64,000 nucleotides of DNA, taken from assembly GCF_020622065.1 (NCBI RefSeq), contig NZ_JAHRYQ010000002.1:679905-743904 (forward strand). Direction: 5' to 3'. Below the pieces are notes generated by a model. It searched no databases. It was not told the origin of the DNA and saw only the letters and a list, made by a program, of their open reading frames with translations. The DNA comes from Geothrix sp. (GTDB taxonomy: Bacteria > Acidobacteriota > Holophagae > Holophagales > Holophagaceae). Below are positions 1 through 64,000 of this stretch, in pieces. The position numbers were made by a program, and so were the translations under genes. Within the stretch, counting starts at the first letter, position 1. Each line of letters starts with the position of its first letter.

Positions 1-204
1 GGTTTCGGCGACATCGGCTTCTGCGGCTTCTGGACCCTGGAAATCAGCTGCATCCAGCCCGTGCGGATCTACGCGGGCGTGGGCATCTGCCAGATCTTCT
101 ACCACACCGTCAGCGGCGACTACGACAGCTACGACTCGGGCAAATACCAGCGCAATTCGGGCATCCAGCCGTCCATGCTGTGGAAGGATTTCATCAAAGA
201 GTAG
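1..204 (+). CDS. dcd: dCTP deaminase, C-terminal part (5' end outside window)
   Basis: The first 67 codons in frame 1 match the C-terminal third of dCTP deaminase, the trimeric enzyme that converts dCTP to dUTP for thymidylate synthesis. The family signature around GFWTLEI and RIYAGVGICQIFYH is visible, followed by the usual tail with GKY and QPSMLWKDF before the TAG at 202-204. The RIYAGV...QIFYH strand helps form the nucleotide pocket in this family. The start and the catalytic Glu region lie upstream of the window, so completeness cannot be judged. It is separated by 55 nt from the next gene. Confidence 0.93.
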   Translation, partial: GFGDIGFCGFWTLEISCIQPVRIYAGVGICQIFYHTVSGDYDSYDSGKYQRNSGIQPSMLWKDFIKE

Positions 205-228
205 TGGCGGCATGAAATCGATCGCATA

Positions 229-259
229 GAATCACCTCAACCCAACCTCGAGGTGATTC
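229..259 (+). promoter_or_regulatory. 10-bp perfect inverted repeat covering a ribosome binding site
   Basis: GAATCACCTC (229-238) and GAGGTGATTC (250-259) are exact reverse complements around an 11-nt loop. The right arm contains the GAGGTG Shine-Dalgarno sequence and ends one base before the ATG at 260. If folded in mRNA it would hide the ribosome binding site of the small membrane protein. There is no T-run, so it is not a typical terminator of dcd. Confidence 0.6.
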
Positions 260-532
260 ATGCCGATTCCGGCCGCGCTTCCTTTACTCGGGCTCCTGCA
301 GCCCCACACCAATGATGCCGCCCTGGCGGGTCTGGCCGCCGCCGGCTGCATGGTCTGGCTCGTGGTCCTCCTCGCGATGGTGATCTTCCCCATCTTCTGC
401 TTCTGGCGCATCTTCCAGAAGGCCGGCTACAACGGCGCCATGGCCCTGCTCTGCCTCATCCCGGGCATCGGCATGATCATCGTCCTGTGCATCCTGGCCT
501 TCGGAACCTGGCCCGCCGGCCAGAGGAACTGA
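260..532 (+). CDS. small membrane protein, 90 aa, unknown function
   Basis: I do not recognise a characterised family. The 90-residue protein has two clear hydrophobic helices, about residues 28-48 and 61-80, joined by FWRIFQKAGYNGAM. That linker-plus-helix pattern (FxKAGxxGWxxLxPxxN-like) is common in small DUF805/DUF5684-like integral membrane proteins, so that is a loose similarity only. The ATG has a GAGGTG ribosome site 4 nt upstream, inside a 10-bp inverted repeat. A strong terminator follows at 548-579. It stands alone between dcd and a convergent cyclase gene. Confidence 0.72.
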   Translation: MPIPAALPLLGLLQPHTNDAALAGLAAAGCMVWLVVLLAMVIFPIFCFWRIFQKAGYNGAMALLCLIPGIGMIIVLCILAFGTWPAGQRN

Positions 533-547
533 CCGCACTCAAGGCGC

Positions 548-579
548 GAAGGCCCCGGGATCCAGATCCCGGGGCCTTC
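548..579. terminator. strong bidirectional hairpin
   Basis: A perfect 15-bp stem (548-562 with 565-579, core GGCCCCGGGATC) closes on a 2-nt gap. It sits between the stop of the small membrane gene (532) and the stop of the convergent cyclase gene (597). It lacks a long T-run, so function as a shared terminator is inferred from stem strength and position. Confidence 0.65.
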
Positions 580-596
580 GTCCGTCGGTGGGGATC

Positions 597-2225
<1,629 letters not shown>

Positions 2226-2318
2226 TCCGGAAGGGTGGTGAGTTTATCACGCGCTGCTGACGGTATCGGCAGGGCGCGGTATTCTATGAGGTTCCACCAG
2301 CAGGTGGTCGGAGGTCCG

Positions 2319-3701
2319 TTGACCAAAGTCGGTTTCATGTCCCTGGGCTGCCCCAAGAACCTGGTGGATTCGGAAGTCATGCTGGGCCACCTGTGCCTGA
2401 AGGGCTACCAGATCACCCCCGTGCTGGAAGAGGCCCAGGTGCTGGTGGTGAACACCTGCGGCTTCATCGATGCCGCCAAGCAGGAGAGCGTCGAGGCCAT
2501 CCTCCAGGCCGCCTCCATGAAGAAGGAGGGCGCCTGCGAGAAGCTCATCGTGGCGGGCTGCCTGGTGGAGCGCTACCGGGACGAGCTGATGGCCGAGATG
2601 CCCGAGATCGACGCCTGCCTCGGCACCCGGGACATCGAGCAGATCGCCGAGGTGATCGGCGCCGGGGCCGCCTTCGAGCTCAATCCCAACCCCGACTACC
2701 TCTACACCGAGGCCAGCCCCCGGATGCTCACCACGCCGAAGGCCAGCGCCTACCTGAAGATCAGCGAGGGCTGCGACCACGCCTGCGCCTTCTGCGTGAT
2801 CCCCCAGCTCCGCGGCGGCCAGCGCAGCCGCAGCATCGAGAGCGTCGTCGCCGAGGCCCGGAACCTCGTCGCCCAGGGCGTCCTCGAGATCAGCCTCGTG
2901 GGGCAGGACACCACGGACTACGGCCGCGACTTCGGCGATCCCGACGCCCTGGAGAAGCTGGTGCGCGCCCTGGGCCAGGTGGAGGGCCTGCGCTGGTTCC
3001 GCATCCACTACGCCTACCCGAACCGCCTCACGGACGGCCTCCTCCACGCCATCGCCGAGACACCGAACTGCGCCCGCTACCTGGACATGCCACTGCAGCA
3101 CGCGGACGCCGCCATCCTCAAGGCCATGGCCCGCGGCGGCAGCCGCGCCCAGTTCCTGAAGCTGCTCGAGAAGGTGCGCCGCATCGTGCCGGGCATCGCC
3201 ATTCGGTCCAACTTCATCGTGGGCTTCCCCGGCGAGGACGACGCCGCCTTCGAGGAGCTGAAGACCTTCGTGAAGGAGGCCCGCTTCGACCATGTGGGCG
3301 TCTTTACCTACAGCCCCGAGGAGGGGACTTCCGCCTTCGGCCTGGGCGACCCCATCCCCAAGCGCACCAAGGAATCCCGCAAGCGCCGCATCCTGGAGAT
3401 GCAGCAGAAGATCGCCCGGGAGAAGAACCAGGAGAAGGTCGGCCAGGTCATCGAGGTGCTCGTGGAGGGCGCCCACGAGGAGACGGATCTCCTGGTCAAG
3501 GGCCGCCACGCGGGCCAGGCCCCGGACATCGACGGCAATGTGCTGCTGGTGGATGGTGCCCCGAAGGTCAACACCATCCAGAGGGTGCGCATCGTGAAGG
3601 CCCACGCCTACGACCTCATCGGCGAGGTCGAGGAGGGTGGCCTGGAAGCCAGCACCGCCGCCTACGAGGCCGCCTTCAAGACGAGGCGCTCAACCCGCTG
3701 A
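2319..3701 (+). CDS. rimO: ribosomal protein S12 methylthiotransferase RimO
   Basis: RimO is a radical-SAM enzyme with two 4Fe-4S clusters that methylthiolates a conserved Asp of ribosomal protein S12. The sequence shows the N-terminal UPF0004 domain with its three cluster cysteines (SLGCPKN, NTCGF, AGCLVE), the radical-SAM motif CDHACAFCVIP, and a C-terminal TRAM region. The length of 460 residues fits the family. I chose TTG at 2319 because GGAGG lies at 2310-2314 and the protein then begins LTKVGFMSLGCPKN, as RimO proteins do. An in-frame ATG at 2286 has no comparable ribosome site. The 3' end overlaps the convergent CPBP gene by 26 nt. Confidence 0.95.
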   Translation: MTKVGFMSLGCPKNLVDSEVMLGHLCLKGYQITPVLEEAQVLVVNTCGFIDAAKQESVEAILQAASMKKEGACEKLIVAGCLVERYRDELMAEMPEIDACLGTRDIEQIAEVIGAGAAFELNPNPDYLYTEASPRMLTTPKASAYLKISEGCDHACAFCVIPQLRGGQRSRSIESVVAEARNLVAQGVLEISLVGQDTTDYGRDFGDPDALEKLVRALGQVEGLRWFRIHYAYPNRLTDGLLHAIAETPNCARYLDMPLQHADAAILKAMARGGSRAQFLKLLEKVRRIVPGIAIRSNFIVGFPGEDDAAFEELKTFVKEARFDHVGVFTYSPEEGTSAFGLGDPIPKRTKESRKRRILEMQQKIAREKNQEKVGQVIEVLVEGAHEETDLLVKGRHAGQAPDIDGNVLLVDGAPKVNTIQRVRIVKAHAYDLIGEVEEGGLEASTAAYEAAFKTRRSTR

Positions 3702-4494
3702 TCCGCTCGCGGACCCGGGCCGATCCCAGGAAGGCGAGGCAGGCCAGGCCCCCGGCCCCGAGCATGACGATGAGGAGCCAGCTCGCGCGCCCGGTCTCGA
3801 GGGCGGCCGCCGGGCCCCACCGGCTCAACACGAAGACGGCCCCGTTGTTGGTGGCATGTCCGACGAGGGCGGGCCACAGGGACCCCGTGCGGAGGACCAG
3901 CCAGCCGAGGAAGAGCCCGATGGCGAAGGTTCCCGGCAACTTGACCCAACTGCCGTGGAGCAGCGCGAACACGAGGGCCGTGAACAGCAGGGCCCGCCGA
4001 TCCCCGGCAAGTTCCCGGATTCGCGCCAGGCCGTAACCCCGGCACAGGACTTCCTCCGCGAGGGGTGCTCCGAACACCAGGCCCAGCAGGCCGACCGAGG
4101 TCATGGGGTTGGGAAGGCTGGGCAGGCCGACGAGTCGATCCACGATCAGCGCCCAGCCCACCACCAGCGGAATGAGAGCCAGGACGCACAGGGCGGTCCA
4201 GATCAGGACCCCCCAGCTCACGGCCGTCAGAGGAAGCGCCTTCCGCCACTGCCCACCCCAGGCGGAGGTCGCCACCCAGAGGACCCCGGGCACCACCGCG
4301 AGAAGGGCCAGAAACCCCAGGAAGAGCCCCAGACGGGGGTGCGCCTTCATGACGATGGTGGAGGTCAGCCCCAGGGGGAAGGTGAACAGGTAGTACCACG
4401 CTGCGAGACCCGAGGCCGCCCCCACGCCCGCGAAGGCCCGGTTGACGCGGTGGGCGTCAGGGGCAGGCACGGCGGGGCTGGGGGCTTCCGTCAT
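3676..4494 (-). CDS. CPBP-family intramembrane metalloprotease
   Basis: A 272-residue polytopic membrane protein of the CPBP (Abi, Rce1-like) family. The diagnostic motifs are present: AEEVLCRG (the EExxxR glutamates), then FALLHG and HATNN carrying the histidines that would complete the metal site. About seven hydrophobic segments are visible. Bacterial members process or protect against peptides or have unknown substrates, so the role here is unassigned. It starts with MTEAPSP and ends inside the last codons of convergent rimO. Confidence 0.88.
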   Translation of the reverse strand: MTEAPSPAVPAPDAHRVNRAFAGVGAASGLAAWYYLFTFPLGLTSTIVMKAHPRLGLFLGFLALLAVVPGVLWVATSAWGGQWRKALPLTAVSWGVLIWTALCVLALIPLVVGWALIVDRLVGLPSLPNPMTSVGLLGLVFGAPLAEEVLCRGYGLARIRELAGDRRALLFTALVFALLHGSWVKLPGTFAIGLFLGWLVLRTGSLWPALVGHATNNGAVFVLSRWGPAAALETGRASWLLIVMLGAGGLACLAFLGSARVRERISGLSASS

Positions 4495-4622
4495 CTGGGA
4501 TCCAGGCGTGAGGTGGGATCACTTGACCATGGCGCCGGAGGAAAAGCCAGACGGAGCCTAAACGGATCTGCGAAAGCCCTCGTAGGCCCACCCGAGTCCT
4601 TCTATGATTCGGGGATCCCTTC

Positions 4623-6800
4623 ATGCGTGTTCCGGCCCTGACCCTTCTGTGCCTGCCCCTCCTGGCCGCTCAGGCGCCCAACCCGCCCCGCCTCGCCATC
4701 CCCCGGCTGGCCCAGGCGCCCTCCATGGGCCGCGACGCGGATCTCTCGACCTGGAAGGAGGCCCTGGTCCTCACCGAGTTCGGCATGATCATGCCGGACG
4801 ACAAGGGCGAGAACCGCTGGCCCACCATCGTCCATGTGGGCTGGGGCCCCGATGCGCTCTATGTGGCCGTGGAGGCCAAGGACCCTGAACCCGCGAAGAT
4901 CCATGCCGCCCGGCATATGCGCGACACCAACAACGGCGACTTCGACTTCGTGGGCGTGGACCTGGATCCCTCCGGCAAGGGCCAGAGCATCGCCCGCTTT
5001 TTCGTGACACCTCTGGGTGGCCAGATCGACGAGATCATGACCGACAGCACCGGGGAGAACGCCTCCTACGACTGTCTCTGGGATTCCACCGGCGTGCTGA
5101 CCCCGGACGGCTATGTCGTGAAGATGCGCATCCCCTACAGCAGCCTGCGCCGGCGGCCGGGCGACTGGGCCTTCCGCATCCTGCGCGTCATCCCCCGGGA
5201 GCGGCGCTACGGCATCTCCTGGCCCCGCATGAGCAAGGATGTGCAGTGCGACATCTGCCAGATGGCCCGGGTCTCCGGTGCTCCGGTGGACAAGCCCGGT
5301 TCCCCCTTCCTGCTGATCCCCTTCGCCACCTATGCCCGCACGCAGTCGCTGGAAACCGACCCGGCCGCGCGCCCCGAATCCAAGACCCGCCTGGGCATGG
5401 ATCTCCGCTACGCCACCACGGCCCTGACCTTTGAGGGCACCTACCGTCCTGACTTCGCCACGGCGGACGCGGATGTGGACCCGCTCCAGATCAACAGCCG
5501 CTTCCGGGTGTTCTACCCCGAGCGGCGGCCCTTCTTCCTGGAGGGCATGGATCTCCTCTCCCCGCCCTCCGCCCAGCGGCAGTTCTTCAGCCGCTCCATC
5601 CAGAGCCCCCTCTACGGCCTCAAGGTTTCAGGCCAGGATTCGCTGGCCAGCTGGACCGTGCTCCACGCCAAGGATCAGGATGGTGGCCTCATGCTGAGCG
5701 CCAACGGTGCCCGGGGCGTGGACGGGCTGCCCACCCGCGACACGGCGGCCGCGCTGCGCCTTCAGCTGGACGGGCGGGGCTCGGGCCTGTCCTTCCTCGG
5801 CACCGACAAGCGCCTGCAGGGCGGGCCGGATAGCACCGGAGGTCAGAGCGGCGGCATTTACCTGGATCAGTACCTGGGCTCCGAGTTCCATGTCATCGGC
5901 AGCGCCATGAGCGCCACCTCGCGCCTGCCCCAAGCCGACGGCGGCATCCTCTCCCAGCGAGGGACCTCCACCTCGGCCGAGCTGGACTGGAACACCCGCC
6001 ATTGGTTCGCCTCAGCCGTCAACCAGACCACCAGCCCCGGCCTCGTACTGGTATCGGGCTTCACGGACCTCCGGGGTTACCGCCAGCAGACCGGGACCTT
6101 CGGGTGGCAAGGCACCTGGAATGGCGGACGATTCTCCCAGGCCAACGCCAGCCTGCGTGGACGGCGCCTCACCTGGTGGAACGGCAATCCCTTCGACCGC
6201 GCCGTGGGCCTGAGCGCCTATGTGGAGACGGCCGATCGCTGGGCCTGGAGCGTGGACTGGGACATCGCGGGGCGCACCTGGGCCGATGACGAGGTGACCT
6301 CCAACGCCACCCGCAACATCAACATGGCCCTGAGCTGGAAGAAGCTCAGCTGGGCCCAGCTGCTGGCGCGGGTCATCCAGGGGCGCACCATCGACCTGGC
6401 CACCGGCGCCCCGGCGCGCATCCACACCACCAGCTTCAGCTCCCGCGGCGCCGTGGGGGATGTCTGCTACGACCTGACAGCCCAGAGGACGGAGCTGAAC
6501 CGCGAATCCGACGACCTGCGGCTCGTGCGGGCCCGGAAGCTGACCACCACGGCCACCTACCAGATGCCGCGCTTCTTCTACCTGAAGGCCCAGGCCTTCG
6601 TGGTGCGGTACGACGGCTCGGAGATCGACGGCGTGGACAAGTTCCTCAAGGCCTTCCTGGGCTGGCAGCCCAATGCCTTCACCAACGCCTATGTGGGCTG
6701 GTCCGGCCAGCGGCGTCGGGATCCCCTCGCCATCCTCCCCACCGAACGGATGGTGGAGCGGGGGCTCTTCGCCAAACTGGCCTGGGCCATGCAGTTCTGA
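4623..6800 (+). CDS. DUF5916 / CBM9-like domain outer-membrane protein
   Basis: A 725-residue exported protein. Residues 1-17 look like a signal peptide (LLCLPLLAAQA). About 20-210 form a carbohydrate-binding family-9-like beta-sandwich (HVGWGPDALYVAVEAKDPEP, DFVGVDLDPSG), and from about 225 to the end the chain alternates short amphipathic strands like an outer-membrane beta-barrel, ending in AMQF with a terminal Phe. The phrase FYPERRPFFLEG is a hallmark of the DUF5916 group. Members are common in Acidobacteriota and Bacteroidota, and their substrate is not established. It precedes an ABC exporter pair by 26 nt, so co-transcription is possible. Confidence 0.85.
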   Translation: MRVPALTLLCLPLLAAQAPNPPRLAIPRLAQAPSMGRDADLSTWKEALVLTEFGMIMPDDKGENRWPTIVHVGWGPDALYVAVEAKDPEPAKIHAARHMRDTNNGDFDFVGVDLDPSGKGQSIARFFVTPLGGQIDEIMTDSTGENASYDCLWDSTGVLTPDGYVVKMRIPYSSLRRRPGDWAFRILRVIPRERRYGISWPRMSKDVQCDICQMARVSGAPVDKPGSPFLLIPFATYARTQSLETDPAARPESKTRLGMDLRYATTALTFEGTYRPDFATADADVDPLQINSRFRVFYPERRPFFLEGMDLLSPPSAQRQFFSRSIQSPLYGLKVSGQDSLASWTVLHAKDQDGGLMLSANGARGVDGLPTRDTAAALRLQLDGRGSGLSFLGTDKRLQGGPDSTGGQSGGIYLDQYLGSEFHVIGSAMSATSRLPQADGGILSQRGTSTSAELDWNTRHWFASAVNQTTSPGLVLVSGFTDLRGYRQQTGTFGWQGTWNGGRFSQANASLRGRRLTWWNGNPFDRAVGLSAYVETADRWAWSVDWDIAGRTWADDEVTSNATRNINMALSWKKLSWAQLLARVIQGRTIDLATGAPARIHTTSFSSRGAVGDVCYDLTAQRTELNRESDDLRLVRARKLTTTATYQMPRFFYLKAQAFVVRYDGSEIDGVDKFLKAFLGWQPNAFTNAYVGWSGQRRRDPLAILPTERMVERGLFAKLAWAMQF

Positions 6801-6826
6801 ATCGAAGGGAAGGCTACACTGATCGG

Positions 6827-7501
6827 ATGCTGCAGTTCCGCAACCTGACCCGCGCCTACGAACTCGGCGGCGAGCGCGCCGGCGTGTTCGGCGTGACGCT
6901 GGCGGTGCCGAAAGGCTGCCTGGCTGTGCTGGCGGGGCCCAGCGGAAGCGGCAAGACCACCCTGCTCCAGCTGGCGGGCCTGCTGGATCAGCCCGACGAG
7001 GGCGCCGTCCTCCTGGATGGACAGGAGGTGTCCAGCCTCTCTGAGCGGGAGCGCTGCGATCTCCGCCTGCGGCGCCTGGGCTTCGTGTTCCAGGCCTTCA
7101 ACCTGGTGCCGGTGCTGTCTGCCCTGGAAAACGCGATGCTGCCCCTGCAGCTCCAGGGCATCGCCGAGACAGAGGCCCGCCGCCGCGCCGCCGCTGCCCT
7201 GGACCGCGTGGGGCTCACGGACCGCCTGCACCACCGCCCCGGCCAGCTGAGCGGCGGCCAACAGCAGCGGGTTGCCATCGCCCGCGCCCTGGCCCCGGAT
7301 CCGCTCCTGGTGCTGGCGGACGAACCCACTGCCAGCCTCGATCACGCCCATGGCGGGCCGCTCATGGATCTCATGGCGGACCTGGCCGCCGAGCGCGGCG
7401 CCACCTTCCTCGTGGCCAGCCATGACCCCGCCGTCATCGCCCGGGCGAACCACATCTTTCGCCTCATGGATGGCAAGCTCGTCGGCGAGGAGAACCGGTG
7501 A
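6827..7501 (+). CDS. ABC exporter ATP-binding protein (LolD/MacB type)
   Basis: A 224-residue ATPase with Walker [12 protein letters not shown] (near residue 40), the ABC signature [15 protein letters not shown], Walker [10 protein letters not shown] and the switch His in VASHDP. Size and the [20 protein letters not shown] region fit the LolD/MacB/FtsE subfamily, which powers lipoprotein release or mechanotransmission without driving classical membrane transport. The next gene encodes the matching FtsX-fold permease and overlaps its stop codon by 4 nt (GTGA), so translation is coupled. The actual substrate is unknown. Confidence 0.93.
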
Positions 7502-8742
7502 TCCTCGCGCGCCTGGCCCTCCGCAACCTGCTGCGTCAGCGGCGACGCACGGCCCTCACGCTCATGGTGGTGGTGGCGGGCTTCCTCGCCCTGAGCCTGG
7601 CCGGGGGCTTCATGGCCCAGACCTTCCAGGGGCTATCCGATGCCGCCATCCGCGGGGGCCTGGGCCACCTCCAGGTCATGCCCCCTGGCCCCCTGGAGGG
7701 CGACGAGGCTCAGAGTCTGGAGCGGGCCCTGCCCGACGGGGAGGCGCTGGCCTTGAAGCTGCGCCAGGATCCGGCCGTGGCCGAGGTGCTGCCCCGCATC
7801 CAGTTCATGGGCCTGCTGTCCAGCGGTGCGAAGAGCGTGGCCTTCCTCGGCACGGCCGTGGATCCGGTGCTGGAGCCGAAGCACATGGCCTGCCTCGATT
7901 CGCTGAAGGATGGTGCGAAAGCGCCCGGCGGCACCGGTTCCCGGTGGCTCTCTGCCGATCCCTCCGCCCGGGAGGTGGTCCTCGGCGCGGGCCTGGCCCG
8001 GGCCCTGGGTGCCTCGGTGGGCAGCTCGCTCACCCTGATGTCCACCACCCGGGACGGCGCGCTGAACGCCGTGGATGTGGAGGTCGTGGGTCTCCAGGAC
8101 CTCGGGCTTCGCGAACTCAACGATCGGGTCCTCACCGCAAGCCTGGGCACCGCGGGGCAACTCCTGGATGCAGGGGCGGCCCGGTCACGGCTGTCCGTCG
8201 TCCTGAAGCGCCCCCAGGACACCGCCGCCGAGCAGGGGCGGATCCAGGCCCTGCTTCCGGAAACCTCCGTGAAGCCCTGGTTCGAGCTGGCCTCCTTCTA
8301 CCGGCAGGTGAAGCTGCTCTACTTCGCCATCTTCGGCTTCATGGGCCTGGTGCTGTTCCTGGTGGTGCTGCTGGCCACGGTCAACACCCTTCTGATGTCG
8401 GTCATGGAGCGGGTACGCGAGTTCGGCGTCCTGCGGGCCATGGGCCTTCAGCCGGGGCAGCTGCTGAAGCTGCTCCAGTGGGAGGGGGCCTTCCTGGGCT
8501 TCATGGGCAGTGCCCTGGGCCTGGCGGCCACGCTGCTGCTGCGGGCGGGGCTCAACGCCCTCCACCTCCAGATGCCCGCCCCTCCTGGCACCAGCCACGG
8601 CTACGAACTGAACATCCACTTCGTCCCCGCCGTCTACGCCATCGTGGCCCTGGGTCTGCAGGCGACCCTCCAGGTGAGCGCCCTCTTCCCGGGCCTCAAG
8701 GCCGCTCGGCTGCGCATCGTGGAGGCGCTGAGACATGTCTGA
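7498..8742 (+). CDS. ABC permease with FtsX/MacB fold
   Basis: A 414-residue membrane protein. It has an N-terminal helix (about 17-40), a large periplasmic MacB-PCD-like domain (about 45-255), then three helices (about 275-300, 325-350, 375-400) in the FtsX domain, with the typical MERVREFGVLRAMGLQPGQL segment between helices 2 and 3. Partner of the upstream ATPase, sharing a GTGA overlap. LolC/LolE-type lipoprotein release or a MacB-like mechanotransmission role are both compatible. The 3' end overlaps pgpA. Confidence 0.92.
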   Translation: MILARLALRNLLRQRRRTALTLMVVVAGFLALSLAGGFMAQTFQGLSDAAIRGGLGHLQVMPPGPLEGDEAQSLERALPDGEALALKLRQDPAVAEVLPRIQFMGLLSSGAKSVAFLGTAVDPVLEPKHMACLDSLKDGAKAPGGTGSRWLSADPSAREVVLGAGLARALGASVGSSLTLMSTTRDGALNAVDVEVVGLQDLGLRELNDRVLTASLGTAGQLLDAGAARSRLSVVLKRPQDTAAEQGRIQALLPETSVKPWFELASFYRQVKLLYFAIFGFMGLVLFLVVLLATVNTLLMSVMERVREFGVLRAMGLQPGQLLKLLQWEGAFLGFMGSALGLAATLLLRAGLNALHLQMPAPPGTSHGYELNIHFVPAVYAIVALGLQATLQVSALFPGLKAARLRIVEALRHV

Positions 8743-9319
8743 AGAACAGACCTCAGTCCTCAGTCCTCAGTCCTCAGGAAAGAAGGCGCCGCGAGTCGCC
8801 TGGTGGCTGGCCACGGGGTTCGGCAGCGGGTATCTGAGGCCGGCTCCGGGCACCTGGGGCAGTCTGGCCGGGCTGGGCGCCTGGCTGATGCTGGTGCTCA
8901 GCCTGCGCGGCCGGACCGGGGGACCCTGGCTCCTGCTGGCGGCCCCCCTGGCCCTCACCCTGCTGGCCACCTGGGCGGCGGGATGTGTCGTGGCGGAGAC
9001 GGGCCAGAAGGACCCCTCGTTCATCGTGATCGACGAGTGGGCGGGCCTCTGGTTCGCGCTCACCCCGCTGCTCCTCATGGTCACGATCCAGCCCCAGCCC
9101 TGGAGCCTGTGGACCGCCCGGCTGGTGACGCCCTTCCTGCTCTTCCGCCTCTTCGACATCTGGAAGCCCGGCCCCGTGGACACCGCCCAGCGCCTGCCCG
9201 GGGGCTGGGGCGTGGTCATGGACGATGTGCTGGCAGGCCTGCTCGCCGCCCTCCTCGTGTGGCCCCTGGACCAGTGGCTGGGTGCCCAGTCGCTGCTGCA
9301 CCCGGAGCTGTGGCGCTAG
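8735..9319 (+). CDS. pgpA: phosphatidylglycerophosphatase A
   Basis: PgpA dephosphorylates phosphatidylglycerol phosphate to phosphatidylglycerol in the inner membrane. The family motifs GSGYLRPAPGTWGS, FIVIDEWAG and FRLFDIWKPGPV are intact, with later PGGWGVVMDDVLAG. Several transmembrane segments follow. The ATG at 8735 overlaps the upstream permease stop by 8 nt. The first 17 residues are encoded largely by a 7-bp tandem repeat (8751-8777) that is absent from typical PgpA proteins. The stop codon overlaps the convergent helicase stop in a shared CTAG (9316-9319). Confidence 0.94.
   Translation: MSEEQTSVLSPQSSGKKAPRVAWWLATGFGSGYLRPAPGTWGSLAGLGAWLMLVLSLRGRTGGPWLLLAAPLALTLLATWAAGCVVAETGQKDPSFIVIDEWAGLWFALTPLLLMVTIQPQPWSLWTARLVTPFLLFRLFDIWKPGPVDTAQRLPGGWGVVMDDVLAGLLAALLVWPLDQWLGAQSLLHPELWR
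8751..8777 (+). repeat. CCTCAGT heptanucleotide tandem repeat inside pgpA
   Basis: Three exact copies of CCTCAGT at 8751-8771 plus a six-base partial copy to 8777. The unit length is not a multiple of three, so gain or loss of one copy would shift the reading frame of pgpA near its start. A related heptamer (GAGGACG, opposite orientation) occurs at 19334-19354. Confidence 0.85.
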
Positions 9320-11061
9320 CCTGCGGTTTCTTCCAGCAGCCGCTTCCAGACGGCGGGTTCATTGAGGTGGCCCGTGTCGTCGAAACGGCGGCTCTCGATG
9401 AGGTAGCGGTAGCCCTGCTCCGTGAGGAACAGCTGGCGGTTGCGGGCGAATTCCTGCTCGGTGGTTTCGCTACTGATGAGTGAGTAGAAGTAGCTCACAT
9501 TGCGCTCGCCCTTGGGACGCAGGATGCGGCCCAAGCGCTGGGCCTCCTCTTGGCGCGAACCGAAGGTGCCGCTCACCTGGATGGCCACGGAGGCGTCGGG
9601 CAGGTCGATGGCGAAGTTGGCCACCTTGCTCACGATGAGCACCCGCAGCTGGCCTTCGCGGAACTGCCGGAAGAGCACCTCCCGTTCCTTCTCGGGGGTC
9701 TGCCCTGTGAGCACCGGCGCCCCCAGGCGCTCACCGATGATCCGGAGCTGCTCGAGGTACTGGCCGATGACGAGGATGTTGTCCTTGGGGTGCCCGGCCA
9801 GCAGCTCGTCCATCACCGCCAGCTTCAGGCTGTTCTCCGAGGCGATGCGGAAGCGCTGGCGCTGGTCGGCCACGGCGTACTCCATGCGCTCGTCGGTCGG
9901 CAGAGGTACCCGGATCTCGAGGCAGTGGGCCGTGGCGATGAAGCCGTCCTTCTCCAGCATCTTCCAGGGCACATCCACCCGCTTGGGGCCGATGAGGCTG
10001 AAGACATCTTCTTCCTTGCCGTCCTCGCGCACCAGGGTGGCTGTGAGGCCCAGGCGCCGCTTGGCCTGGAGCTCAGCCACCGCACGGAACACCGGCGCGG
10101 GCAGCATGTGCACTTCGTCGTAGATCACCAGGCCCCAGTTGGCGGCCTCGAAGAGCTTGAAGTGCTCGAAGGGTCCCGTCTTGCTTCGGCGGTAGGTGAG
10201 GATCTGGTAGGTGGCGATGGTGACGGGCTTGATCTCCTTGGTGTCGCCCGTATAGAGGCCCACCTGGTCCTCGGTGAGGGTGGTCTTGTCCAGAAGCTCC
10301 TGTTTCCACTGCTTCACGGCAGTGCCGTTGGTGGTGAGCACCAGGGTGTGCGTCTGCAGGCTGCCCATGCAGCCAATGCCGATGACCGTCTTCCCCGCGC
10401 CGCAGGGCAGCACCAGCACGCCCGCGCCGCCGTCGGGCCCTCCCCCCGCGTGGAAGACATCCACCGCGGCCTGCTGGTAGTGCCGCAGGCCAAAGGGCTT
10501 GCCATTCTGCTTGGTGATGGGCGACAGCTCGAAGGGCAGCGGATCGCCGGGCTTGTAGCCGGCCATGTCCTGAACGGGGTGGCCCAAGCGGATGAGTTGC
10601 AGCTTCACCTCGCCGCGCATCCCCGTGTGCAGGAAGATGCCCTTCTCGTCCGGATAGGGCTCCGCCAGCAGCCCGAACAGGGACTTCTGGTTCTCCAGCT
10701 CCCAGAAGAGGCCCCGGTCATCCATCTCCAGTGCCAGGCGATCCCCCTTGGCCACCAGACGCAACTTGCCGTAGCGCGTGCCGTGGTCCTCGATCTCCTG
10801 CAGCAAGTTCTGCGGCACCGGGTACTTGGACCAGGTGTTCAGGGTGTCGAGGATGTCCGCGCAGGCCACACCCGACGCCGAGGCATTCCAGAGACTCAGG
10901 GGCGTGATGCGGTAGGTGTGGATGTGCTCAGGGCTCTTCACCAGCTCGGCGAAGCGCGCCAGCTCATCGCGCACCTGCTCGAAATCAGGGTGCGCCACCT
11001 CGAGCAGCAGGGTGCGATCGCTCTGGACGATCAGGGGATTGTCGGGTCGGAGGGCGATCAC
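9316..11061 (-). CDS. XPB/Rad25-type DNA repair helicase
   Basis: A 581-residue SF2 helicase of the bacterial XPB group. An N-terminal helicase-C3/DRD-like region (about 1-180) is followed by Walker A LPCGAGKTVIG, the DEVH box (VIYDEVHMLPA), the TAT motif directly followed by the XPB-specific RED motif (LTATLVREDGKEED), a thumb-like region, and motif VI QRLGRILRPKG. XPB unwinds DNA 3'-5' in repair; bacterial versions often work with a PF13625 partner or a Bax1-type nuclease. A PF13625-type gene lies 4 kb away at 15109. Stop codons of this gene and pgpA overlap in CTAG. Confidence 0.95.
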   Translation of the reverse strand: MIALRPDNPLIVQSDRTLLLEVAHPDFEQVRDELARFAELVKSPEHIHTYRITPLSLWNASASGVACADILDTLNTWSKYPVPQNLLQEIEDHGTRYGKLRLVAKGDRLALEMDDRGLFWELENQKSLFGLLAEPYPDEKGIFLHTGMRGEVKLQLIRLGHPVQDMAGYKPGDPLPFELSPITKQNGKPFGLRHYQQAAVDVFHAGGGPDGGAGVLVLPCGAGKTVIGIGCMGSLQTHTLVLTTNGTAVKQWKQELLDKTTLTEDQVGLYTGDTKEIKPVTIATYQILTYRRSKTGPFEHFKLFEAANWGLVIYDEVHMLPAPVFRAVAELQAKRRLGLTATLVREDGKEEDVFSLIGPKRVDVPWKMLEKDGFIATAHCLEIRVPLPTDERMEYAVADQRQRFRIASENSLKLAVMDELLAGHPKDNILVIGQYLEQLRIIGERLGAPVLTGQTPEKEREVLFRQFREGQLRVLIVSKVANFAIDLPDASVAIQVSGTFGSRQEEAQRLGRILRPKGERNVSYFYSLISSETTEQEFARNRQLFLTEQGYRYLIESRRFDDTGHLNEPAVWKRLLEETAG

Positions 11062-11266
11062 GGCGTCAGCAGGCTCAAACCTTTCAGCCTAGAAGCCTGG
11101 GCCGGAGGGGTCAATGAAGCGGTTGGGAAGGGGCCGGATTCCCTCGGCATCCGAGGTGTTCATTAAGGAAAAGTCAGACGATCAGAAGCCCCCTCGAAGC
11201 GTATAGTTGGGGACCCCCCGAAGCCCCTCCCCGCCTCGCCGGGATTCTCATTTTTTGGAGCGCCCC
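11062..11266. promoter_or_regulatory. divergent intergenic region between helicase and exoprotein
   Basis: These 205 bases separate two divergent genes and must hold both promoters. I see a TATAGT hexamer near 11199 that could be a -10 box for the rightward gene, but no convincing -35. A moderately AT-rich patch spans about 11160-11180. No hairpin, riboswitch or small gene was convincing. Confidence 0.35.
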
Positions 11267-14200
11267 ATGGGCATGCCGATGACTCGAGTCCTCACCTCTC
11301 TGGCCCTGGTGGTGGCCTGCGGCCTGGAGGCCCAGGCGCCCACCAACCCGGTGCTCCGCCGCCGGTCGCTCCCCGCCCGGGTCGGGCCGGATGCCCTCAA
11401 CGGCCACGACCGCGCCGACCTCCGCCGGGACTGGGACCTCTACTGGTTCGGCGGCAAGCTCACGCCCGACTACATGGACTTCAAGAACCGCGCCGCCGCC
11501 GAGGAAATCCGGAAGTGGGGCCACCTCCTACCCAAGGCCAGCACCGACCGCGCCCTGGCGGCCATCCTGCCCGCCCCCAGCGGCACCGGCGGCTTCTCCT
11601 GGACCAACCTCGGCCCCACCTCCAACCTCGTGGACGCGACCTGGAGCGGCATCGACAGCGGCCGCCCCGTGGCCGTTGTGCCCCACCCCACCACGGCGAC
11701 CACCCTCTACCTGGCCACCAGCGGCGGCGGCGTCTTCAAGTGCACCAACGCGGATCTGAATGCCACGGGCGACTGGACCTGGACCGCCATCACCGATGAC
11801 CTGCCCGCCAGCGGCTCCGGCGGCAATGTGTCCATCGGCGCCCTGGCCATGAGCCCGGCCGATGCCAAGGTCCTGTATGTGGGCCTCGGCGATCCCTTCG
11901 ACGCCGAAGGTCGCGGCTTCTACAAGACCCCCGATGGCGGCGCCACCTGGACCGCGGCCACCGCCGGCCTGGGCAACGCCACCCGCTCGCACTCGATCCT
12001 CCCCCTGACGGCCACCCGCGTTCTCTGGGCCACCAACGATGGCCTGAAGGTCTCCAACGATGGCGGCGCCACCTTCGCCCCGGCCGCCGGTGCCCCGGCA
12101 ACGGGAGATGCCTGGTCCATCCAGAAGTTCACCGGCACCGATCTCGCGTGCTCCATCCAGGGCACGGCCGGCCAGATCTACACCTCCGCCGATGCCGGGG
12201 CCACCTGGACGCTGGCCACCATCACCGGCGTCACCTTCCCCATGGGCCGCATCACCCTGGCTGCCGGCGGGGATGGCACCACGGCCTACGGCATCGTGGA
12301 GGACACCACGGCCGCCAGCACCAAGGTGGCCCGGGGCGTCCTGAAGAGCACCGACAAGGGCCTCACCTGGACCTGGGTGGCCGCCCCCACCATCAGCGGC
12401 GGGCTCTTCCAGGGCACCGGGCCGCAGATGACCAGCGACGGCGGCCAGGGCTGGTACAACCACGGCCTCGCCGTGGACCCCACGAACCCCCTGCGGATCG
12501 TGGTGGGTTCCAATCTGGCGCTCTACCGCAGCATGGACGGCGGCACCAGCTGGACCCAGCTCACGCACTGGTATGGCAACGGCCACCCCTACACCCACGC
12601 CGACAACCACGCCACGGCCTGGTCCAATGGCACCCTCTATGTGGCCAATGACGGTGGCCTGGCGATTCTGAGAGACCCCTGGCGCGTCACCGTGCCCACC
12701 GCCACGGATGACCTCTCGTTCATCGACAACCGGCGCAACAAGGGCCTCAGCACCCACATGGTCTACAACCTGGGGTCCACGACGGCCGCCACGCCGGCAA
12801 ACGCCAAGTGGCGCATCACTCTGGGCATGCAGGACAACGGCACGCGCGTCCGCCAGGGCAGCGGCTCGGGTCTGCAGACCAGCGGGGTCTTCGAGGACAT
12901 GATCGGCGGGGATGGCTTCGGCACCCTGATCCACCCGGCCAATGGGGACCTGATGCTGGGGTCCATCTACTACACGCGCATCTACAAGAGCACGGACGGC
13001 GGTGCCACGCCCTTCACGGCCTCGTCCACCGGCATCAGCGAGTCGAACAACTCCAGCTCGGCCCCCTTCGCCCCCAAGATCGCCCTCGGCCCCACGGCCT
13101 CGCCGGACACCGTCTACACCTTCGTCAACAGCAAGGTCTACAAGAGCACGGACTTCGGCAGCAACTGGTCCGCCATGACCATGACCGGCTTCTCCACTTC
13201 GGGCCGGACGCTCCGGAATGTGAACGGCTCCCGCAGCTCCAACGCCGTCGGCGCGGCCAGCAGCGGCGGCCATTTCTGGACCACCTACAACGATGGCGCC
13301 ACCTGGACCGACTCTGGCGACATCACGGCCGGGAAGCTCAACACCAGCTACATCTGGTTCAACACCCAGAACGACCAGATCGTCTACGGCGCCACCGTCG
13401 CGCCGGACGCCACCGCCCACCACCTCTTCAAGAGCGTCAATGGTGGCGCCAACTGGACTTCCATCGACGGAGCCGCCGGCGCCAGCAACGGCCTGCCCTT
13501 CGGCATCCCGGTCCATGTCGTCCAGAACCTCCCCGGCAGCCTCAACACCCTGTTCGCCGGGACGGATTTCGGCGTCTACCAGAGCACCGACGGCGGCACC
13601 ACCTGGGCCCGCTACGGCAACAACCTGCCCATGGTCGCCGTGCGCGATCTCTACATCGCGCCGGACGGCAGCTTCCTCCGCGCCGCCACCTACGGCCGCG
13701 GCGTGTGGGAGCTGCAGACGACCACGGCCAACCAGACCGCCGTCACCCTCGACAAGACCTCGTTCAATTTGAACCCGTCGGCCACCACGACCTTCACGGC
13801 CACCGTGACCAATTTCACGGCGGACAACAAGGTGAACTGGACCGCGTCCAGCGGCGGGGCCGTGAGCCCGGCCCAGACCGCCAGCGGGAGCGCCACCACC
13901 TACACCGCCTCGGCCACACCCGGAATCTACACCGTCACGGCCACCAGCAACGAGGCCTCCTCGGCCAGCGCGACGGCCACGGTCAATGTCTACACGCCGG
14001 CCGCCGTGACCGTGTCCGTGACGCCCACGACGAAGACCCTTCTCACGGGCGGCACCTTCACCTTTGCCGCCGCCGTGGCGAATGCGCCGAGCCAGGCCGT
14101 CACCTGGACGGCCAGCGGAGGCGCCATCACATCGGCAGGCGCCTACACCGCCCCCGCCACCGCCGGGACCTACACCATCACCGCCACCAGCGTCTGGCCC

Positions 14201-14386
14201 GGCACCACGGCCGGCACGGCCACGGTGACCGTGACGACCATGGACCTGAACGGCGATGGCGTGGTGGACCTCCGCGATCTGCTCTTCTTCGCGAAGTACT
14301 ACGGCAGCACCAATGTGGCCTGTGATTTCAACGGGGACGGGAAGGTCGACGACGCCGACCTCACCCTCCTGCTCGCCGGCCTGTGA
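11267..14386 (+). CDS. secreted beta-propeller (VPS10/BNR) protein with Ig-like domains and C-terminal dockerin
   Basis: A 1039-residue exported protein. A signal peptide covers about 1-22. Residues about 105-820 carry many BNR/Asp-box motifs (STDGGATW, TPDGGATW, STDFGSNW), as in sortilin/VPS10 and sialidase-type propellers. Two BIG2-like Ig domains follow (about 825-990). The last ~48 residues hold two calcium loops, DLNGDGVVDLRDL and DFNGDGKVDDADL, which define a type I dockerin. ATG 11267 is preferred: GGAG lies at 11257-11260. The next gene starts 11 nt after the stop and encodes a cohesin-like lipoprotein, a possible anchor. Enzymatic activity is not evident. Confidence 0.85.
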   Translation: MGMPMTRVLTSLALVVACGLEAQAPTNPVLRRRSLPARVGPDALNGHDRADLRRDWDLYWFGGKLTPDYMDFKNRAAAEEIRKWGHLLPKASTDRALAAILPAPSGTGGFSWTNLGPTSNLVDATWSGIDSGRPVAVVPHPTTATTLYLATSGGGVFKCTNADLNATGDWTWTAITDDLPASGSGGNVSIGALAMSPADAKVLYVGLGDPFDAEGRGFYKTPDGGATWTAATAGLGNATRSHSILPLTATRVLWATNDGLKVSNDGGATFAPAAGAPATGDAWSIQKFTGTDLACSIQGTAGQIYTSADAGATWTLATITGVTFPMGRITLAAGGDGTTAYGIVEDTTAASTKVARGVLKSTDKGLTWTWVAAPTISGGLFQGTGPQMTSDGGQGWYNHGLAVDPTNPLRIVVGSNLALYRSMDGGTSWTQLTHWYGNGHPYTHADNHATAWSNGTLYVANDGGLAILRDPWRVTVPTATDDLSFIDNRRNKGLSTHMVYNLGSTTAATPANAKWRITLGMQDNGTRVRQGSGSGLQTSGVFEDMIGGDGFGTLIHPANGDLMLGSIYYTRIYKSTDGGATPFTASSTGISESNNSSSAPFAPKIALGPTASPDTVYTFVNSKVYKSTDFGSNWSAMTMTGFSTSGRTLRNVNGSRSSNAVGAASSGGHFWTTYNDGATWTDSGDITAGKLNTSYIWFNTQNDQIVYGATVAPDATAHHLFKSVNGGANWTSIDGAAGASNGLPFGIPVHVVQNLPGSLNTLFAGTDFGVYQSTDGGTTWARYGNNLPMVAVRDLYIAPDGSFLRAATYGRGVWELQTTTANQTAVTLDKTSFNLNPSATTTFTATVTNFTADNKVNWTASSGGAVSPAQTASGSATTYTASATPGIYTVTATSNEASSASATATVNVYTPAAVTVSVTPTTKTLLTGGTFTFAAAVANAPSQAVTWTASGGAITSAGAYTAPATAGTYTITATSVWPGTTAGTATVTVTTMDLNGDGVVDLRDLLFFAKYYGSTNVACDFNGDGKVDDADLTLLLAGL

Positions 14387-14397
14387 TGGAGATGACC

Positions 14398-15003
14398 ATG
14401 ACCCCGATGACCAAGCTCCTCTCCGGCTCCGCTGTCCTGGCGCTGGCCACCCTCCTGGGCTGCGGCGGCGGGGGCGGCGGCTCCTCCACTCCCGCGCCCG
14501 CACCGCCCGCCACCGCCACGAGCCTCGCCTATGTCGATCCCGCCAGCGGCACCTACAAGCTGGTGAAGAACGCCTCCAGCTCCGGGTCGCACCTGGTACT
14601 CGACCTCGTCGGCCCCAGCACCGGCACGGCCATGGGGGTTTCCATCACCCTCAGCACCGATGCCGCCAAGGCCACCTGGGTCGATGTCCCCGCCGGCGGC
14701 ACCACGGCGGTGCTGATGCAGAACGGCACCCAGTTCACCCTCGGCAGCGGCACCCCCATCCAGAAGGCCAAGGCCACCAGCGGGGTGCTCCAGGCCACCA
14801 TCGCCCAGAAGGACCCCACGGCCCCGGCCTCTCTCAATGGCCCGCTGCTCCGGGTGGCCCTCGATCTGAAATCCGGGTTGGGTCTGGCCCAGGGCACCGC
14901 CATCACCCTCAGTGCCGATGCGGCCAAATGCCAGGTCCTGACCGACAAGGCCTCCAATCCCACGGCCATCACCGTCAGCGTGGGCACCCTCACGGCCCAG
15001 TAG
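14398..15003 (+). CDS. lipoprotein with cohesin-like beta-sandwich
   Basis: About 201 residues. A signal peptide ends in the lipobox LLGC, followed by a Gly/Ser/Pro linker. The remainder (about 45-201) is strand-rich with the order VLDLVGP, MGVSITLSTDAAK, ATSGVLQATIAQKD, GPLLRVALDL, GTAITLSADAAKC and AITVSVGTL. This progression resembles cohesin folds, where a self-assembled sandwich binds dockerin. The gene follows a dockerin protein immediately, which supports the idea, but the fold call is inference. Several clustered ATG/GTG codons (14383-14398) are possible starts; 14398 has GGAG 6 nt upstream. A terminator follows. Confidence 0.75.
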   Translation: MTPMTKLLSGSAVLALATLLGCGGGGGGSSTPAPAPPATATSLAYVDPASGTYKLVKNASSSGSHLVLDLVGPSTGTAMGVSITLSTDAAKATWVDVPAGGTTAVLMQNGTQFTLGSGTPIQKAKATSGVLQATIAQKDPTAPASLNGPLLRVALDLKSGLGLAQGTAITLSADAAKCQVLTDKASNPTAITVSVGTLTAQ

Positions 15004-15021
15004 GCCCCCCCGCTCATCCCG

Positions 15022-15049
15022 GCGCCCGGACCCCCCGGGCGCTTTTTTT
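15022..15049 (+). terminator. rho-independent terminator
   Basis: GCGCCCGG (22-29 of this hundred) pairs with CCGGGCGC at 15035-15042, with a 5-nt loop and a run of seven T. It ends the dockerin/cohesin-like transcription unit. Confidence 0.9.
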
Positions 15050-15108
15050 GTGCGTGAGCGCTCTGAGGATTCGTGGGACACTGGACGATCGTCTGTACCC
15101 AGGTGCCC

Positions 15109-17019
15109 ATGACGCTCACGCACTACCAGCTCCTTTCGAATTGCTCGGATGAGCAGCTCAGGACCATCTGTGAACGCCGACGCCTGCCCATTCCCATCCG
15201 GTGGGAAGATGGCGCCGAGGGCCGTGTGCGTCTGCTGAAGACCATGGTCTTCCACCTGGAGGACCACAAGCGGCTGTCGGACACCCTGGCGGATCTCGAC
15301 AGCGGCTCCCTGGTCGCCCTCAAGCACCTCGCCAGCGAAGGCATCCTGCCCGCGACCGGCACCCTCGAGGCCCTGCGTGACCTCGGCCTCATCCTGCCCG
15401 ACGGTGAGGGCTGGGGCGTGGCCGAGCGGGTGGCCGATGCCCTTGATGACTTCGACGACGGTGCCCTGAGCTTCCAGGCCCCTGCCGAGGTCAAGCTGCG
15501 GGCCGCCGAACCCTTCCGCTTCTCCCTGGCCCTCACGAGCGTCCTGCTCCGCTGCGTGCCCGGCCTGCGCGTGCTGAAGGGTGGCCTCCCCGCCAAGAAG
15601 GAGCTGGGCCAGCTCATGCAGCGCAACGCCATGCTCCAGGAGGAGCAGGACGCCACGCTGCTCTTCACGCTGCTGCACCGGCTGGGCCTGCTCTGGAACC
15701 GCGATGGACGCGTGGAGACGCTGCTCCCCGCCGTGACCAGCCATCCGCCGCGCTGGGTGGCCGAGCGGGCCTTCGCCAGCCTCCTCGAGCACGATCTCAA
15801 GGCCTGGGGCATGCCTCCCGCCGAGGATCGCCACTTCCTCATGCAGCACCTGCTGGAGCGCCGGGGCCAGGTGCTCGCCGTCCAGCCCTTCCTCGCCTTC
15901 CTCAAGACCCTGCACCCCCTGGACGAGGAGCGCACGCGGTCAGTCTTCCTGCCTTTCCTCAGCCGCATGGGCATCATCCGGGGCGATGCGGACTTCGCCC
16001 ACCTTCAGCTCACGGAACATGGCGAGGCCCTGGCCCACGAGTACCTGTTGCGCGACCTCAAGGCCACCGCCGCCCACTGGCAACCCCTGGCGCTGGATCA
16101 GCCCATGGTCCTGCAGCCCACGCTCGAGCTGCTGACCCCTCTGCTCCAGAACCCCCACCGCCTGCTCCAGCTCGCCCAGCTGGCCGATGTGGAGGCCCTC
16201 GACGCCATGGGCACCTTCCGCGTGAGCCACGCCACCCTGGTGCGGGCCCTCGACGCGGGCGTCCCCCTCGACGACCTGGGCCAGCGCCTGGGCGCCTCCA
16301 CGCAGACCCTGCCCCAGCCCCTGCTTCAGCTGCTGGAGGATCTCTCCCGCCGCGTGGGCGAGGTGGAAGTGCACCAGGGCGTGAGGCTCGTCCGGGCCCG
16401 CACGCCGCACCTGGCCGATGAACTGAAGCTGCGGCCCGAGCTGGCCCCCCTCAAGCTGGGCTCGCTCTCCGACACCGTGCTGGAGGTGCGCGGTGACGGC
16501 AATGCCCACGCCCTCCTCAAGCAGGCGGGCTTCATGCCCAAACCCGGCCGTTTCCTGGCCCTGAGCCTGGATGCCGACGAAAAGCTCTACCTCTGGGCCC
16601 TGGCCGCCCTCGCCTTCGTCGACGAGAAGGGCATGAACCACCACCTGGAGCCGGTGCAGCAGATGGTGCGCTCGTCGCTCCAGCGCCTCCACGACGAGGA
16701 CCCCTTCCTCTACCAGGAAGTCCAGCGCCGCATCCCCATGCTGCACCTGGGCGGCGAGGACCAGCTGGCCGAAGAGGTGCAGCGCATCCTCGAATACGCG
16801 GGCGGCCACACCCTCATGGTGGAGCTCACCTACCTGCCCCCGGCGGCCCACCGCACCCAGCTTCGCCGCGTGTCACCGCGCACCATCCAGGAGGACCACC
16901 TGCTGGCCTTCTGCCACCTCCACCAGGAGGAGATGGCCTTCCGCCTCACCCGCATTCAGGGTGTGAAGCTCCTCAACGAGCGCGGTTGGACCCCCGCCAA
17001 CCACAGCCAGGCTGGGTGA
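15109..17019 (+). CDS. helicase-associated protein (PF13625-type XPB partner)
   Basis: A 636-residue soluble, mostly helical protein. The segment about 330-450, including TFRVSHATLVRALDAG, LPQPLLQLLEDLSRR and the following GEVEV...VRLVRA, follows the Helicase_C_3 (PF13625) pattern found in XPB and in the mycobacterial protein encoded beside XPB. Its likely role is to assist the XPB helicase at 9316-11061, from which it is separated by two exoprotein genes. I chose ATG 15109 (AGGTG just upstream; the protein starts MTLTHYQLLSNC). A GTG at 15073 with GAGGA is an alternative. The stop codon lies inside a long hairpin. Confidence 0.78.
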   Translation: MTLTHYQLLSNCSDEQLRTICERRRLPIPIRWEDGAEGRVRLLKTMVFHLEDHKRLSDTLADLDSGSLVALKHLASEGILPATGTLEALRDLGLILPDGEGWGVAERVADALDDFDDGALSFQAPAEVKLRAAEPFRFSLALTSVLLRCVPGLRVLKGGLPAKKELGQLMQRNAMLQEEQDATLLFTLLHRLGLLWNRDGRVETLLPAVTSHPPRWVAERAFASLLEHDLKAWGMPPAEDRHFLMQHLLERRGQVLAVQPFLAFLKTLHPLDEERTRSVFLPFLSRMGIIRGDADFAHLQLTEHGEALAHEYLLRDLKATAAHWQPLALDQPMVLQPTLELLTPLLQNPHRLLQLAQLADVEALDAMGTFRVSHATLVRALDAGVPLDDLGQRLGASTQTLPQPLLQLLEDLSRRVGEVEVHQGVRLVRARTPHLADELKLRPELAPLKLGSLSDTVLEVRGDGNAHALLKQAGFMPKPGRFLALSLDADEKLYLWALAALAFVDEKGMNHHLEPVQQMVRSSLQRLHDEDPFLYQEVQRRIPMLHLGGEDQLAEEVQRILEYAGGHTLMVELTYLPPAAHRTQLRRVSPRTIQEDHLLAFCHLHQEEMAFRLTRIQGVKLLNERGWTPANHSQAG

Positions 17020-17049
17020 GGGCCGCGATACGCGGTCCTCACCCAGCCT
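17009..17049. terminator. 19-bp bidirectional hairpin containing a stop codon
   Basis: The arms 17009-17027 and 17031-17049 pair over 19 bp with one G-T pair and an ATA loop. It includes the TGA of the rightward gene (17017-17019) and abuts the TAA of the leftward gene (17049-17051). It probably ends transcription from both sides. Confidence 0.8.
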
Positions 17050-17336
17050 TAGCCCACCAGCTCCTTCATCCGCTTGTCGAGCACATCGGCCAGCTTCTCG
17101 ACCACCTCCCGGTTCTCGTTCCGGTTGGTCTGGATCTCCTTTTCCAGCTTCCGCTCCGTCTGAAGGACGGATTTCTGGAGCTGGGAAAGCATGCCCTTGA
17201 TGTCGTCGAGCTCGTTCATCAGGTTGTTCAGGCGGGGATCGGGCGGGCGGTTGTTGCTGAACACGCCCATCCCGGCCAACACCGTGGCGAGGGCCGAAAG
17301 GAGGAGGATGAGGAGAAGCAATGGATTGCTGGCCAT
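17049..17336 (-). CDS. small membrane-anchored coiled-coil protein, 95 aa
   Basis: Not a family I recognise. Residues about 5-26 form one transmembrane helix (LLLLILLLSALATVLAGMGV). The rest (about 35-95) is a charged heptad-rich helix (LNNLMNELDDIKGMLSQLQK and following) typical of a coiled coil. ATG 17336 has AAGG 7 nt upstream, and a GTG two codons earlier is a weaker option. It lies downstream of the sigma/anti-sigma candidate pair on the same strand with a 50-nt gap and may belong to that unit. Confidence 0.68.
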   Translation of the reverse strand: MASNPLLLLILLLSALATVLAGMGVFSNNRPPDPRLNNLMNELDDIKGMLSQLQKSVLQTERKLEKEIQTNRNENREVVEKLADVLDKRMKELVG

Positions 17337-17386
17337 GGGCACACCTTGCCCTTCAGATTGCCAGGATCGTGCCGCTGCGGTGGGGG

Positions 17387-17923
17387 CTATTGCTGGGGCT
17401 TCTGCTTGACCCGCTGATAATCGTCACCCTGGAACTTCAGGGGCTTTTCCACGGGGATGACCAGATAGGGATCCGCCTTCCGCCCTCCCCCCTTCTTGGA
17501 AGCCAGCTGAAGCTGCTGCTGGACTTCCTCCTTGGCCTGGCGCTCCTTGGCCAGATCCGAGGCGTGGGCGGCGGCCAGCCGGTCCAGTTCCCGGGACTGC
17601 TGCTGGGCCTGGGCCGCGAGGCCATCGGCCCGCTGCTTCTGCTGGAAGCCCCAGGTGCCCATGCCGGCCAGGGCGGCCAGGAGCGGCAGGGCGGCGGCAG
17701 CCAGGAGGCCCCAGGAGGGCCGCTTGCGTTCGGTGCGGCGGCGGCGCAGGGCCTCGCGGCGAAGGTCATCCGCCAGGGCGGTCAATTCGGGGCTGGGCCC
17801 GGCGCTGGGCACCGCGGGGGTGCTGGCGGCCACGGGGCCGAGGCCCAGCAGGTCGCGGAGCTCGGCCCGCAACTGAACATCCTCGGCAGGTTCGAATCGC
17901 CGAGCGGGATCAGACCAGGACAT
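17387..17923 (-). CDS. membrane protein, candidate anti-sigma factor
   Basis: A 178-residue protein with a cytoplasmic N-terminus (1-68, beginning SWSDPARRFEPAEDVQLRAEL), one transmembrane helix (about 71-92), and a long charged coiled coil outside (about 95-145). It overlaps the 3' end of an ECF sigma gene by 14 nt and has AGGAGG 5 nt before its ATG. Size, topology and coupling fit an anti-sigma factor, but I see no clear zinc-binding HxxxCxxC motif, so the assignment rests on context. It could instead be a structural envelope protein. Confidence 0.6.
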   Translation of the reverse strand: MSWSDPARRFEPAEDVQLRAELRDLLGLGPVAASTPAVPSAGPSPELTALADDLRREALRRRRTERKRPSWGLLAAAALPLLAALAGMGTWGFQQKQRADGLAAQAQQQSRELDRLAAAHASDLAKERQAKEEVQQQLQLASKKGGGRKADPYLVIPVEKPLKFQGDDYQRVKQKPQQ

Positions 17924-18425
17924 GCACGCCTCCTGAGGGGTTGAGCTGATCTTTGAGTTGGGCCTTGGCCCGGTGGATGCGGGTCTTCACGGTGGCCTCG
18001 GGGATGTTGAGGATGTCCGCGATTTCCCGGATGGCGAGGCCCTCGACCACGAACAACCACAGGGCTTCGCGGAAGGTGGGCGACAGCAGCCGCATCCGCT
18101 CCCGGACCTCCTGGTTCAGCACCAGATCGTCCGCACCCCCGGCCAGGCCGGGCTCGGCAACGGATTCCAGGCTGAGGTTCTGGTTCTTCATGGGGCGGCG
18201 CTCGGTCAGGGACAGGGTTCGCACGGTGCCGTACAGGAAGGCGGTGGGATGCTCCACCCGCTCCTCCCGCTGCATGAGGATGACGAAGGCCTCCTGGGCG
18301 ATGTCCTCCGGAAAGGTCGCCCCGTAACGCCGTGCATAGCTCACGAGCCTTGGATAAAGTTCGGCAAAGGCGGCATGGAAAGCCTCCTGGGTGCCGAATG
18401 GGGTTTCTTGGGGGGACTGCTCCAT
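17910..18425 (-). CDS. ECF-type RNA polymerase sigma factor
   Basis: A 171-residue sigma-70 family protein with only regions 2 and 4. Region 2 spans about 18-80 (YARRYGATFPEDIAQEAFVILMQR), and region 4 about 110-160 (LSPTFREALWLFVVEGLAIREIADILNIPEATVKTRIHRA split across a helix-turn-helix). Such proteins direct polymerase to GGAAC-type promoters. The ATG at 18425 has GGAG 7 nt upstream. The divergent intergenic region (18426-18489) contains GGAAC on this strand, so autoregulation is possible. The overlapping downstream gene may encode its anti-sigma factor. Confidence 0.92.
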   Translation of the reverse strand: MEQSPQETPFGTQEAFHAAFAELYPRLVSYARRYGATFPEDIAQEAFVILMQREERVEHPTAFLYGTVRTLSLTERRPMKNQNLSLESVAEPGLAGGADDLVLNQEVRERMRLLSPTFREALWLFVVEGLAIREIADILNIPEATVKTRIHRAKAQLKDQLNPSGGVHVLV

Positions 18426-18489
18426 GCACGGGCTCCGACGATCTAGGATGCCCGATGCAGGGCGGAAGTTCCGGGCTAGGCTGGAAGCC
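18426..18489. promoter_or_regulatory. shared divergent promoter region with ECF-like -35 element
   Basis: The interval between the sigma gene and the glycosylase gene contains GGAAGTTCC (18464-18472). Read leftward this gives GGAACTTCC, matching the ECF -35 consensus GGAAC, about 16-17 nt upstream of a CATCCT/TCCTAG stretch. This is suggestive only. Confidence 0.35.
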
Positions 18490-19335
18490 ATGGACGAGCC
18501 TCTCCGAGCCTGGCGGGACACCCTCGAGGATCTGGGGGTGATGGGATTCGTGCGCGAACCGGTGGAACCCGTCCCGGCCCAGCCCCAGGCGGGTGTGCCG
18601 TCCTCCTCGCCCTCCGCACGGCCGGTGCCGGTCCGCGCCACGGCCAGCCCCGAAGCCAAACGGGCACCCAGGCCAGCCCCCCCCGCGCCCTCGGCCTATG
18701 CACCGCCGGTCGATCCCATCGGCTGCCCGCCCCCCGAGGCCGTGGCCACCGCCAACGATCTGACGGCCTTGCAGCAGGCCATCCAGGGCTGCCTGGCCTG
18801 CCCCCTGGGCCCAGGCCGCCTGAAGTTCGTCTTCGGCGAGGGCGATCCCCACGCCAGGCTCATGTTCGTGGGCGAAGGCCCGGGCCGCGACGAGGACCTG
18901 CAGGGCCGGCCCTTCGTGGGCAAGGCCGGTGAGCTGCTGGACAAGATGATCGGGGCCATCGGCCTGAAACGCGAAGAGACCTACATCGCGAATGTCGTCA
19001 AGTGCCGCCCCCCGGACAACCGCACGCCCATGCCCGAGGAGGCCCGCGCCTGCCTGGGCTACCTGCACCGCCAGATCGAGCTCATCCGCCCCGCCGTGAT
19101 CGTCACGCTGGGGGCCACGCCCCTGCGCGAGCTGGTGGGCATCAGCGAAGGGATCACCCGGGTGCGGGGCCAGTGGAAACGCGTGCAGGTCGGCGGCCGG
19201 GAGATCCCCGTCATGCCCACCTTCCACCCTGCCTATGTGCTGCGCCAGTACACGCAGGATGTGCGCCGCGCCGTCTGGGCGGATCTTAAAGCGGCGAAGG
19301 AGTGGATCGACCGTCCCGCCGGATCGGAAGACTGA
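18490..19335 (+). CDS. uracil-DNA glycosylase, family 4 (Fe-S)
   Basis: Removes uracil from DNA at the first step of base-excision repair. The catalytic domain (about 90-275) shows CLACPLG, GEGPGRDEDLQGRPFVGKAG, NVVKCRPPDNRTP and FHPAYVLR, which are the family-4 motifs including the cysteines that hold a 4Fe-4S cluster. The first ~85 residues are a Pro/Ala-rich low-complexity extension that family members often carry in shorter form. Start at ATG 18490; the ribosome site is weak. The gene is divergent from the ECF sigma gene. Confidence 0.93.
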   Translation: MDEPLRAWRDTLEDLGVMGFVREPVEPVPAQPQAGVPSSSPSARPVPVRATASPEAKRAPRPAPPAPSAYAPPVDPIGCPPPEAVATANDLTALQQAIQGCLACPLGPGRLKFVFGEGDPHARLMFVGEGPGRDEDLQGRPFVGKAGELLDKMIGAIGLKREETYIANVVKCRPPDNRTPMPEEARACLGYLHRQIELIRPAVIVTLGATPLRELVGISEGITRVRGQWKRVQVGGREIPVMPTFHPAYVLRQYTQDVRRAVWADLKAAKEWIDRPAGSED

Positions 19336-19357
19336 GGACGGAGGACGGAGGACGGAC
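19334..19357 (+). repeat. GAGGACG heptanucleotide tandem repeat
   Basis: Three exact GAGGACG units (19334-19354) plus GAC start within the stop codon of the glycosylase gene. A second imperfect copy of the flanking sequence (GAAGACTGGGGACGG) begins at 19391. The unit differs by one base from the reverse complement of the heptamer in pgpA. Confidence 0.75.
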
Positions 19358-19441
19358 CATCGATATCGTGGGGCGCCTGCGCCGAACGATGAAGACTGGG
19401 GACGGTCATGTCATGCTAGGCCCAGCTTTTGAGGTCGGCCC

Positions 19442-20809
19442 ATGCGTCTAGTGAATGTGTTCTTCTTTGTGCTCCTGGCCTTCGTGCTGTTCGTACTGGG
19501 CAACCTGTACCTGACCAACCACGACCTGCTGGTGCGGGAAGTCGTCATCTTCGGCGAGAACATCAAGATCCAGAGCGTCATCCTCCTGGCCTTCCTCCTG
19601 GGCTTCCTGCTCAACATCCTCTACACCGGCATCATGGAGCTGGTCCGGCTGGTGCGCGGCCTCAACGACTCGGCCGACAACCGCCTGGTGAAGCGCATCT
19701 CCGAGCGCATGCAGGATGCCCGCGACCTCGTGGCCCACGGCCTTCCGCGGGAAGCGAAGGAGATCCTCGAGAAGATCCTGGAACAGCGCAAGGAGCATGT
19801 GCCGGCGCGCATGCTGATGGGCGAGATCCTCATCAAGACCGGCAGCCCCGAGGAGGCCGTGAAGCTCTTCCAGGCCCTCTGCGAGGACGATCCCGAGCAG
19901 GTCGAGGCCCGCTACCAGCTGGCCGAGGCCCTGATGGCCGTGCGGAATCCCGATGCCTCCATCAGCGTCCTGAAGAAGCTGGCCGCGGATCATCCCAAGA
20001 AGGCCCTGCGGGCCTGGCGGCGCCTGAGGGCCCTCCACATGGACGCCCAGCGCTGGGATGAGGCCATGGAGGCCCACAAGAAGCTGCAGACCTACTTCGC
20101 GGGCGAACTCTCCCAGGGGGAGAAGGCCCAGGGGGCAGCCCTGGCCTATCAGGTGGGCATGGCCAAGGTGGAGGCGGATCAGTTCAAGGATGCCGCCCAG
20201 GTCTTTCAGCAGGTCATCAAGGACGAGCCGGAATTCGTGCCCGCCTACCTCAGCCTGGGCCGCTGCATGATCCTGCAGGACCAGGAGGCTCAGGGCCTGG
20301 AGATCTGGATCGAGGGCTTCCGCAAGACCGGCGAGGGCACCTTCCTCCAGGACATCGAGGACTACTTCATCCAGGCCGGCCGTCCTGAAGATGGCCTGGC
20401 CCTGCTGCGCCGCGTGGCCGCCACCTCCAAGCACGCCACCACCGCCAAGTTCTTCCTGGGCAAGATGCTCTACCGCCTGGAGATCCTCGACGAGGCCCTG
20501 GACCTCTTCCAGGAGGTGCGCAGCCAGGTGGTCTACAGCCCGATCCTCTTCTTCTTCATGGCCAAGATCCACAGCCGCCGCGCCCGCCTGGACGCCGCCC
20601 TGAACGAATACCGCCAGCTGCTGCGGAACCTGGGCGTCCTCAAGCTGCGTTTCGAGTGCGCCGTCTGCGGCCACAAGACCCAGGACTACGCCGACCGCTG
20701 CGAGAGCTGCGGCAGCTGGAACAGCAACCACTTCCTCTTCAAGGAGAGCGACCTGCCGGACGGTCCCATCCGCGGGGGGGAGAGCGGCAGTTGGATGGCG
20801 ATGCTGTAA
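19442..20809 (+). CDS. LapA-LapB-like fusion: two membrane helices, TPRs and rubredoxin-like zinc ribbon
   Basis: A 455-residue protein. Residues 1-25 and 42-62 are transmembrane helices framing NHDLLVREVVIFG, as in LapA. Residues about 85-390 are tetratricopeptide repeats, and about 400-425 hold CAVCGHKTQDYADRCESCG, the rubredoxin-type metal site typical of LapB/YciM. In enterobacteria separate LapA and LapB tune LPS synthesis through LpxC turnover. Here both parts are in one chain. GAGG lies 7 nt before the ATG. A perfect bidirectional terminator follows. Confidence 0.85.
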   Translation: MRLVNVFFFVLLAFVLFVLGNLYLTNHDLLVREVVIFGENIKIQSVILLAFLLGFLLNILYTGIMELVRLVRGLNDSADNRLVKRISERMQDARDLVAHGLPREAKEILEKILEQRKEHVPARMLMGEILIKTGSPEEAVKLFQALCEDDPEQVEARYQLAEALMAVRNPDASISVLKKLAADHPKKALRAWRRLRALHMDAQRWDEAMEAHKKLQTYFAGELSQGEKAQGAALAYQVGMAKVEADQFKDAAQVFQQVIKDEPEFVPAYLSLGRCMILQDQEAQGLEIWIEGFRKTGEGTFLQDIEDYFIQAGRPEDGLALLRRVAATSKHATTAKFFLGKMLYRLEILDEALDLFQEVRSQVVYSPILFFFMAKIHSRRARLDAALNEYRQLLRNLGVLKLRFECAVCGHKTQDYADRCESCGSWNSNHFLFKESDLPDGPIRGGESGSWMAML

Positions 20810-20840
20810 GGAGGCTGCGCCCGTTCGGCGCGGTGGGCAC

Positions 20841-20867
20841 AAAAAAGGCGCCAAGGGCGCCTTTTTT
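20841..20867. terminator. bidirectional rho-independent terminator
   Basis: AAAAAAGGCGCC (20841-20852) pairs with GGCGCCTTTTTT (20856-20867) around AAG. A-run and T-run on each side serve both the LapB-like gene and the convergent gene ending at 20902. Confidence 0.95.
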
Positions 20868-20901
20868 GTGTCAAAGCAGGACTTAAAGAACCAGACACGC
20901 C

Positions 20902-21387
20902 CTACGCAATGGCCTGTCGAATATCGAACAGGAGGCGCTTCAACTCCAGTTCCGAGAGCTGGAGGGGCACCTGCTGCTTCACCTCCTCCTTGCGGTAGAA
21001 GGCAATGCGCTTCACCACGATCTTGTTCTTGCCGATGCTGATCTCGTTGAACTGGATCTGGGTCTCGTCCTTATAGGGCGGCAGGCTGCGGAGCTGGATG
21101 TACATCCCGCGCCGGTCGTGATCCACGATCTCCAGGCGCTCCTTCAGGTAGTTCACCTGCTCGGACAGCTTCTCGGCCTTGGTCTTGAGCTTGGCGAAGC
21201 TCAGCTTCTTCGGGGCATTGCGCTCCAGCACCATCTCGCCCAGCTGCACGCAGCCGTCCCCCCGGCGCAGGAAGCCGTCCAGGGTGCCGTCCAGCTCGAG
21301 GTCAGCCTGGTGGAAGGCCTCAAAACCCTGGAACTCGCCCGGAAGGACCGAATCGTCGTAGCGCTTGGCTTTGCGGGACAGCTTCAT
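20902..21387 (-). CDS. hypothetical protein with coiled coil, 161 aa
   Basis: No family recognised. It is soluble, with a helical coiled-coil segment around residues 72-95 (KLSFAKLKTKAEKLSEQVNYLKERL) followed by a strand-rich half (YIQLRSLPPYKDETQIQFNEISIGKNKIVVKRI). ATG 21387 has GAGG 6 nt upstream, which favours it over an upstream in-frame start. It ends against a bidirectional terminator. The 189-nt gap to the YhaM-like gene contains no evident terminator or gene. Confidence 0.68.
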   Translation of the reverse strand: MKLSRKAKRYDDSVLPGEFQGFEAFHQADLELDGTLDGFLRRGDGCVQLGEMVLERNAPKKLSFAKLKTKAEKLSEQVNYLKERLEIVDHDRRGMYIQLRSLPPYKDETQIQFNEISIGKNKIVVKRIAFYRKEEVKQQVPLQLSELELKRLLFDIRQAIA

Positions 21388-21576
21388 GAGGTACCTCGAG
21401 GGAGCGGACTTCCTCAAGGAGCCAGAGCCGTGCCAGGAATTTTCTACCCCGGCAGGTTTAGCACATGCCTTGAATTATCAGGACTTCCCCATCGCTTCTG
21501 CCGAGTCGGACCTGCCCAGAATCCTCGGTGCAGGACCAGCGTGTGTCCACAAACGGACGAACAACACCCTTTTTGA

Positions 21577-22563
21577 TCACTTTTCGACAGATTCTGCCGC
21601 AGGCCATCGCCGTCGGTAGATCATCCGCTCCAGGGCCCGGCTGAAGGGGCTCCAGGCCCCTCCCCCCGTCTCGTCCCGCTGGGCGCGGAACATGACTTCC
21701 AGCTTGCCGTCCAGGTCATCCAGGTAGTGGACGAGCAGGGCTTCCGGCGTCTTGGGCAGCACGGGCGAGCCGAATTCCAGGCGGCCGTGGTGGCTGAGGA
21801 CGATGTGCAGGATCTGCAGGCGCAGTTCCTCGGGAAATCCGGGGATCCGGCCCGCGGCGCGGCTGATCCATTCCGTCTCCATGGCGATGTGGCCCAGCAG
21901 GTTGCCCGCATCGGTGTAGCCGAAGCTCCGCTGGTAGCTGAGCTCGGCCGTCTTGCCCACATCGTGCAGCAGCACGCCCGCCAGGACCAGGTCGCGGTTC
22001 AGGTCCCGGTAGTGCCCGCAGGCGCGCTCGGCCATGCCCGCCACGGACAGGGTGTGCTCCAGCAGGCCGCCCAGACAGACATGGTGCATGGACTTCGCGG
22101 CCGGCGCCTGAGTGAAGGCGGCCCGCAGCTCCGCATCCTCCACGAAGAGATCCGACAGCAGCCGGCGGATCCAGGGATCCTTCACCGAGGCGAGAAGCCC
22201 GTCGAGCTCCGCGAGCATTTCAGGCACAGGCCGGGCGCTGACGGGGAAGAACCGGGAGAAGTCCCCCACCTCCGCATCCGCCGCGAAACGCACCTTGTCC
22301 AGCTTCAGCTGGAGCCGGCCGTTGTAGCTCGTCACCGAGCCCTTCACCCACAGGAACGCGTCGGCGCGGATGGCCTCCATGTCGCCCTCGATGGCGCGCA
22401 CATCCCAGAGGAAGGCCTTCAGGTCCCCGGAGGCGTCCGCCAGCTTCAGCTCGAGGTACTCGCTGCCCTTGGCGCTGATCTTGTAGGCGGCTTCCTGGGC
22501 CAGGAGAAAGCCCAGAAAGGCATCGCCCTCCTTCAATTGCCGGATGCTCTGCGGATCGGACAT
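21577..22563 (-). CDS. YhaM-type 3'-5' exoribonuclease (OB-fold plus HD domain)
   Basis: A 328-residue protein with an N-terminal OB-fold nucleic-acid-binding domain (about 15-100; YLELKLADASGDLKAFLWD) and an HD metal-dependent phosphohydrolase domain (about 150-310) with HHVCLGGLLEHTLSVA, LLHDVGKT and LSHHGRLEFGSP. This is the YhaM/CBF1 layout, a 3'-5' exonuclease for RNA turnover in Gram-positive bacteria. It is the last gene of the leftward run prsA-like, surA-like, S4, YhaM. Confidence 0.9.
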   Translation of the reverse strand: MSDPQSIRQLKEGDAFLGFLLAQEAAYKISAKGSEYLELKLADASGDLKAFLWDVRAIEGDMEAIRADAFLWVKGSVTSYNGRLQLKLDKVRFAADAEVGDFSRFFPVSARPVPEMLAELDGLLASVKDPWIRRLLSDLFVEDAELRAAFTQAPAAKSMHHVCLGGLLEHTLSVAGMAERACGHYRDLNRDLVLAGVLLHDVGKTAELSYQRSFGYTDAGNLLGHIAMETEWISRAAGRIPGFPEELRLQILHIVLSHHGRLEFGSPVLPKTPEALLVHYLDDLDGKLEVMFRAQRDETGGGAWSPFSRALERMIYRRRWPAAESVEK

Positions 22564-22614
22564 CGGATCTCCATGCGCCTCATCAGCCTCGGCGGGTCGA
22601 TGCGACAGCGGCTG

Positions 22615-22938
22615 TCAATGATTGCGCGGCGCCTTCGGGGGCGGGGCGAAGGGGTCCTCGTCGCCGTAGCCCAGGTCCAACGGCAGGCGCTTGTCTTCCA
22701 ACACCTCGAAGAGCGACCACTGGTCGGCCTTCCGCACATTGCCTTCCGGCAGCGCCAGGACGCGCACCTTCAGCACGCGGTTGTAGAGCGGGAATTCCAG
22801 TTCGTCCTGCACCTTCAGCTCGTGGCTGGCCTTCCGGGGCGTGCCGTTCACCCGCACCATGCCCTCGTCGCATAGCTGGTTGGCCAGCTCGCGCCGCTTG
22901 ATGAGCAGGCTCTTCTTGAGGAAGGCATCGAGTCGCAA
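22615..22938 (-). CDS. S4-domain RNA-binding protein (RqcP/Hsp15-like)
   Basis: A 107-residue protein whose first ~60 residues form an S4 RNA-binding domain (RLDAFLKKSLLIKRRELANQ, then GMVRVNGTPRKASHELKVQDEL). RqcP and Hsp15 relatives act on the 50S subunit in rescue of stalled chains, but the exact role here is unknown. The start is TTG at 22938 with AAAGG 8 nt upstream; it follows the SurA-like stop by 4 nt, implying coupling. A short acidic/proline-rich tail ends the protein. Confidence 0.87.
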   Translation of the reverse strand: MRLDAFLKKSLLIKRRELANQLCDEGMVRVNGTPRKASHELKVQDELEFPLYNRVLKVRVLALPEGNVRKADQWSLFEVLEDKRLPLDLGYGDEDPFAPPPKAPRNH

Positions 22939-22942
22939 CGGG

Positions 22943-23929
22943 TCAGCCTTTCAGGATCTGGTCTTTGGGCACCAGGTAGCGGATGTTCGCGCGCATCCTG
23001 AGCCCGGCCAGATACTGTTCGATGGCGTTCTGGGCCTTGGGCTCCTGGAGCTTCTCCACGATCTTCTCGCGGACTTCGGCGAAGGCCTTCACGGGCGCAT
23101 CCTCGAGGGCGACGAGCTGGATCAGGTAGAGGTCCTTGTCGGTCTCGATGGGCGCCGAAACCTGCTCGGGCTTGAGCTTGACCGCGGCGTCTTCGATGCT
23201 GGCCCGGAGGAAGCCCTTGTTCATCCAGCCCAGATCCCCGCCCGTGGCCTTGCTGGGGCTGGTCGAGTGCTGGCGGGCCAGCTCCTCGAAGGACTTCCCG
23301 CCCTTCAATTCAGCCTGGATCGCCTCCAGCTTCTTCCGGGCCTCGGCCTGCTCTTCGGCCGTCGCACCCTTGGCCAGCACCAGTTCGCGGATGCGGAACC
23401 GGCTCGGCAGGCGGTACTCGTCCTTGTGGTCCTCGTAGTAGGCCCGCAGCTCGTTGTCCTCCACCGCCACCTTGGAGAACACCTCGCGCTGCAGGACGAA
23501 CTGCTGGGTGGCCTGCTGCTTCTGCCGCTTGGTGAACTCGGGGAGGCCGATGCCCAGGCTGCCCTTCAGAGCCCGCTCCAGGTCCGCATCCGTGGCGAAG
23601 TTGTTCTCCTTCTTGATGCCATCGATGCTGGCCCGGACATAGTCGTCCGTGATAGGGGAGCCCAGCTCGGCGCCCTTGTCCTCCAGCAGGAAGGCGTCCA
23701 CGAGACCCTGAAGGGTCTTCTCCCGGGCATCCTTCAGCTTCTCGTCCAGTTCCTTCCCGGAGAACTGGCGGTAGAGGGCCGCGTGCTGCTGCTCCACGGC
23801 CTGGGTCAGGGAGCGGCGGGTGATGATGTGGTTGTTGACGATGACCAGGATCTCCTCGCGGACATCGGTGGCCGTCAGCGCCATCGGCGCCAGGAGGGCC
23901 GCCGCGAGCATCGGATTCAGCGCCTTCAC
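22943..23929 (-). CDS. SurA-like periplasmic chaperone with parvulin domain
   Basis: A 328-residue exported protein: signal sequence (about 1-20), SurA N-terminal helical region (about 22-150; VNNHIITRRSL) and one parvulin PPIase domain (about 170-265; FRIRELVL, FEELARQHSTSPSKATGGDLGW). It should assist outer-membrane protein folding. GTG start at 23929 overlaps the stop of the upstream PrsA-like gene (GTGA), so the two are translated together. SurA often has two parvulin domains; only one is visible. Confidence 0.9.
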   Translation of the reverse strand: MKALNPMLAAALLAPMALTATDVREEILVIVNNHIITRRSLTQAVEQQHAALYRQFSGKELDEKLKDAREKTLQGLVDAFLLEDKGAELGSPITDDYVRASIDGIKKENNFATDADLERALKGSLGIGLPEFTKRQKQQATQQFVLQREVFSKVAVEDNELRAYYEDHKDEYRLPSRFRIRELVLAKGATAEEQAEARKKLEAIQAELKGGKSFEELARQHSTSPSKATGGDLGWMNKGFLRASIEDAAVKLKPEQVSAPIETDKDLYLIQLVALEDAPVKAFAEVREKIVEKLQEPKAQNAIEQYLAGLRMRANIRYLVPKDQILKG

Positions 23930-24978
23930 TGGGCACCTCCCTTGGGAGTCTCGGCGGGCTTGGGGGTTTCCGCCGGCTTGGGCGCGACCTGGGCGGGAGC
24001 CGCATCGGAGGGTGCGGGCTTGAGCAGCTCGAAGGGGATCTCCTTGCGGAGGCCATCCATCAGATCGTTCCAGACCGTCACCTGCCGGTCTCGCCGGGCG
24101 GCCTGGTCGGCGGCCGCCTTGGCCTCCTCGAAGGGCACCTGGCGGCTGGGTTTGCGCTCCTCCACCTTCACCAGGTGGTAGCCGAACATGGTCTTCACGG
24201 GAGCGCCCACCTCGCCCAGGGGCTGGGTCCGGGCGGCGGCGCCGAACTCGGGCACCCAGGCCGAGGGGTCGGCATCGGCATACAGCCCGCCGTTCTCCTT
24301 GCTGCCGGGATCGTCGCTGTACTTCTTGGCCAGGTCCTCGAACTTGGCCCCGCCCTTCAGCTCCTCCTGGATCTTCGCGATCCGGGCCTTGGCTTCCTCG
24401 TCCGTCAACCCGGCCTCGGCCTTGGGATCCTGCTTCACGGAGACCAGGATATGGCGGGCGCTGACCAGCTCGGGCTGCTTGAAGCGGTCCTTGTGACCCT
24501 CGTAGTAGGCCTTCACATCGGCCTCGGACACGGCCAGCTTCTTCTGGAGGCTGTCCCCTTCCTTGGCCAGGAATTCCCGGGCCATCAAGTCGTCCTTGGC
24601 GCGTTCGAGGGCCAACTGGAAGCCCGGCGTCTTGTCCAGCCCGAGGCGCTTCGCCTTCACGGCCAGGAGCTTGCTCTCGGCCATCCGCTTGACGAACTCC
24701 TCCTTGCCGCCCTGGACCATGAGGACCTGCATCTGCTCCTGCTGGCCGAGGAGGGCGAAGGCCGACTGGAAATCGGCCTCGGTGATGGCGGCGCCGCCCA
24801 CGCGAGCCAGCACCACGGGCTTGTCCGCCGAGGCCGTCGGCGCAGACGCGGCCTTGGCCGCAGGCTTGGCCTTGGCCACGGCCTTCGCCGGCTTGGGCAG
24901 GGACTTGGGCGTGACCTTGGCCGGCTCCTGGGCGACGACGCCGAGGGCGATCAGGGAGATCAGGGAGGCACGGAGCAT
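23926..24978 (-). CDS. parvulin-type peptidyl-prolyl isomerase (PrsA/PpiD-like)
   Basis: A 350-residue exported foldase: signal sequence (about 1-17), a Lys/Ala/Pro-rich linker (20-55), a SurA-N-like helical part (about 60-190), the parvulin domain (about 190-290; SARHILVSVKQDPKA, FEDLAKKYSDDPGSKENGG), and a Pro/Ala tail with a KPAETPK duplication. Start ATG 24978 has AAGGA 5-6 nt upstream and gives a normal signal peptide. It overlaps the SurA-like gene by 4 nt, and with the S4 and YhaM genes forms one leftward unit. Confidence 0.9.
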   Translation of the reverse strand: MLRASLISLIALGVVAQEPAKVTPKSLPKPAKAVAKAKPAAKAASAPTASADKPVVLARVGGAAITEADFQSAFALLGQQEQMQVLMVQGGKEEFVKRMAESKLLAVKAKRLGLDKTPGFQLALERAKDDLMAREFLAKEGDSLQKKLAVSEADVKAYYEGHKDRFKQPELVSARHILVSVKQDPKAEAGLTDEEAKARIAKIQEELKGGAKFEDLAKKYSDDPGSKENGGLYADADPSAWVPEFGAAARTQPLGEVGAPVKTMFGYHLVKVEERKPSRQVPFEEAKAAADQAARRDRQVTVWNDLMDGLRKEIPFELLKPAPSDAAPAQVAPKPAETPKPAETPKGGAQ

Positions 24979-25106
24979 GGGATTCCTTAGATGCCGGGAA
25001 GGCGCTAGGCCGCGGTTAAAAACCATTTGTCAGTGTCGCATCTTCGACGGCCCAAAGGGCCGGAGTGGAAACAACCTGAATGGCTCATGTCGTTTCCGGA
25101 CGGCCC

Positions 25107-25787
25107 CTAGCGGCGCCGACCGCCGAGGAGGTTCATCAGGGCGATGAGGATGTTGTAGAGGCTCACGAACAGGGCCAGGGCGAAACCCGCGGGATCGCCC
25201 AGATCATCCGTGCGCAGCATGGCGGAAGTGTCCCAGAGCAGCTTCGCCGAGCAGGCGATGACCGCCACGCCGGAGATGATGAGGCTGAAGGTCTCCAGGT
25301 GGAAGATGGCCGCCGCCAGGCTGCCGAAGAACATCACGGCGATGCCGACGATGACGAAATTCCGCAGGAAGCTGAAGTCCTTCTTGGAGACGAAGGCCGT
25401 GACGGTCAGGGTCAGGAACACCACGCCGGTCAGGCCCAGGGCCCCGAAAACCGGCATGAAGCCCGCTCCCTGAGCGATCACCAGGGCCACGATGCCCGCG
25501 ATGACACCGGAAACGAAGGTGAAGAGCCCATAGGCCAGGCGGTTCAAAGGTTTGCGACGGCTCACCGAGGAGGCGAACAGCAGCGTCCCGAACTGGATCC
25601 CGAAAAGCACCCAGCCCAGGAAACGGCCTGCCACGGGCACGAGGGCCGCAGCCACCAAGGGGGCGCTGAAGGCACCCAATGCCGCCACCGCGAATCCGCC
25701 CATGAGCCAGAGGTAGACGCTTCGGACAAAATCGATGCGGGGCTGCACCCCGGCCGAAGTCCCCTGCCACGACTGCTGTTGATCCAT
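25107..25787 (-). CDS. Bax inhibitor-1/YccA family membrane protein
   Basis: A 226-residue protein with about seven transmembrane helices. YLWLMGGFAVAALGAF near the N-terminus, YGLFTFVSGV, and the C-terminal ALALFVSLYNILIALMNLLGG match the BI-1 family (YbhL/YccA). Bacterial members form pH-sensitive calcium leak channels or interact with FtsH. ATG 25787 has GGAG 6 nt before it; an upstream in-frame TTG is unlikely. Confidence 0.93.
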   Translation of the reverse strand: MDQQQSWQGTSAGVQPRIDFVRSVYLWLMGGFAVAALGAFSAPLVAAALVPVAGRFLGWVLFGIQFGTLLFASSVSRRKPLNRLAYGLFTFVSGVIAGIVALVIAQGAGFMPVFGALGLTGVVFLTLTVTAFVSKKDFSFLRNFVIVGIAVMFFGSLAAAIFHLETFSLIISGVAVIACSAKLLWDTSAMLRTDDLGDPAGFALALFVSLYNILIALMNLLGGRRR

Positions 25788-25876
25788 GCCACGCTCCAAG
25801 GGGGATCCGCGATGGATCCCTCTCAGATCCTAACATTCCCCCACCCTTACCCTGCCCCGAAGGCCCCCGAGGTTCC

Positions 25877-27028
25877 GTGATCCCGCCCGCCTGGCAGCAA
25901 CGCCTTCAGCAGCAGGCCGGACGCCGCCGGGCCCTGGGCCGGGACCGGGCCATCCAGCCCGACGCCCGGCCCGCCGCAACGGTCGATGTCTGCTCCAACG
26001 ATTACCTGGGCCTGCGGCGGGATGCCCGGCTCGCGGAAGCCGCCGCCTCGGCCGCCCGGGCCTTCGGCACCGGCACCGGGGCGGCGCGCCTGCTGCGGGG
26101 GACCACGGCGTTGCACGATGAGCTGGAAGGCGCCCTGGCCCAGTGGAAGGGCACGGAGGCCTGCCTCCTCTTCAACACCGGCTTCCAGGCCAACGCCACG
26201 CTCATCCCCGCCCTGGTGGGCCGCGGGGATGCCGTCTTCTCCGATGCCCTCAACCACGCCTCTCTGGTGGACGGCTGCCGGATGGCCCGGGCCGGGGGAG
26301 CCCACCTGGGCATCTACCGGCATCTGGACCCGGCGGATCTCGAACGGCAGATGGCCGCCTGGCGGGCCGCCGCCTCCCCCGATGCCCTGGCCCTGGTGGC
26401 CACGGACGCCGTCTTCAGCATGGATGGCGACGCTGCGGACCTGCCGGCGCTCGTGGAGCTTTGCGAGCGTCATGGCGCCCTGCTCCTCATCGACGAGGCC
26501 CACGCCACGGGCCTGCTCGGCGGCAGCGGCGCAGGACTGGCGCAGCAGCAGGGCGTCCACGGCCGAGTGCCCCTGGTGATGGGCACCCTGGGCAAGGCCC
26601 TGGGTTCCTTCGGCGCGTTCATCTGCTGCGGGGACCTGATGCGCGACCACCTGGTGAACACCGCCCGGGGGTTCATCTTCTCCACAGCCCTGCCCCCACC
26701 CTCGGTCGGGGCGGCCCTGGCGGCGGTACGGATCGCCCAGGCCGAGCCCTGGCGCCGGGAGAAGGCCCTGGCCCTCGCGGACCGTCTGAGATCGGGCCTG
26801 GACCAGCCCCATCACCCTTCGGCCATCGTTCCGGTCACCATCGGACCCGATGCCGAGGCCGTGCGCCTTGCCGCGGTCCTCCAGGCCCGCGGCTTCGATG
26901 TGCGGGCCGTGAGACCCCCCACCGTGCCCGAGGGGTCGGCCCGGCTGCGGCTCACCACCGGTGCGCACCTGGAGGCGGCCCAGGTCGAAGCCCTCCTGGC
27001 GGCCCTTCGGGAAGCCTTGAAGGATTGA
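25877..27028 (+). CDS. bioF: 8-amino-7-oxononanoate synthase
   Basis: PLP enzyme joining pimeloyl thioester and alanine in biotin synthesis. 383 residues, normal for the family. Visible motifs: CSNDYLGL, GTGTGAARLLRGTTALH, LFNTGFQANATL, DALNHASLVDG, DEAHATGLLG, and the PLP lysine in MGTLGKALGSFGAF. Start is GTG 25877 with GAGG 4 nt upstream. Two more biotin genes, bioD and bioA, lie 3.4 and 6 kb downstream but are interrupted by signalling genes. Confidence 0.95.
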   Translation: MIPPAWQQRLQQQAGRRRALGRDRAIQPDARPAATVDVCSNDYLGLRRDARLAEAAASAARAFGTGTGAARLLRGTTALHDELEGALAQWKGTEACLLFNTGFQANATLIPALVGRGDAVFSDALNHASLVDGCRMARAGGAHLGIYRHLDPADLERQMAAWRAAASPDALALVATDAVFSMDGDAADLPALVELCERHGALLLIDEAHATGLLGGSGAGLAQQQGVHGRVPLVMGTLGKALGSFGAFICCGDLMRDHLVNTARGFIFSTALPPPSVGAALAAVRIAQAEPWRREKALALADRLRSGLDQPHHPSAIVPVTIGPDAEAVRLAAVLQARGFDVRAVRPPTVPEGSARLRLTTGAHLEAAQVEALLAALREALKD

Positions 27029-27029
27029 T

Positions 27030-29624
27030 TCAGCCCTCCAGGGCCTTCTTCATGGCCTGCGCCAGGCTGGTGCTCTGGAAGGGTTTCTGGACGAAGGCCA
27101 CCAGCCCCTTGCCCAGGAAATCCTGGATGGCCTCCTGCTCGTTGTAGCCGCTGGTGAGCACCACCCGGCAGCCCGGGTCGATGCGGCGCAGTTCCCGGAA
27201 GGTCTCGACTCCTCCCATGTGGGGCATGGTGAGGTCCAGGAGCACCGCCCGGATGGCGCCGGCGGCGCTGCGGAACCGTTCCAGGGCCTCCATCCCATCC
27301 TTGGCCAGGATCACCTCGAAGCCCATGGAGCGGAGCAGGGCCTCGGCGACGGTGCGCACACCGTCCTCATCGTCCACGACCAGAACGGTCCCCGACCCGC
27401 GCCAGGCATCCACTTCCGCTTCTTCTGGCTCGAAGTCCACGGCCCGGGTGCCGGCCGGGAAGATCACCTTGAAGGTGGTCCCCTTGCCGGGCTCGCTGTA
27501 GACCCGGATGCCGCCCTTGTGGCCGCGGATGATGCCCTGCATGGCCGACAGGCCGAGGCCGCGCCCCGTGAACTTCGTGGTGAAGAAAGGCTCGAAGATG
27601 CGCGCCTGGACCTCGGGCGTCATGCCCTGGCCGGTATCGGCGACCTCCAGCGTGAGGAAGGCGCCCGGTGCGATGTCCTGGCCGGGGAAGTCCCGCGTCA
27701 GATCCGCTTCGGAGTAAACCTGGAGCCCCGTCCGGATGGAGACGATCCCTTCCGCTTCACCGATGGCCTCGGAGGCATTGGTCACCAGGTTCATCACCAC
27801 CTGCTGGATCTGGGACGCCTCGGCCATGAGGGCCGGAAGGCCCGTCTGAAGCTGGAAGCGGAGGCTCACCTTCTTGGAGATGGAGACTCCCAGCAGGTGC
27901 GACATCTCCTCCACGGCCTGGTTCAGATCCAGCGGGGCCACCACGAACCGCCCCTTGCCCGAATAGGCCAGCATCTGCCGCGTGAGGCTCGTCGCGCGGT
28001 GGACGGTCTTCTCCAGGTTCTCCAGGTAGAGCTGGGCGGGCGACAGGCGCGGGATGCACATCTGCGCCAGGTTGATGTTCCCGAGGATGGCCGTCAGCAG
28101 GTTGTTGAAGTCGTGGGCGATGCCCCCCGCCAGAACGCCCAGACTTTCGAGCTTCTGGCTCTGGAGTTGGGCCTGCTCCGCCCGGCGACGCTCGGTGATG
28201 TCCGTGATCATGCCGAGCACGCTCACCACCCGGCCTTCGTCATCCAGGACGGGGTTGCCCGTGACGATGGTCCAGACTTCCGAGCCGTCCTTCCGCTTGA
28301 ACCGGAAGTCGTGCTGGGCGCTGATGCCCTCCCGGCGCTGGGCCATGTTGCGCCGGGAAGCGGGGATGTCGTCGTCGAACTCGAAATCGGTCAGTGGCCG
28401 TCCGATCATCTCCGCTGGCGGGTACCCCAGCATCTCCGCCATGCGGCGATTGACGAAGGTGGTGTTCCCGTCGGGATCCAGCACCCACATGCCTTCGCCC
28501 ATCACCTCCACCAGTTGCCGGAACCGCGCCTCGCTCTCCCGCAGGGCCCGGGCATCCTTCCGGTGGCTCTCCACCTCTTCCGCCAGCTCATGGGTGCGGG
28601 CCTCCACCTGGGCCCGGATCTGCGCCTGGCCGGCCAGCAGCGTCCGCACATAGCCCGCCAGGAGGAAGCTGAAAGCCAGGCCTCCGGCGAGGACGCCCCA
28701 GGCCCGCCAGCCGGCCGCCAGGGGATAGTGCCCGGGTCCGGGCGTCACCACCACGACCCAGCGCCGACCTGCCAGCTCGAACTCGCGGGTGAGGCGGAGC
28801 GGCGACGACTTCGCCGGACCTTCGGGAGGAAGCGGAGATGGCTCCGCGTGCAGGACGGATTCGGAGGGCGGGGCGCTGGCATCCAGCAGCCGCAGCTCCA
28901 CGCCCCGGGGCTCCAGGATGGCCAGGGATTTCTGCACCAGGTCTCCGGCGCGGAAGACGCCCTGGACCACGCCGCGGGAGGGGCCATGGGGACTGCGCAC
29001 CGAGGCCATCACCAGGAGCCCGAACTGGTTGCCCTGCTCCTGGATGAGCCGGATCCGCCCGCTGGCGGAGAGCTCCCCCGTGCGCAGCGCCCGCTCCAGA
29101 GCCTGCTGCCGGGTGGCCAGGTGCTCGGCGGCAAAGCCCAGGGTCACCTCGTTGCCCTTGTAGGGACTCACGAAGGCCACGCCGTGGAACCGGGCATCGG
29201 CCGGGAGGATGACCTCCTGCCCCGCGGCATCCCGGTTGAAGAATCGGAATCCGGAGTACTTGCGCCGGGCCTCGGCCTCGAGGGCGGCCCGGTTCCCGGG
29301 ACTCACTTCCGGCAGCCACTGGAGCGCCTGGATGTAGGGGTGCAGGGAGAGCGTGAGCGAGGTGAAGGCGTCGAAATCCTCCCGGGTCACCTGGTCGCTG
29401 GATTCGAAGTAGCTCCGGAGGACGAGGACATCCTCCAGCCCGTGGCGGAACCCCTGGATCACGCTCTCAGCCCGGTCCCTGGCCGCGGCCTGGAATTCGG
29501 CTTCCACCTGCCGACGGCGGGCATCCCGGGCGAGGAAGAACCCCGCCAGCGACAGGGCCACGCCAGCCAGCAGCACCAACACTGCGCGCGATCGACCTGC
29601 AATGGGAGCCCGGGGCTCGGTCAC
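27030..29624 (-). CDS. CHASE-domain hybrid sensor histidine kinase
   Basis: An 864-residue membrane sensor. A transmembrane helix at about 15-33, an extracytoplasmic CHASE domain (about 75-260; LQWLPEVSPGNRAALE, FVSPYKGNEVTLGFA), a second helix (about 320-340), a PAS domain (about 385-505), HisKA with the phospho-His in LAGGIAHDFNNLL, an HATPase domain (GRGLGLSAMQGI) and a C-terminal receiver domain (about 744-864) with the Asp in LLDLTMP. Start is GTG 29624, supported by GAGG 5 nt upstream. The ligand of the CHASE domain is unknown. It converges on bioF, leaving 1 nt between stops. Confidence 0.93.
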   Translation of the reverse strand: MTEPRAPIAGRSRAVLVLLAGVALSLAGFFLARDARRRQVEAEFQAAARDRAESVIQGFRHGLEDVLVLRSYFESSDQVTREDFDAFTSLTLSLHPYIQALQWLPEVSPGNRAALEAEARRKYSGFRFFNRDAAGQEVILPADARFHGVAFVSPYKGNEVTLGFAAEHLATRQQALERALRTGELSASGRIRLIQEQGNQFGLLVMASVRSPHGPSRGVVQGVFRAGDLVQKSLAILEPRGVELRLLDASAPPSESVLHAEPSPLPPEGPAKSSPLRLTREFELAGRRWVVVVTPGPGHYPLAAGWRAWGVLAGGLAFSFLLAGYVRTLLAGQAQIRAQVEARTHELAEEVESHRKDARALRESEARFRQLVEVMGEGMWVLDPDGNTTFVNRRMAEMLGYPPAEMIGRPLTDFEFDDDIPASRRNMAQRREGISAQHDFRFKRKDGSEVWTIVTGNPVLDDEGRVVSVLGMITDITERRRAEQAQLQSQKLESLGVLAGGIAHDFNNLLTAILGNINLAQMCIPRLSPAQLYLENLEKTVHRATSLTRQMLAYSGKGRFVVAPLDLNQAVEEMSHLLGVSISKKVSLRFQLQTGLPALMAEASQIQQVVMNLVTNASEAIGEAEGIVSIRTGLQVYSEADLTRDFPGQDIAPGAFLTLEVADTGQGMTPEVQARIFEPFFTTKFTGRGLGLSAMQGIIRGHKGGIRVYSEPGKGTTFKVIFPAGTRAVDFEPEEAEVDAWRGSGTVLVVDDEDGVRTVAEALLRSMGFEVILAKDGMEALERFRSAAGAIRAVLLDLTMPHMGGVETFRELRRIDPGCRVVLTSGYNEQEAIQDFLGKGLVAFVQKPFQSTSLAQAMKKALEG

Positions 29625-29777
29625 GAATACCTCGGCATGCGTTTCGGGGGAAGGTGGATCATCCTCACAGGGTGTCTTCCCTTTGGGGAACCCCGTCCTT
29701 TTTTCATCGGCTTTCCAGTCCAGAGCATGACCTGTGGGACAATAACAGGGGACCGCTGGGTCATCAGGAGGTGGGGC

Positions 29778-30401
29778 TTGAACCGGAACATCATGTTCGC
29801 CTTGGCGGGAGGACTCGCCGTGGGAGCCCTCGTGGGCTACTTCTTCGGTGCCAGCAGCCAGAGGGAGGCCGGCCCCGTGGTCGCCGCCCCCACCGCCGCC
29901 GCTCCGATCATGCCCGCCCCCTCCCTGGGTGGCGCCGTCGCCCCCGGAACCCCGGGAGGCATGCCGGGTGCCGTCCTCCCGAATGCGGAGACCCAGAACC
30001 GCATGGCCCGCCTGCAGGCCATGGTGGCCGCCGACCCGAAGAACCACGATGCCTGGGTGAGCCTGGGCAACGACTACTTCGACACCCACCAGCCGCAGAA
30101 ATCCGTGGAAGCCTACGCCAAGGCCCTGGCCCTGAAGCCAGAGGATCCGAATGTCCTCACCGACCAGGGCGTGATGTACCGCCAGCTGAACCAGTTCGAC
30201 AAGGCCGTCGCCAACTTCCAGAAGGCCGCCAAGCTCGACCCCACCCATGTCCAGAGCCTCTTCAACCTGGGCGTGGTCTACGCCCACGACTTGCAGAAGC
30301 CCGACGAGGCCACCAAGGCCTGGAACAAGGTGCTGGTCCTCGCGCCGAACAGCGAGCAGGCCGCCCAGGCCCGGCAGCAGCTCAGCCAGCTGAAGAAGTA
30401 G
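29778..30401 (+). CDS. membrane-anchored TPR protein
   Basis: A 207-residue protein: N-terminal transmembrane helix (about 5-25; FALAGGLAVGALVGYFFGA), Ala/Pro/Gly-rich linker (30-75), then at least three tetratricopeptide repeats (about 78-205; NHDAWVSLGNDYFDTHQPQKS, YAKALALKPEDPNVL, NFQKAAKLDPTHVQSLFNLG). A TTG start at 29778 has GGAGG 6 nt upstream; an ATG five codons later is the alternative. The domain mediates protein-protein contact, but partners are unknown. bioD follows by 49 nt. Confidence 0.82.
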   Translation: MNRNIMFALAGGLAVGALVGYFFGASSQREAGPVVAAPTAAAPIMPAPSLGGAVAPGTPGGMPGAVLPNAETQNRMARLQAMVAADPKNHDAWVSLGNDYFDTHQPQKSVEAYAKALALKPEDPNVLTDQGVMYRQLNQFDKAVANFQKAAKLDPTHVQSLFNLGVVYAHDLQKPDEATKAWNKVLVLAPNSEQAAQARQQLSQLKK

Positions 30402-30450
30402 CCCGGCCCTGCCCCCGACGGGCGTCGGCCCTTCCTGCGATCCTGAAGCC

Positions 30451-31059
30451 ATGCTCGATCTGGATTCCCTTCCCCATCCCCTCTGGGTTCTCGGCACCGG
30501 CACGGGGGTGGGGAAGACGCATGTCTCCGCCCGCATCGCGCAAGCTTGGGCGGCCCACGGCCCCGTCACCTATCGCAAGCCCTTCCAGACGGGCGTGGAC
30601 AGGGCGGACCACCCTGACGCCGACGCCACGGCCGTGCGCGGTCCAGGCATCGCCACCGAGAACCATGTCCTGCTGAAGGAACCCCTGTCCCCGCTGGCCG
30701 CGGCCCAACACGAAGGCCGAATCCTCGACCTCGACGCCACTGCCCGCTGGTGCCTGCGCCCCACCGAAGGGCGCGTGCTGCTCGAAGGCGTCGGCGGCCT
30801 CATGGTGCCCCTGGCTCCGAGGACCCACTTCCTTGGCTGGGCCACGGATCTGAAGGTGCCCTGCGTGCTGGTGGCCCTGGGCGGTCTCGGCACGCTGAAC
30901 CACACGCTGCTGTCCGCCGAGGCCCTCATGCTCCGCGGCTGGCGCATCGAAGCCGTGCTGCTCAACCCCGGCGCGGATGGCACGGACCCCCTCACGGCCG
31001 AGGAGAACGCCCGCATCCTGCGAGGGTTCCTTCCAATCCACATCCGTGTCGTGAATTAA
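30451..31059 (+). CDS. bioD: dethiobiotin synthetase
   Basis: ATP-dependent carboxylation and ring closure of diaminopelargonate in biotin synthesis. 202 residues with the P-loop GTGTGVGKTHVSA, KPFQTGVD carrying the substrate-binding Lys, and EGVGGLMVPL. The length is slightly short but within the family range. It is preceded by a TPR gene and followed after 36 nt by a membrane sensor, on the same strand as bioF and bioA. Confidence 0.93.
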   Translation: MLDLDSLPHPLWVLGTGTGVGKTHVSARIAQAWAAHGPVTYRKPFQTGVDRADHPDADATAVRGPGIATENHVLLKEPLSPLAAAQHEGRILDLDATARWCLRPTEGRVLLEGVGGLMVPLAPRTHFLGWATDLKVPCVLVALGGLGTLNHTLLSAEALMLRGWRIEAVLLNPGADGTDPLTAEENARILRGFLPIHIRVVN

Positions 31060-31095
31060 ATCATCTGTCCCGCGCAAACACCCGATGAGGAGCCC

Positions 31096-32973
31096 ATGTC
31101 GGACGCCCTCTCGCGCCACGCGGTCCTGGCCTCGCTTCTGTTCGGGGTGGCGGGTTTTCTGGCCAACCTGCTGCGCGTCGAGATCTTCTTCAATGTCGAC
31201 TTCATCTTCGGGTCGGCCTTCGTGATGTTCGCGATCCTCCATGCCGGCCTCGGCCCCGGCGTGGCCGCCGCCCTGCTGGCGGGCAGCGCCACCTGGGTGC
31301 TCTGGAACCATCCCTGGGCCCTGGTGATCCTCGCCGCCGAAGCCATCTGCGTCGGCTGGTTGGTCCGGCGCCGATCCTGGGACCTCCTGCTGGCGGACAT
31401 CCTCTTCTGGACCGTCCTGGGCGCGCCGCTGGTCTGGGTGTTCTACCACCACCTGCTCCACACCTCGGTCCAGACGACGACCCTGATCATCCTGAAGCAG
31501 GCCGTCAACGGGATCATCAACACCATCCTGGCCTATCTCATCCATGTGGCCTGGCGCGCCTGGACGCGGCCTGGGACCGGGATCCGACCGGCCCTCCGCC
31601 CCGCGTTCTTCATCACCATGGTGGCCATGGTCGCCTTCCCGGCGCTGCTGTTCCTCGTGGTCTATGTCCGGCGCGGGATCCACCAAGAGGAGCAGCTGCT
31701 GGTCCGCCACAGCGCCGAACTCGACCAGGTGGCCCGCCAGGCGCTGCGGGAGTGGATCGAAGACAAGCACCAGGGCGTGACCACCCTCGCAGCCCTGGCC
31801 ACCAGGCCAGGAGCGCCACGCGAGCGCCTGCAGGAGGCCACGGAGATCATCCGCGCGGCCACCCCGGCCTTCCGGCGGGTGGGCGTGCTCGATGCCAGGG
31901 CGGATGTGATCGCCTACAGCCCCCTGAACGACGACGAGGGGCGCCCGGTCCTCGGCAGGAATTTCGCGGACCGGCCCTATCTCCCGGCTCTGCGGGCCTC
32001 GCTCCGTCCCCTCGTGGGTGACTTGGTCATGGGACGGATCGGCCCCACCCAGCCCATGCTGCCCCTCCTGGCGCCCATCCTCCGGGAGGGCCGCTACGAC
32101 GGCTACTGCATCGGGGTCACCAACCTCGACCATGTCCGGGAGCTCCTGCAGACCCTCGCCGGCCAGAGCGGTGCCCAGCTCACCCTCCTGGACCGGAATC
32201 AGCGGGTCATCAGCAGCACCCGGCGGGAACTGGCGGTCATGTCCGAATTCCACCCGCCCATCGCGGAAACGAGGCCCCTGGGCGAAGGGGCCTGGCAATG
32301 GATCCCCAGGCTCAAGCCAGGGACCAGCCGCATGCAGCGCTGGAGAAGCTCCCTCCTCGTCCGGGAGGGGCTCCTCACGCCGCAGTTCCCCTGGAAGGTG
32401 CGGGTGGAACTGCCCCTGGTGCCCATGCTCGATTCGCTCACGCGGATCAGCCTGTTCGGCCTGGGAACGCTTTATCTCCTGATTCTCGGCACCGCGGCCC
32501 TGGCCCAGACCCTCAGCCAGAGATTCACGGACTCCATCAGCAAGCTGGAAGCGGCCACCCGGGCCTTCCCCCTGCTCCTTCAGGCCGATGCCGGCACGCC
32601 GCTCGCCCTCCCGCCCAGCGGCATCGAGGAGATGCACCGGCTCAACGGCCATTTCCAGCAGATGGCCGACGCCCTGCGGTCCTCCTTCCACGAATTGAAT
32701 GCCCTCAAGGACACCCTGGAAGAGCGGGTGGCGACCCGGACCCGGGAACTCCAGGAGGCCGTCGACACCATCAAGACCCTCCACGGGATCATCCCCATCT
32801 GCGCCTCGTGCAAGAAGATCCGGGACGACCATGGTTCCTGGAACCAGCTCGAGACCTACATTTCCCAGCACACGGACGCCGACTTCACCCACGGCATCTG
32901 CCCGGAGTGCTCGGAACGCCTCTACCCTGGGCTGCGGCCCAAAAGCTCCGAGGGTCGATCCGGGCCGGCCTAG
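31096..32973 (+). CDS. membrane sensor with Cache-like domain and C-terminal Cys-rich (zinc) tail, no kinase domain
   Basis: A 625-residue protein with an N-terminal bundle of about five transmembrane helices (10-155, MASE-like), another helix (about 170-190), an extracytoplasmic Cache/PDC-like sensor (about 195-440; ARADVIAYSPLNDDEGRPVLG), a final helix (450-470), a HAMP-like linker and coiled coil (480-560), and a short tail with IIPICASCKKIRDDHGSW and HGICPECSERLYP. The tail has CxxC and CxxC pairs and is otherwise seen after receiver domains. No kinase, cyclase, GGDEF or receiver domain is visible, so the output is unknown. It sits between bioD and bioA. Confidence 0.82.
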   Translation: MSDALSRHAVLASLLFGVAGFLANLLRVEIFFNVDFIFGSAFVMFAILHAGLGPGVAAALLAGSATWVLWNHPWALVILAAEAICVGWLVRRRSWDLLLADILFWTVLGAPLVWVFYHHLLHTSVQTTTLIILKQAVNGIINTILAYLIHVAWRAWTRPGTGIRPALRPAFFITMVAMVAFPALLFLVVYVRRGIHQEEQLLVRHSAELDQVARQALREWIEDKHQGVTTLAALATRPGAPRERLQEATEIIRAATPAFRRVGVLDARADVIAYSPLNDDEGRPVLGRNFADRPYLPALRASLRPLVGDLVMGRIGPTQPMLPLLAPILREGRYDGYCIGVTNLDHVRELLQTLAGQSGAQLTLLDRNQRVISSTRRELAVMSEFHPPIAETRPLGEGAWQWIPRLKPGTSRMQRWRSSLLVREGLLTPQFPWKVRVELPLVPMLDSLTRISLFGLGTLYLLILGTAALAQTLSQRFTDSISKLEAATRAFPLLLQADAGTPLALPPSGIEEMHRLNGHFQQMADALRSSFHELNALKDTLEERVATRTRELQEAVDTIKTLHGIIPICASCKKIRDDHGSWNQLETYISQHTDADFTHGICPECSERLYPGLRPKSSEGRSGPA

Positions 32974-32982
32974 ACTATCCGG

Positions 32983-34347
32983 ATGCCCACGCCCCTTCCC
33001 CCCGACTGGTCTGACCGCTTGGCCTTTGACCGCGCCCACCTCTGGCACCCCTTCACGCAGATGAAGATCCACGAGGCGGACCCACCGGTGCCGGTGGTGG
33101 GCGGCGAAGGCTGCGACCTGCTGCTGGCCAACGGCGAGCGCGTGCTGGACGGCGTCTCCAGCTGGTGGACCTGCCTCCACGGCCACGGCCATCCCCGCCT
33201 GGTGAGCGCCCTGGAGCGCCAGGCCGCCCGGCTCGACCATGTCATGTTCGCCGGCTTCACCCACGAGCCCGCCCTGGAGCTGGTGGCGCGGCTGAAACCG
33301 AAGCTGCCCGCCAACCTCACCCGGGCCTTCTTCTCCGACGATGGCAGCACGGCCGTGGAGGTCGCCCTGAAGATGGCCTTCCAGGCCCAGCTGCAGCGCG
33401 GCGAGAAGGGCCGCGACCGCTTCGGTGCCCTGCGGGGCGGTTACCACGGTGACACCCTGGGCGCCGTGGGCGTGGGCGAACTGGAGAACTTCATGACGGG
33501 CCTCTTCCGGCCCCTGCTGCTGGCCTGCGAGCGCTTGGAGGTGCCCGAGGATCCCCGCCGCGAGATCCAACCCGACCTGGCCGGCTGGCCGGAGCGGCTG
33601 GCCTCCGCCCGCCAGGCGGTTCGCGCCTTCTTCGCCGCCCACGGGGAACGCCTCGCGGCCTTCATCGCCGAGCCCCTGATCCAGTGCGCCGGCGGCATGC
33701 GCATGTGGCCGCCGGAGCTGCTGCAGGAGCTCCGTGCGCAATGCGATGCCCATGGTGTCTACCTCATCCTCGACGAGGTGGCCACGGGCTTCGGCCGCAC
33801 GGGCACCTTCCTGGCCTGCGAGCAGGCCGGCGTGGCACCCGACCTGCTCTGCCTCTCCAAGGGCCTCACCGGCGGGACCCTGCCCCTGTCCCTCACCTGG
33901 GCCACAGAGGGCCTCTACGAGCAATTCTGGGGTGACCCTGCCTCCGGCCGCGCCTTCCTCCACGGCCACAGCTACACCGCCAATCCCACGGCCTGCGCCG
34001 TGGCCTGCGCCAGCCTCGCCCTCTTCGAAGAGGAACCGGTGCTGGCCCATGCTGCAACCATGCACGCCGCGATGACGGACGCCTTGACGGTTCTGTCCGC
34101 CCATCCGGCTGTAAGGCAAGCCCGCGTCCTCGGCACCATCGGGGCGTGCCGCCTGGTGGATCCCGCCACGGGCGAGGCCCACCCCTCCGACGACCGCTTC
34201 GGCTGGCACCTGCATCGCCGGGCCCTGGATCACGGTCTGCTGGCGCGGCCCATCGGGGACTGCCTCTACCTGATGCCCCCGCTGAACACGCCCCCGGCCC
34301 GCATCCGGGAGGCGGCGGCCACCCTGGTCGAGCTTCTGCCGCGCTGA
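32983..34347 (+). CDS. bioA: adenosylmethionine-8-amino-7-oxononanoate aminotransferase
   Basis: PLP transaminase that makes diaminopelargonate for biotin. 454 residues. Signatures: HLWHPFTQM at the N-terminus, GVSSWWTCLHGHGHP, FFSDDGSTAVEVALKMA, GGYHGDTLGAVGVG, LDEVATGFGRTG, and the PLP lysine in LSKGLTGG followed by HGHSYTANPTACA. Start ATG 32983 is 9 nt past the previous stop, suggesting one rightward unit with bioD and the sensor gene. Confidence 0.95.
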   Translation: MPTPLPPDWSDRLAFDRAHLWHPFTQMKIHEADPPVPVVGGEGCDLLLANGERVLDGVSSWWTCLHGHGHPRLVSALERQAARLDHVMFAGFTHEPALELVARLKPKLPANLTRAFFSDDGSTAVEVALKMAFQAQLQRGEKGRDRFGALRGGYHGDTLGAVGVGELENFMTGLFRPLLLACERLEVPEDPRREIQPDLAGWPERLASARQAVRAFFAAHGERLAAFIAEPLIQCAGGMRMWPPELLQELRAQCDAHGVYLILDEVATGFGRTGTFLACEQAGVAPDLLCLSKGLTGGTLPLSLTWATEGLYEQFWGDPASGRAFLHGHSYTANPTACAVACASLALFEEEPVLAHAATMHAAMTDALTVLSAHPAVRQARVLGTIGACRLVDPATGEAHPSDDRFGWHLHRRALDHGLLARPIGDCLYLMPPLNTPPARIREAAATLVELLPR

Positions 34348-34443
34348 GGCCGCGACAAAGGTGCCTGGGCTTCAGCGCCTGAATGACGATGCCTGAGTAG
34401 TGTTTTTCCGGCGGTACACTGGCCTTTTACCCTGGAGCGCACG

Positions 34444-35463
34444 ATGAAGCTGGTGACTTTCCTGCAGGCTGGAAACGAGAAGATTGGCGCTGTGATGCCG
34501 GGAGGCCGACTCCTCGACTTCGCCGCCGCCGAACCCCGCCTGGCCGTGGACATGCTCGCCCTCATCCGGCGCCAGGACGAGCTGATGCCCCTGGCCCGGG
34601 CCCTCGCCACGGCGCCGCCCACCGCGGCCCTCATCGACCCCGCCACCATCCAGCTGCTGGCGCCCCTGCCCCGCCCGGTCTCCATGCGCGACGGCTACGC
34701 CTTCCGCCAGCATGTGGCCACGGCGCGGCGCAACCGCGGGCTGGAGATGATCCCCGAGTTCGACCTCTTCCCCGTCACCTACTTCACCAACCACCTGGCC
34801 GTGACGGGCCCCGGCGAGGTGCGGGTGCAGGATCACCACCTCGTGCGCCTCGATTTCGAGCTGGAAGTGGCCATCGTCACGGGGCGGCCCCTGAAGAACG
34901 CCACCCTGGCGGAGGCCGACGACGCCATCTTCGGCTACATGGTGATGAACGACTGGAGCGCCCGCATGCTCCAGATGGAGGAGATGAAGCTCTCCCTCGG
35001 CCCCTGCAAGGGCAAGGACTTCGCCACCAGCCTGGGTCCCTGGCTGGTCACGAAGGACGAGCTGAAGCTCGAGCAGTCGGGCCACGGCGAGGTTCTCCAC
35101 GCGGCCATGACCTGCACCGTGAATGGCCATCGCCTGTCCGATGGCAACGCCGACAGCATGAACTGGACCTTCGCCCAGATCCTGCAGCGCACCAGCTATG
35201 GCATCCAGATGCACCCCGGTGAGGTCATCGGCAGCGGCACGGTGGGAACAGGCTGCCTGCTGGAACTGAATGGCTCGAAGATCACCGACAACCTCTGGCT
35301 CAAGGCCGGCGACGAGGTGGTGCTCGAGATCGAGGGCCTGGGCCGCCTGGTGAACACCATCACCCATGTGCCCGAGCGGCTGGTGGACATGCCCGCGTCC
35401 CTGGTGGGCGGCATCCTCCCCGACCTCTATGCCGGGACACCCTCCGGCGAGGCCGGGGACTGA
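34444..35463 (+). CDS. fumarylacetoacetate hydrolase family protein
   Basis: A 339-residue FAH-family enzyme. MKLVTFLQAGNEKIGAV and the metal-site region LDFELEVAIVTG with later NDWSARMLQMEE and GKDFATSLGPW are characteristic. Such enzymes split fumarylacetoacetate or other acylpyruvates; with hmgA in this window, the last step of tyrosine breakdown is a reasonable role but other FAH activities remain possible. ATG 34444 has GGAG 7 nt before it. Confidence 0.9.
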   Translation: MKLVTFLQAGNEKIGAVMPGGRLLDFAAAEPRLAVDMLALIRRQDELMPLARALATAPPTAALIDPATIQLLAPLPRPVSMRDGYAFRQHVATARRNRGLEMIPEFDLFPVTYFTNHLAVTGPGEVRVQDHHLVRLDFELEVAIVTGRPLKNATLAEADDAIFGYMVMNDWSARMLQMEEMKLSLGPCKGKDFATSLGPWLVTKDELKLEQSGHGEVLHAAMTCTVNGHRLSDGNADSMNWTFAQILQRTSYGIQMHPGEVIGSGTVGTGCLLELNGSKITDNLWLKAGDEVVLEIEGLGRLVNTITHVPERLVDMPASLVGGILPDLYAGTPSGEAGD

Positions 35464-35497
35464 CTAGACTGAGGCATCCCCCATGCCTGGAGCACCC

Positions 35498-36535
35498 ATG
35501 CGACGCCTCTTCGTCCTTCTCCTTGCGCTGGTGCTCGGATCGGCAGAAGCCTCTGCCCAGAAGGCGCCCAGCCTGCGTTCCTATTTTGAGGATCCCTCGG
35601 CCGTGCGCGAAGGCGGCGTGAAGGTCATCTCCATCCAGACGCCCAAGGGCCCGTTCAAGGTCTGGACCAAGCGCTTCGGGAACAACCCCCGCATCAAGCT
35701 GCTGCTGCTCCACGGCGGCCCCGGCTCCACCCACGAGTACTTCGAGTCCCTGGAAGGCTTCCTGCCGGCCGAGGGCATCGAGTTCATCTACTACGACCAG
35801 CTGGGCTCGGCCCGTTCGGACCAGCCCAAGGATCACGACCTCTGGACCACGGAGCGCTTCGTCGAGGAGGTCGAGCAGGTCCGCAGGGCCCTGGGCCTCG
35901 ACCGGTCCAACTTCTACCTGCTGGGCCACTCCTGGGGCGGCATCCTCGCCGCGGAGTACGCGCTGAAGTACGGCGCCAACCTCAAGGGCCTGATCATCTC
36001 GAACATGATGATGAGCATCCCCGACTACAACCGCTATGCGGCTGAGGTGCTGGCCAAGGGCATGGACCCCGCCGTGGTGAAGGAGGTGAAGGACCTCGAG
36101 GCCAAGGGCCAGTACGAGAACCCCCGCTACATGGAGCTGCTGCTTCCCCACTTTTATGCCAAGCACCTCTGCCGTCTGCCGGAGTGGCCCGATGCCTTCA
36201 AGCGGTCTTCGGCGCACGCCAACAACGACATCTATGTCCTCATGCAGGGTCCCAGTGAATTCGGCGCCTCGGGGCGGCTGGAAAAGTGGGACCGCAAGGC
36301 CGACCTGCCCAAGCTCGGCATGCCCACGCTCGTCATCGGCGGCACCTACGACACCATGGATCCTGCCCACATGAAGTGGGTCTCGACTCAGGTTCAGCAC
36401 GGCAGCTTCCTGCTCTGCCCGAACGGCAGCCACATGTCCATGTGGGACGACCAGCGCACCTACTGCGAAGGCCTCATCCGCTTCCTGAAAGAAACGGACG
36501 CGGGCCGGAAGACGGTCACCTTCAGGAAGCCATGA
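35498..36535 (+). CDS. secreted proline iminopeptidase-family alpha/beta hydrolase
   Basis: A 345-residue protein with a signal peptide (about 1-20, ending EASAQ). The alpha/beta hydrolase core (about 55-335) shows LLLLHGGPGSTHEYF, YYDQLGSARSDQP, and the nucleophile elbow LLGHSWGGILAAEYA, which match proline iminopeptidase-type enzymes. The catalytic His is likely in CPNGSHMSMW. GGAG lies 5 nt before ATG 35498; another ATG 15 nt upstream is possible. Stop overlaps the next gene's ATG (ATGA). Confidence 0.9.
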   Translation: MRRLFVLLLALVLGSAEASAQKAPSLRSYFEDPSAVREGGVKVISIQTPKGPFKVWTKRFGNNPRIKLLLLHGGPGSTHEYFESLEGFLPAEGIEFIYYDQLGSARSDQPKDHDLWTTERFVEEVEQVRRALGLDRSNFYLLGHSWGGILAAEYALKYGANLKGLIISNMMMSIPDYNRYAAEVLAKGMDPAVVKEVKDLEAKGQYENPRYMELLLPHFYAKHLCRLPEWPDAFKRSSAHANNDIYVLMQGPSEFGASGRLEKWDRKADLPKLGMPTLVIGGTYDTMDPAHMKWVSTQVQHGSFLLCPNGSHMSMWDDQRTYCEGLIRFLKETDAGRKTVTFRKP

Positions 36536-37401
36536 GTCAGCGTATGACCCTGCGCACCATCCTCCCCACAGACCTCTCGCCCATCGAGACCAATGCCCTG
36601 CTCTGCAGCGGTGTGGCCCCCCGGCCCATCGCCCTGGCCAGCACGGTCTCGAAGGAGGGCATCCGCAACCTGTCGCCCTTCAGCTTCTTCAACGCCTTCG
36701 GCTCGAACCCGCCCACGGTGGCCTTCGCGCCCAACCGCCGGGGCCGGGACGGCACCGTGAAGCACACCTACCTGAACGCCGTGGCCACGGGCGAGTTCGT
36801 CATCGCCGCCGTGAGCCACGCCATGCTGCATCCCATGAATGTGGCCAGCGCCGAGTGGCCCGACGGCGTGGACGAATTCCCTAAGAGCGGCCTCACGCCC
36901 CTTCCCGCCCGCTTCGTGACGCCCGCCCTGGTGGCCGAGAGCCCCTTCCAAATGGAGTGCCGCCTGCAGCAGGTGGTCGAGCTCGGCCACGGTCCGGGAT
37001 CCGGCCTCATGCTCATCGGCGAGGTGCTCGCCTTTCATGTGCGCGAAGACTGTTTCAGCGGCGGCGTCCCCCACCCCGATGCCCTGGATCTCATCGGCCG
37101 CAACGGCGGAGCGTTCTACACCCGCGCCAGCGGCGCGGCCGTCTTCGAAGTGCCCAAGCCCGCCGGGAAACCCCTGGGCTACGACGCCTTGCCCGAAGTC
37201 CTGAAGCAGAGCCGAGTCCTCACCGCCAACGACCTCGGCCAGCTGGCCAACAGCCCGGGCCTGCCGGACCTCTCAGACCTGGCGCGTCAGCCCGGGGATC
37301 CGGCCGCGCCCCTCGGTCTCGAGCAGGCGATCCGCCAGGCCCTGGCCTCGGGGGACCTGGCCGAGGCCTGGCGCCTGGTGGGGCTGCGCCTGCAAGCCTG
37401 A
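36532..37401 (+). CDS. flavin reductase-like (FMN-binding) protein
   Basis: A 289-residue member of the flavin reductase domain family. The N-terminal two-thirds (about 15-215) show VAPRPIALASTVSKEGIRNLSPFSFFNAF and VKHTYLNAVATGEFVI, the FMN-binding pattern. The extra C-terminal ~70 residues are helical and less conserved. The start codon overlaps the peptidase stop by 4 nt. The substrate is unknown; members reduce flavins for partner oxygenases or act alone. Confidence 0.87.
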   Translation: MSQRMTLRTILPTDLSPIETNALLCSGVAPRPIALASTVSKEGIRNLSPFSFFNAFGSNPPTVAFAPNRRGRDGTVKHTYLNAVATGEFVIAAVSHAMLHPMNVASAEWPDGVDEFPKSGLTPLPARFVTPALVAESPFQMECRLQQVVELGHGPGSGLMLIGEVLAFHVREDCFSGGVPHPDALDLIGRNGGAFYTRASGAAVFEVPKPAGKPLGYDALPEVLKQSRVLTANDLGQLANSPGLPDLSDLARQPGDPAAPLGLEQAIRQALASGDLAEAWRLVGLRLQA

Positions 37402-37494
37402 CCCGCGCTCGCAGGAGCGGTGCCCGGCCCGATTCCCCTTGCCGGGGGCCAAAGCCCGGCAGTAGCGTGGCACTCACGGCCCACAGGAGCTTGC

Positions 37495-38958
37495 ATGTCC
37501 GTTCACGCACGACTCGCCATTCTGGCCTTCGCCCTCGGAACAGCTCTGGCAGCCCAGCCTGCGCGCTCGGCCGAAGTCCGCGCCTTCCTGAAGGTGGACG
37601 CGCCGGTGGTGGCCCTGGTGCACGCCCGCGTGGTGGATGGCACCGGCGCCCCTGCCCGTGAGGACCAGACCCTGGTCCTCCGCGACGGCCGCATCGAGGC
37701 CATGGGCGCGACCACCACCGTGGCGGCGCCCAAGGGCGCGCAGGTGCTGGACCTCACGGGTCACACAGTGCTCCCGGGCCTGGTGGGCATGCACAACCAC
37801 CTGTTCTACACCCACTCCATCCACAGCGACGAGAAGGGCGCCGCCGTGGCGCCGGGACGGCTCTTCGCCGAGATCGCCCACTCGGCGCCGCGCCTCTACC
37901 TGGCCTGCGGGGTCACCACCATCCGCACCACGGGCAGCCTGGAGCCCTACACGGACCTCAACATCAAGCGGCAGATCGATGCGGGCCTCCTCCCCGGACC
38001 CAAGATGGATGTGACAGGTCCCTACCTCGAAGGCCTCGAACCCATGACGCCGCAGATGCATGGCCTGCGGAACCCCGAGGAGGCTCGGCGCTTCGTGGAC
38101 TTCTGGGCCGATGCGGGCGTCACCTCCTTCAAGGCCTACATGAACATCCACCGGGCTGATCTGGGCGCGGCCATCCAGGCCGCCCACGCCCGGGGCCTCA
38201 AGGTGACCGGGCACCTGGGCTCCGTGACCTGGCCCGAGGCCATGGTCCTGGGCATCGACAACTTCGAGCACGGCCCCATCTATACGGACGCGGAGTTCGC
38301 ACCCGGCAAGACGCCGGACATCTGCCCGCCGGTCGCGGCCTCCTGGGGCGCCTGGCTCAAGGCCGACCTGGAGGGAGCCGAGGTCCAGAAGCTCATCCGC
38401 GATCTGGTGGAGAAGAAGGTGGCCATCACCTCCACCCTGCCGGTCTTCGAGATGATGGTGCCCGGCCGGCCGCCGCTCCAGCCCCGCGTGCTGGCGGCCA
38501 TGTCCGCCGAGTCCAGGGCCAGCTACCTGGCGGCCCGCGCCAAGGTCCGTGTGGTTCCCAACAGCACGCCCGAGCAGCTGCTCAAGAAGGAGATGGCCTT
38601 CGAGCGGGCCTTCGTGAAGGCCGGCGGCCTGCTACTGGCGGGTCCCGACCCCACCGGCATGGGCGGCGTGCTGCCCGGGTTCGGCGACCACCGGGAGCTG
38701 GAGCTGCTGGTGGAAGCCGGATTCACGCCCGCAGAGGCCATCCGCATCTACACGGCGAATGGCGCGGCCTTCCTGGGCCGCCTCGACCGCATCGGCACCC
38801 TGGCACCGGGCAAGCAGGCGGACCTGGTGGTGGTGAAGGGCGATCCCACCACCCGGATCGAGGACATCGAGCAGGTGGTGACGGTCTTCAAGGACGGCCT
38901 CGGCTACGACTCGGCCAAACTCATCGAGTCGGTGCGGGGCCATGTGGGCATCCGCTAA
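37495..38958 (+). CDS. secreted amidohydrolase
   Basis: A 487-residue protein with a signal peptide (about 1-26) and an amidohydrolase fold. LVHARVVDGTG and the composite beta-sandwich come first, then the metal motif LPGLVGMHNHLF (HxH-like), VTGHLGS and EHGPI for later ligands, and GPDPTG with the catalytic Asp. LAPGKQADLVVVKGDP closes the domain. This places it among imidazolonepropionase-like or prolidase-like exported amidohydrolases. AGGAG lies 5 nt before ATG 37495. It is followed by a convergent MscS gene. Confidence 0.9.
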   Translation: MSVHARLAILAFALGTALAAQPARSAEVRAFLKVDAPVVALVHARVVDGTGAPAREDQTLVLRDGRIEAMGATTTVAAPKGAQVLDLTGHTVLPGLVGMHNHLFYTHSIHSDEKGAAVAPGRLFAEIAHSAPRLYLACGVTTIRTTGSLEPYTDLNIKRQIDAGLLPGPKMDVTGPYLEGLEPMTPQMHGLRNPEEARRFVDFWADAGVTSFKAYMNIHRADLGAAIQAAHARGLKVTGHLGSVTWPEAMVLGIDNFEHGPIYTDAEFAPGKTPDICPPVAASWGAWLKADLEGAEVQKLIRDLVEKKVAITSTLPVFEMMVPGRPPLQPRVLAAMSAESRASYLAARAKVRVVPNSTPEQLLKKEMAFERAFVKAGGLLLAGPDPTGMGGVLPGFGDHRELELLVEAGFTPAEAIRIYTANGAAFLGRLDRIGTLAPGKQADLVVVKGDPTTRIEDIEQVVTVFKDGLGYDSAKLIESVRGHVGIR

Positions 38959-38963
38959 GCCGG

Positions 38964-39851
38964 TCAGTCGCCGGATTCCATTCCCGGGACAGCCCCTTCA
39001 CTCCGGTGGTGCACCACCCGTTGGGGATAGGGGATCTCGATGCCGGCCTCCCGGAAGGCGAGGAGGATGCGGTGGCGGAGTTCCCGGGCCACCTCCCACT
39101 GGGCTCCCGGGGCGGTCTTGGTGAGGGTCAGGATGGTGAATCCGCTGGCCCCGAGGGTCTCGATGCCCTTCACCTCCAGCGGCTCCAGCACCTGGTCGGG
39201 GCGGTCCGCGTGCAGCTTCCGGCCGATGTCCTTCAGCGCCTCGAAGGCCCGGTCGGGGTCCGTGTCGTAGCCCACCTCCACCTCCACCCGGGCCCGGGCG
39301 AAGTCCTTGGACAGCACCACCACGCGCACGATGGACCCGTTGGGCACGAAGTGGGCGCGGCCCTCGGCGTCCCGCACCTGGGTCACGCGCAGGGTCATGC
39401 GCTCCACAGTGCCGATGTGCTTGTCGTCCACATTGATGATGTCGCCCACGCCGAACTGGTTTTCCAGCAGGAGGAAGAACCCACTGATGACATCCTTCAC
39501 CAGGCTCTGGGCGCCGAAGCCCAGGGCCACGCCCGCCACGCCCGCACCGGCCACCAGGGGCCCGATGTTCACGCCGAATTCCTGCAGCGTCATCAGCAGG
39601 AAGAAGGCCACCACCAGGGCGCGGGCCGCATTGGTGAGCACCGAGCCCAGGGTCTCCGCCCGCCGCTCGGCATCCGAGGTCACGCCATCGTTCCCGTCAT
39701 CCACGGCCCGGCGCACCGCGCGGACCACCAGGGAGACTCCCCACAGCAACGCCAGGCAGGTCAGGAGCACCAGGCCCAGGTTCTGGGCTCTCTCCCAGAG
39801 GCCGTGGGTGGCGAAGGCGAAGGTCTGCAGGGTCGTGGCAAGGATGGGCAT
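38964..39851 (-). CDS. small-conductance mechanosensitive channel, MscS family
   Basis: A 295-residue membrane protein. Helices at about 25-45, 72-90 and 97-125, the last one being the pore-lining Gly/Ala-rich helix (VAGAGVAGVALGFGAQSLVKDVISG), followed by the beta domain (GVGDIINVDDKHIGTVERM) and a C-terminal alpha/beta domain. This is the minimal MscS architecture that relieves hypo-osmotic stress. It starts ATG 39851 and converges on the amidohydrolase with a 5-nt gap. Confidence 0.95.
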   Translation of the reverse strand: MPILATTLQTFAFATHGLWERAQNLGLVLLTCLALLWGVSLVVRAVRRAVDDGNDGVTSDAERRAETLGSVLTNAARALVVAFFLLMTLQEFGVNIGPLVAGAGVAGVALGFGAQSLVKDVISGFFLLLENQFGVGDIINVDDKHIGTVERMTLRVTQVRDAEGRAHFVPNGSIVRVVVLSKDFARARVEVEVGYDTDPDRAFEALKDIGRKLHADRPDQVLEPLEVKGIETLGASGFTILTLTKTAPGAQWEVARELRHRILLAFREAGIEIPYPQRVVHHRSEGAVPGMESGD

Positions 39852-39915
39852 GTCGGTTCCAGAGCGTCAGCGTATCAGGGCCGCGGGCGCGGCTTCGAGG
39901 GTTCCAAAGATTGGT

Positions 39916-39942
39916 CTTTCGAAATCAGACATTCATCGAAAG
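39916..39942. promoter_or_regulatory. 7-bp inverted repeat in AT-richer intergenic segment
   Basis: CTTTCGA (39916-39922) and TCGAAAG (39936-39942) are exact reverse complements, 13 nt apart. They lie between the mscS start and a small rightward ORF, in a segment visibly richer in A and T than its surroundings (about 39905-39985). It could be an operator for either gene. No clear -35/-10 pair was identified. Confidence 0.3.
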
Positions 39943-40050
39943 CAGTCATCATGGCCAAGGTTTGATTTGTAAAATTCATGGATGGCAATTCTGGTTCAAC
40001 CCGATCATGCTGGGCAGTCGAATCACGCCATCCAGTCCGCAGGAGGTCCC

Positions 40051-40152
40051 GTGACCATCGACCGGCGCAAGCACCGTGGCCCCTTCCGGTTCCTCTACAT
40101 GGACTTCAGGTCGTTCCTGCGCCGGTATCTGGGCCTGGGCCGAGGGGCCTGA
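40051..40152 (+). CDS. candidate 33-residue basic microprotein
   Basis: A short frame begins GTG at 40051, with a consensus AGGAGG ribosome site at 40041-40046 (4-nt spacer), and ends TGA at 40150-40152. The product is MTIDRRKHRGPFRFLYMDFR and 13 more residues, with ten Arg/Lys residues and an aromatic/hydrophobic middle that could form an amphipathic helix. It lies between mscS and hmgA and ends 2 nt before the convergent hmgA stop. The long free leader and strong ribosome site argue for translation; no homologue is known to me. Confidence 0.5.
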   Translation: MTIDRRKHRGPFRFLYMDFRSFLRRYLGLGRGA

Positions 40153-40154
40153 CC

Positions 40155-41297
40155 CTACTTCCAGCTCGCCCAGTAGTTGAGGTTCTCCATCAACTCGGCC
40201 GCGGGCGTGGCCTTGAGGGGACGGAAGGCATCCACCATGACGGCCACCTCGTCCGTGCGCTCCTTGGTGCGGCTGAGGGGGATGGCCTTGGGGTGCGGCC
40301 CGTGGTGAATCCCCTGGGGATGCCAGGTCATCATGCCGGCGCCGATGCCATCACGACTGAAGAAATGGCCCGCCGAGTAGAACAGCACCTCGTCGTAGTC
40401 GATGTTGGAGTGAAAGAAAGGCACGCGCATCGCGCCTTCTTCTTCCTCAAAGGGCCGGGGCAGGAAAGAGCAGATGACGAAGTTATTGGCGATGAAGGTG
40501 GAGTGCGCGCTGGGCGGCAGGTGGTAACGGGCGCTGAGGACGGGCCGGATGTCCTTCACATTGATGCGCCACACCGTGAGGTCGCCCTTCCAGCCCACCA
40601 CATCCAGCGGATTGAAGGGGTAGAACACCTTGGTGATCTGGCTTTCGCGCTTGATGTGGACGGCCCACTCGCGCGGAGTCGCATCGTAGGGCTCCAGCTC
40701 CGGCGTATCCACCATGGCGGGGTCGAAGATGGCGTTGGGTCCCAGCTGGTTGCGGTCGGGGATGGTCACTTCGCTGAAGCTCTCGATGAGCAGGTAGCGC
40801 TGCGGGCCCTCGCCCGGCAGGAAGCGATAGGTCGTCCCCCGTGGAATCACCAGGTAGTCGCCGGTGGCGTAGGTAAGGGCCCCGAAGGTGGTCTCCAGCT
40901 TCCCGCCGCCCGCATGGATGTAGTAGACATCGTCCCCGTCGGCGTTGCGGTAGAAGAAGTCCATGGCCGCGGGCGCCACCCAGTGCAGGGCCACATCCCC
41001 GTTGTGGAGGATGCAGATGGGGGCGAAGGCAGCCTCCGTGGAACCGAACATCGAGGCCTTCACCTTGGCATCGGCGGTGTCCGCCAGCGGGTTCAGATCA
41101 TAGCTGTGGGGGCGCAGGGGGCCTTCGATGCGCGTCCAGTCCGTGACGGGATGCAGGCGGTAGAGGTGCGTGGTGCGGCCGAAGAAGCCCTGCCGCGCAT
41201 GCTCCTCCTCGAAGGTGCCGGCGGGCAGGTCCACATGGGCCTGACGCGTGTGCAGGCCCTTGCGCAGGGGGAAGAGCGGCGTTTCCTTCTTGGACAT
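40155..41297 (-). CDS. hmgA: homogentisate 1,2-dioxygenase
   Basis: Non-haem iron dioxygenase that opens homogentisate in tyrosine/phenylalanine breakdown. The protein (380 residues, shorter than the ~430 of many bacterial forms) has the HmgA cupin organisation with DDVYYIHAGGGKLETTFG, LVIPRGTTYRF, HSTFIANNFVICSF, FFHSNIDYDEVLFYSAGHF and HPQGIHHGPHP, which contains likely iron-binding His residues. ATG 41297 has GAGG 5 nt before it. A 12-bp palindrome lies 37 nt upstream and may be its operator. A FAH-family gene for a later step is at 34444. Confidence 0.92.
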   Translation of the reverse strand: MSKKETPLFPLRKGLHTRQAHVDLPAGTFEEEHARQGFFGRTTHLYRLHPVTDWTRIEGPLRPHSYDLNPLADTADAKVKASMFGSTEAAFAPICILHNGDVALHWVAPAAMDFFYRNADGDDVYYIHAGGGKLETTFGALTYATGDYLVIPRGTTYRFLPGEGPQRYLLIESFSEVTIPDRNQLGPNAIFDPAMVDTPELEPYDATPREWAVHIKRESQITKVFYPFNPLDVVGWKGDLTVWRINVKDIRPVLSARYHLPPSAHSTFIANNFVICSFLPRPFEEEEGAMRVPFFHSNIDYDEVLFYSAGHFFSRDGIGAGMMTWHPQGIHHGPHPKAIPLSRTKERTDEVAVMVDAFRPLKATPAAELMENLNYWASWK

Positions 41298-41333
41298 GAC
41301 AACCTCGGGAGGGTCTCCCATTATCACGGGAAA

Positions 41334-41345
41334 CTGTGATCACAG
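41334..41345. promoter_or_regulatory. 12-bp perfect palindrome upstream of hmgA
   Basis: CTGTGATCACAG lies 36 nt upstream of the hmgA start codon and about 200 nt upstream of the divergent corrinoid operon. It is surrounded by AT-richer sequence. The location fits an operator for a dimeric regulator of tyrosine catabolism, but no such regulator is encoded nearby. Confidence 0.5.
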
Positions 41346-41545
41346 ATTTTAACAATTAGCGGACTTGCAGAAAATGCGCGGTCATCTCTCCCCCGATCCG
41401 CGGGATACCTGCATTCGTTCTGCCTTGGAATTCACAGGATCCCGTGATCAGCCGATACATCAACGGTGCGGGCTCGGCAAAAGACAAGGCGCCCGTCGGT
41501 CACTCCCCGCCCCCCCTCATGCCCGCTCCTTCCACCGGAGGCGTC

Positions 41546-42244
41546 ATGGATCGGAACTACTCCCGGGACCTGCTCAAGGCCATTCAGAAGGCCGACCGGG
41601 CGGGCGCCAACGCGGTGGTCGATGCGTGGGCCGCGGGCCGGTCCTTCCACCAGGTCATCCCGGAGCTCCTCGCCCCGACTCTGGAGACTTTCGGCAAGCT
41701 CTGGGCGCAGGGCTCCGGCGGGGTGTCGCTCGCCACGGGCTATGTGGCCTCCAAGGTGGCCGAGGATGTCCTGTCCCGCCTGCTCCTGGAATCCGCCTCC
41801 CGTGAGGCTCCCGCCCTGCCGGCGAAGGGGCCGGTGCTGGTGGGGAATGTGGAAGATGACTTCCACCCCCTGGGCCGGAAGATGGTCGCGGCTTTCCTCC
41901 GCGCGGCCGGATGGGAAGTCCATGACCTGGGCGTGGACATCGGTCCCGAGCAGTTCGTGGACAAGGCCGAGGAGACCGGCGCCCGCGTGATCGGGGCCTC
42001 GGCGATGATGTTCACCACGGCGAAGAATGTGGAAAAGCTCCGGGAGGAGATCGACCGGCGGGGGCTCCGGGGCCGGCTTCAGCTCGCCGTCGGCGGGGCG
42101 GTGTTCAAGCTCCGGCCCGAACTCGTCGAGGCCTTCGGCGGGGACGGCACCGCCGCCAGCGCCGCCGAGGCGCCCGCCTTGTTCGAGCGCCTGTGGCAGC
42201 AGTCCCTGACCTTCGAGCCCGTCTCCGGGGAAGTGCGCCCATGA
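41546..42244 (+). CDS. corrinoid (B12-binding) methyltransferase protein
   Basis: A 232-residue corrinoid carrier. A helical cap domain (about 1-90; FHQVIPELLAPTLETFGKLW) precedes a Rossmann-like B12-binding domain (about 90-215). The cobalt-ligand motif DxHxxG appears as DFHPLG, with GASAMM and VGGAVF following. Such proteins carry a methyl group on cobalt between a substrate methyltransferase and an acceptor enzyme. GGAGG at 41537-41541 supports ATG 41546. The stop overlaps the next start by 4 nt. The next three genes form a single overlapping unit with it. Confidence 0.93.
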   Translation: MDRNYSRDLLKAIQKADRAGANAVVDAWAAGRSFHQVIPELLAPTLETFGKLWAQGSGGVSLATGYVASKVAEDVLSRLLLESASREAPALPAKGPVLVGNVEDDFHPLGRKMVAAFLRAAGWEVHDLGVDIGPEQFVDKAEETGARVIGASAMMFTTAKNVEKLREEIDRRGLRGRLQLAVGGAVFKLRPELVEAFGGDGTAASAAEAPALFERLWQQSLTFEPVSGEVRP

Positions 42245-43266
42245 ACAGCCTCGAACGGGTGCTCGCCGCGCTTCAGGGGCAGCCCTCCGACCGACCCCCA
42301 TTCCTGCTCAACCTGAGTCTCTACGGATCCCAGCTCACCGGAGCTCCGGTGAAAGCGCACTTCGCCGACCCTGCCATCTTCGCCGAGGGCCAGATGGCCG
42401 TCCGGGAGGTCTTCGGCCCGGACCTGCTGCTGAGCCCCTTCCTGGTATCGGCGCTCGGGGAGGCCTTCGGAAGCCGGGCCGGCGGCCCTCCCGAGCAGGC
42501 CCCGAATGTCAGGGCCTTCGCCGCAGACTCCGCCTCGGCGGCGCTCCGGCTGCCGCTGCCCGATGTGGACGGCCACCCCAGGCTGCTCTACCTGCGCGAA
42601 ACCATCCGGATCCTCTCCCGAAAATACGAAGGCGAGGTTCCCGTCATCGGGCTTCTGGTGAGCCCCCTCGACCTGCCTCCGCTCATCATCGGCTTGGAGG
42701 CCTGGCTGGATGCCCTGCTCTTCCGACCGGACGAGGCCCGCGCGCTCATCGACCGCTGCACGGCCTTTTTCGTGCAGCTGGGGACGGCCATGCTCCAGGA
42801 CGGCGCCACCGCCCTGGCCCTGACGGCCAACCTGGCGAACCGGTTCATGGTGCCCGCCGAGGTCGTGGCCGGCATCTCCAGGCCGGCGCTGGAGCGGGCC
42901 TTCGGCCAGATTCCCGGACCCATCATCGTCCACCACGGCGGCTGCCCCCTCGTCCCCCACCTCGCGGATTTCGCCGGCCTCCCCCAGGTCGTGGGCTTCC
43001 TGGTGGATGCCGGAGAGGATCTGGCCGCGGCCCGGACAACCCTTGGCCCCGGCCCCCTGCTGCTGGGGAACCTCGACGGGCCCGGCCTGGCGGACCTCAC
43101 TCCCGGGCAGGTCCGCGTCCTCTGCGAGCGGGCCCTGGCCGCGGGCTCCCGGGACCCCCAGTTCATCCTCGCAACCTCCGGCGCGGATGTGCCTCTGGGA
43201 ACCCCGCCCGAATGCCTTCAGGCCATCACCGAATCCATCTGCCTGGCTGGGGGAGGCCTGCGGTGA
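42241..43266 (+). CDS. UroD-family methyltransferase with altered zinc site
   Basis: A 341-residue TIM-barrel protein of the uroporphyrinogen decarboxylase / MtaA methyltransferase family (SLERVLAALQGQPSDRPPF near the N-terminus; LLLGNLDGP; VPLGTPPECLQAITE near the end). In cobalamin-dependent members the zinc is held by HxC and a later Cys in a GC motif before the TP segment. Here the first element reads VHHGGCP and the later one SGADVPLGTP, with Ala where Cys is usual. A methyl-transfer partner of the adjacent corrinoid protein is likely, but a thiol acceptor is doubtful. Start and stop both overlap neighbours. Confidence 0.88.
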   Translation: MNSLERVLAALQGQPSDRPPFLLNLSLYGSQLTGAPVKAHFADPAIFAEGQMAVREVFGPDLLLSPFLVSALGEAFGSRAGGPPEQAPNVRAFAADSASAALRLPLPDVDGHPRLLYLRETIRILSRKYEGEVPVIGLLVSPLDLPPLIIGLEAWLDALLFRPDEARALIDRCTAFFVQLGTAMLQDGATALALTANLANRFMVPAEVVAGISRPALERAFGQIPGPIIVHHGGCPLVPHLADFAGLPQVVGFLVDAGEDLAAARTTLGPGPLLLGNLDGPGLADLTPGQVRVLCERALAAGSRDPQFILATSGADVPLGTPPECLQAITESICLAGGGLR

Positions 43267-43868
43267 CGACGGACTCCCGGCCCCCGCGCTGCATCGCCTG
43301 CTCGATCTTCCGGCGGGAAATCGAATCGCTGCAGGCCTCGGGGGCGCTGGACCTGGCCGTGGACTACCTGCCCTCCATGCTTCACATGGCCCCGGACCGC
43401 CTGGACGCTCGCCTGACCACCTCGCTCACCGAGGCCGAGGCCCAAGGGCAGAAAGTCTTGATCGCGTTCGGGGACTGCTGCGGCCACATGGAGGATTTCC
43501 GGGCGAAGCCTGGCATCGACCGCACGGAAGGCATCAACTGCTGTGAGATCATCCTCGGCCGGGAGGCCTACCGGCGGCTCCGGCGCGAAGGGGCCTTCTT
43601 TCTCATGCCCGAATGGGCCCTGGCCTGGCGGCAGGTGTTCATGAGCCAGCTCGGGCTCCTGGGTTCCAATGCCAAGACCTTCATGCAGGAGATGCACACC
43701 CGGTTGATCTACCTCGACACGGGCATCCAGCCCGTGCCCTGGCAAGCCCTGAACGAGGCCTCCGAGTACCTCGGCCTGCCTGTGGAGGTCCTGCCCGTGT
43801 CCCTCGACCCGCTTCTCGCCAGCCTGCGGGAAGCGGCCCGCTCCGCGAGCCATCATGACGGCCAGTGA
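43263..43868 (+). CDS. DUF1638 family protein
   Basis: A 201-residue protein starting GTG 43263, which overlaps the upstream stop (GTGA). It matches the DUF1638 pattern: CIACSIFRREIESL at the N-terminus, an internal VLIAFGDCCGHMEDF and INCCEIILGREAY. These proteins occur beside corrinoid/UroD methyltransferase genes, especially in methylotrophic anaerobes, and their biochemical role is not established. The Cys pairs may bind metal. Its 3' end overlaps the kinase gene by 14 nt. Confidence 0.87.
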   Translation: MTTDSRPPRCIACSIFRREIESLQASGALDLAVDYLPSMLHMAPDRLDARLTTSLTEAEAQGQKVLIAFGDCCGHMEDFRAKPGIDRTEGINCCEIILGREAYRRLRREGAFFLMPEWALAWRQVFMSQLGLLGSNAKTFMQEMHTRLIYLDTGIQPVPWQALNEASEYLGLPVEVLPVSLDPLLASLREAARSASHHDGQ

Positions 43869-46224
43869 CGCCATGCGATCCCCCGACAGCGCCGCCGTCC
43901 AGTTCATGATCCTGGACTTCCTCGAGGAGATCCTGAAATTCTCGGAGAGCCCCGGGGAGATGGGACAGTTCCTGACGCGCCAGCTTCGCGAGGTGATGGG
44001 CGCCCGCATCGTGGTGCTCCTGCAGCATGGCCCCGGCCCCGAGAGCGGACCCGCCCGGATCGTGGCCCTCAAGCCCGAACGGGCCCGGACCCCCGCCCTG
44101 CTCGGCGGCCTGGACCAGCTCGTCCAACTCCACCCAAACGCCCATGAGGCCACCTTCCTCGTCAAGCGCACCGCCGAGTCCCGCTACGCAGCCCTCTTGG
44201 AAGGGCTCGGCCTCGAATCCCTGAGCATGACCCCCCTTCGGGTGGGCGACCGACGCGTCGGAACACTCTTCGCGCTGGACCATCTCGACCTCAATCGTTC
44301 CGATGATGTCGTCCGCCTGCTCACGGTGCTTTCGCCGGTCTTCGCCCTCATTCTGCGGAACACCCTCCACTTCGAATCCCAGGAGGCGAAGGTCCTGGCC
44401 CAGGCTGAGGAGTACCAGGCCCTCCTGCAGACCAACCTGGACGGATTCCTCGTAGTGGCAGGCGACGGCCGGATTCTCGATGCCAATGGAGCCTACCTGC
44501 AGATGTCGGGTTACTCGCTCGACGAAATCCGGACCCTGCACATCACCGACATGGACGCGAACGAATCCCGCCAGGAGACCGACGACCGCAACGAGAAGAT
44601 GAAGTCGGAAGGCTCGGACCGCTTCCGCGCCCTGCACCGGCGCAAGGACGGGACGACCTACCCGGTGGAAGTATCGACGACCTTCGTTCCCGGCCGGAAC
44701 CTGATCATCGGCTTCATCCGGGATCTCACCGAGCGGGAAGCGGCCGAATCCGCCCTCCGCGCCAGCGAGGCGCACCACCGGGAACTCGTGGAGATCCTCG
44801 GCGAAGGCGTGGCCATCACGGACCGCCACGAGACCGTCGTCATGGCGAACCGCGAAGCCGACCGCATCTTCGGCGTCGATCGCAATCAGCTGGTCGGCCA
44901 GAATCTTCGGCCGTACCTGGATGAATCCGACTGGTTGCGGGTGGTGGACCACACCCTGCGGAGGCTGGACGGACACACGGACTCTTACCAGGTCCGGATC
45001 CGGCGCCCCGATGGGATCCGGCGCATCCTCCAGCTCACCGCCACGCCCAGGCGCGATGCCGAGGGCCAGTTCACCGGCAGCCTCGCGGTCTTCCGCGATG
45101 TCACGGAAGAGCTCAAGACCCAGGAGGCCCTGCGCGTGGCCCAGAAGATGGAGAGCCTCGGCAACCTGGCCGGCGGCCTGGCCCACGACATGAACAATGT
45201 GCTGGGGGCCATCCTCGGGCTCGCGACCACGCACCTCGACCTCCAGCCCGAGGGCACCCGGCTCCATGCCACCTTCGAGACCATCACCAAGGCCTGCCTG
45301 AGGGGGCGGAACATGGTGAAGAGCCTCCTGGATTTCGCGCGGAAGGACATGGCGGGGGAACGCTCCGTGCCCATCAACCGCCTCATCCAGGAGGAGGCCC
45401 GCCTCCTGGAGCGGACCATCCCGCCGTCCATCGCCATCACGCTGGACCTCGGTCCCGAGGTGGGAGGCATCCTCGGCGATGCCGATGCGCTCAGCCTCAT
45501 GCTGATGAACCTGTGCGTGAACGCCGTGGATGCCATGGCCGAAAGCGGGGGGCGGCTCACCCTGAGCACCCGGCTCCATGACGGACAGGTGGTGGTGACT
45601 GTGGCGGATTCAGGAAGCGGCATGGCCCCCGAGACCCTCGAGCGCGCCCTCGAACCCTTCTTCACCACCAAGCCCCAGGGCAAGGGCACGGGCCTGGGCC
45701 TCTCGCTGGTCTACAGCACGGTGAAGGCGCACCACGGGGAACTGAACATCCAAAGCTGGCCTGGCCATGGAACCAGCATCGAGATGCGGTTTCCCGCGGC
45801 GGAAACCCGGAGCGAGCCGGCGGGTCCGGGAGCCTCTGGACCGAGCGCCTCGGCCACGCCCCTGAACATCCTCCTGGTGGACGACGATGAACTCATCCGG
45901 TCCGCGGTTTCGGCCCAGCTGGAGGCCATGGGCCACCAGGCCACGCTGACGGCCTGCGGCGAGGAGGCCATGGCGATGCTGGACCGGGGCCTGCGGCCCT
46001 CCGTCATCATCCTCGATATGAACATGCCGGGCTGGGGAGGCACCGGCACCCTGCCCAGGCTGCGGGCGGCCCTGCCGGAAGTCCCCATCCTCCTGTCCAC
46101 GGGGCGGGCCGATCAGCAGGCCATCGACCTGGCCCACGCCCATCCCGGCGTCACCATCCTGGCCAAGCCCTTCAGCTTCCGGGAGCTCCAGGCCGCCTTC
46201 GCCGAGATCCTGCCGGGCAGCTGA
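43855..46224 (+). CDS. GAF-PAS-PAS hybrid sensor histidine kinase
   Basis: A 789-residue soluble protein: GAF (about 15-170), PAS (about 182-300; [20 protein letters not shown]), second PAS (about 305-420), HisKA with the phospho-His in [17 protein letters not shown], HATPase ([13 protein letters not shown]), and a C-terminal receiver (about 668-789) with the Asp in [12 protein letters not shown]. No transmembrane segments, so it senses an internal signal. It overlaps DUF1638 by 14 nt, so it is co-expressed with the corrinoid/UroD genes and may report methylation state. No separate DNA-binding response regulator is nearby. Confidence 0.93.
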
Positions 46225-46250
46225 TCAGGCCTGCTCCTTCAGCCTGGCGA

Positions 46251-47615
46251 TCAAGGCTGTTTTTGCAGCCAGCGGTTGTAGATCCACAGGCTGAACGCGC
46301 TGCCCAGGCCGAAGAGGGTGAGGATGATCCAGCCCGTGGCCGCCGCCTTGGGATCCAGCTTCAGCAGGCCGTCTGCCTGTGTCACGGCCCCCGCGCACAT
46401 CACCTTGTTGAAGAGCCAGGCGCCGGCAGGGCCGCCCACCAGGCTGCCGATGGCCATGGGAAGGTTGGCGTAGCCCAGGAAGAGCCCCTCCTGCCCCTTC
46501 GGCGCCAGGGAGCCGATGTACTCGTAGAGGCGGCTGGAGGCGAACAGCTCGCCGAAGGCGATCAACGCCACCGTCATCACCACAAAGAGGCTGCCCATGG
46601 GCAGCAGCAGCTTCGCCGTCACGCCACCGGCCATGAAGAGCGGGGCCACATTGATGAGCATGGACAGGCCGATGATCACCGTGCCCACGATGATGGACTT
46701 GATGGGCGGCAGCTTGCCGAACAGCTTCGTGATGAGCAGCTGGAACAGCACGATGGTGATGGGGTTGGCCATGGTGTAGAGGTCCATGGCAGGAGACAAC
46801 TCAACCGTTTTCTTTACATAGAGTGGAAGCACATTGTAAACCTGGTTGTAAATGAAGTAGAAGCCGCTGCTCACGACCATGAACATCGTGAAGCGACCGC
46901 TGCGCAGCACCTTGAAGATCCCGAGGAGGACCTCCGACACGCTCCGCTTGGGCTTGTTGGGATCCACCGCGGACTCGGGATCGCGGTAGAGCAGTGCCAC
47001 CACCAGGAAGGCCAGCACCGCCGCCACCATGGACACGACGAAGATGGTGTCGAGCTTGCCGAGCTTGGTCCGCACGAAGAAGGCCGTAAGGCGTCCGAAC
47101 ACGCTGCCGATGTTGATGACCATGTAGAAGATGGCGAAGGCCAGGGTGGCCTTGCCCAGGTGCGTGCGCTGCACGGTGCCCGCGATGCATGGCTTCACGA
47201 AGGAGCCGCCGATCCCGATCAGCACGATGGCCGCCGCCACCGGCACCATCACGCCGAGGCCGGCCGTGACCTCCTTGCCCGCCTGCAGGGCCAAGGTCTG
47301 GCCCCCGAACCACACCGGATAGCCCATGAGGAAGTAGCCGCCCACGAGCAGCACGCAGGCCATGAGGAGGCTGCGGCGGAAGCCGATCTGGTCGGCGATG
47401 GTCCCGCTGAGGATGGGCAGGAAGTAGACCAGGAACCAGAGGACGCCGTTGAGCGTGCTGGGCCAGTAGTCGCCCAGACCCAGCCGCCCGAGGTAGATGA
47501 CGATGAAGCTGGCCATCGAATAGTAGGCGGCCCGCTCGAACAGCTCGGTGAGGTTCGCGTTCCAGTAGCTGGCAGGGAAACGGTACTTCTCGCGGAAGGA
47601 AGGCTCGGGGGTCAT
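46251..47615 (-). CDS. POT/PTR2-type proton-coupled oligopeptide transporter family protein
   Basis: A 454-residue protein with about 12 transmembrane helices. ELFERAAYYSMASFIVIYL near the N-terminus matches the ExxERFxYY signature of the POT family, and AFAIFYMVINIGSVFGRL resembles the PTR2 FING-type motif. It is therefore likely a peptide or related solute symporter, though MFS members with other substrates share the pattern. GAGG lies 5 nt before ATG 47615. Confidence 0.86.
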   Translation of the reverse strand: MTPEPSFREKYRFPASYWNANLTELFERAAYYSMASFIVIYLGRLGLGDYWPSTLNGVLWFLVYFLPILSGTIADQIGFRRSLLMACVLLVGGYFLMGYPVWFGGQTLALQAGKEVTAGLGVMVPVAAAIVLIGIGGSFVKPCIAGTVQRTHLGKATLAFAIFYMVINIGSVFGRLTAFFVRTKLGKLDTIFVVSMVAAVLAFLVVALLYRDPESAVDPNKPKRSVSEVLLGIFKVLRSGRFTMFMVVSSGFYFIYNQVYNVLPLYVKKTVELSPAMDLYTMANPITIVLFQLLITKLFGKLPPIKSIIVGTVIIGLSMLINVAPLFMAGGVTAKLLLPMGSLFVVMTVALIAFGELFASSRLYEYIGSLAPKGQEGLFLGYANLPMAIGSLVGGPAGAWLFNKVMCAGAVTQADGLLKLDPKAAATGWIILTLFGLGSAFSLWIYNRWLQKQP

Positions 47616-47660
47616 GGATACCTCAGGGTCGCCTTAGTGTGGCATGCCTCCGGGCTTGCA

Positions 47661-48047
47661 TCAGCGGATGACCGCGCCCCGCTCCCCCAGCAGCTCCCGC
47701 AGCACGGAGCGGTGGCAACGCGCTTCGTCCTCGCAGTAGCATCCCACGGCCAGGTCCGTCTGGTGCGACAGCGCCGCCAGCAGGTCCAGGAGCCGCGCCT
47801 TCTCGGGCTGCCCCATCTCCGCGCGGTATTTCTTCCGGAAGGCGGCCCAGTCCCGGTCGCTGGTGGCGGCCTGGGCCGTTTTCACCAGGTCCTCGCTGGG
47901 CGCGGCCTCGGGCAGCCAAAGATCATAGAAGTCCCGGGAGGCGAACTCCGCCTTTGGCACCCCCCGGGGAGGCCGCCGCACGGTACCGAGCCGAAGGCCC
48001 TCCCCCGGCGTCCGCGGTGTACCCAGACGAACCACCCGAATGGCCAT
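47661..48047 (-). CDS. DUF488 domain protein
   Basis: A 128-residue soluble protein of the DUF488 family (IRVVRLGTPRTPGEGLRLGT at the N-terminus; ALSHQTDLAVGCYCEDEARCHRSVL near the C-terminus with the typical CYCxxxxxCHR element). The function of the family is unknown. A purine-rich ribosome site (GGAGGAGG) precedes ATG 48047. Confidence 0.88.
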   Translation of the reverse strand: MAIRVVRLGTPRTPGEGLRLGTVRRPPRGVPKAEFASRDFYDLWLPEAAPSEDLVKTAQAATSDRDWAAFRKKYRAEMGQPEKARLLDLLAALSHQTDLAVGCYCEDEARCHRSVLRELLGERGAVIR

Positions 48048-48113
48048 GGCACCTCCTCCAGGGGGACTTGCCCTGATCCATGATCTCCCGCTTCCATCCT
48101 TCCGAGCCGCCCC

Positions 48114-48557
48114 TCAGTCGGGGTACCGCAGGACCTTCCAGTGCAGGAACGAGAAATGCCGCCAGGAGCCCGACATGTGGGAGCCCACCGAGGCCACCAG
48201 GGTGGCCGCCAGGTACCAGGGCAGCCGGGCCTCGGGTTGGAGGGCGCCCATGCCCAGCAGGGCCAGCTTCACCAGCACCGCCACACCGCTGCCCTGGGTG
48301 AGGATGGCCGCATCCCGGGCCAGGTCGATGACCAGGAGCAGGATCCCGCTGCCCAGCGTGAGGAGGATTGGCAGGCGGAGGGCTGGGTACCCAGCGCCGA
48401 AGGGGATCGCCCCCAGCACCAGGGCCATGGCGGCGATGTGGAGGCTGCGGAGGACCAGCTGGACGGGCCGCGCCCAGGGGAAGTTGCGCGGCCTCGGGGG
48501 GAACAGCAGGGCCCGCAGGGGGCCCGGCTTCCCGGGATGGCCAGAGAGGGGATCCAT
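48114..48557 (-). CDS. integral membrane protein, unknown function
   Basis: About 147 residues with three or four hydrophobic helices (about 35-57, 60-80, 88-108, 112-128). No recognised family; the HMSGSWRHFSFLHW stretch near the end suggests a His-rich membrane face. I chose ATG 48557; the ribosome site is only a G-run, so the start is uncertain, and a longer frame begins near 48644. It is divergent from tupA. Confidence 0.65.
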   Translation of the reverse strand: MDPLSGHPGKPGPLRALLFPPRPRNFPWARPVQLVLRSLHIAAMALVLGAIPFGAGYPALRLPILLTLGSGILLLVIDLARDAAILTQGSGVAVLVKLALLGMGALQPEARLPWYLAATLVASVGSHMSGSWRHFSFLHWKVLRYPD

Positions 48558-48628
48558 CCCCCCGTTGTACCAGCACCGGCGTCGCCCGGCAGGATCCGGC
48601 GTGCGAAACTGGCCTTCCGGAGGACGCC

Positions 48629-49465
48629 ATGCATCGTCGTTCATTCCTTGGTTGGACCTTGGCTCTCATCGCGGCCCTCACCGGCGCGGCCCTGCCGGCG
48701 GCACCGCCGGCCTCCAAGGTCATCCTCTTGGCCACCACCACCAGCACCCAGGACTCGGGCCTCCTGGACGCCCTCATCCCGCGCTTCGAGCAGCAGACCG
48801 GCTTCGTGGTGAAGACCATCGCCGTAGGGTCCGGGCAGGCCATCGCCATGGGAAGGAAGGGCGAGGCCGATGTCCTGCTGGTGCACTCCCCGGAGGCGGA
48901 AAAGGCCCTGGTGGCCGAAGGTCCCGGCGTGAACCGCCGCATCGTCATGCACAACGACTTCATCCTCCTGGGCCCCGCCACGGACCCCGCAGGCGTCCGG
49001 CGGAAACCCGCGGTCGCGGCCCTGCAGGCCATCGGAGCGGGATCGGCCCTCTTCGTGTCCCGGGGCGACAACTCCGGCACCCACGCCCAGGAAAAGAAAC
49101 TCTGGAAGGCCGCTGGCCTCGATCCCGAAGGTAAGGCCTGGTACCAGCAGACGGGCCTCGGCATGGGGCAGACCCTGTCCGTGGCCTCCGAGAAGCGGGC
49201 TTACACTTTGTCAGATCGGGGCACCTACCTGGCCCTGCGGAAAAAACTCGGACTGGAGATCCTCAGCGAAGGCGATGCCTCGCTCTTGAATGTCTACCAT
49301 GTCATCGAGGTAAACCCGGCCCGGTTTTCCAAGGTGAATGCCGTCGGAGCCCGCGCCTTTGCTGACTTTCTGGTATCGAAAGATGCGCAGGCCGTGATCA
49401 AAGATTTCGGAATTGGCACTTATGGCTCCCCGCTATTCTTTCCTGATGCCGGCAAGCCGGAGTAG
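48629..49465 (+). CDS. tupA: tungstate ABC transporter substrate-binding protein
   Basis: A 278-residue periplasmic protein with a signal peptide (about 1-25, ending LPAAPPA). ATTTSTQDSGLLDAL is the hallmark of TupA, where the Thr/Ser residues bind tungstate; ISRGDNSGTH-like VSRGDNSGTHAQEK is also present. GGAGG lies 5 nt before ATG 48629. The permease and ATPase genes follow only after pruA. High tungstate affinity fits the downstream tungsten-dependent aldehyde oxidoreductase. Confidence 0.94.
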   Translation: MHRRSFLGWTLALIAALTGAALPAAPPASKVILLATTTSTQDSGLLDALIPRFEQQTGFVVKTIAVGSGQAIAMGRKGEADVLLVHSPEAEKALVAEGPGVNRRIVMHNDFILLGPATDPAGVRRKPAVAALQAIGAGSALFVSRGDNSGTHAQEKKLWKAAGLDPEGKAWYQQTGLGMGQTLSVASEKRAYTLSDRGTYLALRKKLGLEILSEGDASLLNVYHVIEVNPARFSKVNAVGARAFADFLVSKDAQAVIKDFGIGTYGSPLFFPDAGKPE

Positions 49466-49488
49466 GCCTGCCAGACGGAGGGGTTTCC

Positions 49489-51120
49489 ATGTCCAATGCC
49501 ATTTTCTGTCTTCCCGAATCCGTCAATGAACCCATCAACCCCTATGCCCCCGGAACCCGGGAGCGCGCTCTTCTGAAGGCCGAACTGGAACGGCAGTACC
49601 ACCTCGAGCTGGACATCCCGCTCATCATCGGGGGCCAGGAAATCCGCACCGGAAAGACCCAAAAGGCCGTCTGCCCCCACGACCACGGGCATGTCCTCGC
49701 GCGCTTCCACGAGGCCGGTGAAGCGGAAGTCCGCATGGCCATCGACGCCGCCATGGCCGCCAAGAAGGCCTGGGAGGCCACGCCCTGGGAGGATCGCGCG
49801 GCCATTTTCCACAAGATGGGCAGCCTCATCTCCTCGAAGTACCGCTACATCCTGAACGCCGCCACGATGCTGAACCAGTCGAAGAGCGCCTTCCAGGCGG
49901 AGATCGACAGCACCTGCGAAACGGCCGATTTCCTGCGCTTCAATGCCGGGTTCATGGAGCAGATCTACCGCCAGCAGCCCATCTCCGATCCGCATGTGTG
50001 GAACCGCGTCCACTACCGGGCGTTGGAGGGCTTCGTCCTCGCCGTGACGCCCTTCAACTTCACCGCCATCGCCGCAAACCTGCCCACGGCCCCCGCCATC
50101 ATGGGCAACACGGTGGTGTGGAAGCCCGCCTCCACCTCCATCCTGTCGAACTACTACCTCATGCAGCTCTACAAGGAAGCCGGGCTGCCGGATGGCGTCA
50201 TCAACTTCGTCCCCGGCCGCGGTTCCATGATCGGCAAGGTCGCGCTGGAGGACCGGAACTTCGCGGGCCTGCACTTCACCGGCTCCACGGGCGTCTTCAA
50301 CAGCATGTGGAAGACCATCAGCGGCAACCTGGAGCGCTACCGCAGCTATCCCCGCATCGTGGGCGAGACTGGCGGCAAGGACTATGTCTTCATGCACCAG
50401 TCCGGCGATGTGGCCCAGACCGCCGCCGCCATCGTGCGCGCGGGCTTCGAATACCAGGGCCAGAAATGCTCGGCCTGCTCCCGGGTGTATGCCCCCGCCT
50501 CCCGCTGGCCCGAGCTGAAGGAGCGGCTCCTCGGCCTGCTCGCCGAGATCCGCATGGGCGATGTGCGCGACTTCCGGAACTACTTCAACGCTGTCATCGA
50601 CGAAGCCGCCTTCGACAACACGATGAAGTACATCGAGCTGGCCCGGCATGCGAAGGACGCCGAGATCCTCGCCGGCGGCAAGGGCGACAAGTCCAAGGGC
50701 TGGTTCATTGAGCCCACGATCATCCTCACCACCAATCCCAAGTTCGTGAGCATGGAGGAGGAGATCTTCGCCCCCGTGGTCACCATCTTCGTCTATGACG
50801 ACGACAAGCTCGACGAGACGCTGAAGATCCTGGACGAGACCTCGCCCTACGCCCTCACCGGCGCGATCTTCGCCCGCGACCGTTATGTGATCAACCACCT
50901 CACCGAGGCCCTGGCCAACACGGCGGGGAACTTCTACATCAACGACAAGCCCACCGGGGCCGTGGTCGGCCACCAGCCCTTCGGCGGCTCCCGGGCCTCG
51001 GGCACCAACGACAAGGCCGGCAGCTTCCTGAACCTGATCCGCTGGACCTCCCCGCGCACCATCAAAGAGAGCTTCACGCCGCCCGCCGACATCAAGTTCC
51101 CCTTCCTCGAAGCGGAATGA
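49489..51120 (+). CDS. pruA: delta-1-pyrroline-5-carboxylate dehydrogenase
   Basis: Oxidises glutamate semialdehyde to glutamate with NAD(P), the last step of proline catabolism. 543 residues, matching the monofunctional group. Features: FNFTAIAANLPTAPAIMGN at the cofactor site, GETGGKD with the general-base Glu, GFEYQGQKCSACSRVY with the catalytic Cys, and EEEIFAPVVTIF. It lies between tupA (24 nt) and tupB (19 nt) on the same strand, so it was inserted in a transporter operon. No proline dehydrogenase is seen in this window. Confidence 0.95.
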   Translation: MSNAIFCLPESVNEPINPYAPGTRERALLKAELERQYHLELDIPLIIGGQEIRTGKTQKAVCPHDHGHVLARFHEAGEAEVRMAIDAAMAAKKAWEATPWEDRAAIFHKMGSLISSKYRYILNAATMLNQSKSAFQAEIDSTCETADFLRFNAGFMEQIYRQQPISDPHVWNRVHYRALEGFVLAVTPFNFTAIAANLPTAPAIMGNTVVWKPASTSILSNYYLMQLYKEAGLPDGVINFVPGRGSMIGKVALEDRNFAGLHFTGSTGVFNSMWKTISGNLERYRSYPRIVGETGGKDYVFMHQSGDVAQTAAAIVRAGFEYQGQKCSACSRVYAPASRWPELKERLLGLLAEIRMGDVRDFRNYFNAVIDEAAFDNTMKYIELARHAKDAEILAGGKGDKSKGWFIEPTIILTTNPKFVSMEEEIFAPVVTIFVYDDDKLDETLKILDETSPYALTGAIFARDRYVINHLTEALANTAGNFYINDKPTGAVVGHQPFGGSRASGTNDKAGSFLNLIRWTSPRTIKESFTPPADIKFPFLEAE

Positions 51121-51139
51121 CCAAGAACAATAGGGGGCT

Positions 51140-51838
51140 ATGGATCTGATCTGGGAGGGCCTCCGGAAAGCGCTGGAGCTGTTGCTCACGCTGGACCCGG
51201 AAGTCCTCCGGGTCACCCTGCTCTCCCTCCAGGTCTCGGGCGCCGCCACGCTCATCAGCCTGGTCATCGGACTGGGCATCGCCGTGCCCGTGGCCCTCAA
51301 CGAATTCCCAGGCAGGCGCCTGGTCATCGCCCTGCTGAACACGGGCATGGGCCTGCCCCCCGTGGTGGTGGGCCTCTTCGTGACCGTGCTGCTGTGGCGG
51401 AGCGGGCCGCTGGGCTTCCTGGAGATCCTCTACACGCCGAGCGCCATGATCCTCGCCCAGGCCGTCATCGCCTCGCCCATCATCGCAGGCATCAGCCTCT
51501 CGGCCCTCCAGCACCTGCCGCCGGGCCTGCGCCTGCAGGTCCTGGCCTTGGGCGCCTCCCGCCCTCAGATGGTGTGGCTGCTGCTGAAGGAAGCCCGCCT
51601 GCCCCTGCTGGCCGCCGTGATGGCGGGCTTCGGCGGCGTCATTTCCGAAGTGGGCGCCTCCATCATGGTGGGCGGCAACATCAAGGGCCAGACGCGGGTG
51701 CTGACGACGGCCACCGTGATGGAGACGGGTCGCGGCAATTTCGAAGTGGCCTTCGCCCTCAGCATCATCCTGCTGATCCTGGCCTTCGCCGTGAACGCGG
51801 TACTGACCCATCTCCAGCAGCGGGACCGGCCCCGATGA
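51140..51838 (+). CDS. tupB: tungstate ABC transporter permease
   Basis: A 232-residue inner-membrane permease with about five to six helices. The EAA-like loop near ALGASRPQMVWLLLKEARLP and the downstream GFGGVISEVGASIMVGGNIKGQTRVLTTA segment match TupB/ModB-type proteins. Its stop overlaps the ATPase start by 4 nt (ATGA). It works with tupA and the next gene to import tungstate. Confidence 0.93.
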   Translation: MDLIWEGLRKALELLLTLDPEVLRVTLLSLQVSGAATLISLVIGLGIAVPVALNEFPGRRLVIALLNTGMGLPPVVVGLFVTVLLWRSGPLGFLEILYTPSAMILAQAVIASPIIAGISLSALQHLPPGLRLQVLALGASRPQMVWLLLKEARLPLLAAVMAGFGGVISEVGASIMVGGNIKGQTRVLTTATVMETGRGNFEVAFALSIILLILAFAVNAVLTHLQQRDRPR

Positions 51839-52953
51839 GCCGGGCGGTCCTGCTGGAGGCACGGAACCTCCAGGTCCATCGGGGCCGCGTCCAGGTCCTG
51901 GCCGTCCCCGAGCTGGACCTGCGCGCGGGCGAGGTTCTGGCCCTCATGGGTCCCAACGGCGCCGGAAAGAGCACCCTGATGCTGGCCCTGGCTGGCCTTC
52001 TGCCTCTGTCCGAGGGATGCCTCCGCTTCAATGGCACCGAGCTGCGATCCCGCTCGGACCGGGAGACCTACCGGCGTCGCATGACCATGGTCTTCCAGGA
52101 TCCCCTGCTCTTCGACGCCACCGTGGCCCAGAACATCGCCACCGGCATGAAGCTGCGGGGCCTTCCCGCTGGGGAGCGTGGGCCCCGGGTCCGCGCGTGG
52201 GCCCAGCGCCTGGGCATCGGGGACCTGCTCGACCGGTCGGCCCGGCGCCTCTCCGGGGGCGAGGCCCAGCGCACCGCCCTGGCCCGGGCCCTTGTGCTGG
52301 AACCGGAGATCCTCTTCCTGGACGAGCCCTTCAGCGCCCTGGACGCCCACACCCGCGAAGGCCTCCTGGACGACCTGGGGCGCATCCTCGCCGAGGCCGG
52401 CTGCACGGCGGTCTTCTCCACCCATGACCACGGGGAGGCCGCCCGGCTTGCCCACCGCCTCGTGGTGATGAAGGAGGGCGCCATCCTCCAGACCGGGGGC
52501 CTCCGTGAAGTGATGAACCACCCCCAGGATCCCTTCGTGGCCACCTTCGTGGGGATGGAGACGCTGCTCAAAGGCCGGGTGACGGCCTGTCGCGAGGGCC
52601 TCCTGACCCTGCGGCTCGGAAAGGGCGCCGGGGACCATGAAGTGCTGGCCATGGGCGAAGCCCAGCCTGGCCAGACCGCCCTGGTGGGCATCCGACCTGA
52701 ACATGTGGCCCTTTCTTTACAGACCGACAAATCCAGCAGCGCCCGAAATGCCTTCCAGGGGACTGTGACGAAGGTCATTCCCCGGGGCCCTTTCTTCAAG
52801 GTCGAGCTGGATTGCGGGTTCTTCCTGGCAGCCTTCGTCACCTCGCAATCCCTGACAGAGCTTGGGCTTGAACCGGGGCGCCAGGTGGTGGCCTCCTTCA
52901 AGGCCACCGCCGCCCACCTCATCCGCCGGGAAGGGCTCCACGCCGAAGTGTGA
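51835..52953 (+). CDS. tupC: tungstate ABC transporter ATP-binding protein
   Basis: A 372-residue ATPase: Walker A GPNGAGKSTLM (near residue 43), signature LSGGEAQRTALARAL, Walker B ILFLDEPFSALD, switch His in STHDHGEA. A C-terminal TOBE/mop-like region (about 245-370; NAFQGTVTKVIPRGPFFKVEL) probably binds the oxyanion and regulates transport, as in ModC. ATG 51835 overlaps the tupB stop. The next gene, encoding a ferredoxin, is 111 nt downstream. Confidence 0.93.
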   Translation: MSRAVLLEARNLQVHRGRVQVLAVPELDLRAGEVLALMGPNGAGKSTLMLALAGLLPLSEGCLRFNGTELRSRSDRETYRRRMTMVFQDPLLFDATVAQNIATGMKLRGLPAGERGPRVRAWAQRLGIGDLLDRSARRLSGGEAQRTALARALVLEPEILFLDEPFSALDAHTREGLLDDLGRILAEAGCTAVFSTHDHGEAARLAHRLVVMKEGAILQTGGLREVMNHPQDPFVATFVGMETLLKGRVTACREGLLTLRLGKGAGDHEVLAMGEAQPGQTALVGIRPEHVALSLQTDKSSSARNAFQGTVTKVIPRGPFFKVELDCGFFLAAFVTSQSLTELGLEPGRQVVASFKATAAHLIRREGLHAEV

Positions 52954-53064
52954 CCGCGTCCATTGCGGGGGTCCTGGGCGCGGACTAGCCTCACACCTGG
53001 GGTGGCATGGCCACTCCGGATTGACGTGTAGTCAATGGATCCGAATGTCGGAGGCTCCCGAGCC
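52954..53064 (+). promoter_or_regulatory. structured leader upstream of ferredoxin-AOR operon
   Basis: This interval contains nested inverted repeats: ATTGAC/GTCAAT (53020-53025 with 53031-53036, loop GTGTA), flanked by CTCCGGA (53014-53020) and TCGGAG (53048-53053) that can pair with one bulge, and a final GGCT/AGCC hairpin (53053-53064). The ribosome site GGAGG (53050-53054) is inside this folding region. It could be a molybdenum/tungsten cofactor-type riboswitch or a protein operator. I could not test it. Confidence 0.35.
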
Positions 53065-53487
53065 ATGAAACAGCTGGTGATCGACTTCCAGAAGTGCGAT
53101 GCAGGGCGCAACTGCAATCACGAATGCGAAATGGAGTGCGCCATCAAGGTCTTCAAGGTGGACGATCCCGCCCAGGCGGCCCTCCAGATCAAGGCCTACG
53201 AGGAGGGCGGCGGCAAGGCCGTCCTCTGCGACCAGTGCGGCGACTGCGTGGTGGTCTGCCCCACCGAGGCCCTGAAGCGCAACAAGCTGGGTGTGGTGAT
53301 GATCGACAAGCAGCTCTGCGTGGGCTGCTACATGTGCATCGGCTTCTGCGAAAAGGAAGCCTTCATGCGGAATCCCGATTGGATCGTGCCCCACAAGTGC
53401 ACCTCGTGCGGCATCTGCGTGAAGGTCTGCCCCCACGGCGCCCTCTCCATCGTGGAAGTCCCCGAGCCGGCCGTTCGGATCATCTGA
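53065..53487 (+). CDS. four-cluster ferredoxin, electron-transfer subunit of the aldehyde oxidoreductase
   Basis: A 140-residue iron-sulfur protein with sixteen cysteines in four groups: CDAGRNCNHECEMEC, CDQCGDCVVVCP, CVGCYMCIGFCE and CTSCGICVKVCP. This would hold four 4Fe-4S clusters, like AorA-type subunits that pass electrons from tungsten aldehyde oxidoreductases. It is encoded 16 nt before the AOR gene. GGAGG (53050-53054) is 10 nt from ATG 53065, a longer spacing than usual. Confidence 0.9.
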   Translation: MKQLVIDFQKCDAGRNCNHECEMECAIKVFKVDDPAQAALQIKAYEEGGGKAVLCDQCGDCVVVCPTEALKRNKLGVVMIDKQLCVGCYMCIGFCEKEAFMRNPDWIVPHKCTSCGICVKVCPHGALSIVEVPEPAVRII

Positions 53488-53503
53488 GCCTTAGGAGCGA
53501 CCC

Positions 53504-55729
53504 ATGAGCCAGCTCGTTTTCGACCCCAGCAAAGTGATGGACATCGACTACACCCAGCGCACGGAGTACCTCGAGGGCCTCGAAGCCATCAAGGCCGCGC
53601 ACAAGGTGCTGAAGGAGATCACCTACACGCCCAGCCTGCCGGACAAGGGCTACACCAACCGCACGCTCTATGTGAATGTGGGCACCCACGAGATCACCGA
53701 GAAGCCCGTCACCCAGCAGATGAAGGATGTCTTCATCGGCGGCCGCGGGTTCGGGCTCTACCACCTCTGGAACGCGGTCAAGCCCACCACCCGCTGGAAC
53801 GATCCCGAGAACGAGATCGTCATCAGCCCCGGCCCCGTGGCGGGCATCACCCAGTACGCGGGCACCGGCAAGTCGCTGGTGGTGAGCCTCTCGCCCCAGA
53901 CGGACATCCCCATCGATTCCAATGTGGGCGGCTTCTACGGCCCCCTGCTTAAATTCTCGGGCTTCGACGCCCTCGAGCTCCAGGGCAAGTCTGACAAGGA
54001 CATCATCCTGTTCATCGATGGCGTGAAGGGGATCATCCGCATCGAAGAGGCGCCGGCCGATCCCGTGGACAGCCATGTCCTCGCGGAAGTGCTGACGCAC
54101 ATGTATGCCGAGAACGAGAAGGACCTGCCGAACATCTCCGTGGTGTCCACGGGCGCGGCCGCCGAGCACAGCCTCATCGGGATGCTGAACTTCTCCTTCT
54201 ACGACCGCCGTCGCAAGTGCGTCCGCTTCAAGCAGGCGGGCCGCGGCGGCATCGGCACCGTGTTCCGGGACAAGCGCATCCGCGCCCTCGTGGTGCGCGG
54301 GCCCAAGGTGGCCGGCGACCTCAACCATCCGGCGGATCCCGAGACCATCGCCAAGACCGGCATCAAGTACCACAAGGAGATCCGCGAGAACGACGGCACG
54401 CAGTGCATGATGCGCCGCAACGGCACGGCCCACATCGTCGAGATCATGGATGCCTACGACCTGCTGCCCGTCCACAACTTCCAGTTCGGTTCGCATCCGG
54501 ATGTCCACAAAATCGACTCCAGTTACTGGCAGCAGCGCTGCACCCAGCACACGGTGGACGGCTGTTGGTACGGCTGCTCCATGGCCTGCGCCAAGGGTGC
54601 CGATGGCCTCGTGCTGAAGACCGGCCCCTACCAGGGCCACATGGTCACCGTGGACGGTCCTGAGTACGAGAACGCGGCGGGCCTGGGCTCCAACTGCGGC
54701 GTCTTCGACCCCGATGCTCTGCTGGAGCTGAACTTCTACTGCGACACCTACGGCATCTGCACCATCACCTACGGCACCCTCACCGCTTTTGTGATGGAGT
54801 GCTACCAGCGCGGCATCCTGAACAAGGAGCGCACCGGTGGCCTGGAGATGACCTGGGGAAACGCCGCGGCCGACCTGGAGATGATGCACCAGATGGCCCG
54901 GGGTGAAGGCTTCGGCAAGATCGCGGGTCTGGGCGTGAAGAAGATGAAGGAATACTTCATCAAGAACGGCTGGGGCGATCCGCAGCTCATCAACGACATC
55001 GGCATGGAGAACAAGGGCCTCGAATACTCCCAGTACATGTCCAAGGAGTCCCTGGCCCAGCAGGGCGGCTACGCCCTCACCAACAAGGGCCCCCAGCACG
55101 ACGAGGCCTGGCTGATCTTCATGGACATGGTGAACAAGCAGCTGCCCACCTTCGAGGACAAGGCCGAGGCGCTCTACTACTTCCCCCTGTTCCGCACCTG
55201 GTTCGGCCTCAACGGCTTCTGCAAGCTGCCCTGGAACGATGTGGTCCCCGCCGACAACGCCTCCCAGCCCGAGCCCCACAAGGTACCCGAGCACGTGCAG
55301 AACTATGTGGACCTCTTCACCGCCACCACGGGCATCAAGATCACCAAGGAAGACCTGATCCTGCAGTCCGCGAAGGTCTACAACTTCCAGCGCGTGTTCA
55401 ACATTCGCATGGGTAAGGGCCTCCGCCTGCACGACGCGGCCCCCTACCGCTCGCTGGGCCCCGTGACGAAGGAAGAATACGAGTCCCGCGCCGAGCGCTA
55501 CGACCAGCAGATCGTCACCGAAATGGGCCTCGATCCCGCCGGCAAGACCACCGAGGAGAAGATGGCCCTCCACCGCGAATGGCGCACGGGCCGTTTCTCC
55601 AAGCTCATGGACAGCGTCTACACGCGGCGCGGCTGGACCCTGGACGGCGTGCCCACCCTGGAGCGCCTGAAGGAACTGGGCCTCGATGCCTTCCCCGAAG
55701 TGGTGGAGGTCGTGAAGCAGCACCTCTGA
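53504..55729 (+). CDS. tungsten-dependent aldehyde:ferredoxin oxidoreductase, long form
   Basis: A 741-residue AOR-family enzyme that oxidises aldehydes to acids with a tungsten-bispterin and a 4Fe-4S cluster. AOR domain 1 (about 45-260) includes FIGGRGFGLYHLW and AGRGGIGTVFRDKRIRALVVRG. The cluster Cys group is CWYGCSMAC (C-x3-C-x3-C), and a fourth Cys is in GLNGFCK, where the usual DxxGLC Asp is Gly. The length exceeds the ~600-650 residues of characterised AORs. It is preceded by the ferredoxin and followed by a MoaD-like gene, with the tungstate transporter upstream. Confidence 0.93.
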   Translation: MSQLVFDPSKVMDIDYTQRTEYLEGLEAIKAAHKVLKEITYTPSLPDKGYTNRTLYVNVGTHEITEKPVTQQMKDVFIGGRGFGLYHLWNAVKPTTRWNDPENEIVISPGPVAGITQYAGTGKSLVVSLSPQTDIPIDSNVGGFYGPLLKFSGFDALELQGKSDKDIILFIDGVKGIIRIEEAPADPVDSHVLAEVLTHMYAENEKDLPNISVVSTGAAAEHSLIGMLNFSFYDRRRKCVRFKQAGRGGIGTVFRDKRIRALVVRGPKVAGDLNHPADPETIAKTGIKYHKEIRENDGTQCMMRRNGTAHIVEIMDAYDLLPVHNFQFGSHPDVHKIDSSYWQQRCTQHTVDGCWYGCSMACAKGADGLVLKTGPYQGHMVTVDGPEYENAAGLGSNCGVFDPDALLELNFYCDTYGICTITYGTLTAFVMECYQRGILNKERTGGLEMTWGNAAADLEMMHQMARGEGFGKIAGLGVKKMKEYFIKNGWGDPQLINDIGMENKGLEYSQYMSKESLAQQGGYALTNKGPQHDEAWLIFMDMVNKQLPTFEDKAEALYYFPLFRTWFGLNGFCKLPWNDVVPADNASQPEPHKVPEHVQNYVDLFTATTGIKITKEDLILQSAKVYNFQRVFNIRMGKGLRLHDAAPYRSLGPVTKEEYESRAERYDQQIVTEMGLDPAGKTTEEKMALHREWRTGRFSKLMDSVYTRRGWTLDGVPTLERLKELGLDAFPEVVEVVKQHL

Positions 55730-55760
55730 GAGAATCGGCCGCGAAAGCGGCCGATTCTCT
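55729..55760 (+). promoter_or_regulatory. 14-bp hairpin with GAAA loop between AOR and MoaD-like genes
   Basis: AGAGAATCGGCCGC (55729-55742) pairs perfectly with GCGGCCGATTCTCT (55747-55760) around a GAAA tetraloop. It starts at the last base of the AOR stop codon. There is no T-run after it, so it may protect the AOR mRNA 3' end or partly terminate, lowering expression of the next gene. Confidence 0.7.
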
Positions 55761-55788
55761 TGATGAAATGCAAAGGCGGAATGCGCGC

Positions 55789-55986
55789 ATGATCCTGGTC
55801 AATGAAGAACCGCTGGGCTGGCACGAGGGCATGACGGTCCGGGACATCCTCCGGGCCCGGAACTACCGCTTCCCCATGCTCGTCATCCATGTGAACGAGG
55901 CCCTGGTGCCGAAGAAGGATTACGACACCACCCTCGTCCCCGACGGCGCCGTGGTGAAGGTCATCCACCTCATCAGCGGAGGCTGA
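55789..55986 (+). CDS. MoaD/ThiS-family sulfur carrier protein
   Basis: A 65-residue ubiquitin-like protein beginning MILVNEEPLGWHEGMTV and ending IHLISGG. The C-terminal Gly-Gly is the site that is adenylated and thiocarboxylated. MoaD donates sulfur to the pterin dithiolene, which fits a gene beside a tungsten-pterin enzyme; ThiS is the other option. I chose ATG 55789 because the family begins there; an in-frame ATG at 55768 would add seven basic residues. It follows AOR by 59 nt and a hairpin. Confidence 0.85.
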   Translation: MILVNEEPLGWHEGMTVRDILRARNYRFPMLVIHVNEALVPKKDYDTTLVPDGAVVKVIHLISGG

Positions 55987-55990
55987 ACGC

Positions 55991-56020
55991 GAAGAAGGCC
56001 GCCCGCAGGCGGCCTTCTTC
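55991..56020. terminator. bidirectional hairpin terminator
   Basis: GAAGAAGGCCGCC (55991-56003) pairs with GGCGGCCTTCTTC (56008-56020) around a 4-nt loop. It lies between the MoaD-like gene and the convergent aldehyde dehydrogenase gene (stop at 56038). Confidence 0.8.
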
Positions 56021-56037
56021 CTGACGCCCGGACGCGA

Positions 56038-57552
56038 TCAAAGCTCCAGCGTGATGCCCTGGGCCAGTTCCACGCGGCCACTGAAGTTGATGGCGCTGGT
56101 CTGGCGGCGCATGTAGGTCTTCCAGGCGTCGGACCCGCTCTCGCGGCCGCCGCCGGTCTCCTTCTCGCCGCCGAAGGCCCCGCCGATCTCCGCGCCGCTG
56201 GTGCCCGTGTTCACATTGGCCAGACCGCAGTCGCTGCCGGCCACCGAGAGGAAGAGCTCACTCTCGCGCTGATCGTTGGTGATGATGGCGCTGGAGAGGC
56301 CCTGGGGCACGCCGTTCTGGAGGGCGATGGCCTCCTCGATGGTCCGGTAGGGCATGAGGTAGAGCACCGGCGCGAAGGTCTCTTCCTGCACGATGGGCAG
56401 GTTGCCGGGGACTTCGGCGATGCAGGGGGTGATGTAGCACCCACCGGGGTTGGGGAGCTTCTCCCCGCCGGTGAGGATCTTCCCGCCCTGGGCCTTCACC
56501 GTCTCGATGGCGGTCCGCATGGTGTCCACGGCCGCGGCATCGACCAGGGGGCCCATGAGGATCTCATCCTTCCTCGGGTCGCCGATGGGGGTCTTGCGGT
56601 AGAGCTCCAGCAGGCGGTCCCGGAAGGTTCCGTAGATGGACTCGTGGACGATGACCCGGCGGGTGGAGGTGCAACGCTGGCCGGAGGTGCCGATGGCGCC
56701 GAAGTAGATGGAGCTCAGCGCCACCCCCAGGTCGCCCTTTTCGCTCACGATGACCGCGCCATTGCCGCCCAGCTCGAGGATGTGCTTGCCGAAGCGCTCC
56801 TGTACCAGCTTTCCGACATGGCGGCCGCCGGGCACCGAGCCGGTGTAGGACACCAGCGCCACGCGCGGATCAGTGTTGATGAGATCGCCGATCTCGCTGC
56901 CCTTGCCGATGGCCAGGCTGCAGATGGCCGGGTCGTAGCCGAAGTCGCGAAGGACCTTCTCGGCGATCTTCGTGCAGGCGATGGCCGTCAGCGGCGTCTT
57001 GGAGGAGGGCTTCCAGAGCACCGTGTCGCCGCAGACCAGGGCCAGGGCCGTATTCCAGCTCCACACCGCCACAGGGAAGTTGAAGGCCGTGATGACACCC
57101 ACCACGCCCAGGGGATGCCACTGTTCCTGGAGCCGGTGCTGCTTCCGTTCGCTCGGCATGGTGAGCCCGTAGAGCTGACGGGAGAGGCCCACGGCGAAGT
57201 CGCAGATGTCGATCATCTCCTGCACTTCGCCCAGGCCCTCGCGCAGGGTCTTGCCCATCTCCAGGGTGACCAGCTCGGCCAGGGCCGCCTTGTTCCGGCG
57301 CAGCTCGTCCCCGAGGGCCTTCACCACCTCGCCCCGCTTGGGGGCGGGCACCAGCTTCCAGCTGGCGAAGGCAGCGTGGCACCGGGCCAGGGTGTCTTCG
57401 AACTCCTGGGGGGTCACATTCGCGACCGTGGCCAGCAACTGGCCGTCGATGGGCGAATGGACCGACTGGGCCTTGCCGCTGCCCACCCAGGCGCCCGAGA
57501 ACCCACCCAGGTTCGACTCCGACATGCCCAATGATTTGAGGGTTTCTTGCAT
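56038..57552 (-). CDS. ALDH7-type aldehyde dehydrogenase (aminoadipate-semialdehyde dehydrogenase-like)
   Basis: A 504-residue NAD-dependent aldehyde dehydrogenase. FNFPVAVWSWN and LELGGNGAVIVSE with the catalytic Glu, GAIGTSGQRCTSTRR with the catalytic Cys, and SGAEIGGAFGGEKETGGGRE are diagnostic of the ALDH7/antiquitin group, which oxidises aminoadipate semialdehyde in lysine catabolism. Start ATG 57552 has GGAGG 6 nt upstream. It is divergent from a LysR regulator, with an 87-nt shared region containing a strong palindrome, so LysR control is likely. Confidence 0.92.
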   Translation of the reverse strand: MQETLKSLGMSESNLGGFSGAWVGSGKAQSVHSPIDGQLLATVANVTPQEFEDTLARCHAAFASWKLVPAPKRGEVVKALGDELRRNKAALAELVTLEMGKTLREGLGEVQEMIDICDFAVGLSRQLYGLTMPSERKQHRLQEQWHPLGVVGVITAFNFPVAVWSWNTALALVCGDTVLWKPSSKTPLTAIACTKIAEKVLRDFGYDPAICSLAIGKGSEIGDLINTDPRVALVSYTGSVPGGRHVGKLVQERFGKHILELGGNGAVIVSEKGDLGVALSSIYFGAIGTSGQRCTSTRRVIVHESIYGTFRDRLLELYRKTPIGDPRKDEILMGPLVDAAAVDTMRTAIETVKAQGGKILTGGEKLPNPGGCYITPCIAEVPGNLPIVQEETFAPVLYLMPYRTIEEAIALQNGVPQGLSSAIITNDQRESELFLSVAGSDCGLANVNTGTSGAEIGGAFGGEKETGGGRESGSDAWKTYMRRQTSAINFSGRVELAQGITLEL

Positions 57553-57643
57553 GACCCACCTCCCTGTTCCATTTGTATCGTTTTTTGTATCAATTATGAA
57601 ATTCATTCGATTCACACCATGCATGAATATCATTCATGCATGG
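57553..57643. promoter_or_regulatory. divergent operator region with 12-bp arms overlapping the LysR start
   Basis: CCATGCATGAAT (57617-57628) and ATTCATGCATGG (57632-57643) form a perfect 27-bp palindrome with a 3-nt centre. Inside it is TGAATATCATTCA, a T-N11-A LysR box. It overlaps the regulator's ATG at 57640. A second, shorter palindrome ATGAAATTCAT lies just to the left, and TTGTATC repeats occur nearby. The interval is much more AT-rich than the genes. Confidence 0.75.
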
Positions 57644-58545
57644 ACGCCCTGCTCGATCTTCCCCAGCTCCGCACCTTCTACACCCTCGCCCAGGCGGGCA
57701 GCTTCACCGCCTGCGCCTCGCGCCTGGGGCGGACGCCGTCCGCCGTCAGCCATGCCATGGCCAAGCTGGAGGATCTCACCGGCGTCACCCTGTTGGACCG
57801 CCGGGGTCGCAGCATGGGCCTCACGGAGGAGGGTCGGCGCCTCTACCAGGCCTGCGAGCGGGCCTTTGCCACCCTGGATGCCGCCGCCGAGGACCTGAAG
57901 CGCCACCAGACCCAGGCCAAGGGCCGGCTGCGCCTGGGGGCCACCGTCGAATTCGGAAGCAGCATCCTCATGAAGCACATGCAGCCCTTCCTGGCGGCCA
58001 ACCCGGATCTGGAGATCGACTTCACATTGAGCCAGGATCTGCTCTCGCCCCTGCTGCGGGACGACCTCGACCTCGTCATCGACTGCCAGGAGCATCCCTT
58101 CCCTACCCTGAAGAAGGTGCCGCTCTTCCGCGAGACCTATGTGGTGGCTTGTGCGCCGGCCTTCCGGAGGGCCCATCGCCTGCGCGTCCCGGCGGATCTC
58201 TCCCGCAGCCCGGTCCTGTCCCTGGACAAGGCCGGCGCCTGGTGGAACCGGTTCCTCATGGCCATGCCCGACCGGGACCAGCCGCAGCTGGATCGCTTCA
58301 TCGCCGTGAACCACATCCGGGCCATGATCCACGCCGCCGTGGAGGGCATGGGCGCCCTGCTGGTGCCCCGCTACAGCGTCCTGGAGGAACTGGAACGGGG
58401 CGACCTGGTGGCCCTCTTCCCCGGCATCCGCCCCACCGAGGACCGCTTCTCCATCTATCAGAAGAAGGTGCGGGCCAACCATGAGAAGCAGAAACTCCTC
58501 ACGCGCTACCTTCAGTCCTTGAGTCCGGCGGAGTTCGGCTCCTAG
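57640..58545 (+). CDS. LysR-family transcriptional regulator
   Basis: A 301-residue regulator with an N-terminal winged helix-turn-helix (about 1-60; LPQLRTFYTLAQAGSFTACASRLGRTPSAVSHAM) and a periplasmic-binding-like effector domain (about 90-295). It probably controls the divergent ALDH7 gene. No Shine-Dalgarno sequence precedes ATG 57640 or the in-frame ATG 57619; translation may be weak or leaderless. The start codon lies inside the palindromic operator, which suggests tight autoregulation. Confidence 0.92.
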   Translation: MDALLDLPQLRTFYTLAQAGSFTACASRLGRTPSAVSHAMAKLEDLTGVTLLDRRGRSMGLTEEGRRLYQACERAFATLDAAAEDLKRHQTQAKGRLRLGATVEFGSSILMKHMQPFLAANPDLEIDFTLSQDLLSPLLRDDLDLVIDCQEHPFPTLKKVPLFRETYVVACAPAFRRAHRLRVPADLSRSPVLSLDKAGAWWNRFLMAMPDRDQPQLDRFIAVNHIRAMIHAAVEGMGALLVPRYSVLEELERGDLVALFPGIRPTEDRFSIYQKKVRANHEKQKLLTRYLQSLSPAEFGS

Positions 58546-58580
58546 GTCGGTGGCGCATAAAAAGGGTTGTTCCCAAAAGC

Positions 58581-58606
58581 AGAAGGCCGCCATTCGGCGG
58601 CCTTCT
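58581..58606. terminator. hairpin terminator downstream of lysR, first duplicated copy
   Basis: AGAAGGCCGCC (58581-58591) pairs with GGCGGCCTTCT (58596-58606) around ATTC. Nearly the same hairpin occurs at 58796-58819 beyond the HU gene, as part of a duplicated segment. Confidence 0.8.
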
Positions 58607-58625
58607 CAGTCGTTGTCTGACTTGA

Positions 58626-58765
58626 ATTACATCTGGTCCTTGAGGCCCTTGGCCGTCCGGACTCGGCGCTCCGCGCCTCGCCCTCCGGGCGGCAATCGGC
58701 TGCGCCGATTCCGTCCCACCCTCCCTTCGCCTCCGGCTTCGGTCGGATGGTGAAGACGACTTTGC
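58626..58765 (-). pseudogene. duplicated 3' fragment of the HU gene split by a ~93-bp insert
   Basis: 58626-58657 matches the 3' end of the HU gene (58840-58871) at 31 of 32 bases, including codons for the terminal TAKGLKDQM. After the shared GCCGTC, 93 extra bases (58658-58750) interrupt it, and then TGAAGACGACTTTGC (58751-58765) resumes the HU sequence at 58873. The insert has AATCGGC/GCCGATT arms and is otherwise GC-rich, like a small miniature repeat. A matching terminator flanks each copy. No functional protein is expected. Confidence 0.8.
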
Positions 58766-58795
58766 ACGGCCGCAAAGCCGTCGCTCCTATACGAC

Positions 58796-58819
58796 GAAGG
58801 CCGCCTTGCGGCGGCCTTC
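58796..58819. terminator. hairpin terminator of the HU gene, second duplicated copy
   Basis: GAAGGCCGCC (58796-58805) pairs with GGCGGCCTTC (58810-58819) around TTGC, 21 nt past the HU stop on the leftward strand. Its twin is at 58581-58606. Confidence 0.8.
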
Positions 58820-58840
58820 TGCACCGTTCTCTTCCGGTGA

Positions 58841-59140
58841 TTACATCTGATCCTTGAGGCCCTTGGCCGTCTTGAAGACGACTTTGCGGCCGGCGGGGAT
58901 CTGAATGCTTTCGCCGGTCTTGGGGTTGCGGCCCATCTTCTCCTTGGTCGCGCGCACTTCGAAGGTGCCGAGGCCGAAGAGGTTGACGCGGTTGCCGGTC
59001 AGGAGGGTCTCGACGATGTGATCGCGAACGCCATCCAGGATGGACTTGGCGCGGGCCTTGGACAGGTCCTGGGCCTCGGCGAGGGTGGCGGCGAGCTCGG
59101 CGATGCCGAGGGTGTCGGGCTTGGCGGTGGACTTCGCCAT
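58841..59140 (-). CDS. HU-family DNA-binding protein
   Basis: A 99-residue histone-like protein. LSKARAKSILDGVRDHIVETLLTGNRVNLFGLGTFEV and the arm GRNPKTGESIQIPAGRKVVF are the HU/IHF signature. It bends and compacts DNA as a dimer. ATG 59140 has AAGGAG 7 nt upstream. rplI lies 107 nt upstream on the same strand. A broken copy of its 3' end is present just downstream. Confidence 0.94.
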   Translation of the reverse strand: MAKSTAKPDTLGIAELAATLAEAQDLSKARAKSILDGVRDHIVETLLTGNRVNLFGLGTFEVRATKEKMGRNPKTGESIQIPAGRKVVFKTAKGLKDQM

Positions 59141-59247
59141 GGATGGACTCCTTGGGATGGGGTGGAGGGGGTCACCGGCCATGCGGAACCCCGGCAGGAC
59201 CGGCACCCGCGGCGGGGCCGGCCTTGAGGTGAAGACTTGGAAGGCAG

Positions 59248-59697
59248 TTACTCCGCGGCGGCCGCGGAGACTTCGAGGGTGACCTTGGCGTGGACGCCGC
59301 TGTAGAGGCGGACTTCCACGGTGTAGCTGCCGGCATCCTTGATGTGGGGCACGGTGATGTCGCGGCGATCCAGCGTGAAGCCCTTGCCCTTGAAGAGCTC
59401 GGCCACATCGGCGTTGGTGACGGAACCGAAGAGGTGACCGTTCTCGCCGGCCTTCTTGGTCACGGCCAGGCTCACGGCCTCGATCTTCTCGGCCAGGCTC
59501 TTGGCGTCGGCCAGTTCCTTGGCGCGCAGCTTCTCGGCGCGGACCTTCTCCAGCTCGATCTGGCGCTTGTTGCCCGCGGTGACGGGGAGGGCCATCTTGC
59601 GGGGCAGGAGGAAGTTGCGGGCGTAGCCGTCCTTCACATTGACGACATCGCCGCGGACACCGAGGTGGGTCACATTCTCGATGAGGAGGATTTCCAT
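59248..59697 (-). CDS. rplI: 50S ribosomal protein L9
   Basis: A 149-residue L9. The N-terminal domain begins MEILLIENVTHLGVRGDVVNVKDGYARNFLLPRKMA with the signature, the long connecting helix (about 42-75) is charged, and the C-terminal domain carries GENGHLFGSVTNADV. It binds 23S rRNA and limits frameshifting. It is monocistronic here or shared with HU; the usual rpsF/rpsR neighbours are not in the window. Confidence 0.95.
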   Translation of the reverse strand: MEILLIENVTHLGVRGDVVNVKDGYARNFLLPRKMALPVTAGNKRQIELEKVRAEKLRAKELADAKSLAEKIEAVSLAVTKKAGENGHLFGSVTNADVAELFKGKGFTLDRRDITVPHIKDAGSYTVEVRLYSGVHAKVTLEVSAAAAE

Positions 59698-59905
59698 GGG
59701 AACTCCAGAGGTAGGTAGGTTTGAGTGCGGCCAGCGCCCAGTGCTCGCGTTGTCCCCTCGTGGGTGAGACGGCGTCCTGCGCCGTCAGGGCCGGATCCTC
59801 AGGAATCCGCCCTGTCCCCCGGTGGGTTCAGGCCAAACAGAAAATCCAGTCTATCCTGGGAGCAACCGATACCCAAGCAGGGATTTCCGATCCCACGGAG
59901 GCCGG
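59698..59905. other. divergent intergenic region between rplI and PilZ gene
   Basis: 208 bases without a convincing gene. It holds a 7-bp hairpin GACGGCG/CGCCGTC at 59768-59786 and presumably the promoters of both divergent genes. No clear -35/-10 pair or riboswitch was seen. Confidence 0.4.
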
Positions 59906-60286
59906 ATGAGCAGCCAGGCCGATCGCCGCGATACCCGACGCATCATCATCGGGCCGGAATTTGGCATCTCGTTCGCCCTGAAGGGCCACGCCTACCACGA
60001 TGTGCGCATCACCAACCTGAGCACCGGCGGCTGCTTCGCCCTGGTGGGGGCGCGGGATGCCCGCCTGTTCGACCGCGGGGCCGTGCTGGAGGGCCTGACG
60101 CTCCTCCACCCCGAACTGCCCAAGGCCCCCATCCTGGCCACCGTATCCTATGTGCTGGGGGGCCGGCCGGGCGCCGATCCCCTGGAGATGGTGGGCATCG
60201 GCATTCAGTTCCTGGGGATGGACGAGGCCGCTCAGGAGGCCCTGTGCGCCTGGGTGGACGCGGCCGAGGCCTCCCAGCAGGTCTAA
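59906..60286 (+). CDS. PilZ-domain protein
   Basis: A 126-residue soluble protein with an N-terminal RRDTRR (RxxxR element) and NLSTGG (D/NxSxxG), the cyclic-di-GMP-binding motifs of PilZ, followed by a six-stranded barrel to about residue 115. It is therefore a likely c-di-GMP receptor. GGAGG is 4 nt before ATG 59906. It is convergent with a DegT aminotransferase. Confidence 0.88.
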   Translation: MSSQADRRDTRRIIIGPEFGISFALKGHAYHDVRITNLSTGGCFALVGARDARLFDRGAVLEGLTLLHPELPKAPILATVSYVLGGRPGADPLEMVGIGIQFLGMDEAAQEALCAWVDAAEASQQV

Positions 60287-60329
60287 GCCGGGGAGGGGAG
60301 CCGGGCGGAGCGACCTGGGCGGACCGGGC

Positions 60330-61457
60330 CTACTTCTTCCCGAAGAAGCCGAGGATGGCCGTGGCGACCTCCTCGCGCATGGCCCCGGTCATCTCGGGAT
60401 AGACGGGCAGGCTCAGCACTTCCTTGGCGGCCCGCTCGGATTCCGGCAGCTGGCCGGCCTTGTAGCCGAGGGACTGGAAGCAGGGCTGCTCGTGGAGGCA
60501 GATGGGGTAGTAGATGGCGCTGCCGATGCCCCGTTCCTTCAGGTGGGCCTGCAGGGCATCGCGCTTGCCGCCCTTCACCCGGATGGTGAACTGGTTGTAG
60601 ATGTGGCGGCCGTCCGGGACCACCTCGAGGGGCAGCACCGCCTCATCGGCGGTCAGCGCCTTCATGCGCTCCAGATACCAGGCGGCGTGCTTCCGGCGGC
60701 CCTCGTGCCAGCCGTCGAGCATGGGCAGCTTGGCCCGCAGCACCAGGGCCTGGAACTCGTCCATGCGCCCGTTCATGCCCACCTCATGGTGCATGTAGAC
60801 GGGCTCCATGCCATGCACGCGGATGCGGCGGACGCGCGCAGCGAGAGCTGCATCGTCGCGAATGGCGGTCATGCCAGCATCGCCGAAGGCTCCGAGGTTC
60901 TTGGTGGGGTAGAAGCTGTAGGCGGTCATGTCGCCGAACTCGCCCGCGGACTTGCCCCAACCCTTCGCGCCGAGGCTCTGGCAGGCATCCTCGATGACGG
61001 GGATGCCGTGCTTCTTCGCCACGGCCATGATGCCGGGCATGTCCGCCAGCTGGCCGAAGAGGTGCACGGGGATGATGGCCTTCGTGCGGGGCGTGAGGGC
61101 TGCCTCCACGAGGGCACCCGTGGCGTTGAAGGTGGCGGGTTCGAGGTCGATGAAGACGGGCTTCGCCCCCAGGCGCGAGACCACGCCGGCCGTGGCGAAG
61201 AAGGTGAAGCTGGGGACGATCACCTCGTCGCCGTGCCCGATGCCGAGGCCCATGAGGGCCGCCAGCAGGGCGTCCGTGCCACTGGACATGGCCACGGCGT
61301 GGGCCGCACCGGCGTAGGCGGAGATCTCGGCCTCAAGGCCCTTCACATTCTCGCCGAGGATGAACGACGAGCGATCGATGAGGCCCGACAGCCCTTCCAG
61401 CACCTTGGTCTTCACGGCGGCATTCTGCGGCGCGAGCTCGAGCATCGGGACGGGCAT
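60330..61457 (-). CDS. DegT/DnrJ/EryC1/StrS-family sugar aminotransferase
   Basis: A 375-residue PLP aminotransferase that adds amino groups to nucleotide-activated keto-sugars. Motifs: AVAMSSGTDALLAALMGLGIG, DEVIVPSFTFFATAG, VIEDACQSLGAKG, and the PLP Lys region FYPTKNLGAFGDAGM, then GMNGRMDEFQA. It would make amino-sugars for LPS, capsule or flagellin. ATG 61457 has GGAGG 5 nt upstream, favouring it over an in-frame start further upstream. No other sugar genes are adjacent. Confidence 0.93.
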   Translation of the reverse strand: MPVPMLELAPQNAAVKTKVLEGLSGLIDRSSFILGENVKGLEAEISAYAGAAHAVAMSSGTDALLAALMGLGIGHGDEVIVPSFTFFATAGVVSRLGAKPVFIDLEPATFNATGALVEAALTPRTKAIIPVHLFGQLADMPGIMAVAKKHGIPVIEDACQSLGAKGWGKSAGEFGDMTAYSFYPTKNLGAFGDAGMTAIRDDAALAARVRRIRVHGMEPVYMHHEVGMNGRMDEFQALVLRAKLPMLDGWHEGRRKHAAWYLERMKALTADEAVLPLEVVPDGRHIYNQFTIRVKGGKRDALQAHLKERGIGSAIYYPICLHEQPCFQSLGYKAGQLPESERAAKEVLSLPVYPEMTGAMREEVATAILGFFGKK

Positions 61458-61560
61458 GGGGGCCTCCATTTGCGAATGGCAAGTATGGCAGCGCGTCAAG
61501 CCAGATTCAGTCACATCAGACTTATCAAGAGGCTGATCGCGGAAGGCTGAGAATTCACGC

Positions 61561-61603
61561 AAAAGGCGCAGAAGCAGGATCTTCTTCCCTTTTTCGCGCC
61601 TTC
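61561..61603 (-). terminator. possible terminator of lysS
   Basis: AAGGCGC (61563-61569) can pair with GCGCCTT (61596-61602), with an inner AGAAG/CTTCT helix, and a T-run follows on the leftward strand. The helix is interrupted by an asymmetric loop, so the call is tentative. Confidence 0.35.
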
Positions 61604-61612
61604 CGCGGCCAG

Positions 61613-63124
61613 CTATTCCTTTTCTTCAGTCTCGGCAGGCTTGGTGGGGCGCATGAGCGGGAAGAGGATGACATCCCGGATGCTGGCGCTGTTGGTGAGG
61701 AGCATGACCAGCCGGTCGATGCCGATGCCTTCGCCGCCGGTGGGCGGGAGGCCGTGCTCCAGGCTGGTCACGAAGTCCTGGTCCAGCAGCATGGCCTCAT
61801 CGTTGCCCGCCTCCCGCTCGTCCATCTGGGCCTGGAAGCGGCCCATCTGGTCGATGGGGTCATTCAGCTCGGAGTAGGCGTTGGCCAGTTCCATGCCGCC
61901 GATGAACAGCTCGAAGCGATCCACGAAGCGGTCGTCACCTTCCAGGGTCTTGGTGAGGGGGGACAGCTCGATGGGGTAGTCGGTGATGAAGGTGGGCTGA
62001 ATGAGCTGCTTCTCGGCGTGATACTCGAAGAGATCGCCCAGCAGGGTGCCCACAGTTTTCTTCTCTACATCCTCGATGTGCACGGCCTTGGCCAGGGCGC
62101 GCACGCTGTCGCCGTCTTCCAGAAGATGCCGGTCAATGGCGCCGTACTGGGCGATGGCATCCTTCATGGTGAGGCGCCGGAAGGGCGCGGCGTAGGAGAT
62201 CATCTCCTCGCCCCAGGGCAGCTGCTGGGAGCCCATGACCTCGCGGGTCACGGTCAGGAACAGGTTCTCCGTGAGGGTCATCATGTCCCGCAGGTCGCTG
62301 CCTGCTTCGTACATCTCCATCATGGTGAATTCAGGATTGTGCCGGACGCTGATGCCCTCGTTGCGGAAGCTGCGATTGATCTCGAAGACCTTCTCGAAGC
62401 CGCCCACGATGAGGCGCTTGAGGTACAGCTCCGGCGCGATGCGCAGGTAGAGGTCCATGTCCAGGGCGTTGTGGTGCGTGATGAAGGGTCGGGCAGTGGC
62501 GCCGCCCGGGATGGGCTGCATCATGGGGGTCTCGACTTCGAGGTAGCCCTGCTCTTCCATGAACCGCCGCACGGCGCTGACGATGCGCGAACGGGTCTGG
62601 AAGGTCTTCAGCACCTCGCCGTTGGAGATGAGATCCAGGTACCGCTGGCGATAGCGCTGCTCCTTGTCCTGCAGGCCGTGCCACTTCTCGGGCAGGGGCA
62701 GCAGGGCCTTGGAGAGGAACTGGATCTCCTTCACCCGCACGCTCAGCTCGCCGGTCTTCGTGCGCATGAGGGGGCCGGTGACACTGATGAAATCGCCCAT
62801 ATCCAGAAGCTTGATGACCTCCCAGCTGGTCTCGGACAGGTCGTTCATCCGGAAGAAGCCCTGGATCTTCTCCCCGTTCTCCGTGAGGTGGGCGAAGACG
62901 CTCTTCCCCATTTCGCGAATGGCGAGCACGCGGCCCATGACCGACACCGTGAGGCCCAGGCCCTCCAGCTTCTCGTTGGGCCAGGCTTCCGCGTCGGCGT
63001 AGGTCGCGGCCAGCTGGGCAATGCCGTGGGTGCGCTTCGCCTTCCGCGGCCAGGCCTCGAGGCCCAGGCCCTTCAGCTTCTCGAGCTTCTCAAGGCGCAC
63101 ATCGCGATACTGGTTGGGCTGCAT
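61613..63124 (-). CDS. lysS: lysyl-tRNA synthetase, class II
   Basis: A 503-residue class II synthetase. The OB-fold anticodon-binding domain (about 50-145; GRVLAIREMGKSVFAHL) and the catalytic core with motif 1 (RFMEEQGYLEVETPMMQ), motif 2 (RNEGISVRHNPEFTMMEMYEA) and motif 3 (GGEGIGIDRLVMLLTNS) are intact, so it should charge tRNA-Lys. It begins MQPNQYRDVRLEKLEKLKG and ends in Glu-rich residues. Confidence 0.96.
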   Translation of the reverse strand: MQPNQYRDVRLEKLEKLKGLGLEAWPRKAKRTHGIAQLAATYADAEAWPNEKLEGLGLTVSVMGRVLAIREMGKSVFAHLTENGEKIQGFFRMNDLSETSWEVIKLLDMGDFISVTGPLMRTKTGELSVRVKEIQFLSKALLPLPEKWHGLQDKEQRYRQRYLDLISNGEVLKTFQTRSRIVSAVRRFMEEQGYLEVETPMMQPIPGGATARPFITHHNALDMDLYLRIAPELYLKRLIVGGFEKVFEINRSFRNEGISVRHNPEFTMMEMYEAGSDLRDMMTLTENLFLTVTREVMGSQQLPWGEEMISYAAPFRRLTMKDAIAQYGAIDRHLLEDGDSVRALAKAVHIEDVEKKTVGTLLGDLFEYHAEKQLIQPTFITDYPIELSPLTKTLEGDDRFVDRFELFIGGMELANAYSELNDPIDQMGRFQAQMDEREAGNDEAMLLDQDFVTSLEHGLPPTGGEGIGIDRLVMLLTNSASIRDVILFPLMRPTKPAETEEKE

Positions 63125-63162
63125 GGGGACTCCGGCACGGAACTGTCTAGTTTAGCGGAGGC

Positions 63163-64000
63163 TCAGGAATGCCCGAAGCGATAGGCCACGAAGCCTGTCA
63201 CATCCGGGGCCGTGAAGGTGCCGGCCTCTTCGCTGAACCCGAAACGCCACTGGGGAAGGCGCGTGTGGCGGAAGGTCCAGTGCTGCTGCCAGCCGGCGCG
63301 GTCGAGGCGCGCCAAGCCGGTGCGGTAGGGACTCCCGGCGTAGCCCAGGCTGACCTCGATACCGATGCCAGAGATCAGCCCCGCCCCCTCGCCCTGCCAG
63401 CCCAGGCTGGCCCAGGCCCGGCTGAACGAGGTCTTGTCCATGACCGCCCTCAGGGGACTGTCTTTCGGCAGCCCCAGAATCACCCGCTCCGCCTGACCGA
63501 AGAGCCGCCAGCGGCCATAGCGCCGCCACAGGGCCGCGCCCACCAGACCGTCGGTGCCGCCGGTGCCGGAAAAATCGGACTGCTTGCCCGTGGGCAGTTG
63601 CACCGAGGCGCCGAAGCGCCCGCCGGCCTCGGCGGTGCCGAAGGGCCGGATCCAGGCCACATCCAGGTCCATGAGCGTCAGTCCCGGGCGCGTGAGGTCC
63701 CCGATCACGCGGCCATCGCGCTCCAGGTGGTAGACGAGCCGGTTCTTCGGCGCATCCTCCCGGCCCCCCTGGGGCATGTTGAACATCTGATGCCAGTTCC
63801 ACATGGCCTGGTCGGCGATGCCTGCGGAGCGTGAGGCCAGACGGGCCCGGACATTGATCCGCGAGGAGCCGGCCTTCATCGCCCAGTCCGCCATCAGCTG
63901 CCATTCCTCGCCGTCCAGGCGCGCGAAGCTGCGCCCGTCGGCGCTGCGTTCCAGATCCGGGCGCAGCATCTGGCTGGTGGCCTCTATGGCCAACTCGCTG
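63163..64000 (-). CDS. DUF3187 family protein, 5' end beyond window
   Basis: The C-terminal 279 codons of a leftward gene whose start lies past 64000. It follows the DUF3187 pattern of a beta-barrel-like outer-membrane protein (RLASRSAGIADQAMWNWHQMFNMPQGGREDAPKN; TKTSFSRAWASLGWQ-like DKTSFSRAWASLGWQG; final VTGFVAYRFGHS). The frame is open to the window edge, and the terminal residues alternate in a barrel-like manner. The function of the family is unknown. Confidence 0.85.
   Translation of the reverse strand, partial: SELAIEATSQMLRPDLERSADGRSFARLDGEEWQLMADWAMKAGSSRINVRARLASRSAGIADQAMWNWHQMFNMPQGGREDAPKNRLVYHLERDGRVIGDLTRPGLTLMDLDVAWIRPFGTAEAGGRFGASVQLPTGKQSDFSGTGGTDGLVGAALWRRYGRWRLFGQAERVILGLPKDSPLRAVMDKTSFSRAWASLGWQGEGAGLISGIGIEVSLGYAGSPYRTGLARLDRAGWQQHWTFRHTRLPQWRFGFSEEAGTFTAPDVTGFVAYRFGHS

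Follow-up and report, generated by a model that had tools for sequence, protein, structure and literature searches.

The operon nearest to the locus studied here is the mec cassette of anaerobic dichloromethane use, which contains several methyltransferases, a separate response regulator and a PocR-domain kinase and is expressed on its substrate (PMC9768040). DUF1638 proteins have been described in metabolic B12 systems: genetics in Phaeobacter inhibens ties such a protein to B12 reactivation, together with a split methionine synthase and a RamA-like protein (PMC5764234), another accompanies the MtgC system of Ruegeria, which uses betaine (PMC12478193), and the family is also named in a proteome list (PMC12542648). 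The original prediction, made from the DNA sequence of the present locus, had DUF1638 accompanying corrinoid methyl transfer in methylotrophic anaerobes; these reports bear out the association (PMC5764234, PMC12478193) but not the restriction to anaerobes, as the documented cases are alphaproteobacteria. B12-binding domains also serve as signal inputs in the light sensors CarH and the photocobilins, whose outputs include diguanylate cyclases and which carry a W-x9-EH motif (PMC10979010, PMC11796333), and MsmS of Methanosarcina acetivorans is a haem-based PAS/GAF kinase tied to methyl metabolism (PMC6944256).

The window (the whole 64,000-nucleotide stretch of Geothrix sp. DNA that was analysed) contains four + strand genes, encoding a B12-binding protein, a UroD-like protein, a DUF1638 protein and a soluble GAF-PAS-PAS hybrid histidine kinase, which overlap by 4, 4 and 14 nt; gene coordinates and Pfam agree with the original prediction on order, overlaps and families. 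The corrinoid-binding protein (41546..42244, 232 aa, GGAGG before the ATG) combines a four-helix cap (PF02607-like) with a B12-binding domain (PF02310, 3.7e-25), and the DFHPLG sequence noticed earlier (residues 105-110, 41858..41875, +) fits the corrinoid-binding motif DxHxxG, so that the protein has both the domain and the motif expected of a corrinoid protein. The UroD-superfamily protein (42241..43266, +, 341 aa) matches the UROD family (PF01208) with an E value of 3.2e-43 and 148.5 bits against a cut-off of 23.9. The DUF1638 protein (PF07796; 2.4e-28, 99.5 bits against a curated cut-off of 27) is encoded at 43263..43868 (+, 201 aa) with a GTG start and falls in the class I (sensory) group defined below. 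The kinase (43855..46224, +, 789 aa) was assigned two PAS domains (44440..45111), the phospho-acceptor HisKA and HATPase_c domains (45157..45801) and a C-terminal receiver (Response_reg, 45868..46197) by Pfam, all on the + strand, and thus has the full complement of a hybrid histidine kinase, including the receiver of its own that had been claimed for it. The GAF domain of the proposed GAF-PAS-PAS arrangement was not seen by Pfam, which found no family match in the first 180 residues; it is nevertheless right, since the model of residues 10-186 (pLDDT 85.9) has a GAF fold, with 3k2n and phytochrome-type GAF domains among its Foldseek matches (best E 2.3e-8), and the GAF-like domain was delimited by predicted fold and profile to residues 13-182 (43891..44400, +). 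The locus is flanked by an HgmA-like dioxygenase gene and an MFS transporter gene, both opposite in direction, and contains no methyl acceptor enzyme, response regulator or RACo. Elsewhere in the window (48368-52953, +), the open reading frames read as binding protein, permease and ATPase of a putative tungstate-type ABC transporter, apparently interrupted by a gene for an aldehyde/pyrroline-carboxylate-type dehydrogenase (49489-51120).

All 104 B12 proteins compared retain DxHxxG, and none of them has the CarH motif W-x9-EH. The window UroD protein scored below the NCBIfam cut-offs for the subfamily of MtaA/MtbA/CmuA methylcobamide:CoM methyltransferases (82.1 against 235.4 bits for TIGR01463 and 95.0 against 244 bits for NF004889). 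The zinc ligands of MtaA, H-x-C plus a distal Cys, are replaced in it by HHGG and SGAD; in the corresponding HHGGC (residues 231-235, 42931..42945, +) the Cys position is Gly. The complete triad was found in no sensory UroD aligned and is retained in the metabolic UroDs L076 and L087 (LHICG, GCE). The earlier label 'UroD-family methyltransferase' therefore holds for the family but not for the zinc ligands of known thiol methyltransferases: judged by its sequence, the protein is probably a family member that is a 'methyltransferase' by descent only. Three cysteines of DUF1638, Cys13 (codon 43299..43301), Cys72 (43476-43478) and Cys93 (43539-43541, all +), occur without exception in all 61 sequences compared, whether sensory or metabolic, and follow strand ends in the model (pLDDT 96.1), where they may plausibly form a shared site. 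No solved structure for DUF1638 was found by sequence. As structure comparison turned up nothing clearly related to the fold (lowest Foldseek E 6e-3; the best VIA match to the model, with a Z of 7.6 over 105 residues and an rmsd of 3.0, may reflect a common arrangement only), no function was read from it.

Within the genus, DUF1638 was found in 21 of 47 genomes, and 17 loci have the order B12-UroD-DUF1638-kinase, 15 of them near the window locus and two distant (L016/L041, L017/L042); in the remaining genus loci, the DUF1638 protein encoded behind B12 and UroD is longer. Across the phylum (28 of 396 genomes with DUF1638) loci of two kinds were seen, sensory (L072, L075, L077, L078, L088) and those with methyl-transfer genes, mostly lacking a kinase. 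Scanning 84,980 genomes with a pattern gave 80 loci; because the pattern was derived from sensory DUF1638s, the share of sensory loci among them is biased in their favour. In nearly every locus the genes run B12, UroD, DUF1638 along a single strand, with the following gene overlapping or abutting. HATPase_c was detected in 59 of the 66 downstream proteins scanned, HisKA in 56, a receiver in 34, GGDEF in 3 and EAL in 1; as L106 and L149 have downstream GGDEF proteins that lack HATPase, at least 61 of 66 are signalling proteins. By record names, many of them of metagenome bins so that single placements may be wrong, the 80 loci span at least nine phyla (Acidobacteriota, Bacteroidota, Pseudomonadota, Desulfobacterota, Bacillota, Chloroflexota, Spirochaetota, Planctomycetota and Ignavibacteriota). 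The four-gene order, a search for which in acidobacterial and other genomes had been proposed, thus recurs far beyond chance.

A sample independent of the pattern was obtained by searching 276 genomes of one proteobacterial class (that of Methylomonas LW13) by the Pfam family DUF1638, giving 24 loci. No UroD and no kinase match lay within the 1.5-kb flanks of 15 of these, and B12-UroD preceded DUF1638 in the other nine, which comprise three followed by a kinase (L176, L187, L190/L201), four with DUF1638 fused to PAS or kinase domains (L194/L203, L195, L197/L204, L198), one that is truncated (L196/L202) and one without an adjacent kinase (L188/L200). It had been argued at the outset that the link would be accidental if the kinase were missing where the first three genes occur; for the most part it is not missing and the link survives, with exceptions such as L188/L200, where L200 reads RACo-B12-UroD-DUF1638. 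Two further exceptions are L135 (Candidatus Methylobacter oryzae), with kinase-RACo-B12-DUF1638 and no UroD, and L070, in which a histidine kinase gene lies 80 bp downstream of a metabolic DUF1638 that also has B12 and two UroD genes nearby. In Methylomonas LW13 itself (L141), a receiver-PAS-GGDEF-EAL protein (10219-12366) comes after the class II set and its kinase, an arrangement that suggests a cyclic-di-GMP output in methanotrophs.

The classes were examined in a tree of 95 DUF1638 domains. In this quick tree, which includes long branches and for which no root was inferred, a branch with SH-aLRT 95 sets apart class I (the window type), one with 98 class II (in which RACo is frequent) and one with 99 class III (the fusions); the metabolic sequences lie together on another branch (SH-aLRT 59). 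Such a tree had been called for in the original prediction, and it places the sensory loci in three groups apart from the DUF1638 of methyl-transfer loci. Fusions of DUF1638 to signalling domains recur: DUF1638-GAF-HisKA-HATPase-receiver (L043, L044) and DUF1638-PAS-GGDEF (L049) in the genus, DUF1638-GAF-like-PAS-HisKA_2-HATPase in L108, and DUF1638-kinase proteins in L195, L198 and L204. B12-binding and UroD-like domains share one reading frame in L129, L152 and L161 (Gallionellaceae and relatives); the L129 kinase begins with an ethylene-receptor-like membrane domain (ETR1_N). In L045-L048 and in L078, where a PAS kinase comes next, DUF1638 is extended by about 200 residues that finish in a stretch rich in Cys (CAWCRK...CPDC or CSSCKK...CPEC).

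A profile seeded from residues 1-190 of the window kinase showed that the same GAF-like domain starts the class I downstream proteins, whether kinase or GGDEF protein (L106), and that in L108 it lies immediately C-terminal to DUF1638 in one protein. Pairwise distances of the GAF-like domain correlated with those of the three upstream proteins (r 0.65-0.81; 0 of 2000 permutations as high). Part of this correlation is expected from shared ancestry and the informative comparison is with the kinase core: in the 13 loci with a kinase core, r against the three proteins was 0.78-0.85 for the GAF-like domain versus 0.56-0.59 for the core. In other words, the divergence of this domain of the kinase tracks that of the three upstream genes.

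RACo is the ATP-driven reductive activator of corrinoid proteins. Its gene lies directly 5' of the B12 gene in 27 loci, which are class II without exception, and this argues that Co(I) chemistry matters there. In the genus RACo occurs in exactly two genomes, those with L041 and L042, and outside the genus the class I genomes differ in this respect, 8 of the 15 tested having no RACo. A mec-like system would have a reductive activator (RACo/RamA) in the operon or genome, as the class II loci do and the window does not: its genome gave 0 matches to RACo and no MttB, and its only other UroD is HemE-like. The window organism therefore has no obvious corrinoid methyl pathway to monitor, and the sensing of methyl flux, as put forward in the original prediction, is unsupported here. 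For the window class, which lacks RACo in its operons, the signal could be redox state, corrinoid loading or a single turnover.

Three genes derived from B12-dependent methyl transfer, placed before a kinase or fused to one in many unrelated bacteria, are most likely a B12-based sensor and not a metabolic pathway. We estimate a probability of roughly 0.66 that the first three genes form an input module recruited from a corrinoid methyl-transfer system and that the fourth is its signalling output. A sensory role is well supported by sequence comparison, namely by the order with signalling genes, the fusions, the GAF-like domain, the DUF1638 groups, the conservation of motif and cysteines, the loss of the zinc triad and the presence of RACo in one class; across the family of loci, the output is best read as a kinase or a cyclic-di-GMP protein. 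The UroD-like barrel would bind a small molecule, perhaps a methyl donor, beside the corrinoid protein, and DUF1638 would read the corrinoid state (methylated, reduced, oxidised or loaded) and relay it to the kinase's GAF-like domain, which in turn would set autophosphorylation and transfer to the receiver of the same kinase. Within this scheme we infer the physical contacts, the ligand, the corrinoid state that is read and the direction of the response, as well as the chemistry and whether the signal is methyl or redox. The coupling of a methyl-transfer set to a kinase as sensor, the core of the original prediction, gains strength from the order across phyla, the DUF1638 fusions and the GAF-like domain that diverges in step. 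Several points weigh against the sensor: neither the operons of the window class nor any part of the window's genome provides RACo, which leaves the means of keeping cobalt reduced unexplained, zinc-ligand loss would also fit a methyltransferase with a non-thiol partner, and L200 (no kinase), L135 (no UroD) and L070 (kinase at a metabolic DUF1638) depart from the pattern.

A narrower version of the sensor, in which Co(I)/Co(II) alone is read as a measure of oxygen or electron supply and the UroD is a scaffold that performs no demethylation, draws on the invariant corrinoid motif, on the three invariant DUF1638 cysteines as a possible metal or redox site, on the genetic tie of the Phaeobacter DUF1638 to B12 reactivation (PMC5764234) and on RACo, a redox device, in class II. 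We consider it unlikely, with about one chance in a few, because a UroD in nearly all loci, fused to the B12 protein in three, suggests more than support. The loci could also be ordinary catabolic corrinoid methyltransferase operons, in which the three genes demethylate a substrate under a kinase acting as local regulator, given that mec unites a corrinoid protein, a UroD-family protein, reactivation genes and a two-component pair (PMC9768040), that class II has RACo and that the L070 kinase adjoins a metabolic DUF1638. However, acceptor enzyme, response regulator and RACo are all wanting at the window locus and RACo and MttB in its genome, fusions join DUF1638 to kinases and to GGDEF proteins, the zinc triad is lost, and a GGDEF or EAL output is no direct regulator of a local operon; a catabolic role is accordingly improbable. 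Light sensing of the CarH or photocobilin kind is rated lowest, at a very small chance, because the W-x9-EH motif is missing throughout and because UroD, DUF1638 and RACo would be unnecessary for it, even though there are known light sensors in which B12 domains are joined to outputs of the GGDEF type and others (PMC10979010, PMC11796333). In the alignment, the class I and III cap does have a Trp at what we presume to be the CarH Trp position.

The B12-based sensor may tentatively be extended, with slightly less than even odds, to a widespread class of enzyme-derived sensors in which the UroD-like barrel, the corrinoid protein and DUF1638, joined in one class by RACo, demethylate or bind a methyl compound only to report it and DUF1638 couples them to kinases and cyclic-di-GMP enzymes. 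If the reading as a sensor is right, some members of the DUF1638 family would gain a role, and a multi-protein, probably not light-driven kind of B12 sensing would be added in Acidobacteriota, methanotrophs, relatives of Geobacter and Accumulibacter, and others; it would also be a warning for annotation, since a good many genes now called 'methyltransferase' or 'uroporphyrinogen decarboxylase' in clusters of this kind probably serve in signalling. The combination of uroporphyrinogen decarboxylase, cobalamin-binding and GGDEF domains had no description in the openly searchable literature, and a B12-UroD-DUF1638-kinase sensor is provisionally regarded as undescribed so far.

Among the known systems, MsmS resembles the window kinase in its PAS/GAF build and its tie to methyl metabolism but is haem-based, and a corrinoid protein input is not described there (PMC6944256). 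CarH and the photocobilins share the B12-binding domain as signal input but respond to light and operate without UroD, DUF1638 or RACo (PMC10979010, PMC11796333). The Phaeobacter and Ruegeria sets likewise link a B12-binding protein with DUF1638, and the likeness lies in the functional connection between DUF1638 and corrinoid reactivation; they represent the metabolic use of DUF1638, with no UroD or kinase partner described (PMC5764234, PMC12478193). The mec cassette resembles the present loci in clustering a histidine kinase with a corrinoid protein, a member of the MtaA/CmuA family and genes that are likely to serve corrinoid reactivation (PMC9768040), whereas in the window and related loci the single UroD has no zinc triad, acceptor enzyme and regulator are absent, and a kinase or GGDEF protein adjoins DUF1638 or is fused to it.
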